The translations under genes were made by a program, and so were the position numbers. A DNA stretch of 64,000 bases, taken from positions 1 to 64,000 of IMG/VR virus record IMGVR_UViG_3300021420_000017. One strand, written 5' to 3'. Below, one piece after another: positions 1-64,000 of the stretch. Under the pieces are notes generated by a model. That model made no database searches. It was given only the letters and a program-made list of their open reading frames with translations, and was not told the origin of the DNA. The DNA is from a virus. Within the stretch, counting starts at the first letter, position 1. Each line of letters begins with the position of its first letter.

Positions 1-2
1 GG

Positions 3-89
3 TCGGGGCCGATCATCACCCCGCTGGAGGGCAGCTACTCCATCCAGTGGGCTCTCTCCGTGGATGAGCCCTCTCCCATTTCGGTCTAA
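3..89 (+). CDS. C-terminal end of an unidentified protein (partial)
   Basis: Open from the window edge to TAA at 87-89, ending in ...SVDEPSPISV. Only about 28 residues are visible, so no family can be named. It sits two bases upstream of the helicase start and reads the same way, so it is probably the preceding gene of the same operon. Confidence 0.5.
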   Translation, partial: SGPIITPLEGSYSIQWALSVDEPSPISV

Positions 90-91
90 TC

Positions 92-1702
92 GTGGTCGCT
101 GTCTCCATTCTGGAACGACCACTGATGCCCAATGGTGGCTTCTATCACTCCTCGCGTGGTCTGTATCCTTTTCAGGCTGAAGCCGTCGCGCACATGCTCG
201 TCTACGGGCGCCTGATCGCCGTTGCTGACGTCGGGCTCGGCAAGACCCATATCGCCATGTGCACGGCCGCGAAGCTCTTCCAGCGGGGCGAGATCGACCT
301 GGTGATGATGGTCGGTCGCCGGAACAAGATCGTGGACCGCAATGAGTTCGCGGCCGACTGGGAGGAGTTCACCAGCTTCTCCAGCACCGTCTACCACGGT
401 ACTGGTCGTCAGGCCCGGTTGGGCAAGACTGGTGTCCCCCAGGTGTTCTTGACCACCTACGAGACCGGCAAGACCGAGCTGATGAAGATGATGCCCGCCC
501 CCAAGCGGAGCAAGGGAGTCAAAACTCCCGGCTCGCTGATGGATGCGCTCGACCTGCAAGGCAAGCGCATCTTGTGGATCTTCGATGAGATCACCCGCTT
601 CGGTAATCGGTCCAGTGATCTGTACCGGACCTATGAATGGGTGCTCAACACTCTGCGCAAGCAGGCCCCTCAGTATGTGCTCGGCCTCACCGCGACTCCC
701 TTCATGGACGACTACGAGCAGGCCTTCAACATCGGACGCCTGGTCGCTCCGGCTGAGATGCCCAGCATCGGTGCCTTCACCGAGACCTACGCCCGGGGCC
801 GCGATGATCGCAACAAGATGGTCTTCCGGGAGGAGATGCGCGAGCAGTTCGCGTCCCTGTTCCAGACCATCATCTACCGCAAGCGAGGCAGTGACCCCGA
901 CGTGATCTCGCAGATGCCCCGCCTGCTGCCCGATTTCTGGCCGGTGAGCCTGGACCCGCTGCAGCGCAAGTTCTACGACCGGATCGCCGAGATCTATTTC
1001 GATGAGGACAACGAGGATTACGCCGAGCTGGAGGACGAGCAGAAGAGCCATCTCGCGACGGTGCTCAAGCTCGTCTCGGGCCATCCGGCCGCCCTCCTGC
1101 ATGCCGATGACCCGTTGGCGACCGAGATTGTGGCAGCGGTCGGGGAGAAGGGCATCCGGGCGATCCCCTCGGGCAAGACGCTGGCCCTCATCGAGCGACT
1201 GGAGCCCCTGATCCGGGGACAGGGCTCCCAGGTGCTGCTGTTCAGCTTCTACGCCGATACGGTGATCCCTGAGGTCACCGCCGATCTGCGGTCGGCTGGC
1301 TACACGGTGGGGCTCTACACCGGCGCTCAGTCCGACTCCCAGAACCGGGAGTCCAAGCAGGCCTTCAAGTCCGGGCAGCTCCAGATCTTGTTCTCCTCCG
1401 ATGCTGGCTCGGAGGGGCTGAACCTGCCCGAAGCGGACTACATCATCGAATACGAGACGGCCAAGACTTGGGCCACCCGGGCGCAACGCTTCGGGCGGGG
1501 CACTCGACTCACCTCGACCTCGCCGGTGGTGCACGGCATCACCATGCTGGCCCAGGACACCCGTGAGGTCGGCATGCTGGCCAAGGTCTTTCGACGCAAG
1601 AACAACCAGGACATCCTGCTGGGCGATCTCGGGGCGCAGGGTCATATCACCGCCGCTGAGCTACGGACCATGCTCAACGCTAGTTACGAGGAGACATCTT
1701 GA
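92..1702 (+). CDS. SNF2/DEAD-like superfamily 2 helicase
   Basis: A 536-residue ATP-dependent helicase or translocase. The Walker A motif ADVGLGKT lies near residues 46-54. A DExx-type box IFDEIT is near 164-169, the motif III-like stretch GLTATPF near 198, and a C-terminal helicase lobe ends with the arginine-finger motif QRFGRGTRLT near 464. This order is that of SF2 proteins of SNF2/DEAD type. GTG at 92 is used; an in-frame ATG at 125 is an alternative start. The stop overlaps the next start by 4 bases. It probably remodels or unwinds DNA for replication or recombination; its substrate cannot be read from sequence. Confidence 0.88.
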   Translation: MVAVSILERPLMPNGGFYHSSRGLYPFQAEAVAHMLVYGRLIAVADVGLGKTHIAMCTAAKLFQRGEIDLVMMVGRRNKIVDRNEFAADWEEFTSFSSTVYHGTGRQARLGKTGVPQVFLTTYETGKTELMKMMPAPKRSKGVKTPGSLMDALDLQGKRILWIFDEITRFGNRSSDLYRTYEWVLNTLRKQAPQYVLGLTATPFMDDYEQAFNIGRLVAPAEMPSIGAFTETYARGRDDRNKMVFREEMREQFASLFQTIIYRKRGSDPDVISQMPRLLPDFWPVSLDPLQRKFYDRIAEIYFDEDNEDYAELEDEQKSHLATVLKLVSGHPAALLHADDPLATEIVAAVGEKGIRAIPSGKTLALIERLEPLIRGQGSQVLLFSFYADTVIPEVTADLRSAGYTVGLYTGAQSDSQNRESKQAFKSGQLQILFSSDAGSEGLNLPEADYIIEYETAKTWATRAQRFGRGTRLTSTSPVVHGITMLAQDTREVGMLAKVFRRKNNQDILLGDLGAQGHITAAELRTMLNASYEETS

Positions 1703-2037
1703 CCGAGATCGACGCGCGCATCGAACATCGCACTTTGACCGCATCTGTCCATCGCTGGACCTCAGAACAGGTGCGCGCAATGGATGAGCCGGTCATCTTC
1801 GATGTCGCGTTCCAGGTGATGCCCGATCCGCTCACGGAGGGTTTTCTGCCGATTGTGGCGATCTACCTGGAGGTGGCGGGCCCGCACGGGAAGGGTTACG
1901 TCTATGGCTGCCCGGTGCTCAATCCCGGGGCGCTCAAGGAAAACTTCGTCAAGGCTCTCGTGCGGGACGCTCTAGGTTCTCTGATCGCCACGCGCGAAGC
2001 CAAAGAGCGGGAAAGTCCGGTTTCTGCTTCCAACTAG
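1699..2037 (+). CDS. hypothetical protein, 112 aa
   Basis: Starts at a TTG overlapping the helicase stop (TTGA), a coupling that suggests co-translation. The middle is hydrophobic and beta-rich (GFLPIVAIYLEVAGP). No family recognised. It is the last gene before the promoter at 2114. Confidence 0.65.
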   Translation: MTEIDARIEHRTLTASVHRWTSEQVRAMDEPVIFDVAFQVMPDPLTEGFLPIVAIYLEVAGPHGKGYVYGCPVLNPGALKENFVKALVRDALGSLIATREAKERESPVSASN

Positions 2038-2113
2038 CGTTCGGGCGCAGACCGGGTATAGGGTCACTTTTCGGTACCCGGATATGGTGCGGGGCCCTGG
2101 AGCATGAGTCAGG

Positions 2114-2150
2114 TTGACTACTCTCCAAGGCCCCGCGATCTCGTCGCCAA
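2114..2150 (+). promoter_or_regulatory. promoter-like -35 and GTCGCCAA leader box upstream of the 2205 gene
   Basis: TTGACT at 2114-2119 is followed by ACTC, 16 bases of spacer and a weak -10 (CGATCT). GTCGCCAA is at 2143-2150, then ACAGGAG. The order matches the recurring promoter-leader cassette of this genome, though the -10 is poor. A 61-codon open frame crossing this stretch (from 2104) is taken as non-coding. Confidence 0.45.
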
Positions 2151-2204
2151 ACGAGTACCCCTCACAGGAGCGCTAACACCAGCAGAGGAGGCACGTCAGA
2201 GTCT

Positions 2205-3299
2205 ATGGATGTCGATGCCCAAGATGCAAGTTCTCCCCCATATTGGTGGGCCACGATTCGTACTGCGTTGCTGTCCGGCGTCTCTGTAGCCGAAGCGCGT
2301 ATCGCTGCGGCCCTTCTCATCGACCCCGACTCACTCAGTGGCAGTCGGGCTCTGGAGCGCGCTTGTGGCCTATCTCGGTCCACGGTGCTGAACACGATCC
2401 CAGCAGAGGGTGAGTCTTCGGATCTGCTCCACGCGGTGAGCCGGGGTGAGTCCGGATTGATCGATCCCCGTCCGATGGATGTCCGAGTAGTCCACCGGCA
2501 CTCGGCAGGCCAGGATGCTAATACCTTTAGTTCTTTAGGTAGCTCTCCGTGTGATGAGAGTGAAAAAGTAGTTGCTTTAGTTCAATTAGCTATTACTACC
2601 TATGAAACAGACAAAACTAGCGAAACCAATGAGCGCGCACGTACGCAGGCGCACACCCGCGCGCACGGATATCAACGGCTGCTGGACCCGTCAAGAGATC
2701 TGTGGTCCAACTCTCGACAAGACTCCGTTGGCACTGCGCGGGCCGGAGATCTGGGCTGGGTGTTGGCCACCGTTTACGGACCGGCCGAGCGCACGGTGAG
2801 CTACGAGGAGGTCCGGACCCTGCTCGGACTCAGTCCCCGAGGCCTCTCGGCGGCCCTGAGGCGGCTGGAGAGCGGCGGATGGGTGCGTAGGGAGCGCCAG
2901 GCTGGGCGCTGGGTCATTCGGATGCTCTGGTGGCTGTTGGCCGAGCCCGAGGCAGAGGAGATCGTGGGCCCGCGAGGCAGGCAGCGCTCTCATGGGATCC
3001 GACACGCGGGTGAGACGAAGATTTTCCAACGTCGGCGCACCCCGCTAGGTTTGATCGCCTGGGTGACGTGCAAGGAGCGAGCGGCCGGGATCGAGCAGAT
3101 TTGCTCAACCAGCTCGCCCGAGTGGGTCGCCCTGATCGAGAGCGGGACCGAGCAGGAGATCTATGAGCACATGAAACGTGAGCGCGATGCGATGAACAAG
3201 CCCGAGCCTGTAGTAACATCAACTTCAGTCGTCGCCAGTACCGAGCTAGCCAAGAAGAGCGAGTATTACTCACCATTCGCCATCTTCAGCGATTCTTGA
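2205..3299 (+). CDS. two-domain winged-helix DNA-binding protein, candidate replication initiator
   Basis: 364 residues. The N-terminal part has an HTH-like segment (RALERACGLSRSTVLN, about 48-63). A low-complexity linker follows at about 105-155. A second winged helix lies at about 190-245 (VSYEEVRTLLGLSPRGLSAALRRLE, then GGWVRRERQ and WVIRML strands). The linker is encoded by an AT-rich stretch unlike the rest of the gene. An initiator with its origin inside its own gene, as in lambda O, is one possibility; a transcription regulator is the other. ATG 2205 is preceded by GAGGAGG about 12 bases upstream. The stop codon TGA lies inside the -35 box of the next promoter. Confidence 0.72.
   Translation: MDVDAQDASSPPYWWATIRTALLSGVSVAEARIAAALLIDPDSLSGSRALERACGLSRSTVLNTIPAEGESSDLLHAVSRGESGLIDPRPMDVRVVHRHSAGQDANTFSSLGSSPCDESEKVVALVQLAITTYETDKTSETNERARTQAHTRAHGYQRLLDPSRDLWSNSRQDSVGTARAGDLGWVLATVYGPAERTVSYEEVRTLLGLSPRGLSAALRRLESGGWVRRERQAGRWVIRMLWWLLAEPEAEEIVGPRGRQRSHGIRHAGETKIFQRRRTPLGLIAWVTCKERAAGIEQICSTSSPEWVALIESGTEQEIYEHMKRERDAMNKPEPVVTSTSVVASTELAKKSEYYSPFAIFSDS
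2517..2640 (+). other. AT-rich island inside the winged-helix gene (candidate replication origin)
   Basis: A stretch of clearly lower GC than its flanks. CTTTAGTTC occurs twice, at 2525-2533 and 2575-2583, exactly 50 bases apart, with a further CTTTAG at 2533-2538. It encodes the low-complexity linker of the host gene. Repeats plus AT-richness inside a DNA-binding-protein gene resemble a lambda-type origin. This is inference only. Confidence 0.3.
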
Positions 3300-3323
3300 T
3301 ACTCACCGTCGCAGCCCTAGAGT
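3296..3323 (+). promoter_or_regulatory. promoter for the DinG-like helicase gene
   Basis: TTGATA at 3296-3301, 16-base spacer beginning CTCACC, TAGAGT at 3318-3323. This is one of the best matches to the genome's recurring promoter. The -35 contains the TGA stop of the upstream gene. An AAGGAG ribosome site lies just before ATG 3360. Confidence 0.75.
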
Positions 3324-3359
3324 GATCACCACAAGACACCGACGAAGGAGCCAATCGAG

Positions 3360-5318
3360 ATGAGCTGGGACGAAGCGGAACTGAAGTTCGCGGAGGCGTT
3401 CACGGGATACGAGTCCCGGCCCGGTCAGCGAGCGCTCGGGCTGGCTGCGGAGAAGGCTCTCTCCTCCGGTGCTCATCTCATCGCGCAGGCTCCGTGTGGC
3501 ACCGGAAAATCGTTCGTAGCGCAAGTTTCTGGGGTTGACCACGCCTTCGCTGAGAAGGCGCCCGTCATCCTCGCCACTGCGACCAAGTCGCTTCAGGACC
3601 AGTACATCCGGGACTGCGAGGCCCTGACCAAGATCTACGTCGACTTCAAGTTCGCCCTGCTCAAGGGCCGTTCGAACTACGTGTGTGTCGCCAAGCTGGA
3701 AGAGAACCCGGCCACTGAGATCGACCTGGAACTGGTGCGGGCCGCGATTCGTGAGCCTGAGGCCTCCGGCGACCTGGACCGGCTCGGGCTAGCCCTGAGT
3801 AGCCGTGACCGGGGCCTGTTGAGCACCACTTCGGATGAGTGCCCCGGCAAGAAGGAGTGCCCCTTCGGCGACGTGTGCCTGACTGAGCGAGCCAAGAACA
3901 AGGCTTCTGAGGCGCAGCTCGTCATCACCAACCACTCGTTGCTGGTGCTGGATGCCGAGCTGAAGAACATGAGCGAGGGTTCTGGTCTGCTCCCGGAGTA
4001 TTCCGGGGTAATCGTTGACGAGGCGCACGAACTCAGTGAATATGCGACAAACATCCTCGGGGGAGAGATCACGGAGCGCTCGATCGCCAACCTGGCCGCC
4101 GACGTGGCCAGCTTCGTGGATGACGATGTCCTGCGACTGAAGACCATCGCCTCACTGGACAAGTTCTTCGCCGCCCTGGCGAGCAAGCTGCCCCCGGTGC
4201 AGACGCGGGAGAACACGACCCTGCTGACGCCGGACATGATCGTGGACGTGGAGGAGTTCTTGATCCCGATGACGCGCTGCTTCACCGAAATGAGCGCAGC
4301 CGTCAAGGCCAAGTCCATCCATGGTGACGACCAGGCCGCGCAGAAGCGCAAGCGGCTGGCCAAGCGGATCACGTCGCTCAAGGGCAAGCTCCTCGACGTG
4401 GTGACCAAGGACTTCGCCGAGCTGGTGCGCTGGGTGGAGCGGGAGTCCAAGACCGACCGGGCGGGCAACACCTACAGCTACGCGGCCCTGAAGTACGCCC
4501 CGCTGAGCGTGGCGGCCGACCTGAAGGCCAAGATCTGGGATCTGGTCCCGGCCGTGCTGATGAGTGCGACCGTGGCCATCGGCGGGGACTTCGCCTTCCA
4601 GCAAGAGCAGCTCGGCTTGCTGGGCAGCCAGACTTTCGACTGCGAGTCGCCCTTTGATTTCACCACTCAGGCTCGGACCTACATCCCGACCGACGATCTG
4701 GCCAAGGTCGGGGAGATGGCCGAGCTGATCAAGGCCGCCGACGGGCGCACGCTGGCCTTGTTCACGAGCTGGAAGGGCCTCAATGAGGCCTACGCGCTGG
4801 TGGCCCCGGTGGTGCAGCAGATGGGTCACCGGGTGCTCAAGCAGGGCCAGATGCCGCCCCGGATGCTGGCCCAGGCCTTCGCCGACGACGAGCACTCGGT
4901 GCTGTTCGGGGTGAAGAGCTTCATGACCGGGCTCGACATTCAGGGCGACTCGCTGCGGCTGGTCATCATCGACAAGCTGCCCTTCCCGGTCCCCTCCGAT
5001 GTGGTCTTCAAGGCCCGCGCGGAGCTGATCGACGCGCAGGCCCGCAACAAGTGGGTGGACGGGGCCTTCCCCAAGCTCAGCATCCCGATGATGGCCCTGA
5101 CTCTGCTGCAGGCGCACGGGCGCCTGATCCGCAGCATGGATGACCGAGGGCTGGTCGCGATCATGGACTCGCGGATGTGCCCGGCCAAGAAGGACGGCAA
5201 GGCGATCGCCAAGTCCTATGGGATGAAGATCGTCAAAGCTCTGCCGAATGCGCCGATCCTCACATCGTTGCCCGAGGCGGTCAGTTACCTGCACAGCCTG
5301 GAAGGGGCGTCGGTCTGA
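3360..5318 (+). CDS. dinG-like: DinG/XPD-family (Rad3-like) DNA helicase
   Basis: 652 residues. Walker A APCGTGKS is near 43-50 and the DEAH box VDEAHELSE near 220. Between them are cysteines (YVCVAK; CPGKKECPFGDVC) placed like the four-cysteine iron-sulfur domain of DinG/XPD helicases, followed by the family's ITNHSLL motif. The C-terminal lobe has SATVAIGG, FTSWKGL, KSFMTGLDIQGDS and AHGRLIRS motifs. Such enzymes unwind DNA 5'-3' and clear R-loops or recombination intermediates. It starts a new transcription unit with its own promoter and overlaps the next gene by one base (TGATG). Confidence 0.9.
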   Translation: MSWDEAELKFAEAFTGYESRPGQRALGLAAEKALSSGAHLIAQAPCGTGKSFVAQVSGVDHAFAEKAPVILATATKSLQDQYIRDCEALTKIYVDFKFALLKGRSNYVCVAKLEENPATEIDLELVRAAIREPEASGDLDRLGLALSSRDRGLLSTTSDECPGKKECPFGDVCLTERAKNKASEAQLVITNHSLLVLDAELKNMSEGSGLLPEYSGVIVDEAHELSEYATNILGGEITERSIANLAADVASFVDDDVLRLKTIASLDKFFAALASKLPPVQTRENTTLLTPDMIVDVEEFLIPMTRCFTEMSAAVKAKSIHGDDQAAQKRKRLAKRITSLKGKLLDVVTKDFAELVRWVERESKTDRAGNTYSYAALKYAPLSVAADLKAKIWDLVPAVLMSATVAIGGDFAFQQEQLGLLGSQTFDCESPFDFTTQARTYIPTDDLAKVGEMAELIKAADGRTLALFTSWKGLNEAYALVAPVVQQMGHRVLKQGQMPPRMLAQAFADDEHSVLFGVKSFMTGLDIQGDSLRLVIIDKLPFPVPSDVVFKARAELIDAQARNKWVDGAFPKLSIPMMALTLLQAHGRLIRSMDDRGLVAIMDSRMCPAKKDGKAIAKSYGMKIVKALPNAPILTSLPEAVSYLHSLEGASV

Positions 5319-5635
5319 TGGCCGATCACATGCTGACGGTCACGAACGAGACCGACGAGGACGGTCATATCACGCAGATACTCAAGATGACCTGCACCGC
5401 TCCGGTCGGAGCCAGATGCCGGATGCACTGCCCAGTAGGCTGTTTTGAATGGTCATTCAATCATAATCACAAACTGATTGACTATGGAAAGTGTTTAGCG
5501 GTCGAGGGGCTGGATGCAGTTGACTATGTGGGCTATGAAGATAAGGTCTATGAGTCAGGTCCGGTGAACGTTTACTGGTCAGATGAGAGCTGGGAGTTCG
5601 AACCCATCACAGATAAGGTGGCAAATGAGGACTAA
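5318..5635 (+). CDS. small cysteine-containing hypothetical protein, 105 aa
   Basis: Starts MADHMLTVTNETDE at the ATG overlapping the helicase stop. Contains CTAPVGARCRMHCPVGCFEW, a cluster of four cysteines and a histidine that may bind metal, and an acidic C-terminus. Codon choice is more AT-rich than in the helicase. No family recognised. Confidence 0.75.
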   Translation: MADHMLTVTNETDEDGHITQILKMTCTAPVGARCRMHCPVGCFEWSFNHNHKLIDYGKCLAVEGLDAVDYVGYEDKVYESGPVNVYWSDESWEFEPITDKVANED

Positions 5636-5948
5636 TCTGCGTGAGCACCTGGATAGGGTCGGTATGACTGATGCTCGATCGACGGATGTAATGACTGACA
5701 TTCGTATTGTGATGGCAGACCACATGATCAATGTGGTCGAGTCTGCGATGCTGGACGAGGGGATAGACGAGAAGACTATCCAGCGCGTGGTGCGGTTGAT
5801 CATCTATGGCGTCTCCGGAACTCCGGATCAGGTAATGCAAGCGCAGATGATTAGCACGGAGCGACAGCAGGAGAAGGAACGCAATATGTATCCGCTCATG
5901 CATCTTCCGGCTCATTTGATTCCGACGCTTTCGGATGATCAGTCGTGA
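5625..5948 (+). CDS. hypothetical protein, 107 aa
   Basis: ATG 5625 (MRTNLREHLDRVGMTD) lies within the end of the preceding gene. Charged, helical, without recognised motifs. Overlaps the next gene by 4 bases (GTGA). Confidence 0.7.
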   Translation: MRTNLREHLDRVGMTDARSTDVMTDIRIVMADHMINVVESAMLDEGIDEKTIQRVVRLIIYGVSGTPDQVMQAQMISTERQQEKERNMYPLMHLPAHLIPTLSDDQS

Positions 5949-6379
5949 GGGAGAAGTGGGGTCAGAAAGAGCCCCCTGGTGCCCCGCCGGTCAAGATGGG
6001 TGACGGTATGCCCCCGCCAGCTACGAGCAGTAGATACGGCAAGAGGTTCGATGAGCGGGCCGACGAGTGGGCCTGCTTGGAGAACGATCACGACAAGATG
6101 CACCCCGGCCGAGACCAGTGCGGTGGTGTCGGGGGTTGCCCGATGATGCGTGAGGCTGTCGGGATCGAGCAGTCGCTGATCGAGCTTCTGGAGTCTTGGC
6201 GGGCGGGCTGCGCCTCGATGACCCCAGAGCATCAGGTGGATTACGGCCATTTCGGTTGGCGCTGTACCTGTGGCGCTGGCACCGATTGGCCGCTCGCTCC
6301 GGTAGCTCGCGCGCGGGCTGCATCTGACTTACATCTACGGGCTGTAAACCGTCGCGCTTTGAAAGAGGCAGGTCGATGA
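5945..6379 (+). CDS. hypothetical protein with CxC motifs, 144 aa
   Basis: GTG start overlapping the previous stop. Contains a GGVGGCPM motif and, near residue 100, FGWRCTCGAG, a form seen in small phage zinc-ribbon proteins. The rest is unremarkable. Function unknown. Confidence 0.7.
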   Translation: MREKWGQKEPPGAPPVKMGDGMPPPATSSRYGKRFDERADEWACLENDHDKMHPGRDQCGGVGGCPMMREAVGIEQSLIELLESWRAGCASMTPEHQVDYGHFGWRCTCGAGTDWPLAPVARARAASDLHLRAVNRRALKEAGR

Positions 6380-6579
6380 TCCCAGCAAACGAGGGGACTG
6401 CAGCGTCGTACGCGCCGACCATGTATGAGTGCCTCGTTAAGGCTGGAGTACCCCGCTTCTACGAAGAGGCCGCGCTTAATGCTGTCCGAGACTGGATTGG
6501 TTCGTGGCGGGGCCTGCCTGAAACGCCGGAGACGTTGCTGGCTTCCCTCGCAGGCGGACGGCCTGGAGGTAAGTGGTGA
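6376..6579 (+). CDS. hypothetical protein, 67 aa
   Basis: ATG start in an ATGA overlap with the upstream stop. The sequence EEAALNAVRDWIGSW suggests a helical protein. No family recognised. The gene ends with the GGAGG ribosome site of the next gene. Confidence 0.7.
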   Translation: MIPANEGTAASYAPTMYECLVKAGVPRFYEEAALNAVRDWIGSWRGLPETPETLLASLAGGRPGGKW

Positions 6580-7058
6580 CCCCAGTAGACACAGCAGCAG
6601 CCCGGGAACTAGCCGGAGCCGCGACACCAGGGCCGTGGATCTTAACCCGCCCGAACCAATGCTGCTCGGGGTTCTGTGTCATCAACGATGATGGCGACGG
6701 GTCGATACACAACCGCTATGCGTGTACCGATCTTGACTTCGTTGCAGCTGCCCGCGATCTGGTTCCTGCGATGGCTGATGAGATCGACTCCCTGCGGGCT
6801 CTGAACGCCGAGCTACAAGCTGCGCTGAAATACAGCAACAACGCCCGGGAGATTATGCGCCAAGAGAAGGAGCATGGATGGCAGGAAGCGGAGAAGTTCG
6901 AGGACCGCGCCACGCATGCTGAGGCGCAGGTGAAGCGGGTACTCGACGTCTGCGATCAGTACGTTTTCTACTGCTATCCGTCGCCGGTGGGTGATAGTTC
7001 GCCTGACCGGGTTGTGCTGGTCGAGGACATCCGCAGGGCTGTGGGTGATACCCGGTGA
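6576..7058 (+). CDS. phage protein with ATPGPW motif and coiled coil, 160 aa
   Basis: The second of two consecutive GTG codons is chosen because GGAGG at 6565-6569 is then 6 bases away and the start overlaps the previous stop. The N-terminus ARELAGAATPGPW is a motif found in many phage proteins of Ead/Ea22-like type. A coiled coil follows at about 70-125 (IDSLRALNAELQAALKYS). Role unknown; usually an accessory early gene. Confidence 0.72.
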   Translation: MTPVDTAAARELAGAATPGPWILTRPNQCCSGFCVINDDGDGSIHNRYACTDLDFVAAARDLVPAMADEIDSLRALNAELQAALKYSNNAREIMRQEKEHGWQEAEKFEDRATHAEAQVKRVLDVCDQYVFYCYPSPVGDSSPDRVVLVEDIRRAVGDTR

Positions 7059-7252
7059 GCACCGAGAGGACGAAAGCGCAGGACCGCGATGTCGCTCAGC
7101 TAAGTGGCTTACGGCGGGCTATCTACTATGCGGCCATCTCACGCGGCAAAGGGCATGAGGACGCTTTACGGCTGGCGTCGGCTCGCTGCTGCACTGCCAC
7201 TTCGGGACACGCGCCCAGTTGCGAGAACGCCGTCGAGGAATGGGACAAATGA
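7055..7252 (+). CDS. small RCC-motif protein, paralogue of the 62232 gene
   Basis: 65 residues, GTG start. LSGLRRAIYYAA and ALRLASARCC followed by SGHAPSCE match, position for position, the product of the 62232 gene (LSGFRRELYEWL, AFRAASLRCC, SGHTEEC). The conserved Cys-Cys...His...Cys pattern may bind metal. Function unknown. Confidence 0.72.
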   Translation: MSTERTKAQDRDVAQLSGLRRAIYYAAISRGKGHEDALRLASARCCTATSGHAPSCENAVEEWDK

Positions 7253-7473
7253 GCACCGAGCACACCACTCACCATGACGACTGCGGGTGCCTGACCGCGA
7301 GGTATGAGGCGCAGCTCGCCGCGCTGCGGGCTGAGAACGCCGCGCAGGCAGCCACCATCGCAGCCATCCGCGAGCTGGTCGATCACATGAAGGGGAGCCC
7401 TGCTGAGAATGTCCGGGCGTGGGCTGAGATCGATCTAGATCCATTGCTGGCCGGTCAGGAGCCGACACAGTGA
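7249..7473 (+). CDS. short coiled-coil protein, 74 aa
   Basis: ATG 7249 overlaps the previous stop. CGCLTARYEAQLAALRAENA and the following alanine/glutamate-rich stretch form a likely coiled coil. An upstream extension of the frame is ignored because it lies inside the preceding gene. Confidence 0.7.
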   Translation: MSTEHTTHHDDCGCLTARYEAQLAALRAENAAQAATIAAIRELVDHMKGSPAENVRAWAEIDLDPLLAGQEPTQ

Positions 7474-7652
7474 GCGCGCCGCCGCTCTTGACCCGCCGGA
7501 ACTACCTCATCTCCAAGGTGTCGCTGGCGGGGGCGCACTGGATTCTCGCGACCGAGGCTGTCGCGTCTACCGCTATTGAGCACCCGGAGTGGGACATGGA
7601 CGAGCAGAAGACTTGGACCGAATGGGAGGACAGCACCGATGACCAGCGCTGA
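7470..7652 (+). CDS. hypothetical protein, 60 aa
   Basis: GTG start overlapping the previous stop (GTGA). Rich in Trp near the C-terminus (DMDEQKTWTEWED). No family recognised. Confidence 0.6.
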   Translation: MSAPPLLTRRNYLISKVSLAGAHWILATEAVASTAIEHPEWDMDEQKTWTEWEDSTDDQR

Positions 7653-7827
7653 GACCAGGTATTGCGATTACTGCCAGCGCTACAGCCCCAGGTACGTCGT
7701 GCGCTCTGACGATGAGGTGACCGAGGTGTGTGCGCGGCACCTGACAGGAGTAGTCGACCGACTGTCCGAAGGTCAGGACACCTACCTGACGGTAGCGCCG
7801 TTTGGAGGTACTGATGACCAGCACTGA
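7639..7827 (+). CDS. small zinc-ribbon-like protein, 62 aa
   Basis: ATG 7639 (MTSAETRYCDYCQRYSP) overlaps the end of the upstream gene. CDYC and a later CARH could form a zinc site. Its tail carries the GGAGG ribosome site of the next gene. Confidence 0.65.
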   Translation: MTSAETRYCDYCQRYSPRYVVRSDDEVTEVCARHLTGVVDRLSEGQDTYLTVAPFGGTDDQH

Positions 7828-8320
7828 GCAACCAAGCACGGCGGATAAAGGCCGGAAGCTCGCGAAGTGGCTCGACTTCATGTTCAGCGGCCCGCAGATA
7901 GGCGATCAGGTCCGGGTGTTGTGCGACGAGATCGACCGCATGGCCGCCCAGGTGGCTACCGCTGAACAGCGGGGACGGGAAGAAGGTCAGCCCGACGAAT
8001 GGCCACCACACTGGGCCAACTACGAGAAGCTCTCCGATCTGCATGCCCTCTACCACGGACAGACCGGCAACATGCTCGGTAAGGCCGAATGCGGCTGGGA
8101 GCGTTGCGACTTCTGGGAGACCGCTGAGTTCACTCTTGACGCATCCGCGGTGCTCGCCGGGTATCAGTGGGGACGGCGAGACGCACTGGCGTCTGTTGAG
8201 GATGTGATCAAGGACCGACAGGGGATCGGGTCAGAGGCGGTGCGGATCATCCGTGACCTAGCCGCGCTCGACCGCGAAATGTCCCGTGCTCGTGCTGGGG
8301 AGGTTGACACCGATGACTGA
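7814..8320 (+). CDS. helical accessory protein with AEQRG and GRRDAL motifs, 168 aa
   Basis: ATG 7814 lies 5 bases after GGAGG. Motifs TAEQRGREEG and YQWGRRDALAS recur in the products of the 9105 and 50559 genes (AEQRG; YQRGRRDALIG), so this belongs to a family spread over both small-gene arrays. It ends in GEVDTDD, a C-terminus encoded by the ribosome site of the next gene. Confidence 0.7.
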   Translation: MTSTEQPSTADKGRKLAKWLDFMFSGPQIGDQVRVLCDEIDRMAAQVATAEQRGREEGQPDEWPPHWANYEKLSDLHALYHGQTGNMLGKAECGWERCDFWETAEFTLDASAVLAGYQWGRRDALASVEDVIKDRQGIGSEAVRIIRDLAALDREMSRARAGEVDTDD

Positions 8321-8441
8321 AAGATTCTGGTTCGTCGTGCACAACGTGGTGGCGCATCCACTGCTGGTGCTGCTTCCGCCTGTTGGTGGCCGGTTGCATG
8401 AGTTCAGTGCTAACCGCATGGGCGGGGAGGTTGACCAGTGA
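8313..8441 (+). CDS. very small hydrophobic protein, 42 aa
   Basis: ATG 8313 overlaps the upstream gene. The sequence MTERFWFVVHNVVAHPLLV has a hydrophobic helix; 'HNxxAHPLL' motifs occur in tiny phage membrane proteins. Ends GGEVDQ, the repeated junction peptide of this array. Short, but codon use and overlaps on both sides support it. Confidence 0.6.
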   Translation: MTERFWFVVHNVVAHPLLVLLPPVGGRLHEFSANRMGGEVDQ

Positions 8442-8728
8442 ACAAACTAGTGCGCCTAATCGTATTGGTGTCACGCGAGAATCTTGAAGGCAAACTAGAC
8501 GAGTTAAATGAATCAGGGGCAACCCCTACATTGGCGGCGATCGACCGAAATGGCGTTGCGTTCCTCGCTTCATTGCACGAGGTCGATGGCGATATCACGG
8601 AACTCGTCTTCATCGGAGTGAATGAAGACGGTGGGCCTACTGCTCTCAGACGATGTGACGAGTGCGCCAAAGAACCATGGGACTGGGCTCCGCAGTACCC
8701 GGTCTACGTGATGGAGGTTGACCAGTGA
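8438..8728 (+). CDS. hypothetical protein, 96 aa
   Basis: GTG start in a GTGA overlap, 10 bases after GGGGAGG. Begins with a hydrophobic strand (VRLIVLVSREN) and has CDEC near the C-terminus. Ends MEVDQ, the array junction peptide. Confidence 0.68.
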   Translation: MNKLVRLIVLVSRENLEGKLDELNESGATPTLAAIDRNGVAFLASLHEVDGDITELVFIGVNEDGGPTALRRCDECAKEPWDWAPQYPVYVMEVDQ

Positions 8729-9108
8729 GGTACCGAAGAAGGCCCGTAGAGGTCGAGGCGATGCGGTGGACTGAGCCTCCGCGAGCAACGCCAGCCGATC
8801 AGGCAGAGTGCGCTGCTGAGATCGTCGACTGGGTAAACGCCAACGGCGGCGAAGCGCGGTATCAGCGCGACTGGGACCCGACGATGCCCGAACGTCCTGG
8901 GCCGGATGAGGCACACATTGCCATCCGCGCGATCACCGGCTGGGTCTACGCCAAGCCCGGCGACTACATCGTAATGAATCCGGGCAAGATCGTGGACTAC
9001 CGCATCCACGAGGACAGCGGTCTTGATCTTCCGGTATACGATCCGCCGCCGTCTTTCGCCGTGCTCGACTCGAAGACGTTCGAGCGCAGCTGGGAGGCCA
9101 TCCAGTGA
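8725..9108 (+). CDS. KPGDYIV-family phage protein, paralogue of the 51993 gene
   Basis: 127 residues, GTG start. The core IAIRAITGWVYAKPGDYIVM and the C-terminal FERSWEAIQ are shared with the 51993 product (KPGDYIVM, FERDWEAIQ), as is the N-terminal VEVEAMRW/VETEYMQW strand. This is a small beta-rich family common in phages. Biochemical role unknown. Confidence 0.75.
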   Translation: MRYRRRPVEVEAMRWTEPPRATPADQAECAAEIVDWVNANGGEARYQRDWDPTMPERPGPDEAHIAIRAITGWVYAKPGDYIVMNPGKIVDYRIHEDSGLDLPVYDPPPSFAVLDSKTFERSWEAIQ

Positions 9109-9680
9109 CCGGGATCAGCGGTGATGACCGGGTAAACGATGTGATAGACGAGCTATCGATGCTCACCGACACGGTGATGACGCAAGCGGCCATCAAGGAT
9201 TTCGCTGCCAGGTACGCGCCTGCGTGGCGGCAGGTGCTCAGCGAATTTGAGGCCGCTGCTGAACAGCGGGGCTATGACCGAGGGCGCGCCAGCGCCGATG
9301 TCGACGCACAGCCCTGTACGACCTGTGAGGAGTCAACTGGAAATCCGGACACCTTCTGTGATGCCTGCAAGCTGAATGATCTGGAAGAGGATTGCGATCG
9401 ACTGCGCGGTCAGCTCGTCGTCGCGAATGACCAGATTAGGTCGCTGTGCGCTGAAGCGGAGTCGCAACTCGCGGAGATTCGTTCGGCTGAACAGCGGGGG
9501 CGGGAAGCCGCTTATGCCGCGATCGATCGTCTGCCCCGTCGATCGGGCACCCCTGAGTGGAGTTCTCACCGCGCAGAGACTCAGGCAGCGGGCTACGACA
9601 TGGGCCTCGCTGCTGCACGCGATGCTGTGATCAGCATCACACTAAAAGAAGTGGCCGGTGTCGAGAGTTCTCAAGGTTAG
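9105..9680 (+). CDS. coiled-coil accessory protein with CxxC pairs, 191 aa
   Basis: GTG start overlapping the previous stop. Two CxxC pairs (CTTC; CDAC) at about 70-90 suggest a zinc site. A coiled coil follows (LEEDCDRLRGQLVVANDQIR), and AEQRG occurs twice. Last gene before the 9687 promoter. Confidence 0.7.
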   Translation: MTGISGDDRVNDVIDELSMLTDTVMTQAAIKDFAARYAPAWRQVLSEFEAAAEQRGYDRGRASADVDAQPCTTCEESTGNPDTFCDACKLNDLEEDCDRLRGQLVVANDQIRSLCAEAESQLAEIRSAEQRGREAAYAAIDRLPRRSGTPEWSSHRAETQAAGYDMGLAAARDAVISITLKEVAGVESSQG

Positions 9681-9686
9681 GTTGGC

Positions 9687-9714
9687 TTGTTACTCGCCAC
9701 AGAACCGCTAAGGT
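9687..9714 (+). promoter_or_regulatory. promoter of the 9768 gene
   Basis: TTGTTA at 9687-9692, spacer of 16 bases starting CTCG, TAAGGT at 9709-9714. It fits the recurring promoter. The GTCGCCAA box is at 9759-9766, here directly before ATG 9768 rather than upstream of the ribosome site (AAGGAAG). Confidence 0.7.
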
Positions 9715-9767
9715 AATAACCAATAAACAACTCAGCTACTTGCACACAGAAGGAAGTCGTCGCCAAC

Positions 9768-10469
9768 ATGACCCTCACCCCTGCCGCCGGAGTTGAACTT
9801 AAGGCCCTGCTCGCCAGTAACGGGACCTCTGTCACTGATCTTCTGGAGCGTCTAGCCACTCGGCCCAAGCCGCCGACCGACGAGGACCGCAAGCCGATCC
9901 CTGTCGTGGTGCCGGTCAGCGACGAGCAGAAGAAGATCCTCAAGGCCATCATCGCCCGCGCCGAGAAGTTCGCCTTCCCGGCCGAGCCTCGCGTGCTTAC
10001 CGACGCCGAGGCGCGGGAGGCGATCTCGATCTATCGGGACATCAAGCAGGCCTCCGCCGCGCTGGCTAACTTCGAGGCAGCCTTCAAGGCCACTTTCCAC
10101 AACTCACTCGACGTGGCCCTGGTTGCGGCCGGGGAGGACAAGGGAGTCCCCCAGAACGGTGATGGGCACTACGTCGCGCGGGGCGAGATCGCCCCCGCCG
10201 GGATCGAGGTCATGATCCGGCGTGAGACCTCCGGTGGCGCGGCTGCTGCGCTGACCCTGGCGGATTTGGCCGACATGGAGGCCAAGGGCGACATCACGCA
10301 CAAAGAGTACCTCGCGATGACCCGTGAGGTGCCCCGGGTACTGGTCCCCGACGCGATCATGGCCCACGTACGCAAGGCGCCCGAGTTCACCAAGGTGCTC
10401 AAGCGCTATGCCCGGCTGACCACCCCGACCGCGAGCATCAATATCCGACCGAACAAGGTCAAGAAGTAG
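9768..10469 (+). CDS. hypothetical early protein with its own promoter, 233 aa
   Basis: Well-expressed codon usage, ATG right after the GTCGCCAA box. A proline-rich linker (about 30-50) precedes a helical region with YRDIKQASAALANFEAAF and a basic C-terminus (NIRPNKVKK). Position between small genes and the exonuclease suggests a role in DNA metabolism or host takeover. No family recognised. Confidence 0.75.
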   Translation: MTLTPAAGVELKALLASNGTSVTDLLERLATRPKPPTDEDRKPIPVVVPVSDEQKKILKAIIARAEKFAFPAEPRVLTDAEAREAISIYRDIKQASAALANFEAAFKATFHNSLDVALVAAGEDKGVPQNGDGHYVARGEIAPAGIEVMIRRETSGGAAAALTLADLADMEAKGDITHKEYLAMTREVPRVLVPDAIMAHVRKAPEFTKVLKRYARLTTPTASINIRPNKVKK

Positions 10470-10477
10470 GCGAACCA

Positions 10478-10660
10478 ATGAATCTGGATGATTTCATCGA
10501 GAAGCTCAAACTGATCGAAAGCGAAAATCCCAACGCTGGTGTGATGGTACTTGGTTCGAATGGGATTATCAGTGAGATCATTGATGTCAAACACGAGTGG
10601 GAAGATGAGTACGACGGAGTCAGAGGATCGACGGTATGGATACGGGTTGACGAGTTCTGA
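10478..10660 (+). CDS. hypothetical protein, 60 aa
   Basis: MNLDDFIEKLKLIES start; acidic and compact, ending VWIRVDEF. More AT-rich than its neighbours. Its stop overlaps the next short frame (TGATG). No family recognised. Confidence 0.6.
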   Translation: MNLDDFIEKLKLIESENPNAGVMVLGSNGIISEIIDVKHEWEDEYDGVRGSTVWIRVDEF

Positions 10661-10722
10661 TGGCCGAAGCGTCTGGGCCTGCGCCCCTGATGGAGTGCTG
10701 TACGCATGCTGACTACAATTGA
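10660..10722 (+). CDS. possible 20-residue peptide
   Basis: ATG in a TGATG overlap, ends TGA at 10720-10722 inside the start of the next gene. Contains CC. It may only serve translational coupling. Weak. Confidence 0.25.
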   Translation: MAEASGPAPLMECCTHADYN

Positions 10723-10909
10723 GAACTACCGTGTGCTGGTTCGTCAGGCGCCGTGTCCGTTCTGCGAGGCGCAGCCCGGCGAGCCGTGCGTGAAGTGGTA
10801 CCCGCCGCCTCCCGGACCAGCCATCTGCACTGCGCCGATTCCATTGGAGTATGTGCACGATGATCGCAGTGCGGTCTATCACTTTAACTTCATTTTCAGT
10901 CGCCGCTAA
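10706..10909 (+). CDS. small zinc-binding phage protein, 67 aa
   Basis: The motif APCPFCEAQPGEPCV (about 15-29) is the typical CxxC...PGxxC metal knuckle of tiny actinophage proteins. Role unknown. Confidence 0.65.
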   Translation: MLTTIENYRVLVRQAPCPFCEAQPGEPCVKWYPPPPGPAICTAPIPLEYVHDDRSAVYHFNFIFSRR

Positions 10910-10924
10910 AGTTGAGGACTTGTC

Positions 10925-10978
10925 ATGCCGGATGAGAGAGTAGAGCGCAAGATCGCGATGGAGGACCCTCTCCGCTGA
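10925..10978 (+). CDS. possible 17-residue leader peptide before the Lsr2 fusion
   Basis: Starts ATG 10925 (MPDERVERKIAMEDPLR) and stops with TGA overlapping the next ATG (TGATG). It could couple or regulate translation of the Lsr2-fusion gene. Only the overlap geometry supports it. Confidence 0.25.
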   Translation: MPDERVERKIAMEDPLR

Positions 10979-11739
10979 TGGGCAAGATTCTTGTCCCCGT
11001 CGAGGTCGAGCTGCCGGTCTTCGATACCCCTGACGGCCGTGACTTCTGGTCCGACCCGAGCATGGATCGGCCCCGCTTCCAGACCGCGCAGGCCGCTCGG
11101 ACCTTCTTTGGTCGCACTGGCCGTTGGCTGCTTCAGGTGCCCGGGGAGGACGGCTACCAGCTCGACGGGGTGCCGATCGTGATCGATCGAACCCCGGGAG
11201 GGCGCCGGAGTTGGACTCTCTATGACGTCGAGCGGGTGGCTCATGGACTTACTCAAAAAGGCCGTATGCAAGTCGCGCATTTACAACGTGTAATTGCGCA
11301 GGTAAAGTTACTGGCGGAAAACTATAAGTATTTGCCCCAATCGGAACTTGGCGCTCTAGTCACTCCACAGAGCGCCGAGGTGTACAGGAAGGCGCGCATG
11401 GCGACCCAGCTCATGAGCCTCGTGTCGGATGACATGGACGGTTCGGCGGGCGCTCGGACGCGGCACTTCGCGATCGAGAACGTGCGCTACAAGATTGACC
11501 TCACTGACGTTAACTGGGAGGCCTTCCTTACCGCAGTCGGGCCCTTCATGCTCAAGGCCAGCCCGGACAAGCGCCGCCGCTTGGCCAGTTCGGATGAGAT
11601 CAGAGAGCGAGCTGAGATCCGGGCCTGGGCTCAGCAGAACGGCAGGGCGGTCGGGGCTCGTGGGCGGATCCCACTAGAGGTGGTCGAGTCCTACCGCCAG
11701 GCGCACGAGTCCGCTGGCAAACACGCTCAGCCGGAATAG
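10978..11739 (+). CDS. MerR-like HTH fused to a full-length Lsr2-type xenogeneic silencer
   Basis: 253 residues. The N-terminal half (about 20-110) has AARTFFGRTGRWLL and SWTLYDVERVAHGL, the pattern of a MerR-like HTH protein of actinophages. The C-terminal half aligns along all of Lsr2: a dimerisation region (LMSLVSDDMDGS, YKIDLTDVNWEAF, about 140-185) and the AT-rich-DNA-binding domain (IRAWAQQNGRAVGARGRIP, about 215-235) with the minor-groove RGR. Lsr2 in actinobacteria binds and silences AT-rich foreign DNA. A phage copy could protect its own DNA, redirect host silencing or act as an anti-silencer. An AT-rich codon patch (11269-11345) sits near the domain junction. Confidence 0.85.
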   Translation: MGKILVPVEVELPVFDTPDGRDFWSDPSMDRPRFQTAQAARTFFGRTGRWLLQVPGEDGYQLDGVPIVIDRTPGGRRSWTLYDVERVAHGLTQKGRMQVAHLQRVIAQVKLLAENYKYLPQSELGALVTPQSAEVYRKARMATQLMSLVSDDMDGSAGARTRHFAIENVRYKIDLTDVNWEAFLTAVGPFMLKASPDKRRRLASSDEIRERAEIRAWAQQNGRAVGARGRIPLEVVESYRQAHESAGKHAQPE

Positions 11740-11927
11740 TGCACAAGGCCCACGTCGAGGGCGTCGGGAGCCTGTATCGATCGATCTGCTCGTCGGGCGA
11801 CTATTCCTCGGCGTGGTTGCTGGAAGAGGTCTACGCCCAGATTCGGGGCAACCAACACTGCCGTGCGGCCAACAAGGCTGAGCGCAAGAGGTTAGCGAGG
11901 GAGCGCGGCGGTGTTAATGATACTTGA
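11739..11927 (+). CDS. hypothetical protein, 62 aa
   Basis: GTG start sharing a base with the preceding TAG. Basic and helical at the C-terminus (NKAERKRLARERGG). Overlaps the exonuclease start. No family recognised. Confidence 0.6.
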   Translation: MHKAHVEGVGSLYRSICSSGDYSSAWLLEEVYAQIRGNQHCRAANKAERKRLARERGGVNDT

Positions 11928-12786
11928 CGGGAACAATCTGGGCATGAGGAGCTTTCATGCAGCTAAGGGTTCGATGTCCTCTAAGGGCGAGGAAACGGGC
12001 GCACTTCATCTCTTTGTGACGGCCCTCGCCAAGTACGTGCGGGACGAGCGCCCTGACCGGCTCCTGGTGGTCTGGGATTCCCCTGGTGGCTCCTTGGTGC
12101 GCCAGCAGATCTATTCGGGCTACAAGGCCAGCAGGAGGGCCGCACAGGCGGCCTCTGGCCAGGAGGCCGAAGCCCACCGTCCGCTGTTCCGGCTGATCAA
12201 GCAGTTCCTGCACCTGGCCGGGGTCGAGCAGTGGCAAGTGCGCGGCTTCGAGGCGGATGACCTCATCGCCGGGGTGTGGCGAGTGCATCGTCACACTGAG
12301 AAGATCGTCATCCTCTCCAGCGACAAGGACATGCTCCAGCTCCTGGACGAGAACACCGAACAGGTGCGCTTCAGTTCCTACAGCGCCCCGACCGATCGCT
12401 GGACGCGCACCCGGGTCATCACCGACATGGGCTGTCGGCCTGAGCAGATCCCCTTGATGATGGCCCTGACCGGGGATTCCTCCGACGGGGTGCCGGGCAT
12501 GCGCGGCATCGGGCCCAAGAAGGCCCTGAAGATGCTGGATGCCGCCAACTGGGATCTGGATAAGGCGATGGCGCCCTATCCCGAGCACTATTCCATCGTG
12601 AAGACCTCTCAGGCCCTGGTGGATCTTGCCTACCCCGCAACCATGATCGAATGCCCGGAGGTGCCTGACATGGACCTCACGGATTCGCAGGACGATCTGT
12701 GGGTGCAGTTGCTGGGTTTCTGCCAGTACTACGAGCTGTCCGTGATTGAGGAACTGCTTACAGCACAAGGGCTCTGGTCTCGATGA
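11911..12786 (+). CDS. FEN-type 5'-3' exonuclease
   Basis: 291 residues. The acidic metal-binding motifs of the PolA-exo/T5-exonuclease family are present: ILDGNNL at about 4-10, GFEADDLIAG near 112-121, SSDKDMLQLL near 136, and TGDSSDGVPGMRGIGPKKA near 187-205, which joins the third acidic site to the helix-hairpin-helix. Such enzymes remove RNA primers and 5' flaps, here for the DnaE-type polymerase encoded downstream, which lacks this activity. GTG 11911 is preferred over ATG 11917 because of the spacing from GAGGGAG. Confidence 0.9.
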   Translation: MLMILDGNNLGMRSFHAAKGSMSSKGEETGALHLFVTALAKYVRDERPDRLLVVWDSPGGSLVRQQIYSGYKASRRAAQAASGQEAEAHRPLFRLIKQFLHLAGVEQWQVRGFEADDLIAGVWRVHRHTEKIVILSSDKDMLQLLDENTEQVRFSSYSAPTDRWTRTRVITDMGCRPEQIPLMMALTGDSSDGVPGMRGIGPKKALKMLDAANWDLDKAMAPYPEHYSIVKTSQALVDLAYPATMIECPEVPDMDLTDSQDDLWVQLLGFCQYYELSVIEELLTAQGLWSR

Positions 12787-12945
12787 TGTTGGAGTGCGCA
12801 GACCGGATCAAGTGAAATGATCATGCGACACGCCCAGCATCGCTGACAGTTGCTCGTACCCGTGCCGTGGGATAACGTTCACGCTCGGTGGCGGTTCACT
12901 TGGTTTGACCAGGACCCGACATCGGTTCTAAACCCCCGTTGCGTA
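12787..12945. other. non-coding spacer between exonuclease and terminator
   Basis: No open frame with coding character. TTTGACC near 12904 followed after 16 bases by TCTAAA could be a weak promoter, firing straight into the hairpin at 12946; this would give only a very short RNA. Confidence 0.4.
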
Positions 12946-12979
12946 GCCTCGCCCCGCACTCTGATCTGCGGGGCGAGGC
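12946..12979 (+). terminator. strong GC-rich hairpin terminator
   Basis: A perfect 13-base-pair stem (12946-12958 with 12967-12979) and an 8-base loop. No U-tract follows, which is frequent in GC-rich actinobacterial genomes. It closes the operon ending with the exonuclease and separates it from the replisome operon. Confidence 0.8.
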
Positions 12980-13005
12980 GTCCCCCGTCTGGTAGGTGAT
13001 CTTCG

Positions 13006-13371
13006 TTGACCGCAGTTGTAGAACGTGGGTCGTCCAGAGGCGGAGATCACAAGCGAAGAGATGTAGATAACAAGCAACTGTTCCAAGCAGTCAAAGACAA
13101 TCGCAGTTGTCGCTTCTTGTTGTCACCCGATTGGGTGATTGAGGGCTACCTCGCTGGCATCAGCACGTTCCACTATGTTGTAGTATCTGGTCTGCAAGAC
13201 GGTACCGTCGCCAAATATCAGATCCACAAGGGACTCACCCCTGTTATCGACCTGACTGCTCGTCATCTGCTAGAAGATGAGCACCAGGCAGTTCACGACG
13301 CGTTGAGCGAGATCATTGCTCCGTTCAGGGCATGGGTAATGTCTAACCACTTCAACTCACCGAAGGTTTGA
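13006..13371 (+). CDS. small beta-rich protein, possible Sm/Hfq-like fold, 121 aa
   Basis: Only TTG 13006 offers an in-frame start near the beginning. The core RFLLSPDWVIEGYLAGISTF, then VVVSGL and KYQIHKGLTPVI, has the strand pattern and 'GyL.giS.f.vvv...IHK' spacing of Sm-like RNA-binding proteins. This is only a resemblance by eye. First gene of the replication operon, overlapping the next in its last bases. Confidence 0.55.
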   Translation: MTAVVERGSSRGGDHKRRDVDNKQLFQAVKDNRSCRFLLSPDWVIEGYLAGISTFHYVVVSGLQDGTVAKYQIHKGLTPVIDLTARHLLEDEHQAVHDALSEIIAPFRAWVMSNHFNSPKV

Positions 13372-13379
13372 GGGCTAAA

Positions 13380-13814
13380 GTGACTGACCAGTTACTGTGG
13401 TTTGACTCGGAAATCGATGTTGACCCCACTCTGCGCAGGACTGTTGTTGAGATACATACATCAGTGACCACAGTGAGTGAAGAGCTGGCGATCATCCGAG
13501 AGGATGCCCGACCTCGATCCTATGTTTCTCAAAACGATGAGCATTGGGATTGGGAAGCATTGCGTGACTATGTAGTGGAACAGATCGAGAAGCGCCACGG
13601 CATGTTCCCCCGAGAGGGAGCCAAGGAGAAGGCGATCTTCGCCCGCTTCATCAAGGACTGGGGCCCCCGGGCCGCCCCGATCGCGCGTTACGCCTTCGAG
13701 GTGCGCGGGGGGATCTGGAAAGGTGCCCCGATCAAAGTCACCCGATTCACCAAGGCTTGCGATCCCTATTTCGCCGCTGAGATCGACACGTACCTGCAGG
13801 CCAACCAACCTTAG
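13380..13814 (+). CDS. replication-operon protein of unknown function, 144 aa
   Basis: GTG 13380 chosen because GAGGG lies 5 bases upstream; a TTG at 13368 is in frame. The C-terminal half (EKAIFARFIKDWGPRAAPIA, then GGIWKGAPIKVTRFTKACD) is well conserved in style and basic. Placed directly before the helicase loader, it may assist loading or initiation. Confidence 0.65.
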   Translation: MTDQLLWFDSEIDVDPTLRRTVVEIHTSVTTVSEELAIIREDARPRSYVSQNDEHWDWEALRDYVVEQIEKRHGMFPREGAKEKAIFARFIKDWGPRAAPIARYAFEVRGGIWKGAPIKVTRFTKACDPYFAAEIDTYLQANQP

Positions 13815-13823
13815 CTCTACCTC

Positions 13824-13831
13824 GTCGCCAA
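13824..13831 (+). promoter_or_regulatory. GTCGCCAA leader box before the helicase-loader gene
   Basis: GTCGCCAAACACC precedes the AAGG ribosome site and GTG 13861. A weak -10 (TAGCTC at 13812-13817) lies 6 bases upstream, but no good -35 is seen. It matches the leader motif found upstream of about ten other genes here. Confidence 0.45.
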
Positions 13832-13860
13832 ACACCGCCTGCCCCCGAAGGTTGACCTCC

Positions 13861-14706
13861 GTGAAAACGCTGCCCGCTCTTCCCGCGTCCGTGCGGACGC
13901 TGACTGAAGACGAGATTGAGCGCCTGCGTAAAACGCGCACCCTGCCCGCCAGCCCAGAGGACTGTCCGACCTGTCATGGCCGGAAGACCTTTCGCTGGTG
14001 GGAGAAGGATCGAGGGATCCTGCCACAGGATCGCGTCGCGGTGGATTACGTGTGCTCCTGTGTCGATCAGTTCCTCCTCCATCGCTACCTGATGAACTCC
14101 GGGTTGGAGATGGCTGCCGCTCGCCACCGGTGGGCCGACCTGACGGCTCTCTCACCTGAAGTCATGGCTCCGCTGTTGGAGTATCTAAACGACATCGAGT
14201 TTTTCATGCTGCAGGGAACAGGTCTGTTCCTGCACGGGATGAATGGGGCGGGCAAGTCGATGTTCGCCTCCCTACTGGCCAAGAGGGTCCTCCAACTGGG
14301 CAGCTACACCGTGCGCTATGTGCGCTTCACCGAGCTGTTGGATCACTATCGGTCTAGTTGGCGCGATAACGAGCAGCGTGAGTGGTTTGAGGGCTCGATG
14401 CGCAATGCTCATCTGCTCGTGCTCGATGACATGGGCAAGGAGTATGACGGGGTGCTTCGGGTCGCGATGTCGGCGGTCGACACGATCATTCGCTTCCGGA
14501 CGCAGAACTCCATGCCCACGATCGTGACCACCAATCTCGATCGCGATGACTTTCAGACGCGCTATGCGAAGTCGGTCAATGAGCTGGTCACTGAGGCATG
14601 CCGGGTATCAGAGTTCATCATTGACAGTTCTTGGAGGGCGTCAGCGCGAAACCGCAAGGAGATTGAGTACGCCCAGCGTGTGACCGTCCCGATTACTTTC
14701 GGCTGA
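13861..14706 (+). CDS. DnaC-like AAA+ helicase loader
   Basis: 281 residues. A zinc-finger-like N-terminus (CPTCHGRKTF ... VCSCVD, about 35-70) is followed by an AAA+ core with Walker A GMNGAGKS (about 126-133), Walker B LLVLDDMG (about 184-191) and a sensor region TIVTTNLDRDDF. This is the layout of DnaC/DnaI-type loaders, which place DnaB on single-stranded DNA. The start is GTG 13861; the frame is open further upstream, but that part reads as non-coding. Confidence 0.85.
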   Translation: MKTLPALPASVRTLTEDEIERLRKTRTLPASPEDCPTCHGRKTFRWWEKDRGILPQDRVAVDYVCSCVDQFLLHRYLMNSGLEMAAARHRWADLTALSPEVMAPLLEYLNDIEFFMLQGTGLFLHGMNGAGKSMFASLLAKRVLQLGSYTVRYVRFTELLDHYRSSWRDNEQREWFEGSMRNAHLLVLDDMGKEYDGVLRVAMSAVDTIIRFRTQNSMPTIVTTNLDRDDFQTRYAKSVNELVTEACRVSEFIIDSSWRASARNRKEIEYAQRVTVPITFG

Positions 14707-14710
14707 CACA

Positions 14711-16033
14711 ATGAACTATTCAGAACAAGTTATCTATAGTCATCTGACCAATGCCGACTCGTTAGACATCATTGCCAAGGAAGGGTTCAACAATCCCGTC
14801 AGCTTAGAGGTCATCCCGACCGAGGCCGGGCGCAGACTGATCACCTGGACCCTTCGCTACTTTTTTGACTCCAACCGGATGATCGCTCCCTCCAAAGAGG
14901 CGATCCTGGAAACGTGGGGAGAGGTGATGGAAGCCACTGATATCTCGATCGAGGATGAGGTCGAGACCGACACCGTCCAGTGGGCCATTGAGACCCTGCG
15001 TAGCAATCACGTCAAGCGCGAAGCCAGCGAGTGGGCACAGACCTTCTCTCGCAGTGTGTATGAGGCCGACTCCCATGAGCGCGTGACGGAGTTGATCAAA
15101 GGGAGCCAGCGTCTGCACCAGCTTGCCGAGCAGGTGCGCAGTCGTCGGCATGAGATGGACGGCCTGGAGGGGGTTGACGACGCGATCATGCGCTACAACC
15201 AGCGCGTGGCCGAAGGAAACTCTCGGGGCGGCATGATGCTCGGGATTCCGGAGATCGATGATCATATGTATGGGACACACCCCGGGGAGATCACCACTAT
15301 TTGTTCGGCGAGTGGTATCGGGAAATCGTGGTGCGCTGGTCACATCGCCTACAGCGAGTTCACTCGGGGTCGCCGGGCGGTCCTGGTGACGCTAGAGAAT
15401 GATATCGAGATGAGCTATGACCGTTTGGTATGCATGGCGGCGAAAGTGCACTACGAGTCCTGGCAAAGGGCCGAAGCGCTGCCTGAGGAGATGACTCGTG
15501 TAGCGCAGTTCAGGGAGCAAATGGACGCCAGCGAGAAGCGGCCACTGGTCTCCCAGTTGCCGATGGAGGAGCGCACCCCGAGCGCCATCGTGCGTCATGC
15601 CCAGATGCAGGGCGCCGACTCACTGATCATCGACCAGTTGTCCTTCATGCGGCCCGAGGCCAGCTCTAAGATGCGCGAGAGGCATAGCCAGGTGGCCGAG
15701 ATGATGCACAAGCTCAAAGAGCTGGTCAGCGGAGATATCAAGATGCCGGTGGTGCTGATGGCCCAGATTAACCGGGAGGGGATCTCGGCCGCTCGCAAAG
15801 AGGGCCGTTTTTACAAGGATCATCTGGCAGATTCAGCCGAAGTGGAGCGCACTAGTGATTTCCTCTGGGCGATCTACCAGGACTCAGAGATGGCCCTGGT
15901 GGACTGGGCCGAGTGGCAGTCGCTCAAGGCGCGCCGGACTTCGGAACGACACTTCCGGACGATCTGGCGACCCCAGGTTGGGGACATCCGGGTGTTGGAG
16001 TCCGACATCACGATCGGGAAGAAGACTCCATGA
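14711..16033 (+). CDS. dnaB-like: replicative DnaB-like helicase
   Basis: 440 residues. Walker A SASGIGKS near 199-206, motif LVTLENDIEMSYDRL near 231, Walker B LIIDQLSF near 304, and MAQINREG near 353. These match RecA-fold DnaB/gp4-type replicative helicases. The N-terminal 150 residues form a helical domain. It lies between the loader and the primase, overlapping the latter by 4 bases, so loader, helicase and primase are made together. Confidence 0.88.
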   Translation: MNYSEQVIYSHLTNADSLDIIAKEGFNNPVSLEVIPTEAGRRLITWTLRYFFDSNRMIAPSKEAILETWGEVMEATDISIEDEVETDTVQWAIETLRSNHVKREASEWAQTFSRSVYEADSHERVTELIKGSQRLHQLAEQVRSRRHEMDGLEGVDDAIMRYNQRVAEGNSRGGMMLGIPEIDDHMYGTHPGEITTICSASGIGKSWCAGHIAYSEFTRGRRAVLVTLENDIEMSYDRLVCMAAKVHYESWQRAEALPEEMTRVAQFREQMDASEKRPLVSQLPMEERTPSAIVRHAQMQGADSLIIDQLSFMRPEASSKMRERHSQVAEMMHKLKELVSGDIKMPVVLMAQINREGISAARKEGRFYKDHLADSAEVERTSDFLWAIYQDSEMALVDWAEWQSLKARRTSERHFRTIWRPQVGDIRVLESDITIGKKTP

Positions 16034-17073
16034 GTACGTGGTCCTACTCGCTTATGCCCGATGAGCAGAAGCGCGAGCTGTGTCTTGAGCTACTGGAGGA
16101 GTTCGGCGCGACCGGCATCCAGGAGACCACCAAGGGCGAGTTACGTCATCGGTGCACGTTACCTATCGGTGCTCATACCGATCGCAACTCCATCACCGCT
16201 TCGGTAAACTATCGCAAACTAGTTTTTCGGTGCTATGTATGTAACAACCGGGGCGGTTTGCTGTGGTGGATCGCCACCAATCGGGGTGAGAACACTGAGC
16301 AGAGCGAGAAGTGGCTTTCCAAGGAATCCGGTGTCAGTGAGGTACTGGATCTACCGATGTTGCTCAAGCTCATTGAGGCTCTGGCTCGGCCTAAGAATAC
16401 TGAAGTCCAGCCGATGCCTACCTACGATGAGCGCATTCTGGATAGCTGGCGTCGCTGGCGGATCTTTCATCCTTATCTGACACTCCCGATCTCCGAGGGA
16501 GGGCGGGAGTGTCCCGAGGTCAATCTCGCTCGCTACAAGGTCGGCTATTGCGATGAGGATGTGCACTGGCGCTATCACCAGCGCATCATCATTCCGCTAC
16601 ATTGGAATGGCGCCCTGGTCGGTTGGCAGGCTCGCAAGTTACTAGAAGACGACCCTGAGCCAGCCAAGTATAGGAACACTCCTCAATTTCCGCGCGATCG
16701 TACTGTTTACGGCGATTTGGGGGAACGGGATATCGTGCTGGTGGAGAGCCCGCTAAGTGTGCTGCGTCACGCGCATCACCTGCCTATGGTGGCCACCTTC
16801 GGATCGGCTGTGAGTGATATGCAGATCCCATTACTCCACCGCTATCGGCGAGTGACTCTCTGGTATGACAATGATAAGTCTGGCTGGGAAGGGGTCTACT
16901 CGTTGATTGCTCGGCTGAAGAATTATGTCGACCTGCGCATTGTGGATTCTCCATGGGATGCTGACCCTGCCGACATGACCGAGGCCGAGGCGGCCGAGCT
17001 GGTTGAGGGAGCTATTCCCTATATGCTCTGGAGCAAGCCAATGACACTGACGCACTATGAGAGAGCAGCCTGA
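16030..17073 (+). CDS. dnaG-like: DnaG-type primase
   Basis: 347 residues. A zinc-binding module at about 38-75 (RHRCTLPIGAHTD ... FRCYVCNNRGGLLWW) and a Toprim domain with the glutamate in IVLVESPLSVLRHAH (about 237) and the acidic pair in TLWYDNDKSGWEG (about 277). It synthesises RNA primers for the DnaE polymerase. The zinc-finger codons (16201-16245) are AT-rich relative to neighbours. ATG 16030 overlaps the helicase stop. Confidence 0.88.
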   Translation: MSTWSYSLMPDEQKRELCLELLEEFGATGIQETTKGELRHRCTLPIGAHTDRNSITASVNYRKLVFRCYVCNNRGGLLWWIATNRGENTEQSEKWLSKESGVSEVLDLPMLLKLIEALARPKNTEVQPMPTYDERILDSWRRWRIFHPYLTLPISEGGRECPEVNLARYKVGYCDEDVHWRYHQRIIIPLHWNGALVGWQARKLLEDDPEPAKYRNTPQFPRDRTVYGDLGERDIVLVESPLSVLRHAHHLPMVATFGSAVSDMQIPLLHRYRRVTLWYDNDKSGWEGVYSLIARLKNYVDLRIVDSPWDADPADMTEAEAAELVEGAIPYMLWSKPMTLTHYERAA

Positions 17074-17285
17074 TGACGGAGTCGCAGACGTGTATCTCCC
17101 CAATGGTCGAGTTGGTCGGTGTTACTCGGGAGATGCACGAGGTTCAGCAGCGCATGAAGGAGCTTGGTGATAAGCGACAGAGCTTGGTCATCGAGTTACG
17201 TCAGACGATGGATGTCAGACAGATTGCCAAAGAGCTTGGCATCACTCATGTTCGTGTTTATCAGATCATAGCCGGGAGGCACTGA
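17073..17285 (+). CDS. small HTH protein, 70 aa
   Basis: An N-terminal coiled-coil (EMHEVQQRMKELGDKRQ) precedes a helix-turn-helix, RQIAKELGITHVRVYQIIAG, similar to sigma region 4.2 or small resolvase-type HTHs. TGATG overlaps at both ends. It may regulate the replication operon. Confidence 0.7.
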   Translation: MTESQTCISPMVELVGVTREMHEVQQRMKELGDKRQSLVIELRQTMDVRQIAKELGITHVRVYQIIAGRH

Positions 17286-17425
17286 TGGGGTTTAGAAAGT
17301 TCGGCACTGGTGATGATCAGAAGGTCGAACCAGAAGATCAAGATCCGCAGATTAAAACTGCAGCCAAGAAGGCTGAGTGGAGCGAGACCGACCAGCGCGA
17401 GCTGGACAAGGAGAATGAACGATGA
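17285..17425 (+). CDS. hypothetical acidic peptide, 46 aa
   Basis: MGFRKFGTGDDQKVEPEDQ start, highly charged, no fold expected. ATG overlaps the previous stop and the end overlaps the next ATG, so it fits the operon without gaps. Confidence 0.55.
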   Translation: MGFRKFGTGDDQKVEPEDQDPQIKTAAKKAEWSETDQRELDKENER

Positions 17426-17691
17426 GTTTTATCTACATGACTGAGTTCAAGGTCAAGTCTGAAGTGATCGCACGAGAGCTTCACGCGCTGATCGCTAAGG
17501 TCTTGGAGGAGACTGAGCACGAGATCAGTGGCTGGAGGGCTGGGTTCGAGCATGCATTCGGAGAAGCCCTAGTTGTTTTGAAGACGAATGATACTGCCCC
17601 TGTGAATCCAACAGAGGCCCTCTCCGAGGAGTTGAAGTCCCCGCTACCGGAGCCCGCCGCAGTCACGCCTCCCGCAGCCGTGACTGGCTGA
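17422..17691 (+). CDS. hypothetical protein with proline-rich tail, 89 aa
   Basis: A helical N-terminal half (VIARELHALIAKVLEETEHE) and a Pro/Ala-rich tail (LPEPAAVTPPAAVTG). ATG in an ATGA overlap. No family recognised. Confidence 0.65.
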   Translation: MSFIYMTEFKVKSEVIARELHALIAKVLEETEHEISGWRAGFEHAFGEALVVLKTNDTAPVNPTEALSEELKSPLPEPAAVTPPAAVTG

Positions 17692-17695
17692 CCTT

Positions 17696-19831
17696 ATGGG
17701 CGGCATATACCGCACTCTCGATGCGACTCCCTTCCTGGCAAACCTGGGAGTCGATGCGGCCGAGCTGGGGTTGCGTGCTGCCCGTACGGTGACATTGCCC
17801 AATGGGCAGACGGTTGTTGATCGGATCACACTGGCGGCCTCCGGGCCGTCGGTGTGGTCCACCAGCACCGCGCTGGTGCCCCTGAGAAGCCTGCCGATCT
17901 GGGATGTGAACTACTACTATCGCGAGTTGGGGATCAAGGCGCCCTACCGCAATGTCAGTAAGAAGCAGCTCCGTGATGGCTACACCGCCCGCAACGGGCA
18001 ATCCAGTGAGCGGTTGACCTATTGCTTCAAGCAACTGCTCGATCCCCAGATCCGGGCCAAGTATGACCGGATGCCCCTGGGCAAGCCAATGGATGACAAA
18101 TATCGCTGGAAGCTGATTGAAGAGGCCGCCGCCGAGTGGGCAAGTCGGCGATCAGCCGAGACGGGCGAGGTGCACGAGGCCAAGGAGTTTCTCGAAGAGG
18201 TCGGGATGGATCCGGAATCCATCGCTGCGCGTGAGGCCGAGATCGAGGAGGCGATGCACTCCTTCAAGACCTACGGCTGGCCCTACGCCTACTACCTCTG
18301 GCGCTCGCGCAAGTTCGATGATGCCACGTTGTCAGAGTGGCAGTCCATGCTCATCTCGGCGTGTTCGGAACGCGACTTGTCATGTCAGCTCTCGATCGGC
18401 TACGTTGGTGCCTCCGATCAGACTTGGCTCATCAAGGAGCATGACGGCAATCGGGTTGTTTTCTTCAACGAGGATGCCGTCCCTGATCCGCTCGTCGCCG
18501 CAGAAATCGCTGATTCGCTCTACCCGCTTTTCGCTCCACGAACCATTCCCACCCCAATCTCAGGCACGGATGACGTGTCGCACGGACAGGAGACCCCCAT
18601 GACCAATCCAGTTGACGAGGACTACGAGGATTACTTCCTCACCGGTGGAGTAGCCGCCCGGGAGGACGGCGATGCCGCAGCCGCTGCTCGAAAGGCGGCG
18701 CGAGGTAAGACCGAGTATCTGACCCAGTTGATGCCTAAGCCTGGCGATTCCTGCATTATTCGCTGGGTCACCGACGACCAGGATTTGCTGCGGACCAAGC
18801 AGCACAGCTTCGTAGCGACCAAGCCAGCACCGGCCGACAAGCCAGCCAACATGACCTGGCCCTCGACGTCGGGCGCGGTGTGTCGCTACACCCTCAAGGC
18901 AGACAAGAAGACTCGTTGGCACAGTGATTGCTATATCTGTGATCACATGAAGAAGTCCGACGGTGACAAGTATTTCCCATCGGATCGAGTGTGGGGACTT
19001 GCTGCCGTTCGCGAGGAGATTCTGGGTACTCAGGAGATGGTCAACGAGGGCAAGATTCGAGTGGATCAGATCGATACTGTGGTTGGTATCAAGGACGCTG
19101 TCATTGAGTACGACGAGATCGATACCAATGGCAATCCGACTGGTATCAAGTTGCGTAAGAAGCGCATCGTGATTGTCAACATGGCGATCAAGAACTTCTT
19201 CGGTCCCTTCACCAGCTACTACCAGATGTATGGCACGCTGCTGGACCGGGATTATAAGATCATTCGCCGGGGCGAGGCCAAGCAGACCGACTACCACTCG
19301 GGTGCGCTCAACCAAATCTCCAAGCCGATCATCGGGGCAGACGGGCAGCCCACTGGCCAGTATGAGATCTATGACCTGCGTAACCCGAAGTACGCCGACC
19401 TCTACGCGGACAACGACATGAACCTCAAGGTTCTGCGCAAGCTCGTTGTCCGGCAGGCCAGTGATGACTACTACGCTCGCTATTTCGATGTCACCAAGGC
19501 CACCACGTGGAAGCGTGAGGACGACGACAACGGTGCGACCGCTGCACCGAGTGCCGTTCCGGCCCAGGGGTCAGCGACGGCCGAGCCCGCCGCCAACACC
19601 CCGACCGCCAGCCGGTTGGCTGCGATGCGCGACGAGGTCATGAGAGACAACACCCCCACTCCTGCGGCCCCCATGCGGGATCTCAGCGAGCCGGTGAAGC
19701 CTGCTGAGCCGACTGCGGTCCCCGAGGCCACCTTTGCCTCTCCTGCTCCGCAGAGCGCCCCTCCAGTTGCGTCGGCAGCGACTTCTGTCCCGGCCCCGGC
19801 TGGTACCTTCGCCGACTTCAGCATGGACTGA
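17696..19831 (+). CDS. J-domain-like N-terminus fused to a probable ssDNA-binding protein
   Basis: 711 residues. Around 65-125 the sequence YYYRELGIKAPYRNVSKKQL ... LLDPQIRAKYDRM resembles a DnaJ J-domain without the HPD triad. From residue 302 (MTNPVDEDYEDYFLTGGVAA) a second unit begins: a core with a CYICDH cysteine/histidine motif, and a Pro/Ala-rich tail ending in acidic FADFSMD, as in ssDNA-binding proteins. An AGGAG ribosome site sits 6 bases before that internal ATG (18599), so both the fusion and a 410-residue short form are likely made. The position between primase and polymerase supports an SSB role. The SSB call is inference. Confidence 0.7.
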   Translation: MGGIYRTLDATPFLANLGVDAAELGLRAARTVTLPNGQTVVDRITLAASGPSVWSTSTALVPLRSLPIWDVNYYYRELGIKAPYRNVSKKQLRDGYTARNGQSSERLTYCFKQLLDPQIRAKYDRMPLGKPMDDKYRWKLIEEAAAEWASRRSAETGEVHEAKEFLEEVGMDPESIAAREAEIEEAMHSFKTYGWPYAYYLWRSRKFDDATLSEWQSMLISACSERDLSCQLSIGYVGASDQTWLIKEHDGNRVVFFNEDAVPDPLVAAEIADSLYPLFAPRTIPTPISGTDDVSHGQETPMTNPVDEDYEDYFLTGGVAAREDGDAAAAARKAARGKTEYLTQLMPKPGDSCIIRWVTDDQDLLRTKQHSFVATKPAPADKPANMTWPSTSGAVCRYTLKADKKTRWHSDCYICDHMKKSDGDKYFPSDRVWGLAAVREEILGTQEMVNEGKIRVDQIDTVVGIKDAVIEYDEIDTNGNPTGIKLRKKRIVIVNMAIKNFFGPFTSYYQMYGTLLDRDYKIIRRGEAKQTDYHSGALNQISKPIIGADGQPTGQYEIYDLRNPKYADLYADNDMNLKVLRKLVVRQASDDYYARYFDVTKATTWKREDDDNGATAAPSAVPAQGSATAEPAANTPTASRLAAMRDEVMRDNTPTPAAPMRDLSEPVKPAEPTAVPEATFASPAPQSAPPVASAATSVPAPAGTFADFSMD
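18587..18601 (+). promoter_or_regulatory. internal ribosome binding site and start for the SSB-like short form
   Basis: AGGAG at 18588-18592, 6-base spacing, ATG 18599-18601, in frame with the longer gene. It would give a 410-residue product ending at 19831. The segment just upstream (PRTIPTPISGTDDVSHGQE) looks like a linker. Confidence 0.6.
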
Positions 19832-19871
19832 GACTGGATCTGATCCGACCCCGTAGCGGAGCTGTGTGCGC

Positions 19872-22800
19872 ATGTACCAGTTAATCCAGCAATACGGGGA
19901 GCACGGCCAGTGGGAAACCCCCGCTGGCCGTGTCTTCCCCGTCCCCTCTCTCGTTGAAGATGCAGACGGCCTGAGGTTGTTTCTGTGTGGTGCATTGATC
20001 CCCAAGCAAGCTTGGGAGTCTGCTCGTGCGCAGGAGGTGCAGGGGCTGTTGCGAGTGCTCGGTGAGCACTCCTACTGTCCGGCCGAGGAGTTCGACAAGA
20101 CGCGCCGTACGAATCTGGTCGCAGCGGCTTACGAACTCCCTGAGTCTTCATGGCATCCTGTCGAGCCAGGATCGGTGTATGAGATGCACCATCGGGTGCG
20201 GGAGTCGGCGCCTGTGCTACCCGACAACTCGTTTGTACATTTACATACACATTCGGAGTTTAGTCCGTTAGATGGGCTCTCCACGATGGACGAGATCGTT
20301 GGTGCCGTCCAGGCTGATGGGCAGAAAGCTATTGCTGTCACCGACCACGGCAACTGTGCCGGTCATCCGGCTCTTCAGTCAGCCGCCCGTGAGGCCGGGA
20401 TCAAGCCCATCTTCGGCATCGAGACCTACTTCGTTGATGATCGTCATTCCCGGGAAGGTGCCAGCAACGCCTATACCCACCTGGTGTTATGGGCCCAGAA
20501 TCAGCAGGGCCTGAAGAATCTCTGGGCATTGTCGACGGAGGCCTACCGTGAGGGCTTCTATCACAAGCCCCGAGTCGACTGGGATACGTTGACCAGGCTG
20601 AACTCCGGGCTGATTATGTCCACTGCGTGTCTCGGTGGCCCGCTTGCGCGTCCCTATCTCGCTGGTGACCCCGAGCTGGCCATGAGTAACTTCTCCCGAC
20701 TCGGTGACATCTTCGGCAAGCGCATGGTCATTGAGCTGCACGCCAACCACCTGGAAGACCAGATCAAGGTCAATCACTGGCTGGTGCCACTGGCCCAGAA
20801 ATATGGCGTTCCGCTGGTGGCTGCTGTGGATGCCCACTATGCCGAGGCCGAGCACCGTGATGATCATCAGGTTTGGCTGGCCATGACCACGAACTCCGAT
20901 GTGGATGATGAGTCCAGCCTGTTCGGGGGTGGTCAGAGCTATCACATGATGGGAGTGGCCGAGGTCCGCGATGCTTTGAGCTACCTTCCGGCCGAGGCGG
21001 TCGAGTCGGCCATCGCGAATACGGGCAAGGTCGCGGACATGTGCAACGCCGAGATCATTCCGAAGAAGGGGATGCCGCACTACTCCCGGCCCACTCCCGA
21101 GCACCCGGACGTGGTCGCCCACGATGCTCAGCGGCTCCTGCAGATGTGCAAGGACAACTGGGACGAGCGCATCACCAAGTACGTGCCCAGGGAGGAGCAG
21201 GGGCCCTATCTCGACCAGATCCGCTATGAGGGCGGCTTGATCGTTGATAAGGAGTATCCGGGTTATTACCTCACAACCTCTGATTTCGTGACTTATGCCA
21301 AAGACAACGGCATACTTGTCGGACCCGGACGAGGTTCGGGAGCAGCCTCGCTTGTCGCCTATCTCGCCCGTATCACCGAAATCGACCCAATCCAGGGCAG
21401 GTTATCACTGGATCGGTTCCTGACCGTCGGGCGCAAGTCGCTGCCCGACTTCGACATCGACTTCCCCAGCTCGCGCAAGGATCAGATGATCACTTATGTG
21501 CAGCAGCGCTGGGGGGAGGAGCATGTGGCCCAGATCGGCAACCACATGCGACTGCAGAACAAGGGCACATTCAAGGGAGTGCAGTCCGCGATTGCCTCCC
21601 GGCTCCCCGGCGACAGCTATGGCGCAGTAGTGATGATCAACAAGATTATCGAGGCAGCCGAGGCATCTACGGCGGGGTTAGGACTGTCGTGGTCAGACCT
21701 GTTTGCCCAGGTTGGCGAGTTGCTCGAACCATACCGGCAGTCCTACCCGGAGTTGTTCCGTCTTGCCGAGCGCTTCCGGGGGCGCCTGAGGACCTATTCC
21801 ACGCACGCGGCCGGGCTCGTCATCGATCCCGACGTGGACCTCTATGCCGAACTGCCGATGCGCAACGGGGCGGCAGGCGGCCCGATGGTCACCCAGTGGG
21901 ACATGGCAGCCCTGGAGCCCTTGGGCTACGTCAAGTACGACTTCCTCAACCTGCGCAACCTCGACACGCTGCAAGAGACCATCGATATCATCCGCAACAC
22001 CACCGGTTCCACGATCGATGTCTATGGCTGGCGGGATGAGTATGAGGATCCCGAGGTCTATGAGGAGCTGGGTAGCGGCTGGACGATGGGCGTCTTCCAG
22101 ATCGAAACCTCGCTGGGTACCAGGACCACCAAGCAAATTCGCCCACAGACGCGCGATGAGCTGAGTGACGTCATCACACTGGGTCGTCCCGGTCCGATGC
22201 GCTCCGGCCTGGACAAGATGTACATGCGCCGTCGTGCCGGGCAGGAGCAGGTGGCCTACGCCGATCCCCGGCTCGAAGAGGTCCTTAAAAGGACATGGGG
22301 CGCAATGTTATACCAAGAAGACATCATGGCTGTGTGTCGTATCTTGGCGAACTACGACGCAGACGAGGCAGACCATGTCCGCAAGATCCTGGGCAAGAAG
22401 AAGGTCGATGAGGTTGCCGAGGAGGGTCTGCGGTTCATCGCTCGTGCGGTCGAGAATAATGTGGCTAGAAAGAATGCAACGGACATCTGGGATCAAATGG
22501 GAGAGTTCGCAAGATACTGCGTAACGGGAGATACAAAGATACATCTTGCCGGGAGCAATGCTAACTCTGACGGCACGATCGAGGTGGAAGCGTTGTACCG
22601 CCGAATCCATGCCCCGAAAGGTCTACGGCGATTAGATCAGGATGAGTGTGATGGTTGTGGTCGTGCGCTATTGAAACATGCTACAACGACTATCTGTCCT
22701 CCATGCCGTTCCTGGCGTATTAAGTTCCATGATCCAAAGCGTGCGTTGTATGGGTTGAGTTATTATGCCGATGATCGGATCAGACCAGCTCGGATCTTGG

Positions 22801-24392
22801 ATGTGATTGAGAATGGAAATCGAGAGGTATTTGAGGTCACATTAGCCGATGGCAAGTCTATTATGGCTACTGCGAATCATCGACATCTTAGCGATAAGGG
22901 ATATCGACGAGTTGACGAGCTTTCCATTGGTGATTCATTATTAATTGATGGGGGTTATGAACCGCAACAGCATGAGCCCAAAAATAGATTGACCAAAGGT
23001 GATCGGCAGGGCGCTGGATATGTTAATGGTGCTTTCGGAGAAGATAACGTTGGCTATATCGATGGCGGTCATGCATATTGGAGTGCATGGCGAGCGGTAA
23101 ATCCTAGAATCTGTGCTCAATGCGGTGAAAAAGATGGGCGTATTGAGACGGCTCATCTTGATGGAGATCACACCAATAATATTGAAGGTAACCTGGCGTG
23201 GCTATGCGTGTCCTGTCACAAGTCTTATGATTACGCCCATAATGACCGACGACGACGGTGGCAGAAAGGTCATCTAGTTAAGTCAGTTGCGATTGTCTCT
23301 ATCAAGAGTGCGGGGGTGAGACCCACTTACGATGTCGTGATGGATGCTCCGCACAGCTTTGTCGCTAATGGTATCATTTCTCATAATTCGTTCAACCGTG
23401 CGCATGCCTATGCATATGCCACATTAGCGATCTGGACCGCTTGGTTCAAGGTCCATTACCCTCGTGAGTTCATTACCGCTTCTATGGCGACGGTGGACAA
23501 GGAACGGATCCCGCAGTTCGTTGGCGAGGCCCGCCGTATCGGCTATCAGGTGCTCCCCCCGGATATCAACATCTCCGGGCGCGGATTCACCGGCCACGAG
23601 CTGACGATTCGCTACGGGATCGAGGGCATGCCCGGCATCCGGGAAGCTAAGGCGCTGGGCGCGCTCGCTGGACAGCCCTACGCCAGCTTCGAGGACTTCC
23701 TGGAACGCAAGGGGCCTAAGTGCGACTCAGGTACGACGAAGAGGCTCATCCGGGTCGGCGCTTTCGAATCGATCGCCCCGAATCGACGGGCGCTGGAGGC
23801 GCGGATCGCTGATGATGAGTCGGGTGAGTCCACCAAGTGCGTAGACAAGGACGTGACCTTCGTCAATGAGTTCGATCTGCCGTGCCACTTCGACTGGACC
23901 AGTGAACCGATCCAGCTCGGGCGCACGGGCAAACCGCTGAAGAACCAGAAGAAGCCGCCGAGCAAGTGCACCAAGGCTTGCCGTCACTACCGGGCTAAGC
24001 CGCAGAGTAGCTATGAGCACATCGAGCCCTACACCGAGGAAGAGATTCGTAATATCGAGGTGGAGATGCTGGGCGTCTATCTCAGTAGCTCTCCGTTCGA
24101 CCGGGTCCCCGTCGAGGTGATGTCTCAGCTCCTGTCGGCCGACGATCTGGCGGTCGCGGAGTATGGCACGCACGCCATCGTGGGGATCGTGCATACCGCA
24201 CGCCCAGACCCCAAGGGCCGCGACTTTGGTTTCGTCACTATCCACACGCATTCGGGCTCGCTGGACGCCATCGTGTACTCCACTCAGTGGAACATCTGGT
24301 ATCCGCTGCTCAAGCGCGGGCAGATGGCATTGATGGAGATCATCAAAGATGATCAGGACCGTTATCGCCTCTACCTCTTCGAACCTATTTAG
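19872..24392 (+). CDS. dnaE-like: DNA polymerase III alpha subunit (DnaE type) interrupted by an intein
   Basis: About 1506 residues including a 290-residue intein. A PHP domain starts at FVHLHTHSEFSPLDGL (about 120). The polymerase core has GPGRGSGAASLVAYL (about 485) and the catalytic acidic residues in LPDFDIDFPSSRKDQ (about 523-537). Then come GRPGPMRSG, GAMLYQEDIMA, the intein, the continuing FNRAHAYAYATLAIWTAW and an OB-type C-terminus (HAIVGIVHTARPDPKGRDFG). It is the phage replicase. ATG 19872 is chosen over GTG 19866 because GGAG at 19858-19861 is too close to the latter. Confidence 0.93.
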   Translation: MYQLIQQYGEHGQWETPAGRVFPVPSLVEDADGLRLFLCGALIPKQAWESARAQEVQGLLRVLGEHSYCPAEEFDKTRRTNLVAAAYELPESSWHPVEPGSVYEMHHRVRESAPVLPDNSFVHLHTHSEFSPLDGLSTMDEIVGAVQADGQKAIAVTDHGNCAGHPALQSAAREAGIKPIFGIETYFVDDRHSREGASNAYTHLVLWAQNQQGLKNLWALSTEAYREGFYHKPRVDWDTLTRLNSGLIMSTACLGGPLARPYLAGDPELAMSNFSRLGDIFGKRMVIELHANHLEDQIKVNHWLVPLAQKYGVPLVAAVDAHYAEAEHRDDHQVWLAMTTNSDVDDESSLFGGGQSYHMMGVAEVRDALSYLPAEAVESAIANTGKVADMCNAEIIPKKGMPHYSRPTPEHPDVVAHDAQRLLQMCKDNWDERITKYVPREEQGPYLDQIRYEGGLIVDKEYPGYYLTTSDFVTYAKDNGILVGPGRGSGAASLVAYLARITEIDPIQGRLSLDRFLTVGRKSLPDFDIDFPSSRKDQMITYVQQRWGEEHVAQIGNHMRLQNKGTFKGVQSAIASRLPGDSYGAVVMINKIIEAAEASTAGLGLSWSDLFAQVGELLEPYRQSYPELFRLAERFRGRLRTYSTHAAGLVIDPDVDLYAELPMRNGAAGGPMVTQWDMAALEPLGYVKYDFLNLRNLDTLQETIDIIRNTTGSTIDVYGWRDEYEDPEVYEELGSGWTMGVFQIETSLGTRTTKQIRPQTRDELSDVITLGRPGPMRSGLDKMYMRRRAGQEQVAYADPRLEEVLKRTWGAMLYQEDIMAVCRILANYDADEADHVRKILGKKKVDEVAEEGLRFIARAVENNVARKNATDIWDQMGEFARYCVTGDTKIHLAGSNANSDGTIEVEALYRRIHAPKGLRRLDQDECDGCGRALLKHATTTICPPCRSWRIKFHDPKRALYGLSYYADDRIRPARILDVIENGNREVFEVTLADGKSIMATANHRHLSDKGYRRVDELSIGDSLLIDGGYEPQQHEPKNRLTKGDRQGAGYVNGAFGEDNVGYIDGGHAYWSAWRAVNPRICAQCGEKDGRIETAHLDGDHTNNIEGNLAWLCVSCHKSYDYAHNDRRRRWQKGHLVKSVAIVSIKSAGVRPTYDVVMDAPHSFVANGIISHNSFNRAHAYAYATLAIWTAWFKVHYPREFITASMATVDKERIPQFVGEARRIGYQVLPPDINISGRGFTGHELTIRYGIEGMPGIREAKALGALAGQPYASFEDFLERKGPKCDSGTTKRLIRVGAFESIAPNRRALEARIADDESGESTKCVDKDVTFVNEFDLPCHFDWTSEPIQLGRTGKPLKNQKKPPSKCTKACRHYRAKPQSSYEHIEPYTEEEIRNIEVEMLGVYLSSSPFDRVPVEVMSQLLSADDLAVAEYGTHAIVGIVHTARPDPKGRDFGFVTIHTHSGSLDAIVYSTQWNIWYPLLKRGQMALMEIIKDDQDRYRLYLFEPI
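22518..23387 (+). mobile_element. intein with HNH homing endonuclease in DnaE
   Basis: Begins with Cys in ARY/CVTGDTKIHL and ends with His-Asn in GIISHN, followed by Ser of the extein SFNRAHAYAYA. The splice-block B histidine is in ATANHRHLSDKG; block F is TYDVVMDAPHSFV. The central insert holds an HNH endonuclease (CAQCGEKDG, TAHLDGDHTNN, LCVSCHKSYDY) and, near the N-terminus, a separate zinc-ribbon-like motif (CDGCGRAL ... CPPC). Length 290 residues. Its codons are much more AT-rich than the exteins, a sign of recent transfer. It should excise itself to give active polymerase. Confidence 0.92.
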
Positions 24393-24399
24393 GAGCGAC

Positions 24400-25620
24400 A
24401 TGGCACGAGTAGTAGAAGGGCCAGCAGCGGGAGCGCTGAAGAAGTTCGAGGATGACTTCGCCAAATCCTTTGGCGCGAGCAGTCTGGTAACGCCTGCTCG
24501 AAGCAAATACGAAGTGGTCTCCACCGGCTCGCTGACCCTCGATCAAGCGCTCGGGTGCGGGGGCGTCATCGTGGGGCGTCTGGTGGAGATCTGGGGGCCT
24601 GGTGGTGTTGGGAAAAGTACGCTATCTACTATTATTGCCGCTAACCATCAAATCCAGTATCCCAAACGATTAGTCGGTTGGATCAATGTTGAGCGCACCT
24701 TTGATGAGGACTGGGCCACTGATCACGGCATGATCATGCGGCGAACTCGGCTCTATAACCCGGAAACATCCCAGGATGTTGGTGATGCGGCACAGAAGAT
24801 GGTGCGCTCGGGCCTGTTCTCCATCGTGGTTATCGACTCTATCGGCGGCATGATCGGCAAGGCCGAGATGGAGAAGGATGCCGAGGATGCCGTCGTGGCC
24901 GAGACCGCGCGAGTGGTCACCCGCATGGTCAAGCAGCAGGCGGTTTGGGCCGATGACAACAAGACCACGGTTCTGCTGATCAATCAGGTGCGCAGTCAGA
25001 TCGGTTCCTACGGCGGGGGCAACACCACCGGCGGGGGTAATGCGCTCAAGCACGTCACGACGCACAAGATCCGGATGCGTCGGACCGCGACCTCTCCCTA
25101 CATGCTCACCAGTAAGCCCGAGGACGGCGAGGCGGGCATCGAGATCGCCGCCATCGTGGAAAGGAACAAAGTAGCACCACCCATGAAAATTGCTACGTTC
25201 GCCCTATTTAACCAAGACTCGGATAAATGGGGTCCTATGGGGATCGATATGGCGACGGAGGCCCAGATCATGGGTCTTCGCTACGGGGTGATCGAGAACC
25301 CGGCTCAGGGGACCTATCAGCTGCCCGACCGAGAGAAGCCGGTGCGCGGCAAGCCAGCGGTGTTGCAGGCCCTACGTGAGTCGCCCGAGCTGTTGCAGAT
25401 GATCCGTGAGCGCATCTTGGCAATGAGTGCCGGTGATGTCGTAGGGGAACTCAGCGATATCGAAGAAGACGTTGAGAAAGACGAAGACGAGTCCGCAGGC
25501 CCAGAAGTCAGTGAGGATAAGATCGAGGAGCTGTTTCAGACCGGCCTGCCACAAGATCTGGATCACGACCCGGCAGTCTTGGCCTCTCCGGTGCTACCAG
25601 TCCTGGTCGATCAGCCGTGA
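24400..25620 (+). CDS. recA-like: RecA-type recombinase
   Basis: 406 residues. Walker A GPGGVGKST near 66-74, Walker B VVIDSIGGM near 144, L2 region LLINQVRSQIGSYGGG, and the RecA-typical NKVAPPMK near 258. The motif usually reading AEHALD is VERTFD here, keeping the glutamate. An acidic C-terminus (EEDVEKDEDESAG) is typical. It catalyses strand exchange. The Walker A and NKVAPP stretches are encoded by AT-rich codons. AGGAG lies 4 bases before ATG 24400. Confidence 0.9.
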   Translation: MARVVEGPAAGALKKFEDDFAKSFGASSLVTPARSKYEVVSTGSLTLDQALGCGGVIVGRLVEIWGPGGVGKSTLSTIIAANHQIQYPKRLVGWINVERTFDEDWATDHGMIMRRTRLYNPETSQDVGDAAQKMVRSGLFSIVVIDSIGGMIGKAEMEKDAEDAVVAETARVVTRMVKQQAVWADDNKTTVLLINQVRSQIGSYGGGNTTGGGNALKHVTTHKIRMRRTATSPYMLTSKPEDGEAGIEIAAIVERNKVAPPMKIATFALFNQDSDKWGPMGIDMATEAQIMGLRYGVIENPAQGTYQLPDREKPVRGKPAVLQALRESPELLQMIRERILAMSAGDVVGELSDIEEDVEKDEDESAGPEVSEDKIEELFQTGLPQDLDHDPAVLASPVLPVLVDQP

Positions 25621-25952
25621 GCACGTGGCCCTTGCTCGCGGTCTTCATCGTGGGCTATGGGGCGTTCGCGGTCGCGATCTATGCCCAGGACCGACTGCGC
25701 CGCCGGGATGCTCAGCTCTTCACTGAGGGCCTGCGCAAGGCACAGCTCGCGGCAGTGGTGCGCACCGTCCCCCCACTGGGCGCGCCGAGCTTCACTGATC
25801 GACGCAGGTGCTCTAGCTGTGGAGGCGAGATCCGTGAATCCACCCCAGACTCAACCCCGGCTCAGGTGCACATGTATGTCGACCTGATCATGGGCAAGCG
25901 CATCCCGGTCACCATCTGGGTCTGTAGTGATTGTCAGTCATCTCGTGGCTAG
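25617..25952 (+). CDS. membrane-anchored zinc-ribbon protein, 111 aa
   Basis: GTG start (GTGA overlap). An N-terminal transmembrane helix (LLAVFIVGYGAFAVAIYAQD) is followed by a basic stretch and a zinc ribbon, CSSCGG ... VCSDC. Function unknown; it lies inside the recombination cluster. Confidence 0.65.
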   Translation: MSTWPLLAVFIVGYGAFAVAIYAQDRLRRRDAQLFTEGLRKAQLAAVVRTVPPLGAPSFTDRRRCSSCGGEIRESTPDSTPAQVHMYVDLIMGKRIPVTIWVCSDCQSSRG

Positions 25953-25968
25953 ACCAACGACGCGACAG

Positions 25969-26295
25969 ATGAGTGATAAGCATGAAGAGTTCCTAGCTGA
26001 ACTCATAGACGGACGTCTCATGCCAGGGTCTGGTAATCAGTTCGCTAACCAAATGGATGTGCGGAATGACTATCGCCGACAGAAATATCCATTCTGCTTC
26101 GATGGCAAGTCGACATTCAATAAGTCGATTAGCGTCACCCTCGATATGTGGGAGAAGGCGATGAGTCAGGCCCACAATGAGGAGCCGGGACTGGCCCTGC
26201 GCTGGTACCACGATGAGCGCTTGCGCACGAGCACCGATCTGATAGTGGTCCGGGCCCAGGATTTCAGCCGGATGCTGGGAGACCTTCGTGCCTGA
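25969..26295 (+). CDS. Hjc/VSR-like PD-(D/E)XK nuclease, probable Holliday-junction resolvase
   Basis: 108 residues from ATG 25969; a GTG at 25927 is in frame. GRLMPGSGNQFANQMDVRND, then CFDGKSTFNKSISVTLDMW, QAHNEEPGLALRW and DLIVVRAQDF follow the order of small RecB-fold nucleases such as archaeal Hjc: GSG, catalytic D, then D/E-x-K. Here the second site is DGK rather than ExK. It sits between RecA and the Cas4-like gene. Family assignment by motif order only. Confidence 0.6.
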   Translation: MSDKHEEFLAELIDGRLMPGSGNQFANQMDVRNDYRRQKYPFCFDGKSTFNKSISVTLDMWEKAMSQAHNEEPGLALRWYHDERLRTSTDLIVVRAQDFSRMLGDLRA

Positions 26296-27073
26296 CGACG
26301 ATTTCGGTCTGTTCCTCACCGGACTAGCCCGAGACGATTTGGTGCTGACGCCCATTACCCGCGCCGCGCTGTACGACCCGGACTTCAAGGGCTTCATGGT
26401 CGAGGTCGAGCCCTTCGTCCCGCGCCCCTACGACGGACTTTTCCACCCCTCTACCCACAGCCTGTGGACAGTGCGCCAGCTCTACCTCTACTTGGTCGCG
26501 CCGCATGTGCTCGACGCGGAGAGGATGGACATCACCGGCGTGCTGGCTGTGACCTCCGGCAAGTTCTGGCACCGCTTCCTTCAGTTGCTGTGGCTGGAGG
26601 ACGGGGTCATGGTCAAGGACGAGGCTCCCGCGCGCGATTACTTTACCAACCGAACTGGACATGCAGATGGTTTGTTGCGTAATGGAGAATGCGTAGAAAT
26701 TAAGACAATTAACGAGTACCAAGTACATAAGATAGATAGCGAGAAGATTCTCAAAGAGAAAAAACCGCAGTATTGGGCCCAAACGCAAGACTATCTGGAT
26801 ATTTTGGGACTGGAGTCGATGCGGTATTTCCTCATGCACCCAGCCTATCCGTTCCCGATGACCGAGTTCCTGGTGAAGGTCGACAAGAGCTACAACGCGA
26901 TCAGGCGCTCGGAGTACCGGCATGCCATTGAACTAGCGGAAGAGTTTCCCGACTACAAAGCGCTAGCCGATCCTGCACACTCGGGTGTGCCGATCTGCGC
27001 AGGCTGCTCGCCGCGCTCGAAGATGGCCAAACAGTGTCCGGTGAGACGCGGATGTCCTGTAGGGAGCTTCTGA
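26288..27073 (+). CDS. Cas4/RecB-like PD-(D/E)XK exonuclease
   Basis: 261 residues, GTG start. A nuclease core with the catalytic pattern GHADGLL (about 124) and ECVEIKT (about 134), and a downstream QxxxY-like YWAQTQDYLDIL. A C-terminal cysteine cluster CAGCSPRSKMAKQCPVRRGC fits the iron-sulfur cluster of Cas4-like exonucleases. It probably resects DNA ends for RecA. The catalytic stretch 26641-26775 is strikingly AT-rich. Confidence 0.82.
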   Translation: MPDDDFGLFLTGLARDDLVLTPITRAALYDPDFKGFMVEVEPFVPRPYDGLFHPSTHSLWTVRQLYLYLVAPHVLDAERMDITGVLAVTSGKFWHRFLQLLWLEDGVMVKDEAPARDYFTNRTGHADGLLRNGECVEIKTINEYQVHKIDSEKILKEKKPQYWAQTQDYLDILGLESMRYFLMHPAYPFPMTEFLVKVDKSYNAIRRSEYRHAIELAEEFPDYKALADPAHSGVPICAGCSPRSKMAKQCPVRRGCPVGSF

Positions 27074-27294
27074 TGAAGGTCTACATCGTTAGTGATGATC
27101 GGCACGGTGATGGTTCAGAGATTCATGGTGTCTATGACTCTTTAAATAAAGCGATGAATGATAATTGCTTTGGCAATCGTGAGAGCTATGGTAATTGGAT
27201 AGCTCAGGATCCTTCAACTGGCGTTCTCTGTATAGCGATTCACAAACAGTTCTCCTCGGCTCGACTGGCGATTTTTGAATGGGATGTCGAATAA
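27073..27294 (+). CDS. hypothetical protein, 73 aa
   Basis: MKVYIVSDDRHGDGSEIHG start, small alpha/beta protein. ATG overlaps the previous stop, and its stop overlaps the next ATG. AT-rich codons. No family recognised. Confidence 0.65.
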   Translation: MKVYIVSDDRHGDGSEIHGVYDSLNKAMNDNCFGNRESYGNWIAQDPSTGVLCIAIHKQFSSARLAIFEWDVE

Positions 27295-27935
27295 TGGTTA
27301 TCGGAGCAACTGGTCTGCAGTCACTGGTTGATTTTGTTGATGCCGTCGAAACGAAGAAGAGGGCTCGTGTTAAACCTGAGTGGCAGCCACTCAACTTGGA
27401 GGATCTGAAGCCAGGTAAGTATTTGGCCTGCGATCAATCCCTCGCGGCGACCGGGCTGGTCATGCTCTGGGTGACCGACGAGCACAAGGTCTACCTACAG
27501 GGCGCGGGCCGTATCAGCACTTCTCAGGGGACCTCGGGCTGGGAGATGGTGCTACAGAGTGCGCTGTCCCTGGAAGGGCTCATGGCAGCCTGGATCCGCG
27601 CGAATGAGCCGGAGTACACCTCCTACTGGGCTGTGCATGAGGCCCCGCCGGTCGGAGGGGGCCGGTTTCTCAAGCCTGAGTTGAGCCTGGTCAGCGCGCT
27701 TGCATTCCGGATGGCGGTCGGACCGATGGTTTCGATGCTCCCCATGGTGCGGCGCCAGGATCATGCGAAGCTGATCTGCGGCAACGGTAATGCGAGCAAG
27801 ACCGAGCATCATGCCGCGCTGAAGGAACTCTTCCCCCAGATTGTTGGCTCTGACATGGTTACAAATGAAGCGACCCGAGATGCCCTCTCTGTCGGTCTTA
27901 TGGCCGCACATCGACTCGGGGGACAGATCAAGTGA
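27294..27935 (+). CDS. RuvC-like Holliday-junction resolvase
   Basis: 213 residues. RNase-H-fold acidic sites: LACDQSLAATGLVML (about 43-57), AVHEAPPVGGG (about 114), and NEATRDALSVGLMAAH (about 191-206). This is the D...E...DxxD layout of RuvC-type resolvases used by many phages to process recombination and packaging intermediates. It is the second candidate resolvase in this cluster. Confidence 0.82.
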   Translation: MVIGATGLQSLVDFVDAVETKKRARVKPEWQPLNLEDLKPGKYLACDQSLAATGLVMLWVTDEHKVYLQGAGRISTSQGTSGWEMVLQSALSLEGLMAAWIRANEPEYTSYWAVHEAPPVGGGRFLKPELSLVSALAFRMAVGPMVSMLPMVRRQDHAKLICGNGNASKTEHHAALKELFPQIVGSDMVTNEATRDALSVGLMAAHRLGGQIK

Positions 27936-28138
27936 GTGGCTTGCCCTTCTCCAAGGGGTCGCTGGGCCGCATAGGTGAGCCTTATTTAGCGACTCATGCC
28001 CTGGATGACCTCTTCCGCCAGGTGCCGAGCAGCAGTCACACCCGGGAATACGTCATGCCGGACGGCCGAGTCGCGTTCTATACGGTCGGGACCCAACGTC
28101 GATGGGCTGAGGAAGAATGGTGGAAGAGCAGCGCATGA
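27932..28138 (+). CDS. hypothetical protein, 68 aa
   Basis: GTG start overlapping the RuvC-like stop. Glycine- and serine-rich with VMPDGRVAFYTVGTQRRW near the end. No family recognised. Confidence 0.62.
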   Translation: MSGLPFSKGSLGRIGEPYLATHALDDLFRQVPSSSHTREYVMPDGRVAFYTVGTQRRWAEEEWWKSSA

Positions 28139-28854
28139 CCGAGCTACGCGCGAGCGGAAAGACAGTTGGTGATGAGATCGCGGCAGAGGAGGCCATGAAC
28201 GGCTTGGGTCTCATCGGGGAGAAGGGTGAACTCGGTCTAACAGGCGGGGTGGTAGGGAAGCTGCCGGAGGATCTGCACTCTTCCATGGCCCCGGCCTGGC
28301 GCAGGATGGACACCTCCTGGACGTCCCCGGATCACGAGATCCTGTCCCAGATGCGCCGCGCGGTGGACGTCATGATCAAGGAACGCTTCGCTGAGTGCTT
28401 CGAGCTGTTCTACGAGATCAACATGCTGGTGCGCGAGCCGATTATCGATGAGGCGAGCGGGGAGATGCAGGTGGACGAGTTCGGGCTGCCTGAGTGGCAA
28501 CGTACGGCCATGGGAGCCTACAGGGAGGACTGGTCCAGGCTCGGCTACAAAGAGCGCGAGAACTTCCTCTACAAGCTCACCGTGGGCCTGTTCCGGTGGG
28601 AGCAGCGAGCGGTCGACCTGCAGGGGGAGGCGCTGTTGGGCAGAGCGGTATTCGAGGAGGCTTTCAGCCACGGTTACGAGGCCCGGGACGATTCGCGGGC
28701 CACGATCGAGGATCGCACCGCGCGGGCCCGGGTGCTGGCCGCTGAGTATCGCTATCGAGCTGTTTATATGACCTATTTATCGAAGCGAGCGGATGCGGTT
28801 TGTCGGTCTGCAGAGCGACTGGCGCTTCGTTTGCGCGACCTTCACACCAACTAA
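28135..28854 (+). CDS. hypothetical helical protein, 239 aa
   Basis: ATG 28135 in an ATGA overlap. Largely helical, with a long C-terminal stretch (ARARVLAAEYRYRAVYMTYL) and Glu/Arg-rich repeats. Last gene of the long replication/recombination operon. No family recognised. Confidence 0.7.
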   Translation: MTELRASGKTVGDEIAAEEAMNGLGLIGEKGELGLTGGVVGKLPEDLHSSMAPAWRRMDTSWTSPDHEILSQMRRAVDVMIKERFAECFELFYEINMLVREPIIDEASGEMQVDEFGLPEWQRTAMGAYREDWSRLGYKERENFLYKLTVGLFRWEQRAVDLQGEALLGRAVFEEAFSHGYEARDDSRATIEDRTARARVLAAEYRYRAVYMTYLSKRADAVCRSAERLALRLRDLHTN

Positions 28855-28897
28855 ACTGGCCTGACAAGTCGAGGATTGGTTGGAACGATTGTCACAC

Positions 28898-28919
28898 TTG
28901 CGAGTCGCAACTTGCGCAA
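28898..28919. promoter_or_regulatory. tandem palindromes, candidate operator
   Basis: TTGCGAGTCGCAA (28898-28910, perfect around a central G) and TTGCGCAA (28912-28919, perfect) lie side by side in the 135-base gap ahead of the sigma-like gene. Their symmetry suggests a dimeric repressor or activator site. No clear promoter of the common type is seen here. Confidence 0.45.
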
Positions 28920-28989
28920 AGTCATCTAGCTCAGGCATCCTGTCTGCATAGGGTTTCGAGCAGCCCTTCCGCCGACTGCAGGCGCCCCC

Positions 28990-29646
28990 GTGAGATCAGA
29001 AGAGACGGACCGGACCTGGTTGTGGATCCCGAGTGATTCTCGGACTGACTCGCGGGTGAATAGTCTTCGGATTTTATTTAGGCACCTGCTGGCGTTTCGC
29101 TCACTGCATGAGGCTGACGGAACATTCGAGATCACCGCCCCAACCGGTCAGACATGGTCACTCTTTGATATCGAGTATCTCTACTCGGCAGCGATGCGCA
29201 GACCGATTGATGTCACCGGAACATTGCGCGTGGCGGAAGATCTCGCCCCCGGTTTCTATGTTCAGCTCTCGGGTGTCTGGAGCCTCATTGAAGGTGTCCA
29301 TTGCGATGTCAAGACCAAATCGAAACCATTGGTGCTTGCTCTGTCACAGGAGCGTGTGAAGCGCTTTGCTTGCGAGGCCAGCGTGTTGTCTCTGAGTCCT
29401 CAGGAAAAGCGCCTGCTCGACCACAACAAAGCCAATCCGTGCCTCCCTCTACGTCAGCAACAGGCGATCGAGCTGTTCCTGGTGTTGAACCTGCCCGAGG
29501 CCGAAGCTGCTGTCCGGATGGGTCTAGCTCCTACCAATCCAGTGGGTATGTACGCTACGTCTGGCCTGACGCGCTTGCTCAAGCTCATGGATGAGGGTTA
29601 TCTGCCCCGTTTCGCCGATGATGGCCGCATGCTGTCCGTAGCTTAG
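28990..29646 (+). CDS. sigma region-4-like HTH protein, 218 aa
   Basis: GTG start. The C-terminal part (about 132-205) reads SLSPQEKRLLDHNKANPCLP, then LNLPEAEAAVRMGL and SGLTRLLKLMDEG, the spacing of a sigma-70 region 4 helix-turn-helix. The N-terminal half is not recognisable as region 2. It may be a transcription regulator for the late genes that follow. AGGAG follows for the next gene. Confidence 0.6.
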   Translation: MRSEETDRTWLWIPSDSRTDSRVNSLRILFRHLLAFRSLHEADGTFEITAPTGQTWSLFDIEYLYSAAMRRPIDVTGTLRVAEDLAPGFYVQLSGVWSLIEGVHCDVKTKSKPLVLALSQERVKRFACEASVLSLSPQEKRLLDHNKANPCLPLRQQQAIELFLVLNLPEAEAAVRMGLAPTNPVGMYATSGLTRLLKLMDEGYLPRFADDGRMLSVA

Positions 29647-29655
29647 GAGAGATAG

Positions 29656-30021
29656 ATGAGTTTGAGAGTGCATTCCGGAATCCATCGGGAATCTGAAGAC
29701 GAAGCCGATCGCTTGATTTACGACAGCATTCGACACATCACTAACCGCGAGTTGAAAGCTGATGTGCTCACCCCCTGGAAGGAGCGGCACCGTCAGCAGC
29801 ACGAGGTCTATACCAGTCATGGTGGCCCGGTGGACCCTTCGACTCGCATAGGCATCTTCGGTCGGGCCTATAACTCGCGCCAGACCCATTTGAACTCCTA
29901 TGACGGACCAACGCGCCCTATCAAAGACAAGTCTTGGGATCCGGATCTCTCTTTCGGTGGAGGAGCGTTGTTCCTCTCTCCCGATATGAGGAACGCTGTC
30001 GGTGTGGACCGGCTGGACTGA
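29656..30021 (+). CDS. hypothetical protein, 121 aa
   Basis: ATG after TAGGAGAG. Histidine- and arginine-rich, with GGGALFLSPDM near the end. Overlaps the next start by one base. Its position just before the terminase genes suggests a packaging or late gene. No family recognised. Confidence 0.65.
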   Translation: MSLRVHSGIHRESEDEADRLIYDSIRHITNRELKADVLTPWKERHRQQHEVYTSHGGPVDPSTRIGIFGRAYNSRQTHLNSYDGPTRPIKDKSWDPDLSFGGGALFLSPDMRNAVGVDRLD

Positions 30022-30707
30022 TGGGGAAGTCCGTCTCTCCTCTGCGCACCTCGATGGTGGAGATCAAGATCGGCAACCGGATCTATCCGGCCCATCGATC
30101 CAACCACTGTTCGGTCTGCATGCACCCGGCGCGCGCGCTGATTGAGGAGCGGCTGCTCCTGAATGAGCCCTACTCCTCGATTACGTCATGGGTCAGCGGG
30201 CTGGAGACGAGGCAGGACGACGGCACCCCGGTGACCTACGCGCATATCACCCCGCAGCAGTTGTCCAATCACTTCAAGCGGGGCCACTGCCCGCTCGATA
30301 CCAAGGTGCTGCACGAGATCACCGAGCAGTTGATGGCCGACGTCAGTGCCCCTTACGAGGAGTCCATTGGGCGCATTGTCGAGCCCCTGGTGCTGGCCAA
30401 GCTCACGATGATGCGCACCCAGGAGATGCTGGCCAGGGGCGAGCTGGTCCCCACTGTGCGAGAGGGCCTCGCGGCGGCCAAGTTGGTGCACGCCATCGAG
30501 ATCGATGCCCAGCCGACCGAGATGGAGCGCCTGCAGCTCTATGCCGAGGCAGTAAGGGTCTACTTCGCCTCGGTGCGCAAGCACGTGGACAAGGCCACCT
30601 GGAATGCTATTTCCGATGACCTGGCAGGAAGCCAGGAGCTAGCCGCGATCGACGCCAAGTTGAGCGAGATCGACAACATCCAAGACGCAGAACTGGTGGA
30701 AGGTTAA
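30021..30707 (+). CDS. probable small terminase subunit / DNA-binding protein
   Basis: 228 residues. An N-terminal zinc- and HTH-like part (NHCSVCMHPARALIEERLL, about 28-46) with the HITPQQLSNHFKRGHCPLD motif, then a long helical region. The form resembles DNA-recognition terminase partners of actinophages, and it lies three genes before the large terminase. Function inferred from context. Confidence 0.55.
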   Translation: MGKSVSPLRTSMVEIKIGNRIYPAHRSNHCSVCMHPARALIEERLLLNEPYSSITSWVSGLETRQDDGTPVTYAHITPQQLSNHFKRGHCPLDTKVLHEITEQLMADVSAPYEESIGRIVEPLVLAKLTMMRTQEMLARGELVPTVREGLAAAKLVHAIEIDAQPTEMERLQLYAEAVRVYFASVRKHVDKATWNAISDDLAGSQELAAIDAKLSEIDNIQDAELVEG

Positions 30708-30710
30708 GCA

Positions 30711-31127
30711 ATGAGTGGACTCTGGACTCCGCAAGGCTCAGGAACGTCGGCGATCGAGATCGATGATTCGCAAGTGGAACTGCACGATAGCGACTTCCTC
30801 AAGATCGAGAAGGGTCCGCTCGCGTACGCCCGAGAAAGGGCGCACTCCTCGATGGAGATCGACGCCTTCGTGCGGGCGATGTCGCATGAGTTCTATCAGA
30901 TCGGTCTGGTGGTAGACGTTCAGCCCTGGACCACGCAGCAAGAGGGCACCTACATTTTTAAGTGCGTCATTGTGAAGCGACTCACCGAGTTCGATCCGGA
31001 CCGGCAGGTTCATGAAGTGGTGTCTAACATTCTTGAGATCCCCGGCGAGGGTGGTTGGATCAATACAAAGAACGCGATGCAGGATCGCGATAAGAGTCGG
31101 GGAGACAATGGCCGACACAAGCATTGA
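30711..31127 (+). CDS. hypothetical protein, 138 aa
   Basis: Starts MSGLWTPQGSGTSAIEID. Central strand-rich region (FYQIGLVVDVQPWTTQQEGT). Between the small and large terminase genes; no family recognised. Its end overlaps the next gene. Confidence 0.65.
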   Translation: MSGLWTPQGSGTSAIEIDDSQVELHDSDFLKIEKGPLAYARERAHSSMEIDAFVRAMSHEFYQIGLVVDVQPWTTQQEGTYIFKCVIVKRLTEFDPDRQVHEVVSNILEIPGEGGWINTKNAMQDRDKSRGDNGRHKH

Positions 31128-31425
31128 GGTAGACCTGTACACCATTTTCCTGGGTGGTATACATATCGCTTGCTACGAGTGTGACGTGGTCAGTCATGAG
31201 ATCGAGATCGGGATATTCATCGACGATTCTGAATCAGAGATGGAGTCGATCGGGGTTATCAAGTTCGATAGCTGTCAGCACTTGTATATGTGTGGTTGTC
31301 TCACAGATATTATTGCTCTTGCGATCGAGCACCATCAGCAAGGCGTTCTCAGCATCCATGACATCTGCAAGCTGGATGGCTGCACATGCCCCGCCGACGA
31401 TGAAGATGCGTCTGATCCGTCATGA
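31108..31425 (+). CDS. hypothetical protein with cysteines, 105 aa
   Basis: ATG 31108 preceded by GGGGAG. Acidic; cysteine pairs CYEC, CGC and CTCP suggest a metal site. AT-rich codons. Overlaps the large terminase by 4 bases. Confidence 0.65.
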   Translation: MADTSIEVDLYTIFLGGIHIACYECDVVSHEIEIGIFIDDSESEMESIGVIKFDSCQHLYMCGCLTDIIALAIEHHQQGVLSIHDICKLDGCTCPADDEDASDPS

Positions 31426-33491
31426 CATCCATGCGGGTGCGCCCTCGCCCGAAACAGGCGGCCAGCTCTTTCGCGCTGCCCAGGATCACGAATCATCGTG
31501 AGGCGATGGGGGACCTGAGTCTGAAGGTGCCCGACCCGATCACCTTCGCCACCAGCGAGAAGTACCTCAACCGCTATCTCTACCCCCGGCAGGCGACCTT
31601 CCTCAAGGTCATCTTCCTGCGGTTGGACCTGTTCACCGCCTATGACTATCAGGTCGTCGCCGAGTGGGAAGAGTCCTTCAAGGACACCCAGAGCAACGGC
31701 ATCACGCCCGGGGTCATCGATCGGATGATCTATCTGAAGGCGAATGGCCACAAGTGGTTCCGTGAGGTGCTGCTGGTGCTCGGCCGCCGCGCCGGTAAGG
31801 GCTACGTGTGCGCCATCGCGATGGCATACGTGCTGTGGAACTACATGGCCAAGGGCGACCCGCAGAAGGCCTACGGCATCGACCGCGATAAGCAGCTCAC
31901 CTGCCTGATATATGCGGGCAAGAAGGAGCAGGCCAAGGCTAACCTGTACAAAGATCTCTACAACGTCATTATCGGCGCCGAGTGCTTCACGCCCTACATC
32001 CCCGGCCGTCCGCTGGGCGACTCGATCTCCATCAACGCTCCGGTCGATGCAGAGAAGATGCGCAAGCTCGCCGCGCGGGGGATCCGACCCAACCTCGACC
32101 TGGCCACGTTCAAGATCGAGCCCCGTGAGGCCACGGCCATGTCAGCTCGTGGTGGGGCTGGTTTCATGTTGGGCTTCGATGAGTTCGCTCACGTCAACAA
32201 GTCGGTGTCGGCCAGCGATGCGGATGCGATCTATGGCTCGGCCAAGCCTTCGCTCGACCAGTTCAAGAAGGACGCCTTCATCGTTGAGCCCAGCTCGCCC
32301 TGGGAGATGATCGGTCAGTTCTACATCAACTGGCAGCACGCGCAGGAGATCGACCCGGAGACGGGTCTGCCGACCTACCCCGAGATGTTGCTCCTCCAGC
32401 TCGCCAGTTGGGAGATCTACTACGACTGGGACACCGCCGACGAGCTGCCCTTGTTCCCGGAGGAGTTCCTTGGCGACCTGGGTGAGTACGAGACCATCGA
32501 CCCGCCTTCGCTCTACACCCAGCGCAATGACGATGGGGAGCCCATCCCGCCTCCGCAGGAGTATGACGAGGCGATGAAACGGGAAGAAAAGGGTAATCCT
32601 GATACTTTCGCCGTGGAACGTCTCAGTCACTGGCAAACAACTCAAGACGCCTATTTAGACCGCGAGAAGATCGCAGAGATGTTCCAACCATTCGCCGGGC
32701 AGCCCGCTCTGCAGATGACCACCAGAGGGGCGCTGGGGACTTACTACCTCGGGCACGCCGACCCCAGCACGGTGAACGACAATTTCGGCCTCGCGGTAGG
32801 GCACACCGAGCGAGATCCGCTGACCGGCTTTCAGTGCGTCGTCTTCGATTACCTGCATCACTGGAACCCGGCCGACTGGCCTGATCACACCATCAACTAT
32901 GTCGAGATCAACAAACAGCTCTGGGATATTATTAAGGGGTTTCCGGTCGACGTCTTCACCTTCGACCAGCATCAGAGTAAGTTCTTCATCGACGAGTTGA
33001 ATATGCGAGCGCGCAAGTCTCAACTGCCGAAGACACCGCGCATCGGGCTGAACACCCAGACCGCTCCGCGCAAGCTCAAGGTCGCAGAGAACTTCAAGAT
33101 TGCGTTGAATCAAGGGTGGGTAAAATCGCCCTTTTACGAACAAGCAGAACAAGAGCTACAATTTCTACAATTCAAAAATGGCAAGGTAGTACACCAGGAG
33201 CGCGGGCCGGTACAGCACGATGACGTGGCGAGCTGCATGTTCGAGGTGGTCTATGCCCTGCTGGGTAACCAGGTTAAGAGCTGGCGCGACGGGGACAACC
33301 TGATCCCCTTGACCGGAGCCGCCTCGGGCGGGATCCGGCCCTTCATGTCGCCCGGCACTGAGAACGACAACGCGATCATCAGTCAGTTCACCGAGCTGCG
33401 GAAGAGCCGGGGACAGAGCTATTCCCCTGCCCGGGGACCGCGCCCTGACTCGATGCGCCGACCGGGCCCCTCGGGCGGATTCCGCAGGTAG
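31422..33491 (+). CDS. terL-like: large terminase subunit (ATPase and nuclease)
   Basis: 689 residues. ATPase: Walker A VLGRRAGKGYV near 118-128 and Walker B LGFDEFAHV near 249. Nuclease half: HADPSTVNDNFGLA near 444, VFDYLHHW near 475, and a final acidic motif HDDVASCMFEVVYAL near 598. This is the motor that packages DNA into the capsid and cuts it. Two AT-rich codon patches (32574-32660 and 33100-33195) interrupt otherwise GC-rich codon use. ATG 31422 overlaps the previous stop; ATG 31506 is an alternative. Confidence 0.9.
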   Translation: MTSMRVRPRPKQAASSFALPRITNHREAMGDLSLKVPDPITFATSEKYLNRYLYPRQATFLKVIFLRLDLFTAYDYQVVAEWEESFKDTQSNGITPGVIDRMIYLKANGHKWFREVLLVLGRRAGKGYVCAIAMAYVLWNYMAKGDPQKAYGIDRDKQLTCLIYAGKKEQAKANLYKDLYNVIIGAECFTPYIPGRPLGDSISINAPVDAEKMRKLAARGIRPNLDLATFKIEPREATAMSARGGAGFMLGFDEFAHVNKSVSASDADAIYGSAKPSLDQFKKDAFIVEPSSPWEMIGQFYINWQHAQEIDPETGLPTYPEMLLLQLASWEIYYDWDTADELPLFPEEFLGDLGEYETIDPPSLYTQRNDDGEPIPPPQEYDEAMKREEKGNPDTFAVERLSHWQTTQDAYLDREKIAEMFQPFAGQPALQMTTRGALGTYYLGHADPSTVNDNFGLAVGHTERDPLTGFQCVVFDYLHHWNPADWPDHTINYVEINKQLWDIIKGFPVDVFTFDQHQSKFFIDELNMRARKSQLPKTPRIGLNTQTAPRKLKVAENFKIALNQGWVKSPFYEQAEQELQFLQFKNGKVVHQERGPVQHDDVASCMFEVVYALLGNQVKSWRDGDNLIPLTGAASGGIRPFMSPGTENDNAIISQFTELRKSRGQSYSPARGPRPDSMRRPGPSGGFRR

Positions 33492-33516
33492 AGCGATCTT
33501 AAGGGAGAATCAAGGA

Positions 33517-33744
33517 ATGAAGATCATGATGATAGTGGCACCCTCTGAGGCGGAGTATGAGGTCGGCACTCAGCGCGTTATTGAGCAGTTGGAAAATGTT
33601 CTCCCGGTGGTTGATTTGACATTAGTTAGGGCAGATTTTGCAGATATATGTAGTCGAAAATCAGTACATATCTTGCTAGATGCCCTGCTTGATGCGGCGA
33701 ATGAAGATTGCGCGCGGCGAGGACTGACCGCAGATCTGGTCTGA
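33517..33744 (+). CDS. hypothetical protein, 75 aa
   Basis: MKIMMIVAPSEAEYEVG start; small alpha/beta protein with AT-rich codons. A good AAGGGAG site lies upstream. No family recognised. Confidence 0.65.
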   Translation: MKIMMIVAPSEAEYEVGTQRVIEQLENVLPVVDLTLVRADFADICSRKSVHILLDALLDAANEDCARRGLTADLV

Positions 33745-33791
33745 TATTCCTGTCGCTGGTTACTCGACCGGCGTCTGGATAGCGTTCTGGC

Positions 33792-34262
33792 ATGGATGAC
33801 AACGAAGACATCGACTATGCCGTTGAGCTGCGCCGCCTCGGGGCCAAAGACCCACTGCGCCCGATGCGGGCTCGATGGTTTCTCGATGCAGACGGTTCGA
33901 ATCGTGCGCCCGTCCTGAACATCTACCCGCCCGATGGTGGGTCGATTGTGCGCACTCTGGGAGTCGGGGTGAACTTTCTTGGCCTGTGGAAGGAGCCGCA
34001 GGTCAACTACTATTTTGACAGCAACGAGATCGGCAAGACGTGGGAGCAGATCGCGGCGCATGCCTATGGCCAGGTGCTGCGCCAGCGAGCACTGGCCGAA
34101 CGACTAGGCCGGGTCGGAATCAGGCGCGAGCCCGAGCCCTACATCCTGGATGGCACTGAGCCCAACTCGGTCAAGCGCAGCATGGTGCTGAACTTCGATG
34201 AGCTGGATATGCTCTTGGACCTGGCCAAGGTGCCGCAGAGCGATCTCGACCTCTTGAAGTAG
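33792..34262 (+). CDS. hypothetical protein, 156 aa
   Basis: Acidic N-terminus (MDDNEDIDYAVEL), strand-rich middle, and a C-terminus ending PQSDLDLLK. It separates the terminase from the multi-domain effector gene. No family recognised. Confidence 0.65.
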   Translation: MDDNEDIDYAVELRRLGAKDPLRPMRARWFLDADGSNRAPVLNIYPPDGGSIVRTLGVGVNFLGLWKEPQVNYYFDSNEIGKTWEQIAAHAYGQVLRQRALAERLGRVGIRREPEPYILDGTEPNSVKRSMVLNFDELDMLLDLAKVPQSDLDLLK

Positions 34263-34272
34263 TGAGAGGTCT

Positions 34273-34338
34273 TCCCGCGCCGGGCCGACCCCAGGACCCG
34301 ACCGCAGCGCGACCTGATCAGAGGCACCCGGCGCGGGA
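34273..34338 (+). other. long-range inverted repeat between 34262 and the effector gene
   Basis: A perfect 12-base repeat (34273-34284 with 34327-34338), GC-only apart from the end pair, encloses 42 bases. No U-tract. It lies between the stop of one gene and the ribosome site of the effector gene, so it could be a regulatory leader or an attenuating hairpin. Confidence 0.5.
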
Positions 34339-34372
34339 GCCCGTTCTGTCTAGTCCGCCCGGGAGGGATCTA

Positions 34373-37300
34373 GTGGTAAGAATCGAGCCTGCTCCGTCTC
34401 CTCAGCGAGTCCCGGGTGAGAGCACTGAGCACTTCCTCATGCGGCAAGCCAACTGGAAGCTGGATCGGGATTCCTTCCGGCGCCTGGCTGGATGGGAGGA
34501 CGAGAATGACGCTGACGACGGCCGGATGCAGCACAGACCGGCCGACCGGGATGGCACGCCGATCCACGATATGACCCATAACTTTCCATCCGATATCTAC
34601 ACACATCCGCACTACTACTCAGACATGACTGAGCCTTCCAATCAGAAGGCCCATGACGTCATTAATCGGGTGCGCGGCAATCCTGAGGCCAACGTGCACA
34701 TCTACCGGTCACTGCCCGCCGAGCATGCCCACCAGGGGTTCCGGCCAGGCGACTGGGTCTCGACCTCCAAGGACTATGCCAGGCAGCACGGCACCCACGC
34801 CAGCGACCCAAAACACGACTGGCCGGTCATCCACACCGTGGTCAAGGCCAAGGATCTGCACACCGACGGCGACGACTTCCGCGAGTTTGGCTACAACGGC
34901 GATGAGCGCAAGCCGGGCAACGTTGCCTTCAAGGGCGGCTACCACCAGGAGGTGCGTGATCATCCCGATGGTGGTGTGGTGCCGGTAGTGCATCGGGGTC
35001 CGACCCCGACGAAGGGATACACCTTCCGTAACAGCCAGCAGTCCTGGGATGGCAGCGCTGGCAGCGCTGGTCACATCACGGCCTATGCTCCCGATGAGTC
35101 CTACGCCGGGCATGCTACCTACTGGCACGGTAAGCCCGACGAGACGCACATCGACCCTGACCACCAGCATTTGGCCGATGAGCTGACCGAGCGCATGCAC
35201 AGGATGATCCCGAAGTTCCGGGAGGCATCTTTGCAGGTAGAGGCTGTCCCGGCTCCACAGAGAGCGCCTGGGGAGAGTATCGAGCACCTGCGCGCCAGGC
35301 ATGCCAACTGGCGGCTCGACCAGTGGGCGCTCCAGATGCTGGCTGGAGCGGACAAGATCGAGCACCCCTACCTGCAGGTGCTGGATCACGAACTGGAAGA
35401 TCTGGATGACGAGGGACTGTCAGCGCAGGCCGTCCAGGTGCCGCCAGCGGGCCTGAGTTTCACCCACGACGACATGGAGACTGGCGGCTCTAAGCATCCG
35501 ATCAGAACCCATCTGCGGGCGCATACGCCGGAGGACGGTCAGGTCGGCGCGCTCATCTATTACCCACCCAGGCGCCGCAATGGCGTGGTGACGATCCACA
35601 ACTTGCATGTTGAGCCAGATCAGCGGCGCCGGGGGATCGGTAGCGCGCTGATGGATGAGGTTCAGCGTCGCCACCCGGATTCGACCCTAGATCATGGAGA
35701 TAGGACCGCAAACGGGGAGGATTGGTGGGAAGGCTATACAGACGGCAAGACGGTGCGTCGGGGTCGCACGGCTTTGCTGGAGAGGGTCGAGAAGTTGGGT
35801 CCGATCATTCCGGTCGCGGGTGTTTTGGAAGGGTCAAGCACCCCCTACGACGCGACGTATCAGACCCCCGACGATCTGCATTATCTCCATCGAGATCCCC
35901 AAGGCGTGTACTCGCGCACGAAGGCTGGCCGATTGAGTGGATTTCTGAACTGGAACAGCCAGGGCGAGGTCGGATCCGTTCAGGTCCACCCGGATTACCG
36001 TCGACATGGGCTTGCGAGCGCTCTCTGGGAGCACGCCAAGATGGCCGAACCTAACTTGCACCACTCGACCACTTTGTCCAATGACGGTGCGGCCTGGGCC
36101 GAGAAGACTGCCGGGGCCGAAGGCGCTAATTACGCTAATATTCGTTTTCAGAAGGAGGATGGAGATTCTCATAACGAGTACTCTTTGTTTGCGGTGCATC
36201 CAGATCATGGGGATGTAGGGTATTTAAGGTACAGCGATGGAGGGGATCCTGCCGCTCAGGTTCAGGTTCACATGATGAGGGTGCGTCCTCAGCACCGACG
36301 CAGGGGCGTCGGTAGTGCGTTGATGGATGAGTTGCAGCGGCGATATCCCGGCGCTTCGATTGATCACGGTGACAGGACCGCCAACGGGGATGACTGGTGG
36401 GCTGGCTACTCCGACGGTAAGACGGTGCGCCGAGGTCGGACGGCTGCCGTGTCTCAGACCCACTGGCACGTCAGTGACAGTCGCAATCGGGACTCGATCG
36501 CCGAGCATGGGTTGGATCTTGCGCACAGCTCCGACGGTCAGCACATTTGGCTGCACGGAGATGAGGACGAGGCCCGCCAGTACCAGCAGATGGGCGCGAC
36601 TCGCGACATGCACGGCACTCCTGTGACCAAGGATCTCTACCGCGTCGACACCACCGGCTACCGGACTTCCAAGGAGCCGCACGGGGTCGCCGATATCGGC
36701 CAGAGGGTGGTCAAGCGATCCATCCCGCCCGAGCGCATTGAGCGCATCGAGTCGTCACTTGTTACTCGATCCCTTCTAGTGGAGAATGTTGTCTATGAGC
36801 ACCCACGGATCGATCCAGAAGTACTCCGCCGAGGATCTGGAGTCGGCTCGGTTGAACGGCATGTCGCCCGAGGAGCACGCGAAGATCCTCGACCGGATCA
36901 GCTACTTCGACACGCCGCATCCGGAGAGTGTGTGTCCTCCGCACATTTCTTCCCGGGAATGGCACGCGATGCAGCGGGCAGCCAGCAAGGCGCCACAGAG
37001 CCTCTGAGTTACGATCCACATCCGCAGATTGCCAGTGATCTTCGATTGCTGCCGGATCGGGTGCAGGATGCATTTCACGACCGCGTGGACGGGCTGCGTA
37101 GCGGCGAGCGGCATCCGTCAACTCATCCGCTTAAGGGCAAGCTTCAGGGCGGTTGGCATGGGACGTCGATCGGCGGGAATCAGTATCGGATGATCCATAG
37201 GGTGCGCGACGGGGTGTTGCAGGTGTCGGCCGCCGGTGCTCATGACGACGCTTACAACAACGCGATCAAGCGGCAGAAGGGTACTAACTCCTACTTCGGT

Positions 37301-40159
37301 AGTTGGATCGCCAGTGTCAATAGTCGATGGCGCGAGGGTCAGCGAAAGCGATGCCCCTGTGGGTTGATGGCCGAGTTCGATCCGCTTGATGGCTGGCAAC
37401 ACTTGGATGGGTCGATCAGCCACGAGGACGGTGGCGAGTCCGTCTCGCAGAGGATGTCTTGTACTGCCTGCTCCGGCACTGGCGAGCAGGGAACTGGGCA
37501 TGAGTGCTATCAATGTGATGGCACGGGGCTGCGCGAATATCAGAACCCATCAGTCGACAATGCCAATTCAGAAAATGAGCTGCTGGTGGGACGCGACGAT
37601 GGCAACGGCATCAAGCCCGTACTTGCAGCTCGATTTACTCCGGACCAAAGGGTGTTCACCCATACAGATGGCCTAGACCATCGCCTGTTCGACCAGGATG
37701 GACATCTTCGCCCCGAGGTGCGCAGCTACATCATGGGCTCGATCGAGCAGTTCTGGCGAGGTCGCTATCGTGACTGGGCGCACTGGGCGAAGGTCTACTT
37801 TGCTGGCTCAGAGGCTTCCATGTGGACGTCTCCGACACTAGAGGGCAACTCAGATTTCGATGTCCTCGTCGGCGTGGAGTATGACCGGTTCCGTGCGGCT
37901 AATCCGCAGTACGCCGATCTGAGCGACGCCGAGATCTCGGCTCAGATGAACCACGAGTTCGGGGCCGGGCTGAATAACTCCGAGACCTACATCACGGTCG
38001 ACGGAGTGTCTACGGGACCCTGGTCGCGCACGACCTACGTGAACGAAGATTCGTACGATATTAAGCGCATTAAGCCATATGCAGCCTATGATGTCGGCAA
38101 TGACCGCTGGGTCGTCAAGCCACCGGACCTGCCGCACTGGTCAGTCGATGACCTCCCCAAGCCCGTGGTGGCTGAGCTGCGTGCGGTTGAGGCCTACGCG
38201 AAGGCCGTGCTGAAGCTCCCCGAGCCAATGCGTACTCAGCAGGGTGCAGCGCTGTTCGAGCACCTGCACTCTGATCGGTCACGAGCCTTTAGCGATAGAG
38301 GAGAGGGCTGGATCGACCCCGGGAATCTCGCCGAGAAGTGGCTGGATATGGGTGGCTGGTGGGCTGAGCTGGTCGACTGTGCCCACCGAGCCAAGGAAGG
38401 GCTCGACCTCGCTCCCGCTGACTGGTCGAACACGCCGCCCGGCTATACCGCATCTGCTAGCAGTTTGCAGATCACTCATAAGTCTGAGACAAATCCTGAT
38501 GCCGATCCTGATGATGAATATGATAAAGATTGGGTGTTGCATACCATCGTTGGTCATGTGAATGGTCAACAAGTGGGGAAGTTAGAAGTTGATAAGCATC
38601 CTTCCGAGGCGCGAGGCGTCGTATCAGACATAGCTATTCATCCGGATCATCGACGCAAGGGATACGCCACTGCGCTATTGCAACATGCTCGCGAACATCT
38701 GGGTTTCCCGATCGATCATTCAGAGCGACTTACCGATGACGGTAAAGCCTGGTCGGATAAGGTCGGCCATATGGTTAAGTTGCCCAAGACCGAGACCTGT
38801 AAGTACTGCGATCAGCCCGCAACCGGGCGCGTGATCTGGGCAGAGGGTATGGCGTACATCCCAGTTTGTGACGAACATGAGCGGCGTGCGATCGACCATG
38901 TCGGCGACGACTATTGCAACACTCGGCCGATCCCGAAGACTGCGGTGCATCATCAGGCGATGCCATGGCATGAGCAGCGCGGGGGTGAGTCGGCCGAGGA
39001 GGTCGGAGCCAAGTCGGTGCGTCATGCGGGTTTCAAGGGATTTGTTGGGCCGAGTTATGACGATGAAAGCTACGGCGAGACTCACCATGATGGCGAGTTC
39101 GATGAGGATGCTTGGGATCGAGCTGCACCAGAGCCGACTTCGGCAGAGCATGCTCATTATGAACAGCATGACGAGTATCCAGATACTTATCACGAACGTC
39201 ATGAGCAGGCATATGGCCATGAGATCGACAAGAAGCGCCAGGAGGATGTGCCCGATCACGAGGACGACCACTTGCACCACTTCATCAGCGAGCACGGGGC
39301 TGAAGCCCCCGTGTGGACTAAGCACAGCAAGCAGCCAGTCCGAGTTGATCTGACCAAGGGTGTCTATGCGACCCAGAGCCATGTCGGGCAGAAACATATC
39401 GATCGATATTTGGCTGACCCGCATGATCAGGCCTGGCATTTGCAGTCGCATCCTGGCGCAGATAGTGATGGATACCTTGGTAACGGGCACCCGATGTTCG
39501 TCACCCATGAGGGGCGACTTCATGTCACAGAGGGGCATCACCGGGTCGCGGCTGCTCTCCAGCGAGGCGATTCTTCGATCGAGGGCTGGCATCACGATCT
39601 GGACAAGCACCCGATCGCGGAGAACTACCACACCCACGAGCCATGCGAGGACTGTCAGTATCACGCCAGCGGAGACGAGGAGAAGCGCCATTTTGCCTGG
39701 CGTCACATGGGGCTCAGGCGAGACGATCTTTACGGCACGGGCGACGTAGATAAGCTCTTCCACGGCAGCCCGACCACTTCGGCGCCCTTCACCCCTGCTG
39801 GCCGCTCCAAGCGCTATCACGACTATGACAAGGATCTGGTCGCGCAGGCGATCTCACACCCGGAGGATCACCACATGCAGGATGTGGATCCGCGCGAACT
39901 GCGTAGTACCCAGCCCAGCGTGATCCGGGCTGGAGTAAGCCATTACCTCACTGATAAGTACGACAAGACCGGGGAGACGTATGCAGACATGCACCATCCC
40001 GGCAATCGGCGGCCGATCGTCTATCACCGTGAGGCAGATGACAACAAGATCCTTCTGAGTGGACACCACCGTGCCGCTGCTGCTCTACTACAGGGTAAAC
40101 CACTTCAAGCGATCGTCGTGCGAGGCGGTTACGGAGAGCCGAGAGGAGGCACCTCATGA
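34373..40159 (+). CDS. giant multi-domain effector-like protein (ART-like, GNAT, RelE-like, NTase, ParB-like)
   Basis: 1928 residues from GTG 34373, five bases after GGGAGGG; the frame opens at 34262 but that part crosses a hairpin. Apparent domains in order: a linker with PAPSPQRVPGES (repeated near 290); ADP-ribosyltransferase-like with IYRSLP and WVSTS (about 112-170); GNAT acetyltransferases near 417 (RRRGIGSALMDE), 541 (YRRHGLASALWEH) and 640 (HRRRGVGSALMDEL); an ART/RES-like unit (THWHVSDSR, about 696-793); a non-coding-looking stretch (about 796-879); RelE-like (LKGKLQGGWHG, YRMIHRV, about 881-966); a DnaJ-type zinc finger; a nucleotidyltransferase (GS...NSDFDVLVG, about 1144); a fourth GNAT (HRRKGYATALLQH, about 1425); a zinc finger; and two ParB/Srx-like domains (EGHHRVAAAL, SGHHRAAAALLQ). 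It could be a virion-delivered toxin chain or, because of the stretch near 36.8 kb, two fused genes. Confidence 0.75.
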   Translation: MVRIEPAPSPQRVPGESTEHFLMRQANWKLDRDSFRRLAGWEDENDADDGRMQHRPADRDGTPIHDMTHNFPSDIYTHPHYYSDMTEPSNQKAHDVINRVRGNPEANVHIYRSLPAEHAHQGFRPGDWVSTSKDYARQHGTHASDPKHDWPVIHTVVKAKDLHTDGDDFREFGYNGDERKPGNVAFKGGYHQEVRDHPDGGVVPVVHRGPTPTKGYTFRNSQQSWDGSAGSAGHITAYAPDESYAGHATYWHGKPDETHIDPDHQHLADELTERMHRMIPKFREASLQVEAVPAPQRAPGESIEHLRARHANWRLDQWALQMLAGADKIEHPYLQVLDHELEDLDDEGLSAQAVQVPPAGLSFTHDDMETGGSKHPIRTHLRAHTPEDGQVGALIYYPPRRRNGVVTIHNLHVEPDQRRRGIGSALMDEVQRRHPDSTLDHGDRTANGEDWWEGYTDGKTVRRGRTALLERVEKLGPIIPVAGVLEGSSTPYDATYQTPDDLHYLHRDPQGVYSRTKAGRLSGFLNWNSQGEVGSVQVHPDYRRHGLASALWEHAKMAEPNLHHSTTLSNDGAAWAEKTAGAEGANYANIRFQKEDGDSHNEYSLFAVHPDHGDVGYLRYSDGGDPAAQVQVHMMRVRPQHRRRGVGSALMDELQRRYPGASIDHGDRTANGDDWWAGYSDGKTVRRGRTAAVSQTHWHVSDSRNRDSIAEHGLDLAHSSDGQHIWLHGDEDEARQYQQMGATRDMHGTPVTKDLYRVDTTGYRTSKEPHGVADIGQRVVKRSIPPERIERIESSLVTRSLLVENVVYEHPRIDPEVLRRGSGVGSVERHVARGAREDPRPDQLLRHAASGECVSSAHFFPGMARDAAGSQQGATEPLSYDPHPQIASDLRLLPDRVQDAFHDRVDGLRSGERHPSTHPLKGKLQGGWHGTSIGGNQYRMIHRVRDGVLQVSAAGAHDDAYNNAIKRQKGTNSYFGSWIASVNSRWREGQRKRCPCGLMAEFDPLDGWQHLDGSISHEDGGESVSQRMSCTACSGTGEQGTGHECYQCDGTGLREYQNPSVDNANSENELLVGRDDGNGIKPVLAARFTPDQRVFTHTDGLDHRLFDQDGHLRPEVRSYIMGSIEQFWRGRYRDWAHWAKVYFAGSEASMWTSPTLEGNSDFDVLVGVEYDRFRAANPQYADLSDAEISAQMNHEFGAGLNNSETYITVDGVSTGPWSRTTYVNEDSYDIKRIKPYAAYDVGNDRWVVKPPDLPHWSVDDLPKPVVAELRAVEAYAKAVLKLPEPMRTQQGAALFEHLHSDRSRAFSDRGEGWIDPGNLAEKWLDMGGWWAELVDCAHRAKEGLDLAPADWSNTPPGYTASASSLQITHKSETNPDADPDDEYDKDWVLHTIVGHVNGQQVGKLEVDKHPSEARGVVSDIAIHPDHRRKGYATALLQHAREHLGFPIDHSERLTDDGKAWSDKVGHMVKLPKTETCKYCDQPATGRVIWAEGMAYIPVCDEHERRAIDHVGDDYCNTRPIPKTAVHHQAMPWHEQRGGESAEEVGAKSVRHAGFKGFVGPSYDDESYGETHHDGEFDEDAWDRAAPEPTSAEHAHYEQHDEYPDTYHERHEQAYGHEIDKKRQEDVPDHEDDHLHHFISEHGAEAPVWTKHSKQPVRVDLTKGVYATQSHVGQKHIDRYLADPHDQAWHLQSHPGADSDGYLGNGHPMFVTHEGRLHVTEGHHRVAAALQRGDSSIEGWHHDLDKHPIAENYHTHEPCEDCQYHASGDEEKRHFAWRHMGLRRDDLYGTGDVDKLFHGSPTTSAPFTPAGRSKRYHDYDKDLVAQAISHPEDHHMQDVDPRELRSTQPSVIRAGVSHYLTDKYDKTGETYADMHHPGNRRPIVYHREADDNKILLSGHHRAAAALLQGKPLQAIVVRGGYGEPRGGTS
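36759..36771 (+). promoter_or_regulatory. remnant of the common promoter inside the effector frame
   Basis: TTGTTACTCGATC at 36759-36771 equals the -35 region of the promoters at 45379 and 45339. TAG follows after only 12 bases instead of 16, so the -10 is displaced. It sits just before the ribosome site of the embedded 36795 gene and looks like a decayed or shortened promoter. Confidence 0.5.
36795..37007 (+). CDS. embedded gene in another frame, 70 aa
   Basis: ATG 36795 lies 9 bases after GGAGA. The product MSTHGSIQKYSAEDLESARL ... is balanced in composition, and third codon positions are mostly G/C. The same stretch in the surrounding large frame gives an Arg/Ala-rich, shadow-like sequence with mixed third positions. 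This indicates a real 70-residue gene here, overlapping the large frame. A possible antitoxin-like partner for the RelE-like segment that follows is a guess. Confidence 0.65.
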   Translation: MSTHGSIQKYSAEDLESARLNGMSPEEHAKILDRISYFDTPHPESVCPPHISSREWHAMQRAASKAPQSL

Positions 40160-40395
40160 GTACGAGCTGGTGGATCACCCCTACCCTTATGCTCGGGGCA
40201 CTCCCGGCCAAGATCTACCGCGCCAAGCGTGTGAGCAGTCCTGATGAGGCCCTGTCGGCCGTCCAGGCGGGTTATACCGCAGTGCTGCCTGACGGGGCCT
40301 GGGAGGCCGCGACGCGCGTCCTGCTCGATCTGGGGCTCTCGCGCCACGATGCCGAGGATCGGATCCGCTTCGCTCGTACCGGAGCGACCGCGTGA
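40156..40395 (+). CDS. hypothetical protein, 79 aa
   Basis: ATG in an ATGA overlap with the effector gene. Short N-terminal hydrophobic stretch (WWITPTLMLGALP), then a helical part (ATRVLLDLGLSRHDAEDRI). No family recognised. Confidence 0.65.
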   Translation: MSTSWWITPTLMLGALPAKIYRAKRVSSPDEALSAVQAGYTAVLPDGAWEAATRVLLDLGLSRHDAEDRIRFARTGATA

Positions 40396-40658
40396 GAGAG
40401 TCCTGCGCGATCGTGAGCGTGCGCATTCCGGATGGCCAGATGGAGTCCGTGCGCAGACAGGCGGCCCAAGTCGGGCTCAGTGTGTCGGCCTACATCCGGG
40501 ACATGCTGGTACCCGTCGCGCCGGTGCGTACCTATCAGAATGGCTCTGTCTGGATGAGCGGCCCGTTCCTGGAGCCGCCCATGATCAATGGGGAGCCCTT
40601 GAAAGAGATTGAGTCTGTGAGAGCGGGGTTGAGATGGGGCGTGCCTATCTTGACCTAG
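40392..40658 (+). CDS. ribbon-helix-helix (CopG/Arc-like) protein, 88 aa
   Basis: GTG start. CAIVSVRIPDGQMESVRRQA followed by QVGLSVSAYIRDMLV is a strand-helix-helix of the RHH family, which binds DNA as a dimer. Probably a small transcriptional regulator. Its end overlaps the next gene. Confidence 0.7.
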   Translation: MRESCAIVSVRIPDGQMESVRRQAAQVGLSVSAYIRDMLVPVAPVRTYQNGSVWMSGPFLEPPMINGEPLKEIESVRAGLRWGVPILT

Positions 40659-40837
40659 TCGATGTTTCCGAGGTCGCAGATCTGCTCGGGATGAGTCGTC
40701 AGCGCGTGCACCAGATGTGTCTCGCAGAGACCGTGCCGACCCCAGCGGGCTATGTCGGGGCTCGACGGCAACGGGTATGGTATCGCGCTGACATCCTTGC
40801 ATGGCTGGAGCGCCGAGCTGTCGATCGCGTGAGCTAG
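40634..40837 (+). CDS. AlpA/excisionase-like HTH protein, 67 aa
   Basis: DVSEVADLLGMSRQRVHQM then TPAGYVGARRQRVWYRADIL AWLE is the winged HTH pattern of MerR/AlpA/excisionase-type proteins. It may regulate transcription or site-specific recombination. No integrase is seen in the window. Confidence 0.7.
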   Translation: MGRAYLDLVDVSEVADLLGMSRQRVHQMCLAETVPTPAGYVGARRQRVWYRADILAWLERRAVDRVS

Positions 40838-40917
40838 AATCTTGGTTGATCGCACGCAGGCGCAAATCTGGTGCGCAGTCACTCCCTCTGTTCCCCCGAG
40901 TAGCCGGAGGCTGCCGC

Positions 40918-41331
40918 ATGTCCCCCGCCCGATTGAACCCTGAGACCGGCCGCAATGAGTACGCGGCAGCCCAGGTCCAGGCCCGCTTCTACGTCCACAA
41001 CGTGAGCCACACTGCAGTCCCGAACGGCAAGAACAATGGCCCCGTCGAGTTGTATCCCACCACGCGCGGCCGGGAGAACAAGACCTGGGCGCAGGCCACC
41101 CCGAGCGGCAACATCAAGCTCACGATCAACGGCAACGCGCTGGAGTGGTTCATGGACCGCCTCGGCAAGGACGTCGCGATCACCTTCGAGGACCGGCCGC
41201 TGATCTGCGCCAAGTGCAAGGGTGAGCTGAGCGGCGACCAGTACGGCAGCACGACCGAGCCCGTGCCCGGCACCGACGGCACGCAGTGGCAGCACCGAGC
41301 CGGATTGTGCTCAGGGAGCGGCAACGCCTGA
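40918..41331 (+). CDS. hypothetical protein with zinc knuckle, 137 aa
   Basis: ATG 40918 is 7 bases after CCGGAGG. Strand-rich (ARFYVHNVSHTAVP), with ICAKCKGELSG near 95 and a later cysteine that may bind metal. A run of high-GC optimal codons suggests good expression. No family recognised. Confidence 0.72.
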   Translation: MSPARLNPETGRNEYAAAQVQARFYVHNVSHTAVPNGKNNGPVELYPTTRGRENKTWAQATPSGNIKLTINGNALEWFMDRLGKDVAITFEDRPLICAKCKGELSGDQYGSTTEPVPGTDGTQWQHRAGLCSGSGNA

Positions 41332-41993
41332 TGTACCCGGCGGCGCAGACCTATTGGCTGGAACCCACCAAGACGGTCGCAGTGGGTCTGCGCCGCTACA
41401 CATCCCCTCCGTGGGCGACCGGCGAGCCCCGAGACTGTGAGCACGGTTGGCATGACGTCCTGGTCTATATCGGCCGAGATGAGGCCCAGTTCAACGAGCA
41501 TGGCTATCGCGACTCCTGGTCGGAGGCCCCGCAACATGATGATCCCCGCTGGCCAACCCGGTGCGAGCGCTGTGACTATGTCTTTACTGCTGAGGACACC
41601 TGGCAGCCGTGGTCTGAACTGATCTACCAGCAGCCCGGCACGGGCAAGGAGTACGTCATCCATTCGAACCCGGCGTGCTCAGCGCAAGCGGTGGGCGCTC
41701 CACAGGCTGCTCCAGGGGCCTGTTATGACGCCTGGTGGTATCACCGCAAGGGCCCGGATGGGATCTCGCTCGCGGTTGTCTTGCCGAATCAGAATGTCTG
41801 GCTGGTTGACTCCGAGGCCAACAACTGCACGCGCAAGGGTGAGTCACACTATTGCTGGATCCGCAAGGGCGACCCGAAGGCGGGCACGGTGACCGTGGGC
41901 AAGGACGGCAATACGTGCGCGGCCGGAGCGGGATCGATTCAATCAGGGGAATACCACGGGTTTTTGCAGAATGGTGTACTTACGGCCGGATAG
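41331..41993 (+). CDS. conserved actinophage-type hypothetical protein, 220 aa
   Basis: Begins MYPAAQTYWLEPTKTVAVGL, a start I associate with actinophage proteins of unknown function. Contains CERCDYVFTAEDTWQPW and WWYHRKGPDGISLAVVLP. Cysteine-rich in the C-terminal half. Last rightward gene before the terminator pair. Confidence 0.72.
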   Translation: MYPAAQTYWLEPTKTVAVGLRRYTSPPWATGEPRDCEHGWHDVLVYIGRDEAQFNEHGYRDSWSEAPQHDDPRWPTRCERCDYVFTAEDTWQPWSELIYQQPGTGKEYVIHSNPACSAQAVGAPQAAPGACYDAWWYHRKGPDGISLAVVLPNQNVWLVDSEANNCTRKGESHYCWIRKGDPKAGTVTVGKDGNTCAAGAGSIQSGEYHGFLQNGVLTAG

Positions 41994-41994
41994 C

Positions 41995-42032
41995 AACAGC
42001 CCACGCCGGGAGCCATCTCGACGTGGGCTGTT
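41995..42032. terminator. bidirectional hairpin terminator
   Basis: AACAGCCCACG (41995-42005) pairs perfectly with CGTGGGCTGTT (42022-42032) around a 16-base loop. It starts just after the TAG of the rightward gene, and a leftward gene ends at 42059, so it serves convergent transcripts. Confidence 0.75.
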
Positions 42033-42041
42033 GGTCTGTGG

Positions 42042-42060
42042 AGTCTCGGTGTTTGAGACT
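42042..42060. terminator. second small hairpin for the leftward operon
   Basis: AGTCTC (42042-42047) pairs with GAGACT (42055-42060). On the leftward strand it begins at the stop codon of the 42059 gene. Short stem; supportive only. Confidence 0.4.
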
Positions 42061-42211
42061 ATTTCGAGGGTACGATCTGCACTTGGTAGCCGCCTTCGAC
42101 AGCGACCGCTTTCTCGGCTTCGGCAGTCGTGCGACCTACCCACCCGGTCCAAATCGTCCATTCCTCCTGCGCGGCTGATTCACGGATCTCGACCGTCTAG
42201 ATGCTGTCCAT
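42059..42211 (-). pseudogene. small leftward gene with an in-frame amber codon (45-residue body)
   Basis: ATG at 42211 overlaps the upstream stop (TGATG). The reading is M-D-S-I, then UAG at 42197-42199, then an unmistakably coding body (VEIRESAAQEEWTIWTGWVG, AEAEKAVAVEGGYQVQIVPS) ending TAG at 42059. No other usual start codon lies after the amber. It is a disrupted gene, a suppressed/readthrough gene, or one using a rare start such as ACG. Missing from simple gene calls because of its length. Confidence 0.55.
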
Positions 42212-42798
42212 CAGTGGGATCCATGAGTTATGGCGCTCGCCAGGATGGCGTACCAGCTCGTTAGATCGATCCCCCCGCTGAGGGCTGTGCGTTGCGCCCC
42301 GTCTTCCTCACCGCGCCGATGACGCATCAAGGCATATTCGATCACCATCTGGTGCTCAGGCGAGTCGTAGCCGAAGCGCTGAGCCCGGGTCATGCCAGCC
42401 TCGACGTCGATCGCGTCCACGTTAACGCCGGGCGTAAGCGGGCTGCCGTCCGAGGTCCGGCCGCGACTTACCGAAGTTATCCGCATGAGCCACGCCTTTT
42501 CCTCGCTGGCTATTAGTTCAGCGGCCAGCGCGGCCCACGCCTCGTTGAGGGTCTCGAACAGGTCGCCGTGGCAGGCATCGCGACCTGTGTTTGTGCGCAC
42601 GTCCCAGCCGCATTCTCGATCGTGCTCGATGCCACCGGGGCAATAGCTGTGATTCGCACCAAACTTGCCCTCGCGCATTGGGTGCGGACCTTCGCAGAAT
42701 GACACCTCACGCGCCCGACCTATTGCGTAGCCACGAGGGTTCGTGACCCACTCGCCGTCCTTGAAGTCGAGCGTGAGCCCGTGTCGGGTGCGCTTCAT
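42211..42798 (-). CDS. hypothetical protein, 195 aa
   Basis: ATG overlaps the preceding stop (TGATG). Cys/His-containing N-terminal half (CEGPHP, YCPGGIEHDRECGWD) and a helical middle (NEAWAALAAELIASEEKAW). Part of the leftward ArdC cluster. No family recognised. Confidence 0.7.
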   Translation of the reverse strand: MKRTRHGLTLDFKDGEWVTNPRGYAIGRAREVSFCEGPHPMREGKFGANHSYCPGGIEHDRECGWDVRTNTGRDACHGDLFETLNEAWAALAAELIASEEKAWLMRITSVSRGRTSDGSPLTPGVNVDAIDVEAGMTRAQRFGYDSPEHQMVIEYALMRHRRGEEDGAQRTALSGGIDLTSWYAILASAITHGSH

Positions 42799-43346
42799 CA
42801 GCGAGCTGCGCAGACTGGCCCGAGGCCTCTAACGACTGACTCGGCTGCCTTGAGCATCCGACCGCAGTCCCCGCAGAAGCCGTAGCGTACTGCGAAGTCA
42901 TGGAAGCGGTCCTCGGTCACCTTCCAGGATGAGTCGATCTGCTCCAGGGGAAACGAGCGCCACTCGAACTTCACGAACTCGCCCGCCTTGGTGACCCGTG
43001 TCCCGCCGATCTCGACCAGCAGGCTGGCTCGCATCCCGGCCGCCGTGTTGATGACCTTATGCACCTTGTCAGTGATCGGGTGGATGTAGATACCCGTCTC
43101 AGTGGGTACGTGCAGTTTGTTGGTGTCGGCGAGTTTGGGGAGCGCCTTCAGGTCTTCGATCAGCTCGCTGGCCTGCTTGCTGTTGGCGACCGCGAAGTAA
43201 CGCTCGCGGATTCCGTCAAACTCGACGGAAGGCCGCAGGAAGCGGTCATTGATCAGGTCCACGCAGAACTTGGCCTGCCTGCGGGTCATGCTCGGGTGGT
43301 AAGGCCCGTCGGCCTCGGTTTGCCGGATTGCGCTCATGTTGCTCAT
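42798..43346 (-). CDS. DUF6011-like protein, 182 aa
   Basis: Starts MSNMSAIRQTEADGPYHPS at the end of a GTCGCCAA leader with AGGAGCC. The C-terminal CGDCGRMLKAAESVVRGLGP with a final VCA is the short zinc-ribbon motif of DUF6011-type phage proteins. The N-terminal part (RQAKFCVDLINDRFL) recurs in such proteins. Driven by its own promoter at 43378-43405. Confidence 0.72.
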   Translation of the reverse strand: MSNMSAIRQTEADGPYHPSMTRRQAKFCVDLINDRFLRPSVEFDGIRERYFAVANSKQASELIEDLKALPKLADTNKLHVPTETGIYIHPITDKVHKVINTAAGMRASLLVEIGGTRVTKAGEFVKFEWRSFPLEQIDSSWKVTEDRFHDFAVRYGFCGDCGRMLKAAESVVRGLGPVCAAR

Positions 43347-43362
43347 GATGGCTCCTAGGTTG

Positions 43363-43405
43363 TTGGCGACTGAGTCCAACCTACCGGCGCGGCGATGAGT
43401 ATCAA
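43363..43405 (-). promoter_or_regulatory. promoter and leader box for the leftward DUF6011-like gene
   Basis: On the leftward strand TTGATA (43405-43400), 16-base spacer beginning CTCATC, TAGGTT (43383-43378), then GTCGCCAA (43370-43363) and AGGAGCC before ATG 43346. A complete copy of the recurring cassette. The -35 contains the TGA stop of the upstream gene. Confidence 0.8.
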
Positions 43406-43702
43406 GGTCTGCGGTTCTGGCTTTCGTTTTCGATCTCTTGAGCGATATGCCAGCGGGCGGCATCAAGAGTCCAGACCTTGATCGGCTCGTCATCGAAGTA
43501 GTAGATCGTCCAGTCGTAGCGACCCCATCGCTTTGTGGTGGCTCGGATGACTCTGCGTTCTTCTCGATGACGCGCGTAGGGCGCGATCTCCCTTGCCGGG
43601 CTCGGGCGTGAATGTGGACTTGGCCTTCTGCCGCCGGAGTTTGCCAACGTGGTAGTTCAGGGCCCGGTAGAGCAGTTTGATGTCGTGCTCATCCAGCTCC
43701 AT
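43402..43702 (-). pseudogene. frameshifted small gene (hypothetical, about 100 codons)
   Basis: ATG 43702 gives MELDEHDIKLLYRALNYHVG ... up to PEPGKG with good coding character. The continuing coding sequence (ATTKRWGRYDWTIYYFDDEP ... to the stop at 43402) lies in the +1 frame. The switch falls at a GGG run near 43589. Read straight on, the first frame ends after a shadow-like tail at 43490; the second frame otherwise has only TTG 43647 as a start. A single-base insertion, a +1 programmed shift or a sequence error would explain it. Confidence 0.6.
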
Positions 43703-43926
43703 CAGGCCACCTCACCCTCACTGTCGTTATACCAAGGACCGGTGATTTGGGCGCTGTGTACCACCTCGACCTCGGCGAACATTTCCAATGCCTTCCCTGT
43801 GCTCCAGAGCATCGTGATTTCGGATTCGGCCTGCCGACGGGAGTAGGCGGTATGAATGTGGTATTGATTCACGAGCATCGAATCGGGGTCGATTACTTTC
43901 ATGCGAATGCCCCAGTAGAGATCCAT
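43702..43926 (-). CDS. hypothetical protein, 74 aa
   Basis: TGATG overlaps at both ends. MDLYWGIRMKVIDPDSMLVN start, then a helical AESEITMLWSTGKALEMFAE segment. No family recognised. Confidence 0.65.
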   Translation of the reverse strand: MDLYWGIRMKVIDPDSMLVNQYHIHTAYSRRQAESEITMLWSTGKALEMFAEVEVVHSAQITGPWYNDSEGEVA

Positions 43927-44807
43927 CAGGTCACCTCCTCAGTCGGGTCCAGGCCGATGCCCGCAGCGATCGTGTTGACTGCTTTGAGCACGTTCTGGGC
44001 GGCCGCCTGCAGCACCTCGGGCTTACTGTTGGCCCAGCCTGCGACGTAGCTGATCGAGCTGGCGTCCAGGTCGAGCCCGAGCAGCCCGGCGAGCACGTAG
44101 GCAGCTGATTCGGCTTCGGTCTCGGCCAGGCCCCGGTGGGCCACGTACTCGGCCGAATCCTTGTGCAGGAGTGCGTGCGCCGCCTCGTGCAGTAGTACCG
44201 CGAGCTGGGCATCGATACCGAGCTTGTCACTCAGCGCGATGCGCTTGCCTACGTGGCTGGTGTAGCCCTCCAGGCCGCTCCGGGTCTCCTCGGTTTCGAC
44301 GATCCAGCCCTCCACGGCGAGCCAAGTCTTGAGCAGGTTCAGTTGGAATCCGTGGTCGCTGCTCTCGGGCAGGACGCAACCCTGATCGGGCAGATCATCG
44401 CCCTCTGTTTGGGAGACGTCGAAGACGCTCAGGATGGGGAAGGTTGGGATCTGTGACTCCTCGTCCTCGCCGGTGGCGGGATTGGTCTGTACTACCTTGC
44501 GGCTGGAGTAGCCCAGAATCTTGATGGCCCTCTCGCCCTTGCGGACCTGGCGACCGAACTCCTGCCACTTGCGGAATCCGGCCACGCGGGTGGCGTCCGG
44601 GCGCTGGGTGAGGATCAGCATCTGGTTGTTGAAACTGTACTTGCGGAAGGCTCTTGTGAAGTTCAGGTAGGCGATCCACTCAGCCGAGTTGGACAGGGTG
44701 GTGATCTTGCCGTTCAGGGTCTCCAGCAGCGCCTCGCGCTCGGCGCGGTGTTGCTCGGGGGTCTTGCTCGCTTTCCTGGCGGCGAGACGGGTCTTCATGG
44801 CGGTCAT
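43926..44807 (-). CDS. ardC-like: ArdC-like antirestriction protein with zincin motif
   Basis: 293 residues. The N-terminal domain (about 40-110: FTRAFRKYSFNNQMLILTQR, GFRKWQEFGRQVRKGERAIK) is that of ArdC-type ssDNA-binding antirestriction proteins. The C-terminal domain is a metallopeptidase-like zincin with HEAAH at 207-211 and a downstream glutamate in LAETEAESAAYVLAGLLGL. In plasmids, ArdC-like proteins protect incoming ssDNA or counter restriction. Its transcript is shared with the leftward small genes. A GTCGCCACG...AGGAGCC leader-like segment lies just before ATG 44807, inside the upstream gene. Confidence 0.85.
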   Translation of the reverse strand: MTAMKTRLAARKASKTPEQHRAEREALLETLNGKITTLSNSAEWIAYLNFTRAFRKYSFNNQMLILTQRPDATRVAGFRKWQEFGRQVRKGERAIKILGYSSRKVVQTNPATGEDEESQIPTFPILSVFDVSQTEGDDLPDQGCVLPESSDHGFQLNLLKTWLAVEGWIVETEETRSGLEGYTSHVGKRIALSDKLGIDAQLAVLLHEAAHALLHKDSAEYVAHRGLAETEAESAAYVLAGLLGLDLDASSISYVAGWANSKPEVLQAAAQNVLKAVNTIAAGIGLDPTEEVT

Positions 44808-45031
44808 GATGGCTCCTCGGTGGTACGTGGCGACGATGCAGACGATGTGGTTCCGAACTTGTGCAGCCAGATCTCTTGCTCGATGTAGGCGCGGGTGGCC
44901 CCGCCGGTCTTGGTGTCGAAGTGCCCGCACGAGCAGGTGGCGTCATAGCCCCACTGCCCGCGCATCCTGGTTGTATGTCTGATGCGCTCGCTCCCGGCGT
45001 AGACCCACCAGCGGATGTTGTGGGCGGCCAT
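44804..45031 (-). CDS. hypothetical protein with CxC/zinc motif, 75 aa
   Basis: MAAHNIRWWVYAGSERIRHT start, then CSCGHFDTKTGG, the form of small phage proteins that carry a single CxCG metal-binding loop. ATG overlaps the stop of the first gene of the operon; ends in an ATGA overlap with the ArdC-like gene. Confidence 0.68.
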   Translation of the reverse strand: MAAHNIRWWVYAGSERIRHTTRMRGQWGYDATCSCGHFDTKTGGATRAYIEQEIWLHKFGTTSSASSPRTTEEPS

Positions 45032-45279
45032 CAGTAGTGCATCGGTCCGGAGCATAGCCACGCAGCCATACCATGCTCGCAGGTGGCCTCGGTCATGGCC
45101 ATGAGTTCGGCCAGATCGGCAGTGCCTATGCCTGGGCAGCGGTAGTAGTTGGTGTTGAGTGCCCGGTAGATGTGGGGGTCGTGGGCCTCGTAGGTATCGC
45201 AGAAGGCGTCCGGCCGGGGCTGGTCCATCTCTGGGATGAAGGTGTCGTAGTCCTCTTCGTACTCGGCGATCTCGCTCAT
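45031..45279 (-). CDS. first gene of the leftward operon, hypothetical, 82 aa
   Basis: Starts MSEIAEYEEDYDTFIPEMDQ after an AGGAGCC leader; acidic N-terminus, cysteine-containing C-terminus (CEHGMAAWLCSGPMHY). An upstream extension would cross the promoter and is rejected. Confidence 0.7.
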   Translation of the reverse strand: MSEIAEYEEDYDTFIPEMDQPRPDAFCDTYEAHDPHIYRALNTNYYRCPGIGTADLAELMAMTEATCEHGMAAWLCSGPMHY

Positions 45280-45295
45280 GATGGCTCCTATTCGT

Positions 45296-45339
45296 TTGGC
45301 GACTGAGGACAACTCTACCGGACGGTGATCGAGTAACAA
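45296..45339 (-). promoter_or_regulatory. promoter and leader box of the leftward ArdC operon
   Basis: Leftward strand: TTGTTA (45339-45334), CTCGATC start of a 16-base spacer, TAGAGT (45317-45312), GTCGCCAA (45303-45296), then TAGGAGCC before ATG 45279. The best complete example of the cassette; it is divergent from the 45379 promoter, 40 bases away. Confidence 0.82.
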
Positions 45340-45378
45340 GTGTGCTCTGTGATGATCGACAGTGAGCGAGTCGTTCGC

Positions 45379-45406
45379 TTGTTACTCGATCATGGTTGGG
45401 TAATGT
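45379..45406 (+). promoter_or_regulatory. rightward promoter of the 45441 gene
   Basis: TTGTTA (45379-45384), CTCGATC, 16-base spacer, TAATGT (45401-45406). The leader has GTAGCCAA, one base off GTCGCCAA, and AGGGAG before ATG 45441. Divergent partner of the leftward promoter. Confidence 0.78.
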
Positions 45407-45440
45407 ATGACCTGTAGCCAAACACGCAGGGAGTCACCTC

Positions 45441-45653
45441 ATGGACAGCACTGAGATTGACAAGACAGCAGACGGAGTAGAGATCCAACCGGGACTGGTC
45501 GTGTGGACCAATGATTATGTCCAGGCTCGCGTGGTTGGTCCACAGACCTACCGCAACCCGAATGAGCGCCAGTGGTACGACATGGAGACCTTAGATGGCA
45601 AGCATTCGGCCATGATGGATGGTCCTCGCATGAGCGTACGCAAGCCTTTCTAG
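45441..45653 (+). CDS. hypothetical protein, 70 aa
   Basis: First gene of the right-hand array. The sequence GLVVWTNDYVQARVVGPQTY suggests a small beta barrel. Own promoter and AGGGAG site. No family recognised. Confidence 0.68.
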   Translation: MDSTEIDKTADGVEIQPGLVVWTNDYVQARVVGPQTYRNPNERQWYDMETLDGKHSAMMDGPRMSVRKPF

Positions 45654-45678
45654 TTACTGCGATCACATTGGAGTCTTG

Positions 45679-45906
45679 ATGAGTCAACTGAAAGTATCGC
45701 CTAGCACTCGCATCGGGATGAAACGGGGATCGCAGATCGCGTTCCCCGCTCTGCACGTAGTCACCGGCATTCGTGACTGGCACTCAGGGATACTTGGCAG
45801 GTCCGAGTGCGGGCTCCTCTGCAACGTGCTCGAAGCCGTCGCCGACGACAGCAAGGTGCAACTGTGCGAGAGATGCCGCCGTTCGCTCGGTTGGGATCGT
45901 GCTTGA
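45679..45906 (+). CDS. hypothetical protein with CxxC, 75 aa
   Basis: ATG 45679 after TTGGAG. The C-terminal part with CGLLC and LCERCRRSLGW suggests a zinc-ribbon. The TGA stop lies inside the -35 of the next promoter. Confidence 0.66.
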   Translation: MSQLKVSPSTRIGMKRGSQIAFPALHVVTGIRDWHSGILGRSECGLLCNVLEAVADDSKVQLCERCRRSLGWDRA

Positions 45907-45945
45907 TACTCGTCGCTGCATCGATAGATTGATCTCAGTCGCCAA
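45903..45945 (+). promoter_or_regulatory. promoter and leader box of the 45965 gene
   Basis: TTGATA (45903-45908), CTCG, 16-base spacer, TAGATT (45925-45930), GTCGCCAA (45938-45945), then GAGGAGCC and ATG 45965. Complete cassette. Confidence 0.82.
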
Positions 45946-45964
45946 GCACACGAGGAGCCAAATC

Positions 45965-46621
45965 ATGATCAGCACGCAGACCGAGATGGCTGCCCACGAT
46001 AAGGTCACTTGGGAGTTCTACATCGAGGCCGTCCGCGCCGGTGCGATGCGCATGGCGGCCGACGCGACGGTGGCGAGCTACTACGAGTCGCTCAACTCCA
46101 AGAAGTCCTGGGAACGCATGAGCGTGTCGAGCTGGGACATCGAGTCGATGAAGGACCGTGCCGCGCAAGCGTTGGCAACTGAGTCGCAGTGGCAGGCGCG
46201 CCTAGAGGCTCACGAGAAGGCCTACACCGGCTGGAGCCGCTTCTGGTGCGTGCCGAACGGCCACATCCACTCCTCGCGCAACTGCTCGACCTGCAACAAG
46301 ATGGGCAAGCCCACCGAGTTCTACCTTGCCCACGAGGTCAGCGGGATGGATGAGGCCGCTGCGGTCGCCGCCCAGGGCCCGGTACTGTGCACCACCTGCT
46401 TCCCGACCGCCCCGCTGGACTGGACCAATGGTCTCGATGAGGCGGCCAAGGCCAAGAAGGCGGCCGAGTGCCCCGGCTCACGCACGTACGACTATGACAC
46501 CCAGACGGCCCGTATGGGCTACTACGCCGGTAACGCGGGTACCTGCAATCACTGCGGCGGTCGGATCACTCTGACTTCCGCCAACAAGCTCCGTGGCCAT
46601 AAGCCCGAGAAGAAGGATTGA
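45965..46621 (+). CDS. conserved phage protein with cysteine pairs, 218 aa
   Basis: Begins MISTQTEMAAHDKVTWEFYI. The middle WSRFWCVPNGHIHSSRNCST, then VLCTTCFPTAPLDWT, and a final CNHCGG zinc pair are a pattern I associate with actinophage proteins of unknown function. Expressed from its own promoter with good codon use. Confidence 0.75.
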   Translation: MISTQTEMAAHDKVTWEFYIEAVRAGAMRMAADATVASYYESLNSKKSWERMSVSSWDIESMKDRAAQALATESQWQARLEAHEKAYTGWSRFWCVPNGHIHSSRNCSTCNKMGKPTEFYLAHEVSGMDEAAAVAAQGPVLCTTCFPTAPLDWTNGLDEAAKAKKAAECPGSRTYDYDTQTARMGYYAGNAGTCNHCGGRITLTSANKLRGHKPEKKD

Positions 46622-46624
46622 GAT

Positions 46625-47056
46625 ATGCCTCCTCGCAAGCGATTTAACGTGTGGTCCTACGACGCGCGGAGTACGCGCTGGATGGTGGTATTTGAGAATG
46701 TTCCTGAGGATGAAGCGCTCGCTGATGTCGCGAGGAAGACCAGCTCGGCGGCGCGGTTCGGAATAGAAGGCCACTGGGTCGTCAAGCCGATGGGCCAAGA
46801 GCCCACTCTGATAGACCGGTCCAGGGTGACCGAGGCTCCGGTTGAGGAGAAGGCCGCCGCGTTCGATCCGACTGCGTTGCCTGATGGGTCGGTGATCTCG
46901 TTCGGAGTGGATCTGATCCTCATCCGCAACCATCCGACCAAGTGGAGCGCTTGGTGCGCGACTAACGGTTCAAACTGGAGCGATGACGTGCTGCGCGCCG
47001 AATCGAAGAGGTCATGCGCTCCTGTAGTCCAGGTACTGCGCCGGGGATGGGAATGA
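46625..47056 (+). CDS. hypothetical protein, 143 aa
   Basis: MPPRKRFNVWSYDARSTRWM start, strand-rich, with WWxx-like SAWCATNGSNWSDD near the end. ATG overlaps the next gene's start region (ATGA). No family recognised. Confidence 0.68.
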   Translation: MPPRKRFNVWSYDARSTRWMVVFENVPEDEALADVARKTSSAARFGIEGHWVVKPMGQEPTLIDRSRVTEAPVEEKAAAFDPTALPDGSVISFGVDLILIRNHPTKWSAWCATNGSNWSDDVLRAESKRSCAPVVQVLRRGWE

Positions 47057-47526
47057 TCAAGACCTTGATCGAGGCTGTCGGCGGCGTGATCTATGTCGGT
47101 GTTGGTCTTAAAGTACTGAGTCTGAACTACCGGCGCGGGGGCCACGAGGCATCTCGATTGCATCAGAAAGCTATCGAGGTGGAGAAAAGCCGCTGGCCGA
47201 ACGGGATCGATGATGAGTATTCGCGGGCTGCGATCAGGGCTCGCGAGCGGCTCTACCGAGTGGGTCTGTACTCGGGGATCTACTGGCGCGCGCTGCTTTG
47301 GCCCCTGCTGATCCCTGTCGGGACGGTGTCGTTCGGTCTCAAGTTCCTCGTGGGGCGCCTGAGAGCCAACTGGAGCGAGGGATATCGACTAGGGCAGGTC
47401 GAGGTCGAGCTTGCGCGTGTACGTGAGCGTGAGCGAGTCGAGCAGGAGGCCATCTTTGTCTCCGATCCCGAGCTGCGGCAGGCGCGGGAGGTCGTTGCTC
47501 GCGACTCGCTCGGGAGAGGCGCTTGA
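47053..47526 (+). CDS. membrane protein, 157 aa
   Basis: ATG 47053 in an ATGA overlap. A hydrophobic N-terminus (AVGGVIYVGVGLKVLSL) and a second segment WRALLWPLLIPVGTVSFGL are likely membrane helices; the C-terminal third is a charged coiled coil (VELARVRERERVEQEAIF). Function unknown. Confidence 0.68.
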   Translation: MIKTLIEAVGGVIYVGVGLKVLSLNYRRGGHEASRLHQKAIEVEKSRWPNGIDDEYSRAAIRARERLYRVGLYSGIYWRALLWPLLIPVGTVSFGLKFLVGRLRANWSEGYRLGQVEVELARVRERERVEQEAIFVSDPELRQAREVVARDSLGRGA

Positions 47527-47531
47527 TTTAC

Positions 47532-47577
47532 TTGTAGGGATGCAAGTACTATATGTAAAGTTCGAATATGTCGCCAA
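47532..47577 (+). promoter_or_regulatory. promoter-like region and leader box of the 47596 gene
   Basis: TTGTAG (47532-47537) and TAAAGT (47556-47561) with an 18-base spacer, GTCGCCAA at 47570-47577, TAGGAGTC before ATG 47596. The leader is canonical, the -35 weak. Confidence 0.6.
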
Positions 47578-47595
47578 ACAAGTAGGAGTCTCAAC

Positions 47596-47709
47596 ATGCT
47601 AGGAAGATTGACAGACAGAGGGCGGTTTGTCTTCATTGTGATCCCCTCTGTGTCTGTGCTCGCCTTCGTTCTGACCCTGGCGGTCATCGCTGTGATCGGG
47701 CCGCGTTGA
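47596..47709 (+). CDS. single-helix membrane peptide, 37 aa
   Basis: MLGRLTDRGRFVFIVIPSVS followed by a hydrophobic LAFVLTLAVIAVIG helix, ending GPR. It follows a full leader with TAGGAG. Its stop overlaps the next ATG (TGATG). Too short for usual gene callers. A small holin- or immunity-like role is conceivable but not shown. Confidence 0.62.
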   Translation: MLGRLTDRGRFVFIVIPSVSVLAFVLTLAVIAVIGPR

Positions 47710-47924
47710 TGGCCACGCAGAGCGCCGGGGAGAACGAGGCCGACCCCTGGGTCACTAGGGAGGATGCGTCCAGCGCATGGTTGATGTTCATCGAGCTGAA
47801 TGCTCATGATCTCGGTCGTGAAGGTCTGGAGGCCATGCTCGCGGGGGTGACGGGGCCCAGTGTCTACGCTCAGCTACTCGATGATCTGGGCGACCCGTTC
47901 CGCCCGATGGAGGAGGCAGCATGA
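47709..47924 (+). CDS. hypothetical protein, 71 aa
   Basis: MATQSAGENEADPWVTREDA start; ATG in a TGATG overlap. Acidic, helical. No family recognised. Confidence 0.62.
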   Translation: MATQSAGENEADPWVTREDASSAWLMFIELNAHDLGREGLEAMLAGVTGPSVYAQLLDDLGDPFRPMEEAA

Positions 47925-48328
47925 TCACGCAGGGATATGTGAGCTTGAGCCTGATAGCTCTCGGAACCGTGATGGCGGTGCTGATCTCGCGGCACAGAAG
48001 GTTGGGCCTTGTCGATGACACAGAGGCTATGCGTTATTGGGGGCGTCTGCGTGAGTCCGAGGGGCGTCGGGGGAGTGAGATGCGCCCGGGGATCGTTCGT
48101 GCGACTAGCCATGTCGTCGCTTCATGCGGTACAACTGACACCACTACCCCCGCATCCGAGGAGCTAGTTGATGCTGACAGCGAGCGATCTTTCGCCCTCG
48201 GGGCTTACGTCGCGCAGCTACGATCTGCCCGACGGTACCTATCAGCTCATGCAACTTCCCAGCGGGATGTGGGCAGTGCGTACGCCGGACGACACAGACT
48301 GGTCCGAGAAGTTCAGCTCGCGGCGTGA
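47921..48328 (+). CDS. hypothetical membrane-anchored protein, 135 aa (C-terminus uncertain)
   Basis: ATG 47921 in an ATGA overlap; N-terminal hydrophobic helix YVSLSLIALGTVMAVLI. The last 50 residues overlap the next gene and have a shadow-like, Arg/Ala/Ser-rich composition, so the true end may have moved by loss of an earlier stop. Confidence 0.55.
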   Translation: MITQGYVSLSLIALGTVMAVLISRHRRLGLVDDTEAMRYWGRLRESEGRRGSEMRPGIVRATSHVVASCGTTDTTTPASEELVDADSERSFALGAYVAQLRSARRYLSAHATSQRDVGSAYAGRHRLVREVQLAA

Positions 48329-48365
48329 AGCGAATCTCGCGATTGCCTCCGGCGCGTTGCGCTAG
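48171..48365 (+). CDS. hypothetical protein, 64 aa
   Basis: ATG 48171, 7 bases after GAGGAG. DLPDGTYQLMQLPSGMWAVR and EKFSSRREANLAIASGALR are clearly coding. It overlaps the preceding frame by 158 bases, which is abnormal in this compact but otherwise tidy array. Confidence 0.68.
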   Translation: MLTASDLSPSGLTSRSYDLPDGTYQLMQLPSGMWAVRTPDDTDWSEKFSSRREANLAIASGALR

Positions 48366-48413
48366 TCACGCAATCCTCGACTGCGATAGCGGTAGTGTTC
48401 GGCTCGATCGCTG

Positions 48414-48803
48414 ATGCCGCAGCTCAAGGCGCGCTTTCACAAGGGCCTCACAGCGAGGTTGCGCTCAGTCATGAGGATGAGTGGCATTGCCTTCGATGAG
48501 GAGCTAGCTCAGTTCGCCCTTGCGGGGAAGCGGATGTTGAGCGAGCCAGAACTCGGTGTTCTTGATCGCGCCAAACATGATGTTCATCAGCACCGTTTCG
48601 AATTGATGCGCCTATGGGAAGGCAAACATCCAGGACAGAAGCCTTTCGCACCATCCTTCCCTCAGCGAATCCTGGATGAGATGAAGAAAATCTACGACTC
48701 GGTAGACGAGGGCGAAGTATCCGCTCTGGAAATACGCATGATGCTCGATAACATCATCACGATGTGTAAGAGTGAGCTAGATGACGATGACGACAAAGAC
48801 TAA
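48414..48803 (+). CDS. hypothetical helical protein, 129 aa
   Basis: MPQLKARFHKGLTARLRSVM start and an acidic end (SELDDDDDKD). Helical throughout; AT-richer codons than neighbours. No family recognised. Confidence 0.66.
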   Translation: MPQLKARFHKGLTARLRSVMRMSGIAFDEELAQFALAGKRMLSEPELGVLDRAKHDVHQHRFELMRLWEGKHPGQKPFAPSFPQRILDEMKKIYDSVDEGEVSALEIRMMLDNIITMCKSELDDDDDKD

Positions 48804-48821
48804 CCTCGATCAAGGAGCAGA

Positions 48822-49430
48822 ATGCCCGCATCACAGAACCTGAGTGTCTACCTCTCGCAGGAGATGGCTGACGAAGTGGCCGAGGCGAAGGAAGCCGGGC
48901 TCATCGACCCCAAGGAGGTCGTCAAGGCCGCGCTGCTTGTCGCTCTGCATCCCGAGCAAGTCCAAGACACTGTCAGCACGCAGGGCGAGGACCACGAGCA
49001 TGTCGTTCTCCTGTCTGGCCTCGTGACACAGGCTGCTGCTGCCAAGGATCAGCTTTCCGAGATCCTGACGCTCGACAGCCCTGATGGGGTCGAGTGGGCC
49101 GAGGTGACCGCCAAGGTCAAGCTGCTCATGGCCGAGTACCGCCGACTGCGCGCGCTGGAGCTGGAGGCGAGTCAGACGGATGAGCCTCAGCCCGATGTGA
49201 ATACGTCCAACTTCATCAGCGCCCGGGCCCAGGATGAGTATGTGAACGAGCCCGTGACAGGGCGGGGTCACAGTGGTGTGCCTATTGTTTACGAACTGAC
49301 TTTCGCCAACACTGTCGATGAGTTCAATGGTCGGCTGGAGGTCATTCAGGCCAATAATGGTTGGATCCAGTCACACTCCGAGAACCCGGATGGCAGCTTC
49401 AGTCTGCTCGTCGCGTGGCCGCAATCATGA
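48822..49430 (+). CDS. hypothetical protein, 202 aa
   Basis: AAGGAG before ATG. N-terminal SVYLSQEMADEVAEAKEAGL could be an RHH-like strand-helix. A long helical centre and a strand-rich C-terminus (PIVYELTFANTVDEFNG; SFSLLVAWPQS) follow. ATG of the next short frame overlaps its stop. Confidence 0.68.
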   Translation: MPASQNLSVYLSQEMADEVAEAKEAGLIDPKEVVKAALLVALHPEQVQDTVSTQGEDHEHVVLLSGLVTQAAAAKDQLSEILTLDSPDGVEWAEVTAKVKLLMAEYRRLRALELEASQTDEPQPDVNTSNFISARAQDEYVNEPVTGRGHSGVPIVYELTFANTVDEFNGRLEVIQANNGWIQSHSENPDGSFSLLVAWPQS

Positions 49431-49471
49431 CCTGGGCGCCCGCGTGGCCACCCAGGCGTGGCCTGCGGTAG
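49427..49471 (+). CDS. possible 14-residue peptide
   Basis: ATGA overlap start, Trp/Pro/Arg composition (MTWAPAWPPRRGLR). It may only couple translation to the next gene. Confidence 0.2.
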   Translation: MTWAPAWPPRRGLR

Positions 49472-49477
49472 TTCGGC

Positions 49478-49963
49478 ATGACTGTGTGCCGGGCTCACCA
49501 CCCGGAGTACTCCACGGTGATGTGCAATAAGAGCGCCAGTCATCAGCAGCACAGTGGCTATCTGGATCAGCATGGCTATATCGACTGGGTCAATGAGGAG
49601 TACGTGCCGCCGCCTGCAAAGCCCGGCGCCCATGGTGCGCTCCTCAAGCAGTTAACTGCCCAAGTGCCGCGCCCGATGGTGCGCAAGGACGATCCGCCGA
49701 CCGCGCACCAGGCGATCAGCAGTTACCAGCCCAACCTCAAGACCCGCAAGGGCGCAGTCGCGCAGTATCTGATTAGGCACCTGGGACAGTGGATCGACGC
49801 CCCTACCTTCGCCCATGAGGATGTCGGCGGCTTCGCTGGGACTCGCAGGCTCAGGGAGCTGCGCGAGGATCACGGTTGGCCAATCAGCACCCGGGAGAAG
49901 CCGGGTCATCCGAATCTCTGGCAGCACCGGCTCGATGAGATGCCTGAGGCAGGAGATCGGTGA
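49478..49963 (+). CDS. hypothetical protein, 161 aa, possible winged helix
   Basis: Cys/His N-terminus (CRAHHPEYSTVMCNKSASHQ) and a C-terminal part (YLIRHLGQWIDAPTFAHEDV then TRRLRELREDHGWPISTR) with the layout of a winged helix that discriminates sequence. No known family certain. TGATG overlap with the next gene. Confidence 0.66.
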   Translation: MTVCRAHHPEYSTVMCNKSASHQQHSGYLDQHGYIDWVNEEYVPPPAKPGAHGALLKQLTAQVPRPMVRKDDPPTAHQAISSYQPNLKTRKGAVAQYLIRHLGQWIDAPTFAHEDVGGFAGTRRLRELREDHGWPISTREKPGHPNLWQHRLDEMPEAGDR

Positions 49964-50271
49964 TGAGAGAATCAATACACATTTGTAGATGGATGTTTGC
50001 TCGATTGTTGATGCGCACTCTGCCTGGAGTGATTCACCAGCACTTCGTTGATAGCGAAGTTGATTCACGTTTGAGTTACGCTACTGCATGGCCCGTGAAT
50101 GGGATTCAACATCTCACCTATCAACCCACGCCATTGGGCAATATAACGTTTTGTGGAAAGTTCGTCGCCACTGTATCGAGTGTCCCGCAGAACACTGCGC
50201 TGGGCTATCAATGTCGAACCTGCGTCCGTCGTGGCCAGCGTTACGCCCGAGTGAGGAAAGAGAGTCGATGA
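49963..50271 (+). CDS. hypothetical protein with cysteine pair, 102 aa
   Basis: Starts MRESIHICRWMFARLLMRTL; ends YQCRTCVRRGQRYARVRKES, a CxxC with a basic tail. AT-richer codons. No family recognised. Confidence 0.62.
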   Translation: MRESIHICRWMFARLLMRTLPGVIHQHFVDSEVDSRLSYATAWPVNGIQHLTYQPTPLGNITFCGKFVATVSSVPQNTALGYQCRTCVRRGQRYARVRKESR

Positions 50272-50354
50272 GTAGCGCCAACGAGGCGGGGTCCCGATGC
50301 ACTAGGGCCAATGGTGGCACGAGAGGCAGGCGGTTCACCGATGACCAGCACTGA
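50268..50354 (+). CDS. small basic peptide, 28 aa
   Basis: ATG in an ATGA overlap with the upstream stop; Gly/Arg-rich. The end GAT GAC CAG CAC TGA contains the start of the next gene in another frame. Similar wording occurs near 7639 and 7814. Weak. Confidence 0.35.
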   Translation: MSSANEAGSRCTRANGGTRGRRFTDDQH

Positions 50355-50562
50355 TGACCTTGCCGAGCTGATCACAAACTTCTACTCGCCACCGCCTTCG
50401 CATCCCGCTGACCTGGCTGAGATCGCTCAGCTAGCTGATCATGTCGTGCGGTCGGACTGGTTCAAGGCAGAGATAGCTACCGAGTACAAGATGGGCTACG
50501 ACCAGGGCTTCGAGGACGGTTACGAGAGTGGCAGCGCGCCCGCACTAGGGAGGTCATCATGA
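50341..50562 (+). CDS. hypothetical acidic protein, 73 aa
   Basis: MTSTDDLAELITNFYSPPPS start, helical, ending YDQGFEDGYESGSAPALG. Followed by AGGGAGG for the next gene. No family recognised. Confidence 0.62.
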   Translation: MTSTDDLAELITNFYSPPPSHPADLAEIAQLADHVVRSDWFKAEIATEYKMGYDQGFEDGYESGSAPALGRSS

Positions 50563-51371
50563 CTAGCCCTGATGACGAGCTACAAGTGCACGCCAAACGG
50601 CTTCGGGAGCACCGAGGGATGGACGCTGCACAGCTCCGTAGGCAGTACGACGACATGGGAGCCGTGAACTACCCGGACGATGCTGTCGTCGTACTGCTCG
50701 CTGAGGTCGCTGCTGCCGAACAACGAGGAGCCGAGAAGGCTCAAATCGCGATCTGGGCGATAGCTCGCGAGTACCTGCCAGCAGCGATCGGCTTCAACAC
50801 GTTGCCGGAGATCATGCGCGGTATCGCTCGGCAGCGTGACGCCCAGCGCGAGATCAAAGACCATCTGGCCGATACTGCACGCAAGCTCACGGAACGAGTT
50901 GAGGCGGCAGAGGTAGCTCTTGCCGCCGAGTATCAGCGGGGACGGCGAGACGCACTGATCGGCGCCCACCGCGAGCTGCGTGAGCAAGCATTGAACGACT
51001 GGGGTGACCCGAGCTATCGGCACGCCATCGAGTGGGCGGCCGAGCATCTAGGGGCTCAGGCCAGGGAAGCTATTTCGACTGGCGGTTCCACTCAGACTAT
51101 CTGGGATGAGGTGGCCGCTGAGCGCGCCCGGGCGCACGCGAAGCATGGCGACAGGTCGATGGAGTCGGCTGACCCATCTGACCCGACGGGGCATCGGTAT
51201 CGGATTCTCTGTGAGGAGATAGGAGAGGTCGCCAAAGAGTTTAACGACGCTGCGAATGACGAGCGCTCGGTCGACTTGGATGCACTGCGCAAAGAGCTAA
51301 TCCAGGTGTCCGCTATGGCGGGCGCGTGGGCCGACGCCATCCCGGTTCATGCTGGGGAGGTTGACCAGTGA
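50559..51371 (+). CDS. coiled-coil protein with C-terminal MazG-like domain, 270 aa
   Basis: ATG after AGGGAGG. The N-terminal part carries AEQRG and YQRGRRDALIGA, shared with the 7814 gene. The C-terminal part (about 178-262: ERARAHAKHGDRSMES, CEEIGEVAKEFNDA, RKELIQVSAMAGAWADAI) has the EExxE...ExxD-like helices of MazG-type NTP pyrophosphohydrolases, which hydrolyse (d)NTPs. Ends HAGEVDQ, the array junction peptide. Confidence 0.72.
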   Translation: MTSPDDELQVHAKRLREHRGMDAAQLRRQYDDMGAVNYPDDAVVVLLAEVAAAEQRGAEKAQIAIWAIAREYLPAAIGFNTLPEIMRGIARQRDAQREIKDHLADTARKLTERVEAAEVALAAEYQRGRRDALIGAHRELREQALNDWGDPSYRHAIEWAAEHLGAQAREAISTGGSTQTIWDEVAAERARAHAKHGDRSMESADPSDPTGHRYRILCEEIGEVAKEFNDAANDERSVDLDALRKELIQVSAMAGAWADAIPVHAGEVDQ

Positions 51372-51634
51372 GTACGAACTATCTGCGTGAACTGGACGAG
51401 GAGTCCTACGCCCTGCTGCCGGACTGTCGCATCCTCATCGAGCGGGCAGCGTTCGAGTCGATCAGCGACTACACCCGCTCGCAGCCGACCAGTCCGAGCG
51501 CCGGTCGCGTTTACCGCAAGAATCTTAGTTGGCATCCGGACTGTTCGGATATCTGGTTCGTCTACATCGTGCGGAGTGACCCATACCAGCATTGCCTGTA
51601 CAAAGTGGAGATCGTTGGGGAGGTTGACCAGTGA
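51368..51634 (+). CDS. hypothetical protein, 88 aa
   Basis: GTG in a GTGA overlap after GGGGAGG. Strand-rich C-terminal half (DIWFVYIVRSDPYQHCLYKV). Ends IVGEVDQ. No family recognised. Confidence 0.65.
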   Translation: MSTNYLRELDEESYALLPDCRILIERAAFESISDYTRSQPTSPSAGRVYRKNLSWHPDCSDIWFVYIVRSDPYQHCLYKVEIVGEVDQ

Positions 51635-51996
51635 GTGAGATGGAATCACTATTTGATCTCGACAACGGTCGGCCGATGTATGTCTACGCGGGCACCGGCC
51701 TTGCTGATGCGGCGATCATTGAAGCCGTCACTGAGTCGATGTATGAAGAGCCGGATGGTCTGATCGGCTATCGCTTGGAGATCAGGGAAGGAAACTGGGG
51801 CTGGTCGCCTCGGATGAAACACTGCTCGAATCATGACTCCGGCTGGGGTTGTGACCAGGAAGGCGATTGGCACCAGCATTTCAGCTCGAACTACAGCGGC
51901 GATCCGGTGACCGTGGTGACTGTCTTTTCTCCTACTTGGAATCCATCGCCGCACCCAGATGCACGGCTCGTTCTGGTTGGGGAGGTTGTTCAGTGA
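51631..51996 (+). CDS. hypothetical protein, 121 aa
   Basis: GTG start after GGGGAGG. Aromatic-rich with WGWSPRMKHCSNHDSGWGCD, a possible metal loop. Ends LVGEVVQ, a variant of the junction peptide. Confidence 0.65.
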   Translation: MSEMESLFDLDNGRPMYVYAGTGLADAAIIEAVTESMYEEPDGLIGYRLEIREGNWGWSPRMKHCSNHDSGWGCDQEGDWHQHFSSNYSGDPVTVVTVFSPTWNPSPHPDARLVLVGEVVQ

Positions 51997-52409
51997 AATG
52001 TCGCACTAGGCTCGTTGAGACTGAGTACATGCAGTGGGAGATTGGCAACTCGCCGCAGGGCGAGATGGGCAGTCAGATACAGGCTGTGGAGATCGCCGCC
52101 TGGGTCAACACACACGGCGGCTGGGCGCGGTATGAGCCAGAGCACTACGACATGCCGGACTTCGCTGGCGAGAGCACCTGGCATCCCGCGCGCATTGCCA
52201 TCAGCGGGCGGGATCACCTGGTCTCCGCCAAGCCCGGCGACTACATAGTGATGGGTGCTGCGCACTGGTGCATGGGTTGCGGCCACTCGGTGACAAGGAG
52301 TGGCGAACACATTGAGTGCCAGTGTCAGTGTCTTGGGACGGCTGATCTGCGTGAGTTTCAGGTGCTCACTCGGGATGAGTTCGAGCGCGACTGGGAGGCC
52401 ATCCAGTGA
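51993..52409 (+). CDS. KPGDYIV-family protein, paralogue of the 8725 gene
   Basis: 138 residues, GTG start. Shares VETEYMQW, WVNTHGGWARYEP, IAISGRDHLVSAKPGDYIVM and DEFERDWEAIQ with the 8725 product, with an extra cysteine-rich insertion (CMGCGHSV ... CQCQC) that may bind zinc. This shows duplication between the two small-gene arrays. Confidence 0.74.
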   Translation: MKCRTRLVETEYMQWEIGNSPQGEMGSQIQAVEIAAWVNTHGGWARYEPEHYDMPDFAGESTWHPARIAISGRDHLVSAKPGDYIVMGAAHWCMGCGHSVTRSGEHIECQCQCLGTADLREFQVLTRDEFERDWEAIQ

Positions 52410-52630
52410 GCACTGCGTCGATCCTCGGGATGCCGGTCACAACCGACTGCAACGTACCGATCGGCAAGTTCCTCATTGTCGATCGCCGGATCCATACGTC
52501 GATGACGCTCGATCAACTAATGGTCAAGCTTTGGGTGGGCGATGCGCTCAAGAAGGCGCGCACGCATCTCGCCGGGCTTGTGGAGGCCGTTGAGCTGCGC
52601 TTGTTTGGAGAGGGAGTTACCCATGGCTGA
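52406..52630 (+). CDS. hypothetical protein, 74 aa
   Basis: GTG in a GTGA overlap. MSTASILGMPVTTDCNVPIG start and a helical C-terminus (LAGLVEAVELRLFGEG). No family recognised. Confidence 0.62.
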   Translation: MSTASILGMPVTTDCNVPIGKFLIVDRRIHTSMTLDQLMVKLWVGDALKKARTHLAGLVEAVELRLFGEGVTHG

Positions 52631-52964
52631 CAAGGTGCGTATCCATGAGCTGAAGGTCGTCCCGCCGTACTTCGATTCGCTTATCGCGGGCAGCAAGATG
52701 TTCGAGGTCCGGCGAAACGATCGTGCTTATCAGCGCGGCGACATTCTGCGGTTCCGCGAGTGGCACCCCGAGCACACCAACAGTGCGCGCCCGTGCGTGC
52801 ATAGCGACTGCGGGTACTGGAGTCATGCGTTCGGTCACTGGGCCGGGCGGGCGGAGCGATTCGAATGTGTTATCACGTTTGTCTACTCCGGGGATCCGAG
52901 GCTTGACGGCATCGAGCCTGGGTATGTCGTCCTCGGGCTAGGGGAGGTTGATACCGATGGGTGA
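52623..52964 (+). CDS. DUF3850/ASCH-like protein, 113 aa
   Basis: ATG 52623. HELKVVPPYFDSLIAGSKMF EVRRNDRAYQRGD with ILRFREW is the strongly conserved N-terminus of DUF3850, an ASCH/PUA-like fold expected to bind nucleic acid or modified nucleosides. Ends GLGEVDTDG. Confidence 0.8.
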   Translation: MADKVRIHELKVVPPYFDSLIAGSKMFEVRRNDRAYQRGDILRFREWHPEHTNSARPCVHSDCGYWSHAFGHWAGRAERFECVITFVYSGDPRLDGIEPGYVVLGLGEVDTDG

Positions 52965-53139
52965 TCGCCAAACCGAGGGCCCGAGCATAGACGAGGTCAA
53001 ATGGGTGCTGAAGGAGATGGACCGCCACGGCCCTAATCGTGGCTGGGTCTTGTGCGCGGCGCTGTGGCGTGCCGTTGAGGGCACCCCAATCGCCCCTCCT
53101 GAGGCGCTGGAGCGCATGCGCAGAGAGGCCGGTCGGTGA
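52957..53139 (+). CDS. hypothetical protein, 60 aa
   Basis: ATG 52957 follows GGGGAGG in the same junction cassette. Helical (KWVLKEMDRHGPNRGWVLCA). No family recognised. Confidence 0.62.
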   Translation: MGDRQTEGPSIDEVKWVLKEMDRHGPNRGWVLCAALWRAVEGTPIAPPEALERMRREAGR

Positions 53140-53414
53140 TTGACCCCCAGATTGACCTCCGGGTTGATGACCTTAAGCGCCGTATCCGCGAAGCTTCCAG
53201 ACTGCACACCAAGACGTCCACTCGGTACCAGGGCTTGACACCAGCCGGGCTGGCGCACCTTGAGGCAGGCGGAGAGATCGGACCCGACGGCATGCCTATC
53301 TCGGAAGCGATGAACCCCACCGCGATCTGCGCGAAGTGCGGTGAACCAGCACCATGTGAAACCTATCGGATACTGTTGAGCGAAGAGATCACCGAGGAGG
53401 GAGATAGAGGATGA
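53136..53414 (+). CDS. hypothetical protein with CxxC pair, 92 aa
   Basis: GTG start. Basic helix then ICAKCGEPAPCETYRI, a short zinc knuckle. GAGGGAG lies before the next gene. Confidence 0.63.
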   Translation: MIDPQIDLRVDDLKRRIREASRLHTKTSTRYQGLTPAGLAHLEAGGEIGPDGMPISEAMNPTAICAKCGEPAPCETYRILLSEEITEEGDRG

Positions 53415-53824
53415 CGTTCAAATCAAAGTTTTTGGGCACAGTGGTGATTAGGCCCTTCGTCATCAGCGGTGTCGATCGTCATAGTCCACCCCCGGAGATG
53501 TGGGGCTCATATTATACTGGTGCGCAAGGGTGGCATCGTAGGATCTGTATTGAGATATCCGTTGACGGAGAGAGTGTCGAGTCAGTGCGTGCTGCATTAA
53601 AAGATGCCGCTGATGCGATGGAAGATGCATTCTTAGATTTAACATTTGTGGATAACTATGGTGATCCAGATGTGAAGATTACAGCGAGAGGGCATCGTAA
53701 AGCCACCAGCGAAGAGATTGTATTCATCGAACAGCAGCAAGAGGCTGAGAAGAGGAAGCAGCAGTTCGATGACGAAGATGACATCGAGAGATTCAAGAAG
53801 AGACACCCCGGGCTTCTTAAATGA
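53411..53824 (+). CDS. hypothetical protein, 137 aa
   Basis: ATG in a GGATGA overlap. Strand-rich first half and a charged C-terminus (IEQQQEAEKRKQQFDDEDD). AT-rich codons set it apart from neighbours. No family recognised. Confidence 0.65.
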   Translation: MTFKSKFLGTVVIRPFVISGVDRHSPPPEMWGSYYTGAQGWHRRICIEISVDGESVESVRAALKDAADAMEDAFLDLTFVDNYGDPDVKITARGHRKATSEEIVFIEQQQEAEKRKQQFDDEDDIERFKKRHPGLLK

Positions 53825-54354
53825 CATGGACTACTGATGTGCTCTCGCAAGATCTTGCAGAGTGGCTGCTTGGCTGTGTCGCCGAGGATGAGAAAGCAGC
53901 CCGGAAGATGGATGCTGTTTACCCGTCTCCATGGGAACTTATTGATCGCGGCTGGGTGGCATATATCAAGGCTGGCGCCCCACATTTTCGTGAAGTGGTG
54001 CGCCTCGACCAGGACGTTGAGATAGAAGCGGAATGGCTCGGCGACGTTCTCAGCCATGTGCTCAAGCATGAGCCGATCCGGGTGCTAGCCGACTGTGCGG
54101 CCAAGCGCGAGCTGATCAAGCTGGCTCGGACCATCGACCCCCTCCTCTGCCCCTCAGTCGGCCCCTGGGCGCACAGGCCCTTGCGCCTTGAAATGCTGCG
54201 CCCCCTTCTCATGTCCTACAGCGATCGCCTCGGCGCGCTCGAACTGCTGCAGAGGATAGATTCCCACGGCCCGGGCGTGGCCTACCTGATGCCGCCCGGG
54301 CGCGAGCCGCAAGACGCGCTGATCGAGGCCAAGCAGCAACCAGAGACAGACTGA
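53821..54354 (+). CDS. DUF6221-like protein, 177 aa
   Basis: WLLGCVAEDEKAARKMDAVY at the start, then HVLKHEPIRVLADCAAKREL near 80-100, is the pattern of DUF6221-type proteins of Streptomyces and their phages. Function unknown. Confidence 0.7.
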   Translation: MTWTTDVLSQDLAEWLLGCVAEDEKAARKMDAVYPSPWELIDRGWVAYIKAGAPHFREVVRLDQDVEIEAEWLGDVLSHVLKHEPIRVLADCAAKRELIKLARTIDPLLCPSVGPWAHRPLRLEMLRPLLMSYSDRLGALELLQRIDSHGPGVAYLMPPGREPQDALIEAKQQPETD

Positions 54355-54355
54355 G

Positions 54356-54925
54356 ATGACGTGGTACGAGGCGCTCCCCCTCACGATTATTCCGTTGATT
54401 CTTGCTCTCAGGTTCCACCGTCGAGCGTGGCTACGGCGCCAACTCCAAGAAGCCGAGTATAGGGCGCGGGTCAATAAGGCAGTTCGCGTTCCGCTCTCGG
54501 TGAAGAGATCAGAGTCGGCACTCGACCAGGTGATGGACGACTATGGAGTCCGCGCTGTAGACGTCCAAGAATCCTGGCTCGGCTACCCGTATGGTCAAGA
54601 TCAAGTCGAGAGTTGGCTTCGAATCATCAGACTCGAAGCCAAGGAGTGGGCATATCGATGCGAGCGTGAGCGCATGCTTGGGCCCAAGTGGGCGCAGTGC
54701 GAGGGAGCCGGGGTCGCCAAAGCCAGAGCGCGCCTACTCGACAGCGGCGGGAGCACGGTTCGAGCGATCTTCCAGTATCAAGCCAAGGGACTCATCCCCG
54801 ACGACCAGGCCCGGGAGTATGTGCAGATGGTGCGCGCCCTCATGCCCGCCTTCGAGGTCGGCGACCGTGTCATCCTCGTGCCCCCGATTCGCTCGACTCG
54901 CTCACAGTGGGAAGGAACCCCATGA
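54356..54925 (+). CDS. hypothetical membrane-anchored protein, 189 aa
   Basis: N-terminal helix YEALPLTIIPLILALRFH followed by a basic stretch (RRAWLRRQLQEAEYRARV) suggests a signal anchor. The rest is helical. Overlaps the next gene (ATGA). Confidence 0.66.
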   Translation: MTWYEALPLTIIPLILALRFHRRAWLRRQLQEAEYRARVNKAVRVPLSVKRSESALDQVMDDYGVRAVDVQESWLGYPYGQDQVESWLRIIRLEAKEWAYRCERERMLGPKWAQCEGAGVAKARARLLDSGGSTVRAIFQYQAKGLIPDDQAREYVQMVRALMPAFEVGDRVILVPPIRSTRSQWEGTP

Positions 54926-55335
54926 TCGACCCCGTGCCGGGCCCCTACGTCTCACTCCCTCGCTGCCGCAAGTGCGGGGAGTACGGAGCTAGCGCCGAGT
55001 GGATGCCGACCCTCAGGTCGGCCTGTTTTAAGGGTGACGCCAAGCAGTACTACCCCGACTGTGATCCCGACACGGAGGTGCTACGGCGCCGCTGTGATCA
55101 CTGCGGCTTCAAGTGGGTCGAACTGCCTCTTGATGCAGACCCGGCTCTCTCCGCCAGCCAGGGGCCCGCTGAGGCCGATCCAGAAGATGCTCCCGGGATA
55201 CTCTTGAATGTCGGGGACGTGCTGATGAACCTCGGCGACCCGTATGAGATCGAGAAAATCGACTTCACTGAGAGAGTTGGTTTCATCGTCGCCAAGAACG
55301 TGGTCGGTATGAATCTCGTCCTGCGCAGGCTCTGA
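54922..55335 (+). CDS. zinc-ribbon hypothetical protein, 137 aa
   Basis: CRKCGEYGASAEWMP and RRRCDHCGFKWVELP form a two-knuckle zinc ribbon (about 14-60), followed by an acidic linker and a small beta domain. No family recognised. Confidence 0.68.
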   Translation: MIDPVPGPYVSLPRCRKCGEYGASAEWMPTLRSACFKGDAKQYYPDCDPDTEVLRRRCDHCGFKWVELPLDADPALSASQGPAEADPEDAPGILLNVGDVLMNLGDPYEIEKIDFTERVGFIVAKNVVGMNLVLRRL

Positions 55336-55336
55336 A

Positions 55337-55759
55337 ATGCCGCCCGAGCCGTCCAGGGTGGTCGCGCCGCCTCTGGAGTGGCACCCGGCCTATGAGGATC
55401 GCCCCTGGCTGATGGACTGGCTCAACGGGCAAGGTCCGTCCGGTCGGCATCCCGTGATCAAGCTGTCCATGATGCGCGGGCTGGAATGGGGCCACATGGA
55501 TAGGCACCGCAGTTCGTCGCTATCCGGGACCAGACTCCTACGGAGACAGCAGTGCTGGGCTCTAGCGCCCTACGTGGGTCGCGAGTTCGTCTACATCTGG
55601 TCGGTCGCGGTAGATGAGCTGGGACGGGCCATCGCGGGTGAGGCCGGGATCCAGTATCTGCGCCCGGAGGAGGCACCGGATGCGCATCCGGTGAGAGGAG
55701 CAGAGAGGGGCACTGAGGGGTCGAGAGGTCCGTTGAGGCGTCTGTCCAGCAGAGTCTGA
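55337..55759 (+). CDS. hypothetical protein, 140 aa
   Basis: MPPEPSRVVAPPLEWHPAYE start with a conserved-looking aromatic core (YEDRPWLMDWLNGQGP) and a basic, Arg/Gly-rich tail. Last gene before a 120-base regulatory gap. Confidence 0.64.
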   Translation: MPPEPSRVVAPPLEWHPAYEDRPWLMDWLNGQGPSGRHPVIKLSMMRGLEWGHMDRHRSSSLSGTRLLRRQQCWALAPYVGREFVYIWSVAVDELGRAIAGEAGIQYLRPEEAPDAHPVRGAERGTEGSRGPLRRLSSRV

Positions 55760-55792
55760 TATGTCTGAGTACAAGTAGCTCATTACCGAAGT

Positions 55793-55860
55793 TTGATACT
55801 CGATTGCTAGATGATTAGTATTTATGCAAGTCGTGAGTTGTACAACGTCAAAGTCGCCAA
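55793..55860 (+). promoter_or_regulatory. promoter and leader of the 55879 gene
   Basis: TTGATA (55793-55798), CTCG, 17-base spacer, TAGTAT (55816-55821). GTCGCCAA is at 55853-55860, 31 bases further, then TAGGAGCCC before ATG 55879. The extra distance leaves a longer leader than in the other copies. Confidence 0.72.
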
Positions 55861-55878
55861 ACATAGGAGCCCACTATC

Positions 55879-56316
55879 ATGACGGACTTCGATGTCGAGA
55901 TGGACAAGCTAGAAGCCAGGAGGGCCCAGCAGTCGAGGAGGGACATCGCCATGAGCCATAGATACGGGGAAGACGTGGAGCGAGAAGTGAAGAAGGCCCG
56001 AGCCCAGCAGGTAAGCGCGGGGAAGCAGGACGAGCCAGGTCAGCCAGGTCAGCCAGATCAGCCAGATCAGCCAGGAGAAGCCACGAGCCAGACCTACCTG
56101 GACTTCTCTGAGCGTGTGCCCGGCGCGGAGCTATTGTCCTTTGTCGAGCTGCGCGGGCAGAAGCCACAAGAGGCTAGCGACCTGCCCACACTGGAGATCC
56201 GCGTTGACGATGGGCTGGAGGATCTCGCCATCGTGCTCGGGAGCTATGGCATCCGCCGGTTGCGCCTCTTCCTGGAGCACTATGAGCGACTGATCGAGAA
56301 GGCGGCCCAGTCATGA
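55879..56316 (+). CDS. hypothetical protein with QPD/QPG repeat linker, 145 aa
   Basis: A charged N-terminal helix, a linker of five Gln-Pro-Gly/Asp units (from 9-base DNA repeats) and a C-terminal helical domain (YGIRRLRLFLEHYERLIEKA). Own promoter. Function unknown. Confidence 0.7.
   Translation: MTDFDVEMDKLEARRAQQSRRDIAMSHRYGEDVEREVKKARAQQVSAGKQDEPGQPGQPDQPDQPGEATSQTYLDFSERVPGAELLSFVELRGQKPQEASDLPTLEIRVDDGLEDLAIVLGSYGIRRLRLFLEHYERLIEKAAQS
56032..56076 (+). repeat. five 9-base tandem repeats (consensus CAGCCAGRT)
   Basis: Units at 56032, 56041, 56050, 56059 and 56068, in frame, encode the QPG/QPD linker. Such runs expand and contract by slippage. Confidence 0.85.
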
Positions 56317-56399
56317 CGTCGGCCCCGATCCGTCGCGGTACCTGTCCGGTGTGTGGTCGCAGCATCGGGCTGATGAAGGACGGCGAGACTCCGTCGTGA
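56313..56399 (+). CDS. zinc-knuckle peptide, 28 aa
   Basis: ATGA overlap on the left and GTGA on the right. RRGTCPVCGRSIGLMKDGET is a CxxC knuckle typical of tiny actinophage proteins. Confidence 0.5.
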   Translation: MTSAPIRRGTCPVCGRSIGLMKDGETPS

Positions 56400-56641
56400 G
56401 CTACATCAAAGTCACCTACTCTGCGCATGTCTATGTCGGCGGTCGAGAGGTGAAAGTTCCTCTGCGAGTCAGCACGCTAGCCGAAGCGCAGCTAGAAGCG
56501 AAGAGATTGAGCAAGACCAACTGGTGCATCGCAGGTGAGGCGGTGCGACCGGTCCAGGTGAGGAAGACAGAAGAGACGCTCATGGCGACCTACGTCAATG
56601 GCAAGCGCGAGAGTATCAGAGAGGATAAGTCACGATCATGA
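56396..56641 (+). CDS. hypothetical protein, 81 aa
   Basis: GTG 56396 (MSYIKVTYSAHVYVGGREVK) overlaps the peptide's stop. Strand-rich N-terminus and a basic tail. No family recognised. Confidence 0.66.
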   Translation: MSYIKVTYSAHVYVGGREVKVPLRVSTLAEAQLEAKRLSKTNWCIAGEAVRPVQVRKTEETLMATYVNGKRESIREDKSRS

Positions 56642-57213
56642 CCGAAAACCTAGGAGGACGGCTCGGTGAGTGGTCGCAGCGATTCGATCATCTCTCGGGG
56701 TTCAGTGGGCCCGGTGCGGATGACAACAATGCTGACTTGGTAGCCCATTTGATGGATGAGCATGGAATCTATCCGGTCGACTGCAACGGACTGTCTCTAG
56801 GTGGGTTGAGGACATTGCATGTCCATCTCCATCCAGAAGGGCATGCCGTCGTGCACAACGTTGCGCGCCCCGTTTATGCGAGCAGCAGGACATTGATTGA
56901 GCGCACGCACTACATCTTGGTGCGGGTGATTGAGGATGAGCGCAACGCTCCCGGCCGGGTCAACCTCGCGCTGACGGCTCCCGCACAGCCCTACGGCGTC
57001 ATGACTGCGTTCTCCTCCAGAAGCTGGCATGGCGACCAGGCGGGAGACGAGGAAGGCGAGGACAGTACGGCTGACTACGCGAAGCTGGCCGACATCATGA
57101 ACCGTCGAGATGGGACGGCAAGTAGCGCGGAGATGCGCGCTCGGCATCAACGGGAGTTACTGGAGCTAGAGGCGCAACAGGCCGCTGAGCGCAAGGATGC
57201 AGGTTTGACCTGA
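56638..57213 (+). CDS. hypothetical protein, 191 aa
   Basis: ATGA overlap start. HLMDEHGIYPVDCNGLSLGG and RTLHVHLHPEGHAVVHNVAR (about 40-80) form a His-rich core; a C-terminal coiled coil (RHQRELLELEAQQAAERKDA) follows. No family recognised. 56855-56872 repeats at 58013-58030. Confidence 0.68.
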   Translation: MTENLGGRLGEWSQRFDHLSGFSGPGADDNNADLVAHLMDEHGIYPVDCNGLSLGGLRTLHVHLHPEGHAVVHNVARPVYASSRTLIERTHYILVRVIEDERNAPGRVNLALTAPAQPYGVMTAFSSRSWHGDQAGDEEGEDSTADYAKLADIMNRRDGTASSAEMRARHQRELLELEAQQAAERKDAGLT

Positions 57214-57250
57214 CCTGTATGATACTCTGTACTCTGTACTCTGTCGCCAA
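57205..57250 (+). promoter_or_regulatory. promoter-like region with three 7-base repeats before the 57279 gene
   Basis: TTGACC (57205-57210), then TACTCTG repeated three times ending in GTCGCCAA (57243-57250), and TAGGAGTC before ATG 57279. The repeat extends the CTC part of the usual -35 extension; the exact -10 is unclear. Confidence 0.5.
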
Positions 57251-57278
57251 TCGATTACCCAAATAATAGGAGTCGGTC

Positions 57279-57512
57279 ATGACCTACTTTTCGGCAACTA
57301 ACACCAGGACCATTGTGTCGATGACCCGGCTCAAGAACAGCCCCAGTGGCAACCCGCGCTATAACGTCCTGCTGCATGGCGCGCTGGCTCCGATCTCCAC
57401 CAAGCCCGACGCGGCGTTCGTTTATGGTCTGCGCTCAGATTTGACGGGGCCCGCAGAAGTGACGTTCGAGGGCGGCTACATCACCAACATCGTGCCGCTG
57501 GAGGAGTCGTGA
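57279..57512 (+). CDS. hypothetical protein, 77 aa
   Basis: MTYFSATNTRTIVSMTRLKN start, beta-rich, ends ITNIVPLEES. Leader with TAGGAG. No family recognised. Confidence 0.68.
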   Translation: MTYFSATNTRTIVSMTRLKNSPSGNPRYNVLLHGALAPISTKPDAAFVYGLRSDLTGPAEVTFEGGYITNIVPLEES

Positions 57513-57676
57513 GTATGTCCAAGGCGCTGATGAAGCGCGAGTTCTGGGCTCAGGTGCTTTTCGATCTCCTCGGCGAGGAGATCGAGCGCGCCGAAGAGGA
57601 ACTCGCCGAGATCACGATTGAGCTGCGCAGGAAATGTCACAGTGCCACAGGTTGGAGACGACATGATGGCGCCTAG
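57509..57676 (+). CDS. hypothetical helical peptide, 55 aa
   Basis: GTG 57509 overlaps the previous stop. FWAQVLFDLLGEEIERAEEE is an amphipathic helix; the end overlaps the next start. Too short for common callers, but codon use is good. Confidence 0.6.
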   Translation: MSMSKALMKREFWAQVLFDLLGEEIERAEEELAEITIELRRKCHSATGWRRHDGA

Positions 57677-57922
57677 ACGGGACAACGTACTCGCGGCGAG
57701 CGGTATGCACTCGTGCTCCAAGTGCGGGGCGTGGCCCAACGACCCGTGCCGTACGCCGATCGGTCGCGCGCCGAGCGCGTGGCTGAGCTGCTGCGCAACA
57801 GCTCAGCCACGCATATCCACGTGCATACCTCAGCGCTGAAGAAGTATGAGGATGAGCCGCCCGGCATGTGGGAGCGCGCTGACTATGAGGGCGGTCGAGA
57901 TGATGGAGAAGTTGGTGGGTAG
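57663..57922 (+). pseudogene. frameshifted zinc-knuckle gene (about 85 codons)
   Basis: ATG 57663, 5 bases after GGAG, gives HSCSKCGAWPNDPCRTPIGR, a typical phage CxxC...PCRTPxG protein, in one frame. The natural continuation (RVAELLRNSSATHIHVHTSA ... to TAG at 57920-57922) is in the -1 frame. The change falls within the CGCGCG run near 57765. Unshifted, the first frame stops at 57839 after a shadow-like tail. A slippage, indel or sequence error fits. Confidence 0.55.
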
Positions 57923-58046
57923 CGGATCGTTCGGAATAGGGGCCCCGTGAGTGCTATCTTTGGGCATGTCCGCCGAAGCTAGCTTTTGCTGACGTGGATA
58001 GCGCAACGGCGTACAACGTTGCGCGCCCCGCGAAGGTCGCAGTCGA
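57923..58046. other. non-coding gap with a small hairpin
   Basis: GCGCAACG (58001-58008) pairs with CGTTGCGC (58017-58024). The stretch looks vaguely tRNA-like but lacks a T-arm. It ends 22 bases before the 58047 peptide. Confidence 0.4.
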
Positions 58047-58154
58047 ATGACGGAGAGCTACATCGCGCCAGGGCAAATCTGCACAATTTATGCTCTGCGG
58101 GCTAACTCCAAGCTACGGCTAGTCACCGCTGGTTCCGATCTCGTGGATGTGTAA
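58047..58154 (+). CDS. small protein, 35 aa, directly before a terminator
   Basis: MTESYIAPGQICTIYALRAN ... ends TAA at 58154, 11 bases before the terminator stem. Beta-like composition. No clear ribosome site. Supported by the terminator placement. Confidence 0.45.
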   Translation: MTESYIAPGQICTIYALRANSKLRLVTAGSDLVDV

Positions 58155-58165
58155 GACGCGATACC

Positions 58166-58203
58166 AACTATGCCCCGTCCCCCACAGGCGGGGCATAGTT
58201 TTT
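58166..58203 (+). terminator. intrinsic terminator with U-tract
   Basis: AACTATGCCCCG (58166-58177) pairs perfectly with CGGGGCATAGTT (58189-58200), loop of 11 bases, ending in TTTTT. The clearest rho-independent terminator of the window. Confidence 0.92.
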
Positions 58204-58230
58204 CCGGTGCCGGATCGAGCTGTGCTGCTG

Positions 58231-58286
58231 TTGAGTGTGATCATGATCTGATAGTCTGCAGTCTCGAACAAGGAGATCTGTCGCCA
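58231..58286 (+). promoter_or_regulatory. promoter-like region and leader box of the 58287 gene
   Basis: TTGAGT (58231-58236), 15-base spacer, TAGTCT (58252-58257), AAGGAG (58270-58275) and GTCGCCAA touching ATG 58287. The box lies after, not before, the ribosome site. Follows the terminator directly. Confidence 0.55.
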
Positions 58287-58631
58287 ATGAGTGAATCAAC
58301 TGAGCTAGCGCTGAACCCGTTCGTTGAGGTTCAAGCTACGCAGCGCGTCCTGAATAGCGGAGTGCAGTATGAGTTCAAGTTCCGCAACGGTTGGGGCGCG
58401 AGTGTCGTGCGCCATGAGGGTAGCTACGGGCATGAGGCTGGTCTCTGGGAGCTTGCGGTCCTGGATCGCGCGGGCAATATCAACTACTCCACGCCGGTCA
58501 CTAACGACGTGATCGACTGGCTGGATGTCGAGGGCGTGCGCGCCACATTGTTGCAAATCGCAGAGCTACCTCCCTGCTTGCTGACGCCGATCGCAGAGCT
58601 GCCTCCCTCTGAGCTGGAGTCCGGGTGGTGA
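58287..58631 (+). CDS. hypothetical protein, 114 aa
   Basis: MSESTELALNPFVEVQATQR start. A strand-rich body (YEFKFRNGWGASVVRHEG) and a duplicated C-terminal IAELPP motif. Upstream extension of the frame would cross the terminator and is rejected. Confidence 0.7.
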   Translation: MSESTELALNPFVEVQATQRVLNSGVQYEFKFRNGWGASVVRHEGSYGHEAGLWELAVLDRAGNINYSTPVTNDVIDWLDVEGVRATLLQIAELPPCLLTPIAELPPSELESGW

Positions 58632-58819
58632 TCGTTCACTTCCACGGAGGCCCACTGAGCGGGAAAGAGATGGATATCGAACGACCGACTAGTCCGATCC
58701 TTATTCTGCGACCGGACTGGGTTCCTAGCATGGACTGGCGCCAGCACTACCATCCCGGCTCTTACCGCCGGGATCCCGATAGTGCTGGCGGGCGCTGCTA
58801 CGACTGGAGAGAACGCTGA
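58628..58819 (+). CDS. hypothetical protein, 63 aa
   Basis: Second of two GTG codons (MIVHFHGGPLSGKEMDIE) chosen for its overlap with the previous stop. Aromatic and Arg-rich C-terminus. The HFHGGPLxGxxM start recurs in small phage proteins. Confidence 0.65.
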   Translation: MIVHFHGGPLSGKEMDIERPTSPILILRPDWVPSMDWRQHYHPGSYRRDPDSAGGRCYDWRER

Positions 58820-59193
58820 TGACCGCCGTGCGATGTGCCGGGCTCGATGAGCTACACAGAATCGCTGGCTTGGCGGTAAAAGGGGAAGAAGCCGAGATCA
58901 GGATCGCTGAGTTGCGGGCCGAGATCGCTAGCCTGCAGCGTCAGCTAGCGGCTCTGAAGAGGAGCGCGCCGATCACCTTGAAGGGCTATCTCATGCTGGC
59001 TCTCGCGGCGCAGGATCGGCCAATGGGGATCCCCGAGATCCGGTCTGCGATGGTCGACTTGGGGTGGATCTCAACGAGCTATAGCCCGCGCAAGATCATA
59101 CGCGAGCAGTTGGGCAAGTGTGAGAGGGCAGGGCTGATTGAGCGCACTGAGCGTGGTTACTACCGACTTGCAGGACGAGAGGATCAGCGGTGA
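58819..59193 (+). CDS. coiled-coil winged-helix protein, 124 aa
   Basis: A coiled coil (EIRIAELRAEIASLQRQLAA) precedes a winged helix (MGIPEIRSAMVDLGW, KIIREQLGKCERAGLIERTE, GYYRLA). Probably a DNA-binding regulator of the accessory genes. ATG shares a base with the previous stop. Confidence 0.72.
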   Translation: MTAVRCAGLDELHRIAGLAVKGEEAEIRIAELRAEIASLQRQLAALKRSAPITLKGYLMLALAAQDRPMGIPEIRSAMVDLGWISTSYSPRKIIREQLGKCERAGLIERTERGYYRLAGREDQR

Positions 59194-59405
59194 AGCTCCG
59201 GCGTAAGACCTTAGTGCGAACCCTGCAGTGCTTCGATTCGGTCGAGGTAGATGGTGTGAAGTACATCGTTGCGCGAGTATCTATTGATTACTCCAACGGT
59301 TCGGCGATGATCGATCTGCTCACTGAAGAGCAATGGAATCGACAGCATCGTTTGGGGATGCAGCGCACTGCGAGTCAGGCCCGGGATGAGGAGAAGATCG
59401 GCTGA
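59190..59405 (+). CDS. hypothetical protein, 71 aa
   Basis: GTG start. A strand-rich VEVDGVKYIVARVSIDY core suggests a small beta barrel. One-base overlap with the next gene. Confidence 0.63.
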   Translation: MKLRRKTLVRTLQCFDSVEVDGVKYIVARVSIDYSNGSAMIDLLTEEQWNRQHRLGMQRTASQARDEEKIG

Positions 59406-59953
59406 TGCCCATCCACGCGGCGATCTATCGCAGTAGTCACCCTGAGGTGCAGTTGGCTTGGGAGAAACAGCGCGCACATGCCACGGGATGGCGCGACGAC
59501 CTGCAGGACTTCTGCACGAAGTGGGGCATGGATCCCGACACGGCGCGCTCGATGATCCAACCTGATCGGGCTCTCCTCATGGGCTTCCGGTTGCCTCGCT
59601 CCCAGTCTCCAGCCGACGGTTGGCGGTGGGATAGCGCTTCACGTAACTGGGTCCCGGCGTTGCGCACCGAGCTGGGCAAGCAGATCAACTCTGACCTGAA
59701 GACGCTCGGCCCGGAGTTCGGGATCCGCTACTACCTGGATCGGGTGGGTATGCCCTCCAGCTTTTCGGGCGGAGGGGCGCGGCGCTGGAGTGGCGTGAAG
59801 CAAATCCTCGACACGACCTGGGTCCAGTGGAACTGGGAGATCGACATTGATGATCCGCGCTGGGAGCGGGTGAAGCTCTCCGACTACTGCCTGATGGTGG
59901 AGTCGGGCGAAGACCCATTATTCTTCGATGAGGAGAATGAAGACGATGACTAG
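59405..59953 (+). CDS. hypothetical protein, 182 aa
   Basis: Tryptophan-rich (VQWNWEIDIDDPRW), an N-terminal helix and an acidic tail (FFDEENEDDD). No family recognised. Confidence 0.67.
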   Translation: MPIHAAIYRSSHPEVQLAWEKQRAHATGWRDDLQDFCTKWGMDPDTARSMIQPDRALLMGFRLPRSQSPADGWRWDSASRNWVPALRTELGKQINSDLKTLGPEFGIRYYLDRVGMPSSFSGGGARRWSGVKQILDTTWVQWNWEIDIDDPRWERVKLSDYCLMVESGEDPLFFDEENEDDD

Positions 59954-60302
59954 CTTCTTGTTGGCTGATTACCAGCCCCAGGATGGCCGCAGGCTGGCGA
60001 TCATCGCCCCGAACCATGCTGAGGGCCAGTATTGGTTCAGCGAGGTCGAGAGCCATCTTCAGTGCCCGCTAGGGCCGCATGAGTACGTGCTGGTGACTGA
60101 GGCGAGCGACTTCCATGGCCTGGGCAATGTCGCGCTGCTGTGGTGCCCCGGTTGGTATCGCGGCAAGCACGGCCGAGGTGTCGATATCGCGCATACGGTC
60201 GCCAAGCTGAAGCTACGCGGCGAGGTCGAGGAGTTCTTTGTGGACGAGCTGCCCAGCGATCGCGCCGTCTTGGAGACGAGTATCCCGGAGCGCCGCGAGT
60301 GA
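59946..60302 (+). CDS. hypothetical protein, 118 aa
   Basis: ATG 59946 (MTSFLLADYQPQDGRRLAII). ADYQPQDGRRL and TEASDFHGLGNVALLWCPGW suggest a Rossmann-like alpha/beta protein. GTGA overlap with the next gene. Confidence 0.65.
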   Translation: MTSFLLADYQPQDGRRLAIIAPNHAEGQYWFSEVESHLQCPLGPHEYVLVTEASDFHGLGNVALLWCPGWYRGKHGRGVDIAHTVAKLKLRGEVEEFFVDELPSDRAVLETSIPERRE

Positions 60303-60598
60303 GTACGAGATGGGGGTTCGTCTGTGTGAGTCATGATCCTGAGTTGGGTGATCATGACATGGTCGGTGGCTCCGGTGATTATGGCAAGAACATCCTCATG
60401 GATCTGTGGAGTGTGCGCGCGACGTACGCTGCGCTCAATGACGATATCTTCCAGGATGCGGCTAACGGTTCGACCTATACTAGTGCTGTCTACTTTTTAC
60501 GTCAGCATCCTCGCTGCGTGCTCGTGATCGAGAGCGAATACGGCGACCGCTATGATCCAGTGAGCGGTCTCTATACGCAGAGTGAGAGGCGCACATGA
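60299..60598 (+). CDS. hypothetical protein, 99 aa
   Basis: GTG start (MSTRWGFVCVSHDPELGDHD). HDPELGDHD is a His/Asp-rich loop. AT-richer codons. ATGA overlap with the next gene. Confidence 0.65.
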   Translation: MSTRWGFVCVSHDPELGDHDMVGGSGDYGKNILMDLWSVRATYAALNDDIFQDAANGSTYTSAVYFLRQHPRCVLVIESEYGDRYDPVSGLYTQSERRT

Positions 60599-60963
60599 TC
60601 CTGCTGTTGCTCACTGCGATCGGGCTGACGAACGGCTCAGGCCGCTGGTATCTGTGGTGGTCGGGCTTTTTCGCTGACCTGACCATCTTCACCCTCGCCT
60701 ACGCGAACTGGAAGAAGCACAACTGCCACGATCATTGGTGCGCGCGGATCGGTCGGCACCCTGTGCTCGATGGCAAGTACCTGGTCTGTCGACGGCACCT
60801 CAACCAGATCCTGGGCCTCCCGAAGAGGCATCGGCTCAGCGTGCATCACATCAGAGACGAGCACAGAGTCAACACCACTGACGGGGCCTTCAAGGACCAC
60901 GTTGTCGCTGGCGAGATCATTACCACCGGAGCAGAGGGGCCGGACGGGTCGCATGTTGCTTAA
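60595..60963 (+). CDS. membrane protein with Cys/His loop, 122 aa
   Basis: N-terminal hydrophobic start (ILLLLTAIGL) and a helix WWSGFFADLTIFTLAYANW are followed by HNCHDHWCARIGRHPV and VCRRHLNQ, a possible metal site. Overlaps the dCTP deaminase start by 11 bases. Confidence 0.66.
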   Translation: MILLLLTAIGLTNGSGRWYLWWSGFFADLTIFTLAYANWKKHNCHDHWCARIGRHPVLDGKYLVCRRHLNQILGLPKRHRLSVHHIRDEHRVNTTDGAFKDHVVAGEIITTGAEGPDGSHVA

Positions 60964-61558
60964 CGACGGAGACATCCTCCATGCCTTGAAAGATCAGTCG
61001 CTCAGCATTGAGCCGTTCGATTTGAGTCAGATCCAGCCCTCCAGTGTCGATCTACACCTGGGCAACGAGTTCGCCATTGTGAACGACAACGACGGCAAGA
61101 CTATGTACCTGAAGCATGACAATTCTGAGCGTCTTATCCGAATGTCTGTTCCGGCTGGAGATTACTTCGTTCTCCAGCCGGAACATTTCGTGCTGGCTAC
61201 CACCGTTGAACGGGTGCGCCTCGGCAACACCTTGGCCGCGCGGGTGGAGGGTAAGAGCAGCCTGGGGCGCCTCGGCTTGGTGGTTCATTCGACCGCTGGG
61301 TTCATCGATCCGGGTTTCGAGGGCCAGGTCACCTTGGAGCTGGCAAATCTCCTCCAGGTGCCGATCGCGCTTTACCCGGGCATGCCGGTGTGTCAGCTTG
61401 CGATCTTCATGCTCAGCAGTGCTGCTCTGACTCCGTATCGGGGCAAGTATCAGCATCAGACCGGGCCTCAAGGCAGCCAGTATCACCGCAATTTCGAGCC
61501 CGCAATGAAGCGTGAGTTCAAGACGCTGCTGCGAGAAGTAGTGGACGGATCAGAATGA
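60953..61558 (+). CDS. dcd-like: dCTP deaminase
   Basis: 201 residues from ATG 60953. IQPSSVDLHLGNEF (about 25-38), VEGKSSLGRLGLVVHSTAGF IDPGF (about 97-121), VTLELANL and AIFMLSS match the trimeric Dcd/Dut fold. The glutamate in the TLELAN segment and the Ser-Ser of the GKSS loop are placed as in the deaminase. It converts dCTP to dUTP, feeding dTTP synthesis, a common aid to phage DNA replication. Confidence 0.88.
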   Translation: MLLNDGDILHALKDQSLSIEPFDLSQIQPSSVDLHLGNEFAIVNDNDGKTMYLKHDNSERLIRMSVPAGDYFVLQPEHFVLATTVERVRLGNTLAARVEGKSSLGRLGLVVHSTAGFIDPGFEGQVTLELANLLQVPIALYPGMPVCQLAIFMLSSAALTPYRGKYQHQTGPQGSQYHRNFEPAMKREFKTLLREVVDGSE

Positions 61559-61806
61559 CCGACGGGCATAGGGCGGCTGAACCCGAGAAGGGCCTCCAGC
61601 GGATGTTCCGGGAGGCGCGAGAGCGAGATACCCGGCGCTCGCCGTTCTCCTACTGTGTCACGATTGAGGACGGCTTGGATGGTTTCGCGATCCACCATGC
61701 CGACTGCCCGAGCGCCGGTGAGGCGTGGCACAGCGGTTCAACTTGCATCGGCGGGGCCGCTCGACGCTACAGCGGGCCGTCGCAGCCGTGGGAGGCGCTG
61801 GGATGA
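61555..61806 (+). CDS. hypothetical protein, 83 aa
   Basis: ATGA overlap start. YCVTIEDGLDGFAIHHADCP with a second cysteine could be a small metal-binding domain. No family recognised. Confidence 0.64.
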   Translation: MTDGHRAAEPEKGLQRMFREARERDTRRSPFSYCVTIEDGLDGFAIHHADCPSAGEAWHSGSTCIGGAARRYSGPSQPWEALG

Positions 61807-62102
61807 CTAGCCCAGATCGCCCGCTCCACGGGGCTGTGGTGACCTACCTGGGCAGCTATTGGACTTTCGATGGCGTTTATGGTTACTGGCACGGTCGTGG
61901 CTCTGCTGATCAGCGAAGTGGGGCCTTCGGTGTCGCGCGTGAAGGCGGTAGCTTTGCCGATACGCTGCTAGCGAAGTGGGTGGCCCACCTCGATAAGGAC
62001 TTAGAATGGGGGGCGGGCAATGATCGAGTGGATCGTCAATGTGTGTCGCATCGCGTGGGTCAACATGTTGGTGTCGCATCGACTGTGGACACCCAGAAGT
62101 AA
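61803..62102 (+). CDS. hypothetical protein, 99 aa (C-terminus possibly displaced)
   Basis: ATG 61803 (MTSPDRPLHGAVVTYLGSYW). Good coding character up to KDLEWG; a run of six G at 62008-62013 follows. With one more G the frame would stop in an ATGA overlap with the 62020 gene. As written it runs 80 bases into that gene with a shadow-like tail. Confidence 0.58.
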   Translation: MTSPDRPLHGAVVTYLGSYWTFDGVYGYWHGRGSADQRSGAFGVAREGGSFADTLLAKWVAHLDKDLEWGAGNDRVDRQCVSHRVGQHVGVASTVDTQK

Positions 62103-62235
62103 GAGGCGATCGGACATCACGCCGGAGATGTTGTTCGCTAAGCCGATCATGAGTTGCGCCTACTGTCATCACCGATTCCCGAGTCCCATCAGACCCAGTG
62201 AGCTGGTCTTTCATATCCGAGATGAGTGTCCGTGA
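62020..62235 (+). CDS. hypothetical zinc-knuckle protein, 71 aa
   Basis: MIEWIVNVCRIAWVNMLVSH start with a hydrophobic helix; CAYCHHRFPSPIRPSELVFH then CP make a C2HC-like zinc site. GTGA overlap with the next gene. Confidence 0.66.
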   Translation: MIEWIVNVCRIAWVNMLVSHRLWTPRSKRRSDITPEMLFAKPIMSCAYCHHRFPSPIRPSELVFHIRDECP

Positions 62236-62417
62236 GGAGCCCGGAGGAGGCGCGCGAGATCGCTTCTCTGAGTGGTTTCAGGCGCGAGTTGTATGAGTGG
62301 CTTCGCTTACGACGCAAGACCCATAGTGACGCTTTTCGGGCCGCCAGTCTCCGCTGCTGCAATCCTGAGACTGGCTCCGGCCACACCGAGGAATGTCGGG
62401 CGAGTTGGTCCTTGTGA
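62232..62417 (+). CDS. small RCC-motif protein, paralogue of the 7055 gene
   Basis: GTG 62232 overlaps the previous stop. EIASLSGFRRELYEWLRLRR, AASLRCCNPETGSGHTEEC parallel the 7055 product. Function unknown. Confidence 0.7.
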   Translation: MRSPEEAREIASLSGFRRELYEWLRLRRKTHSDAFRAASLRCCNPETGSGHTEECRASWSL

Positions 62418-62740
62418 GCACTGACAGCATGTTCGATATCCAGATGGGCATCTACCGCCACTACAAGGGACCGCTCTACCAGGTGATCGGGCTGGCCCAT
62501 GACGCGAACGCGATGGACCTGTTCGTGAGTGAGGCCAGCAAGTTTGGGTGCGGCCAGCACTGCTACCTCGGTGAGCGCACGGTGGTGGTCTACATGCCGC
62601 TCCAGCTCGACGGCGCGCACCCGGGGCCGAGAATGGCCGTCCGGACGCTAGAAGACTTCGTGGCTCGCGTCGGGCCGAGGAAGATGACCAAGCGGTTCGA
62701 GTACCTCGGCCCCGTTCTGATTGCCGAGATGCTCCAATGA
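62414..62740 (+). CDS. DUF1653-like protein, 108 aa
   Basis: GTG 62414. GIYRHYKGPLYQVIGLAHDA is the N-terminal signature of DUF1653, a small beta-rich family of unknown function in phages and bacteria. The rest agrees in length with the family. Confidence 0.75.
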   Translation: MSTDSMFDIQMGIYRHYKGPLYQVIGLAHDANAMDLFVSEASKFGCGQHCYLGERTVVVYMPLQLDGAHPGPRMAVRTLEDFVARVGPRKMTKRFEYLGPVLIAEMLQ

Positions 62741-62759
62741 CGCGCAGGCGAGCGCCCCG

Positions 62760-62918
62760 GTGAGTCAGGAGCGCCTTTCGATTTTCAATGCGGATCGCTG
62801 TGCGTGTCAGTTAGGGTTCTGCCAGAACAGGGCGACAGTAGATTGCTTGTGTGACAGTTGCTGGCTAGAGTACTCAGCGATGCGAAACATGTACTTAACC
62901 TCTGAGGAGTGGCACTGA
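62760..62918 (+). CDS. small cysteine-rich protein, 52 aa
   Basis: GTG 62760. RCACQLGFCQNRATVDCLCD is a five-cysteine cluster that probably binds zinc. An 8-codon frame at 62737-62763 (MTRRRAPR) may couple it to the upstream gene. Confidence 0.6.
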   Translation: MSQERLSIFNADRCACQLGFCQNRATVDCLCDSCWLEYSAMRNMYLTSEEWH

Positions 62919-63268
62919 TGAGCCAGACTGATCCTGATGAAGCAAAAGAGGATGAGCCGATCAACTACATGGATATCAAGGAGTTCCGTGAGTTAGGATT
63001 CCTGCAAGAGGTGAATCGACTCTTCTTTCATCCCCTAGGTCTAGCACTAGAGGTGGTAGTAGAAGAGGACGGAGATGAACACCTAGGCGGCATCTGGGAC
63101 TACCGCGATGATCCTGAGGGCATAATATTTCTCGGTGGAGCAATCGATGAGAGCAAGGCAGTTCGAGTGATCGAGGAGCGGGCACGACACGCTCCAGCCC
63201 GCATGAAGATGTTCGGTCAAGTCATTCAGCCAGGCGATCTGGGCGACCGCGCTGAGAGTTCTCCGTGA
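62918..63268 (+). CDS. hypothetical acidic protein, 116 aa
   Basis: ATG 62918 in a TGATG overlap. MDIKEFRELGFLQEVNRLFF and HPLGLALEVVVEEDG ... FLGGAIDES form a conserved-looking alpha/beta core. GTGA overlap with the next gene. Confidence 0.67.
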   Translation: MSQTDPDEAKEDEPINYMDIKEFRELGFLQEVNRLFFHPLGLALEVVVEEDGDEHLGGIWDYRDDPEGIIFLGGAIDESKAVRVIEERARHAPARMKMFGQVIQPGDLGDRAESSP

Positions 63269-63687
63269 TCTTCTGGGATCATGGACGGGTGTTGATCGAT
63301 ATTGGCATTGGAGCCGGATTCGGTTCGTTCAATTGGTGGCGGCGCAACTCGATGGCGCAGATGCAGTTCGTCACCCTTGCCTGCGCTGCGCTTCTGGCGA
63401 TATGCGCAGTCTTGGTCGTGGTGTGGACCAATGTGTTCCCGTACGGTTGTTCTATCCAGGTAATCGTGTTTCTTGCTATCTATTGGCGTAACGGGCCGCG
63501 TGGTCGGAAGAGGATCGCCAAGCTGATCGGTGCGAAGGCCAAGGCCGAAGTCGTCCCCAGTCCGTTCTCCGGTGAGCGCATGATGCGCTGTGCGATCTGT
63601 GGAGGACGGGTGTGGTTTGCGTGGCTGTGGAGATCGAGGTTCCACCAGATATGCGCCGACATCTATCTGCGTGATCGATTGCGCTAG
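63265..63687 (+). CDS. membrane protein with CxxC, 140 aa
   Basis: GTG start. Two hydrophobic helices (FVTLACAALLAICAVLVVVW and SIQVIVFLAIYW), a basic stretch and a C-terminal RCAICGGRVWFAW cysteine pair. Function unknown. Confidence 0.68.
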   Translation: MIFWDHGRVLIDIGIGAGFGSFNWWRRNSMAQMQFVTLACAALLAICAVLVVVWTNVFPYGCSIQVIVFLAIYWRNGPRGRKRIAKLIGAKAKAEVVPSPFSGERMMRCAICGGRVWFAWLWRSRFHQICADIYLRDRLR

Positions 63688-63697
63688 CATGGGCGCC

Positions 63698-63868
63698 ATG
63701 ATGATCGAACCTGATTCCCAGACACCCGAAGACGACACATCCTTCTGGGAGTCCCAGCCCGGCGTGCACGAGGACATCGACTCCGGTCGAGCAGCAGCAC
63801 CTGACGAGCTGTACGACGAATCGGCAGTGCGGCGACGCTACGGTGTTGCAACCCCCGACGGGCAATGA
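63698..63868 (+). CDS. hypothetical acidic protein, 56 aa
   Basis: MMIEPDSQTPEDDTSFWESQ start; acidic and probably unfolded. Last rightward gene before a hairpin. Confidence 0.58.
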   Translation: MMIEPDSQTPEDDTSFWESQPGVHEDIDSGRAAAPDELYDESAVRRRYGVATPDGQ

Positions 63869-63874
63869 GCAGAC

Positions 63875-63892
63875 CTAGTCCACAGGGACTAG
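63875..63892. terminator. short hairpin between convergent genes
   Basis: CTAGTCC (63875-63881) pairs with GGACTAG (63886-63892), loop ACAG. It overlaps the stop codon of the leftward gene. Weak U-tract. Confidence 0.5.
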
Positions 63893-64000
63893 TAGTTCTG
63901 TCACGGGGCGGACCTCAGCAACACTGCCTATTTCGCATCGAAAGATAGTGCGTGACGTCTCGTCTCTCTGGTAAGACTCCACCGCCTTGTTCTGGTGGGG
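63875..64000 (-). CDS. C-terminal end of a leftward gene (partial)
   Basis: Open to the window edge with coding-like composition (QRDETSRTIFRCEIGSVAEV, ending TELLVPVD) and a TAG stop at 63875-63877. Only 41 residues are seen. The convergent hairpin supports it. Family unknown. Confidence 0.5.
   Translation of the reverse strand, partial: PHQNKAVESYQRDETSRTIFRCEIGSVAEVRPVTELLVPVD

Follow-up and report, generated by a model that had tools for sequence, protein, structure and literature searches.

The window analysed here is a stretch of 64,000 nucleotides from the 146,650-b virus record of a large phage, probably one with an actinobacterial host. It carries a gene that joins a DUF7229 domain to a complete Lsr2 protein (Table 1). 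The gene lies in an ordered row that consists of a weak match to DUF7242, two small genes, the fusion gene itself, an exonuclease, a DnaC-like loader, the DnaB helicase and a primase. A strong Shine-Dalgarno sequence precedes the fusion gene, with a duplex energy of -9.3 kcal/mol, and the gene product contains three Pfam domains, one DUF7229 and two Lsr2, all of which score above their curated cut-offs. The sequence-only reading of an ORF that joins a MerR-like helix-turn-helix to Lsr2 is thus confirmed, in a single intact frame. A search of the whole record found no second Lsr2 and no second DUF7229.

Table 1. Features of the fusion gene and its surroundings (window positions; residues are those of the fusion protein)
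Feature	Position	Strand	Basis or remark
Probable DUF7242 gene, upstream	9768..10469	+	PF23890, E=7.7e-4, below cut-off; order as in Myrna, I3 and E3
DUF7229-Lsr2 fusion gene	10978..11739	+	ATG 10978 to stop 11739, 253 aa; ORF and Pfam matches
DUF7229 / MerR-like winged-helix domain, residues 33-110	11074..11307	+	PF23875, AF2 model, PDB matches
AT-rich tract	11240..11349	+	GC 0.436, lowest 1.3% of 110-bp windows
Linker, residues 111-140	11308..11397	+	in-frame codon usage; helical, low confidence in models
Shine-Dalgarno-like AGGAAGG (11386-11392) and in-frame ATG 11398 (M141)	11386..11400	+	duplex -6.5 kcal/mol
Lsr2 dimerisation domain, residues 141-194	11398..11559	+	PF11774; Foldseek 4e1p, prob 1.00
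Lsr2 DNA-binding domain with RGR, residues 211-242	11608..11703	+	PF23359; 2kng, 6qkp, 6qkq
5'-3' exonuclease	11911-12786	+	downstream of fusion
DnaC-like loader	13723-14706	+	downstream of fusion
DnaB helicase	14711-16033	+	downstream of fusion
Primase	15913-17073	+	downstream of fusion; replication genes together 11911..17073

Several smaller features are found nearby. A small phage zinc-finger protein (PF24623) is encoded at 10706-10909, adjoining the fusion gene, and a possible leader ORF of 17 codons (10925-10980) ends in a TGATG that spans the fusion start codon, an overlap that suggests translational coupling. Further downstream, a DnaE-like DNA polymerase (19866-24392) contains an apparent intein that begins ...FARY-CVTGDTKIH... 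and ends ...FVANGIISHN-SFNRAHAYAYA. The intein includes an HNH-like CxxC...H...CxxC stretch, and a PHROG HNH endonuclease profile matches residues 1095-1134.

The N-terminal half matches PF23875 with E=2.6e-7 (31.1 bits, against a cut-off of 27.0). DUF7229 is a phage family: gp205 of mycobacteriophage I3 is annotated as "MerR-like helix-turn-helix" and gp68 of RedWattleHog as "helix-turn-helix", while the member from Rhodococcus phage E3 gives a match to HTH_17 (E 1e-3) that falls below the cut-off. Residues 1-140 were modelled with AF2 together with 13 viral relatives; the model reached a pLDDT of about 90 for residues 31-110 and has the order helix-helix-wing-helix-helix. Two short helices of low confidence lie past residue 120. 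Foldseek placed this model closest to the MerR family, which accounts for all of the top 16 PDB chains, including HiNmlR, CarH, GlnR, MtaN, TnrA and CvkR, several of them bound to DNA. The best E value was 0.058 and none was below 0.05, and the MerR-like assignment made from the sequence is therefore borne out at the level of the fold only. The winged helix is shared with sensor-less MerR-family regulators such as HiNmlR, GlnR and BldC. Unlike these regulators, the fusion has no evident MerR dimerisation helix, and the Lsr2 dimerisation domain follows instead.

Lsr2 is a bacterial silencer of foreign DNA, and phage-encoded Lsr2 proteins are common. The C-terminal half of the fusion follows Lsr2 from the dimerisation region to the RGR motif, as had been claimed. 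PF11774 matches with E=2e-10 (40.6 bits, against a cut-off of 29.6) and PF23359 with E=2.5e-11, with the RGR at residues 228-230. PHROG 1223 ("nucloid associated Lsr2-like") covers residues 141-245 with E=1e-22, and the PDB Lsr2 chains 2kng, 6qkp and 6qkq also match by sequence. The description of the Lsr2 as full-length turned out to be exact, as M141 of the fusion aligns with Met1 of Lsr2. Aligned with Lsr2 proteins, the fusion is 30-42% identical and keeps the DD pair (residues 151-152), Y171 and I173-D174-L175 of the YxIDL strand, W217 and the RGR. In a full-length AF2 model, the Lsr2 half is of high confidence and its best match is 4e1p, with 2kng lower down; this model is reliable in the Lsr2 half only, because its alignment lacked DUF7229 rows. 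The Asp28-Arg45 salt bridge of the dimer is not kept, the aligned residues in the fusion being Glu and Leu (numbering from PMC3374832). This bridge, reported for M. tuberculosis Lsr2, is a structural feature rather than a requirement of the family, and the nearest viral Lsr2 that was found (L003/L037) also lacks the Arg, so that phage Lsr2 proteins evidently vary at this site.

The point where the two halves meet has features that might be expected of a gene start. AGGAAGG lies 5 nt upstream of the ATG of M141, and translation of a separate Lsr2 may begin at this codon. The Shine-Dalgarno match is only suggestive, since 16% of internal ATGs score equally. The AT-rich tract is located 50-160 bp upstream of M141 and includes a sigma-70-like site (11280-11308), the sole promoter-like site between 9.5 and 12 kb, where 0.7 would be expected by chance. 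The tract and its site might be an active internal promoter or a relic of one; a drop in GC upstream of phage lsr2 loci has been reported (PMC8612146). Given the two chance figures, the start and promoter cues are each weak when taken singly and may be relics of a captured gene.

DUF7229 exists as a stand-alone gene in cluster-C-like mycobacteriophages and in E3, Skog, CherryTomatoes, RedWattleHog and Phrappuccino. In seven phages (these five, Myrna and I3) the Lsr2-less gene is closely followed by a gene for an exonuclease, a thymidylate kinase or an aminotransferase and by the DnaC/DnaB/primase cluster. I3 gp205, Myrna gp181, E3 gp142 and Phrappuccino gp105 all share the domain of the fusion and its position before this cluster, and where checked they come after DUF7242, for which Myrna, I3 and E3 have a strong match as upstream neighbour. 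The fusion gene thus occupies the syntenic place of DUF7229 between DUF7242 and DnaC/DnaB, with the DUF7242 match of the window itself below the cut-off. The stand-alone proteins differ from the fusion in lacking Lsr2 and in often having acidic N-terminal and WREREGW-type C-terminal extensions.

PF11774 is absent from all seven of these phages and from all 12 IMG/VR records with DUF7229, several of which are copies of the same seven phages and some of which are fragments. None of the 16 IMG/VR DUF7229 loci has Lsr2 within the same ORF and, conversely, none of 72 viral Lsr2-like loci has DUF7229. In a scan of all the loci gathered (0.92 Mb), the window and copies of it were the only places with both domains in one ORF. 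A second fusion was not found among 34 DUF7229 and 92 Lsr2 ORFs, of which the window supplies five each, and the fusion is thus a singleton, known from one metagenomic virus contig. A search based on DnaB found no closer phage with a fusion, and single-protein scans gave one Lsr2 relative or none. The condition set for refutation, separate halves in all relatives, gives a mixed picture: every DUF7229 phage relative examined lacks Lsr2, and those checked have none elsewhere either, so that the fusion is conserved nowhere else, but the fused ORF is itself intact. Because the gene sits in the same place as its relatives, and these lack Lsr2, it is the ortholog of the stand-alone DUF7229 gene, extended by a whole Lsr2. 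Most simply, a conserved DUF7229 gene would have captured an entire lsr2 at its 3' end. With only one instance known, selection on the fusion itself cannot be demonstrated.

Both domains also occur in other combinations. The one cellular DUF7229 locus, found by a pattern scan in an Actinomycetota MAG contig (L109:3449-4258), has DUF7229 preceded by a different N-terminal region of about 180 aa that has no Pfam match, and shows that DUF7229 combines with other partners too. The domain was seen in no other genome in a 395-genome sample of the class to which this MAG belongs. Six viral loci (L086, L087, L093, L098, L107 and L108) encode proteins that have unrelated N-terminal parts and end in the Lsr2 DNA-binding domain only, which makes this end of Lsr2 a widely reused module. 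A Cys/His-rich leader, LGWCMTGHHxxCPVRT.SGxxCGCxCHAGKK, directly precedes Lsr2 in frame in the viral loci L038, L043, L046 and L052, and a similar stretch is found upstream of Lsr2 in the plasmid locus L007; it may be a zinc-knuckle leader not yet characterised, or else part of a longer Lsr2 N-terminus. Streptomyces phage Kamino, Gordonia phage BrutonGaster and some plasmid Lsr2 genes seemed to match the N-terminal half as well, but these matches were tblastn read-through over stop codons and no fusions.

The coupling of sequence-specific binding to silencing or anti-silencing, proposed from the sequence, is a prediction that follows from the domains. The reading that we favour, to which we give about an even chance, is that the fusion is a site-anchored Lsr2 dimer that bridges DNA and serves to regulate or organise the DNA of the phage itself. 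The Lsr2 dimerisation domain would hold two monomers together, in place of the MerR dimerisation helix, of which none is evident. The winged-helix heads would then bind a specific operator, which probably lies in the phage DNA close to replication or middle promoters, while the Lsr2 tails bind AT-rich DNA in its minor groove. The outcome would be an anchored DNA bridge. A search for repeats upstream of the fusion gene gave no convincing operator site.

For Lsr2 to form chains, residues 1-3 must be lost; the contact is then made by the N-terminal strand of the dimerisation domain, and residues before Lys4 are described as blocking it sterically (PMC3374832). In the fusion, 140 residues precede the Lsr2 part and occupy this blocking position, so that dimers should be allowed and chain growth blocked, judging from the in vitro structure of another Lsr2 (PMC3374832). 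With its Lsr2 N-terminus blocked, the fusion should not extend chains by itself and would at most seed or end a chain of host Lsr2.

The same structural argument can be turned towards the host. The fusion might hetero-dimerise with host Lsr2 and end its chains on phage promoters or pull them apart, thereby relieving silencing. A DNA-bound transcription factor is able to disrupt an Lsr2-type complex (PMC7002338), and phage Lsr2 proteins that lack the DNA-binding domain have been proposed to act as dominant negatives (PMC10066036). The fusion, however, retains that domain, unlike the truncated proteins, and we consider such counter-silencing rather doubtful. It is unlikely, in our estimate, that the fusion is an operator-guided, N-terminally capped Lsr2 that seeds or terminates host chains, possibly together with a short polymerising Lsr2 from the same gene.

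The internal start raises the related idea of a gene with two products, in which the long fusion anchors a short, M141-started Lsr2 that polymerises at chosen sites. The coincidence of M141 with Lsr2 Met1, the AGGAAGG before it and the AT-rich tract with its promoter-like site, in keeping with the GC drop at phage lsr2 loci, would all fit, but the frequency of equally good internal ATGs and of chance promoter-like sites makes this decidedly unlikely. The apparent intactness of the Lsr2 start, Shine-Dalgarno site and AT-rich upstream region would fit a recent read-through that is neutral, or an artefact of assembly or sequencing, in which two adjacent genes were joined by loss of a stop without any joint function. 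The occurrence in a single metagenomic contig and the atypical GC3 of the linker (lowest 3.5%) point the same way. However, there is one open frame that requires no frameshift, and key residues are kept in both halves. In each segment, the linker included, codon usage is better in frame than in either alternative frame, so that the junction looks genuinely coding. We regard a functionless join as quite unlikely and retain the site-anchored, DNA-bridging dimer as the preferred reading.

Phage Lsr2 proteins, such as the Streptomyces BD and mycobacteriophage cluster A Lsr2, have the same dimerisation and DNA-binding domains as the fusion, but are as a rule about 100-165 aa long, and none of those gathered has DUF7229. 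A parallel in architecture is the Ku-Lsr2 of cluster J phages (Omega, Corndog), also a phage protein with a C-terminal Lsr2 module (PMC8612146). Its partner is Ku, however, and it includes only the last ~30 residues of Lsr2, the DNA-binding part, whereas the window fusion has the whole of Lsr2 with the dimerisation domain. What is new is the union of a DUF7229-type helix-turn-helix with a whole Lsr2 in one protein; among open-licence papers, none was found on DUF7229 or on a helix-turn-helix joined to a full Lsr2.

Silencers such as Lsr2 pick their targets by AT content, and their spread depends on N-terminal chain growth. The fusion would be a naturally occurring, site-aimed version of such a silencer, in one genome so far. 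With a site-reading head at the N-terminus of Lsr2, it would offer a ready-made test of whether blocking that end stops spreading, and of whether the host silencer is aimed or disarmed by phages. For DUF7229, which is conserved among large actinobacteriophages, it would also be a first way into the function.
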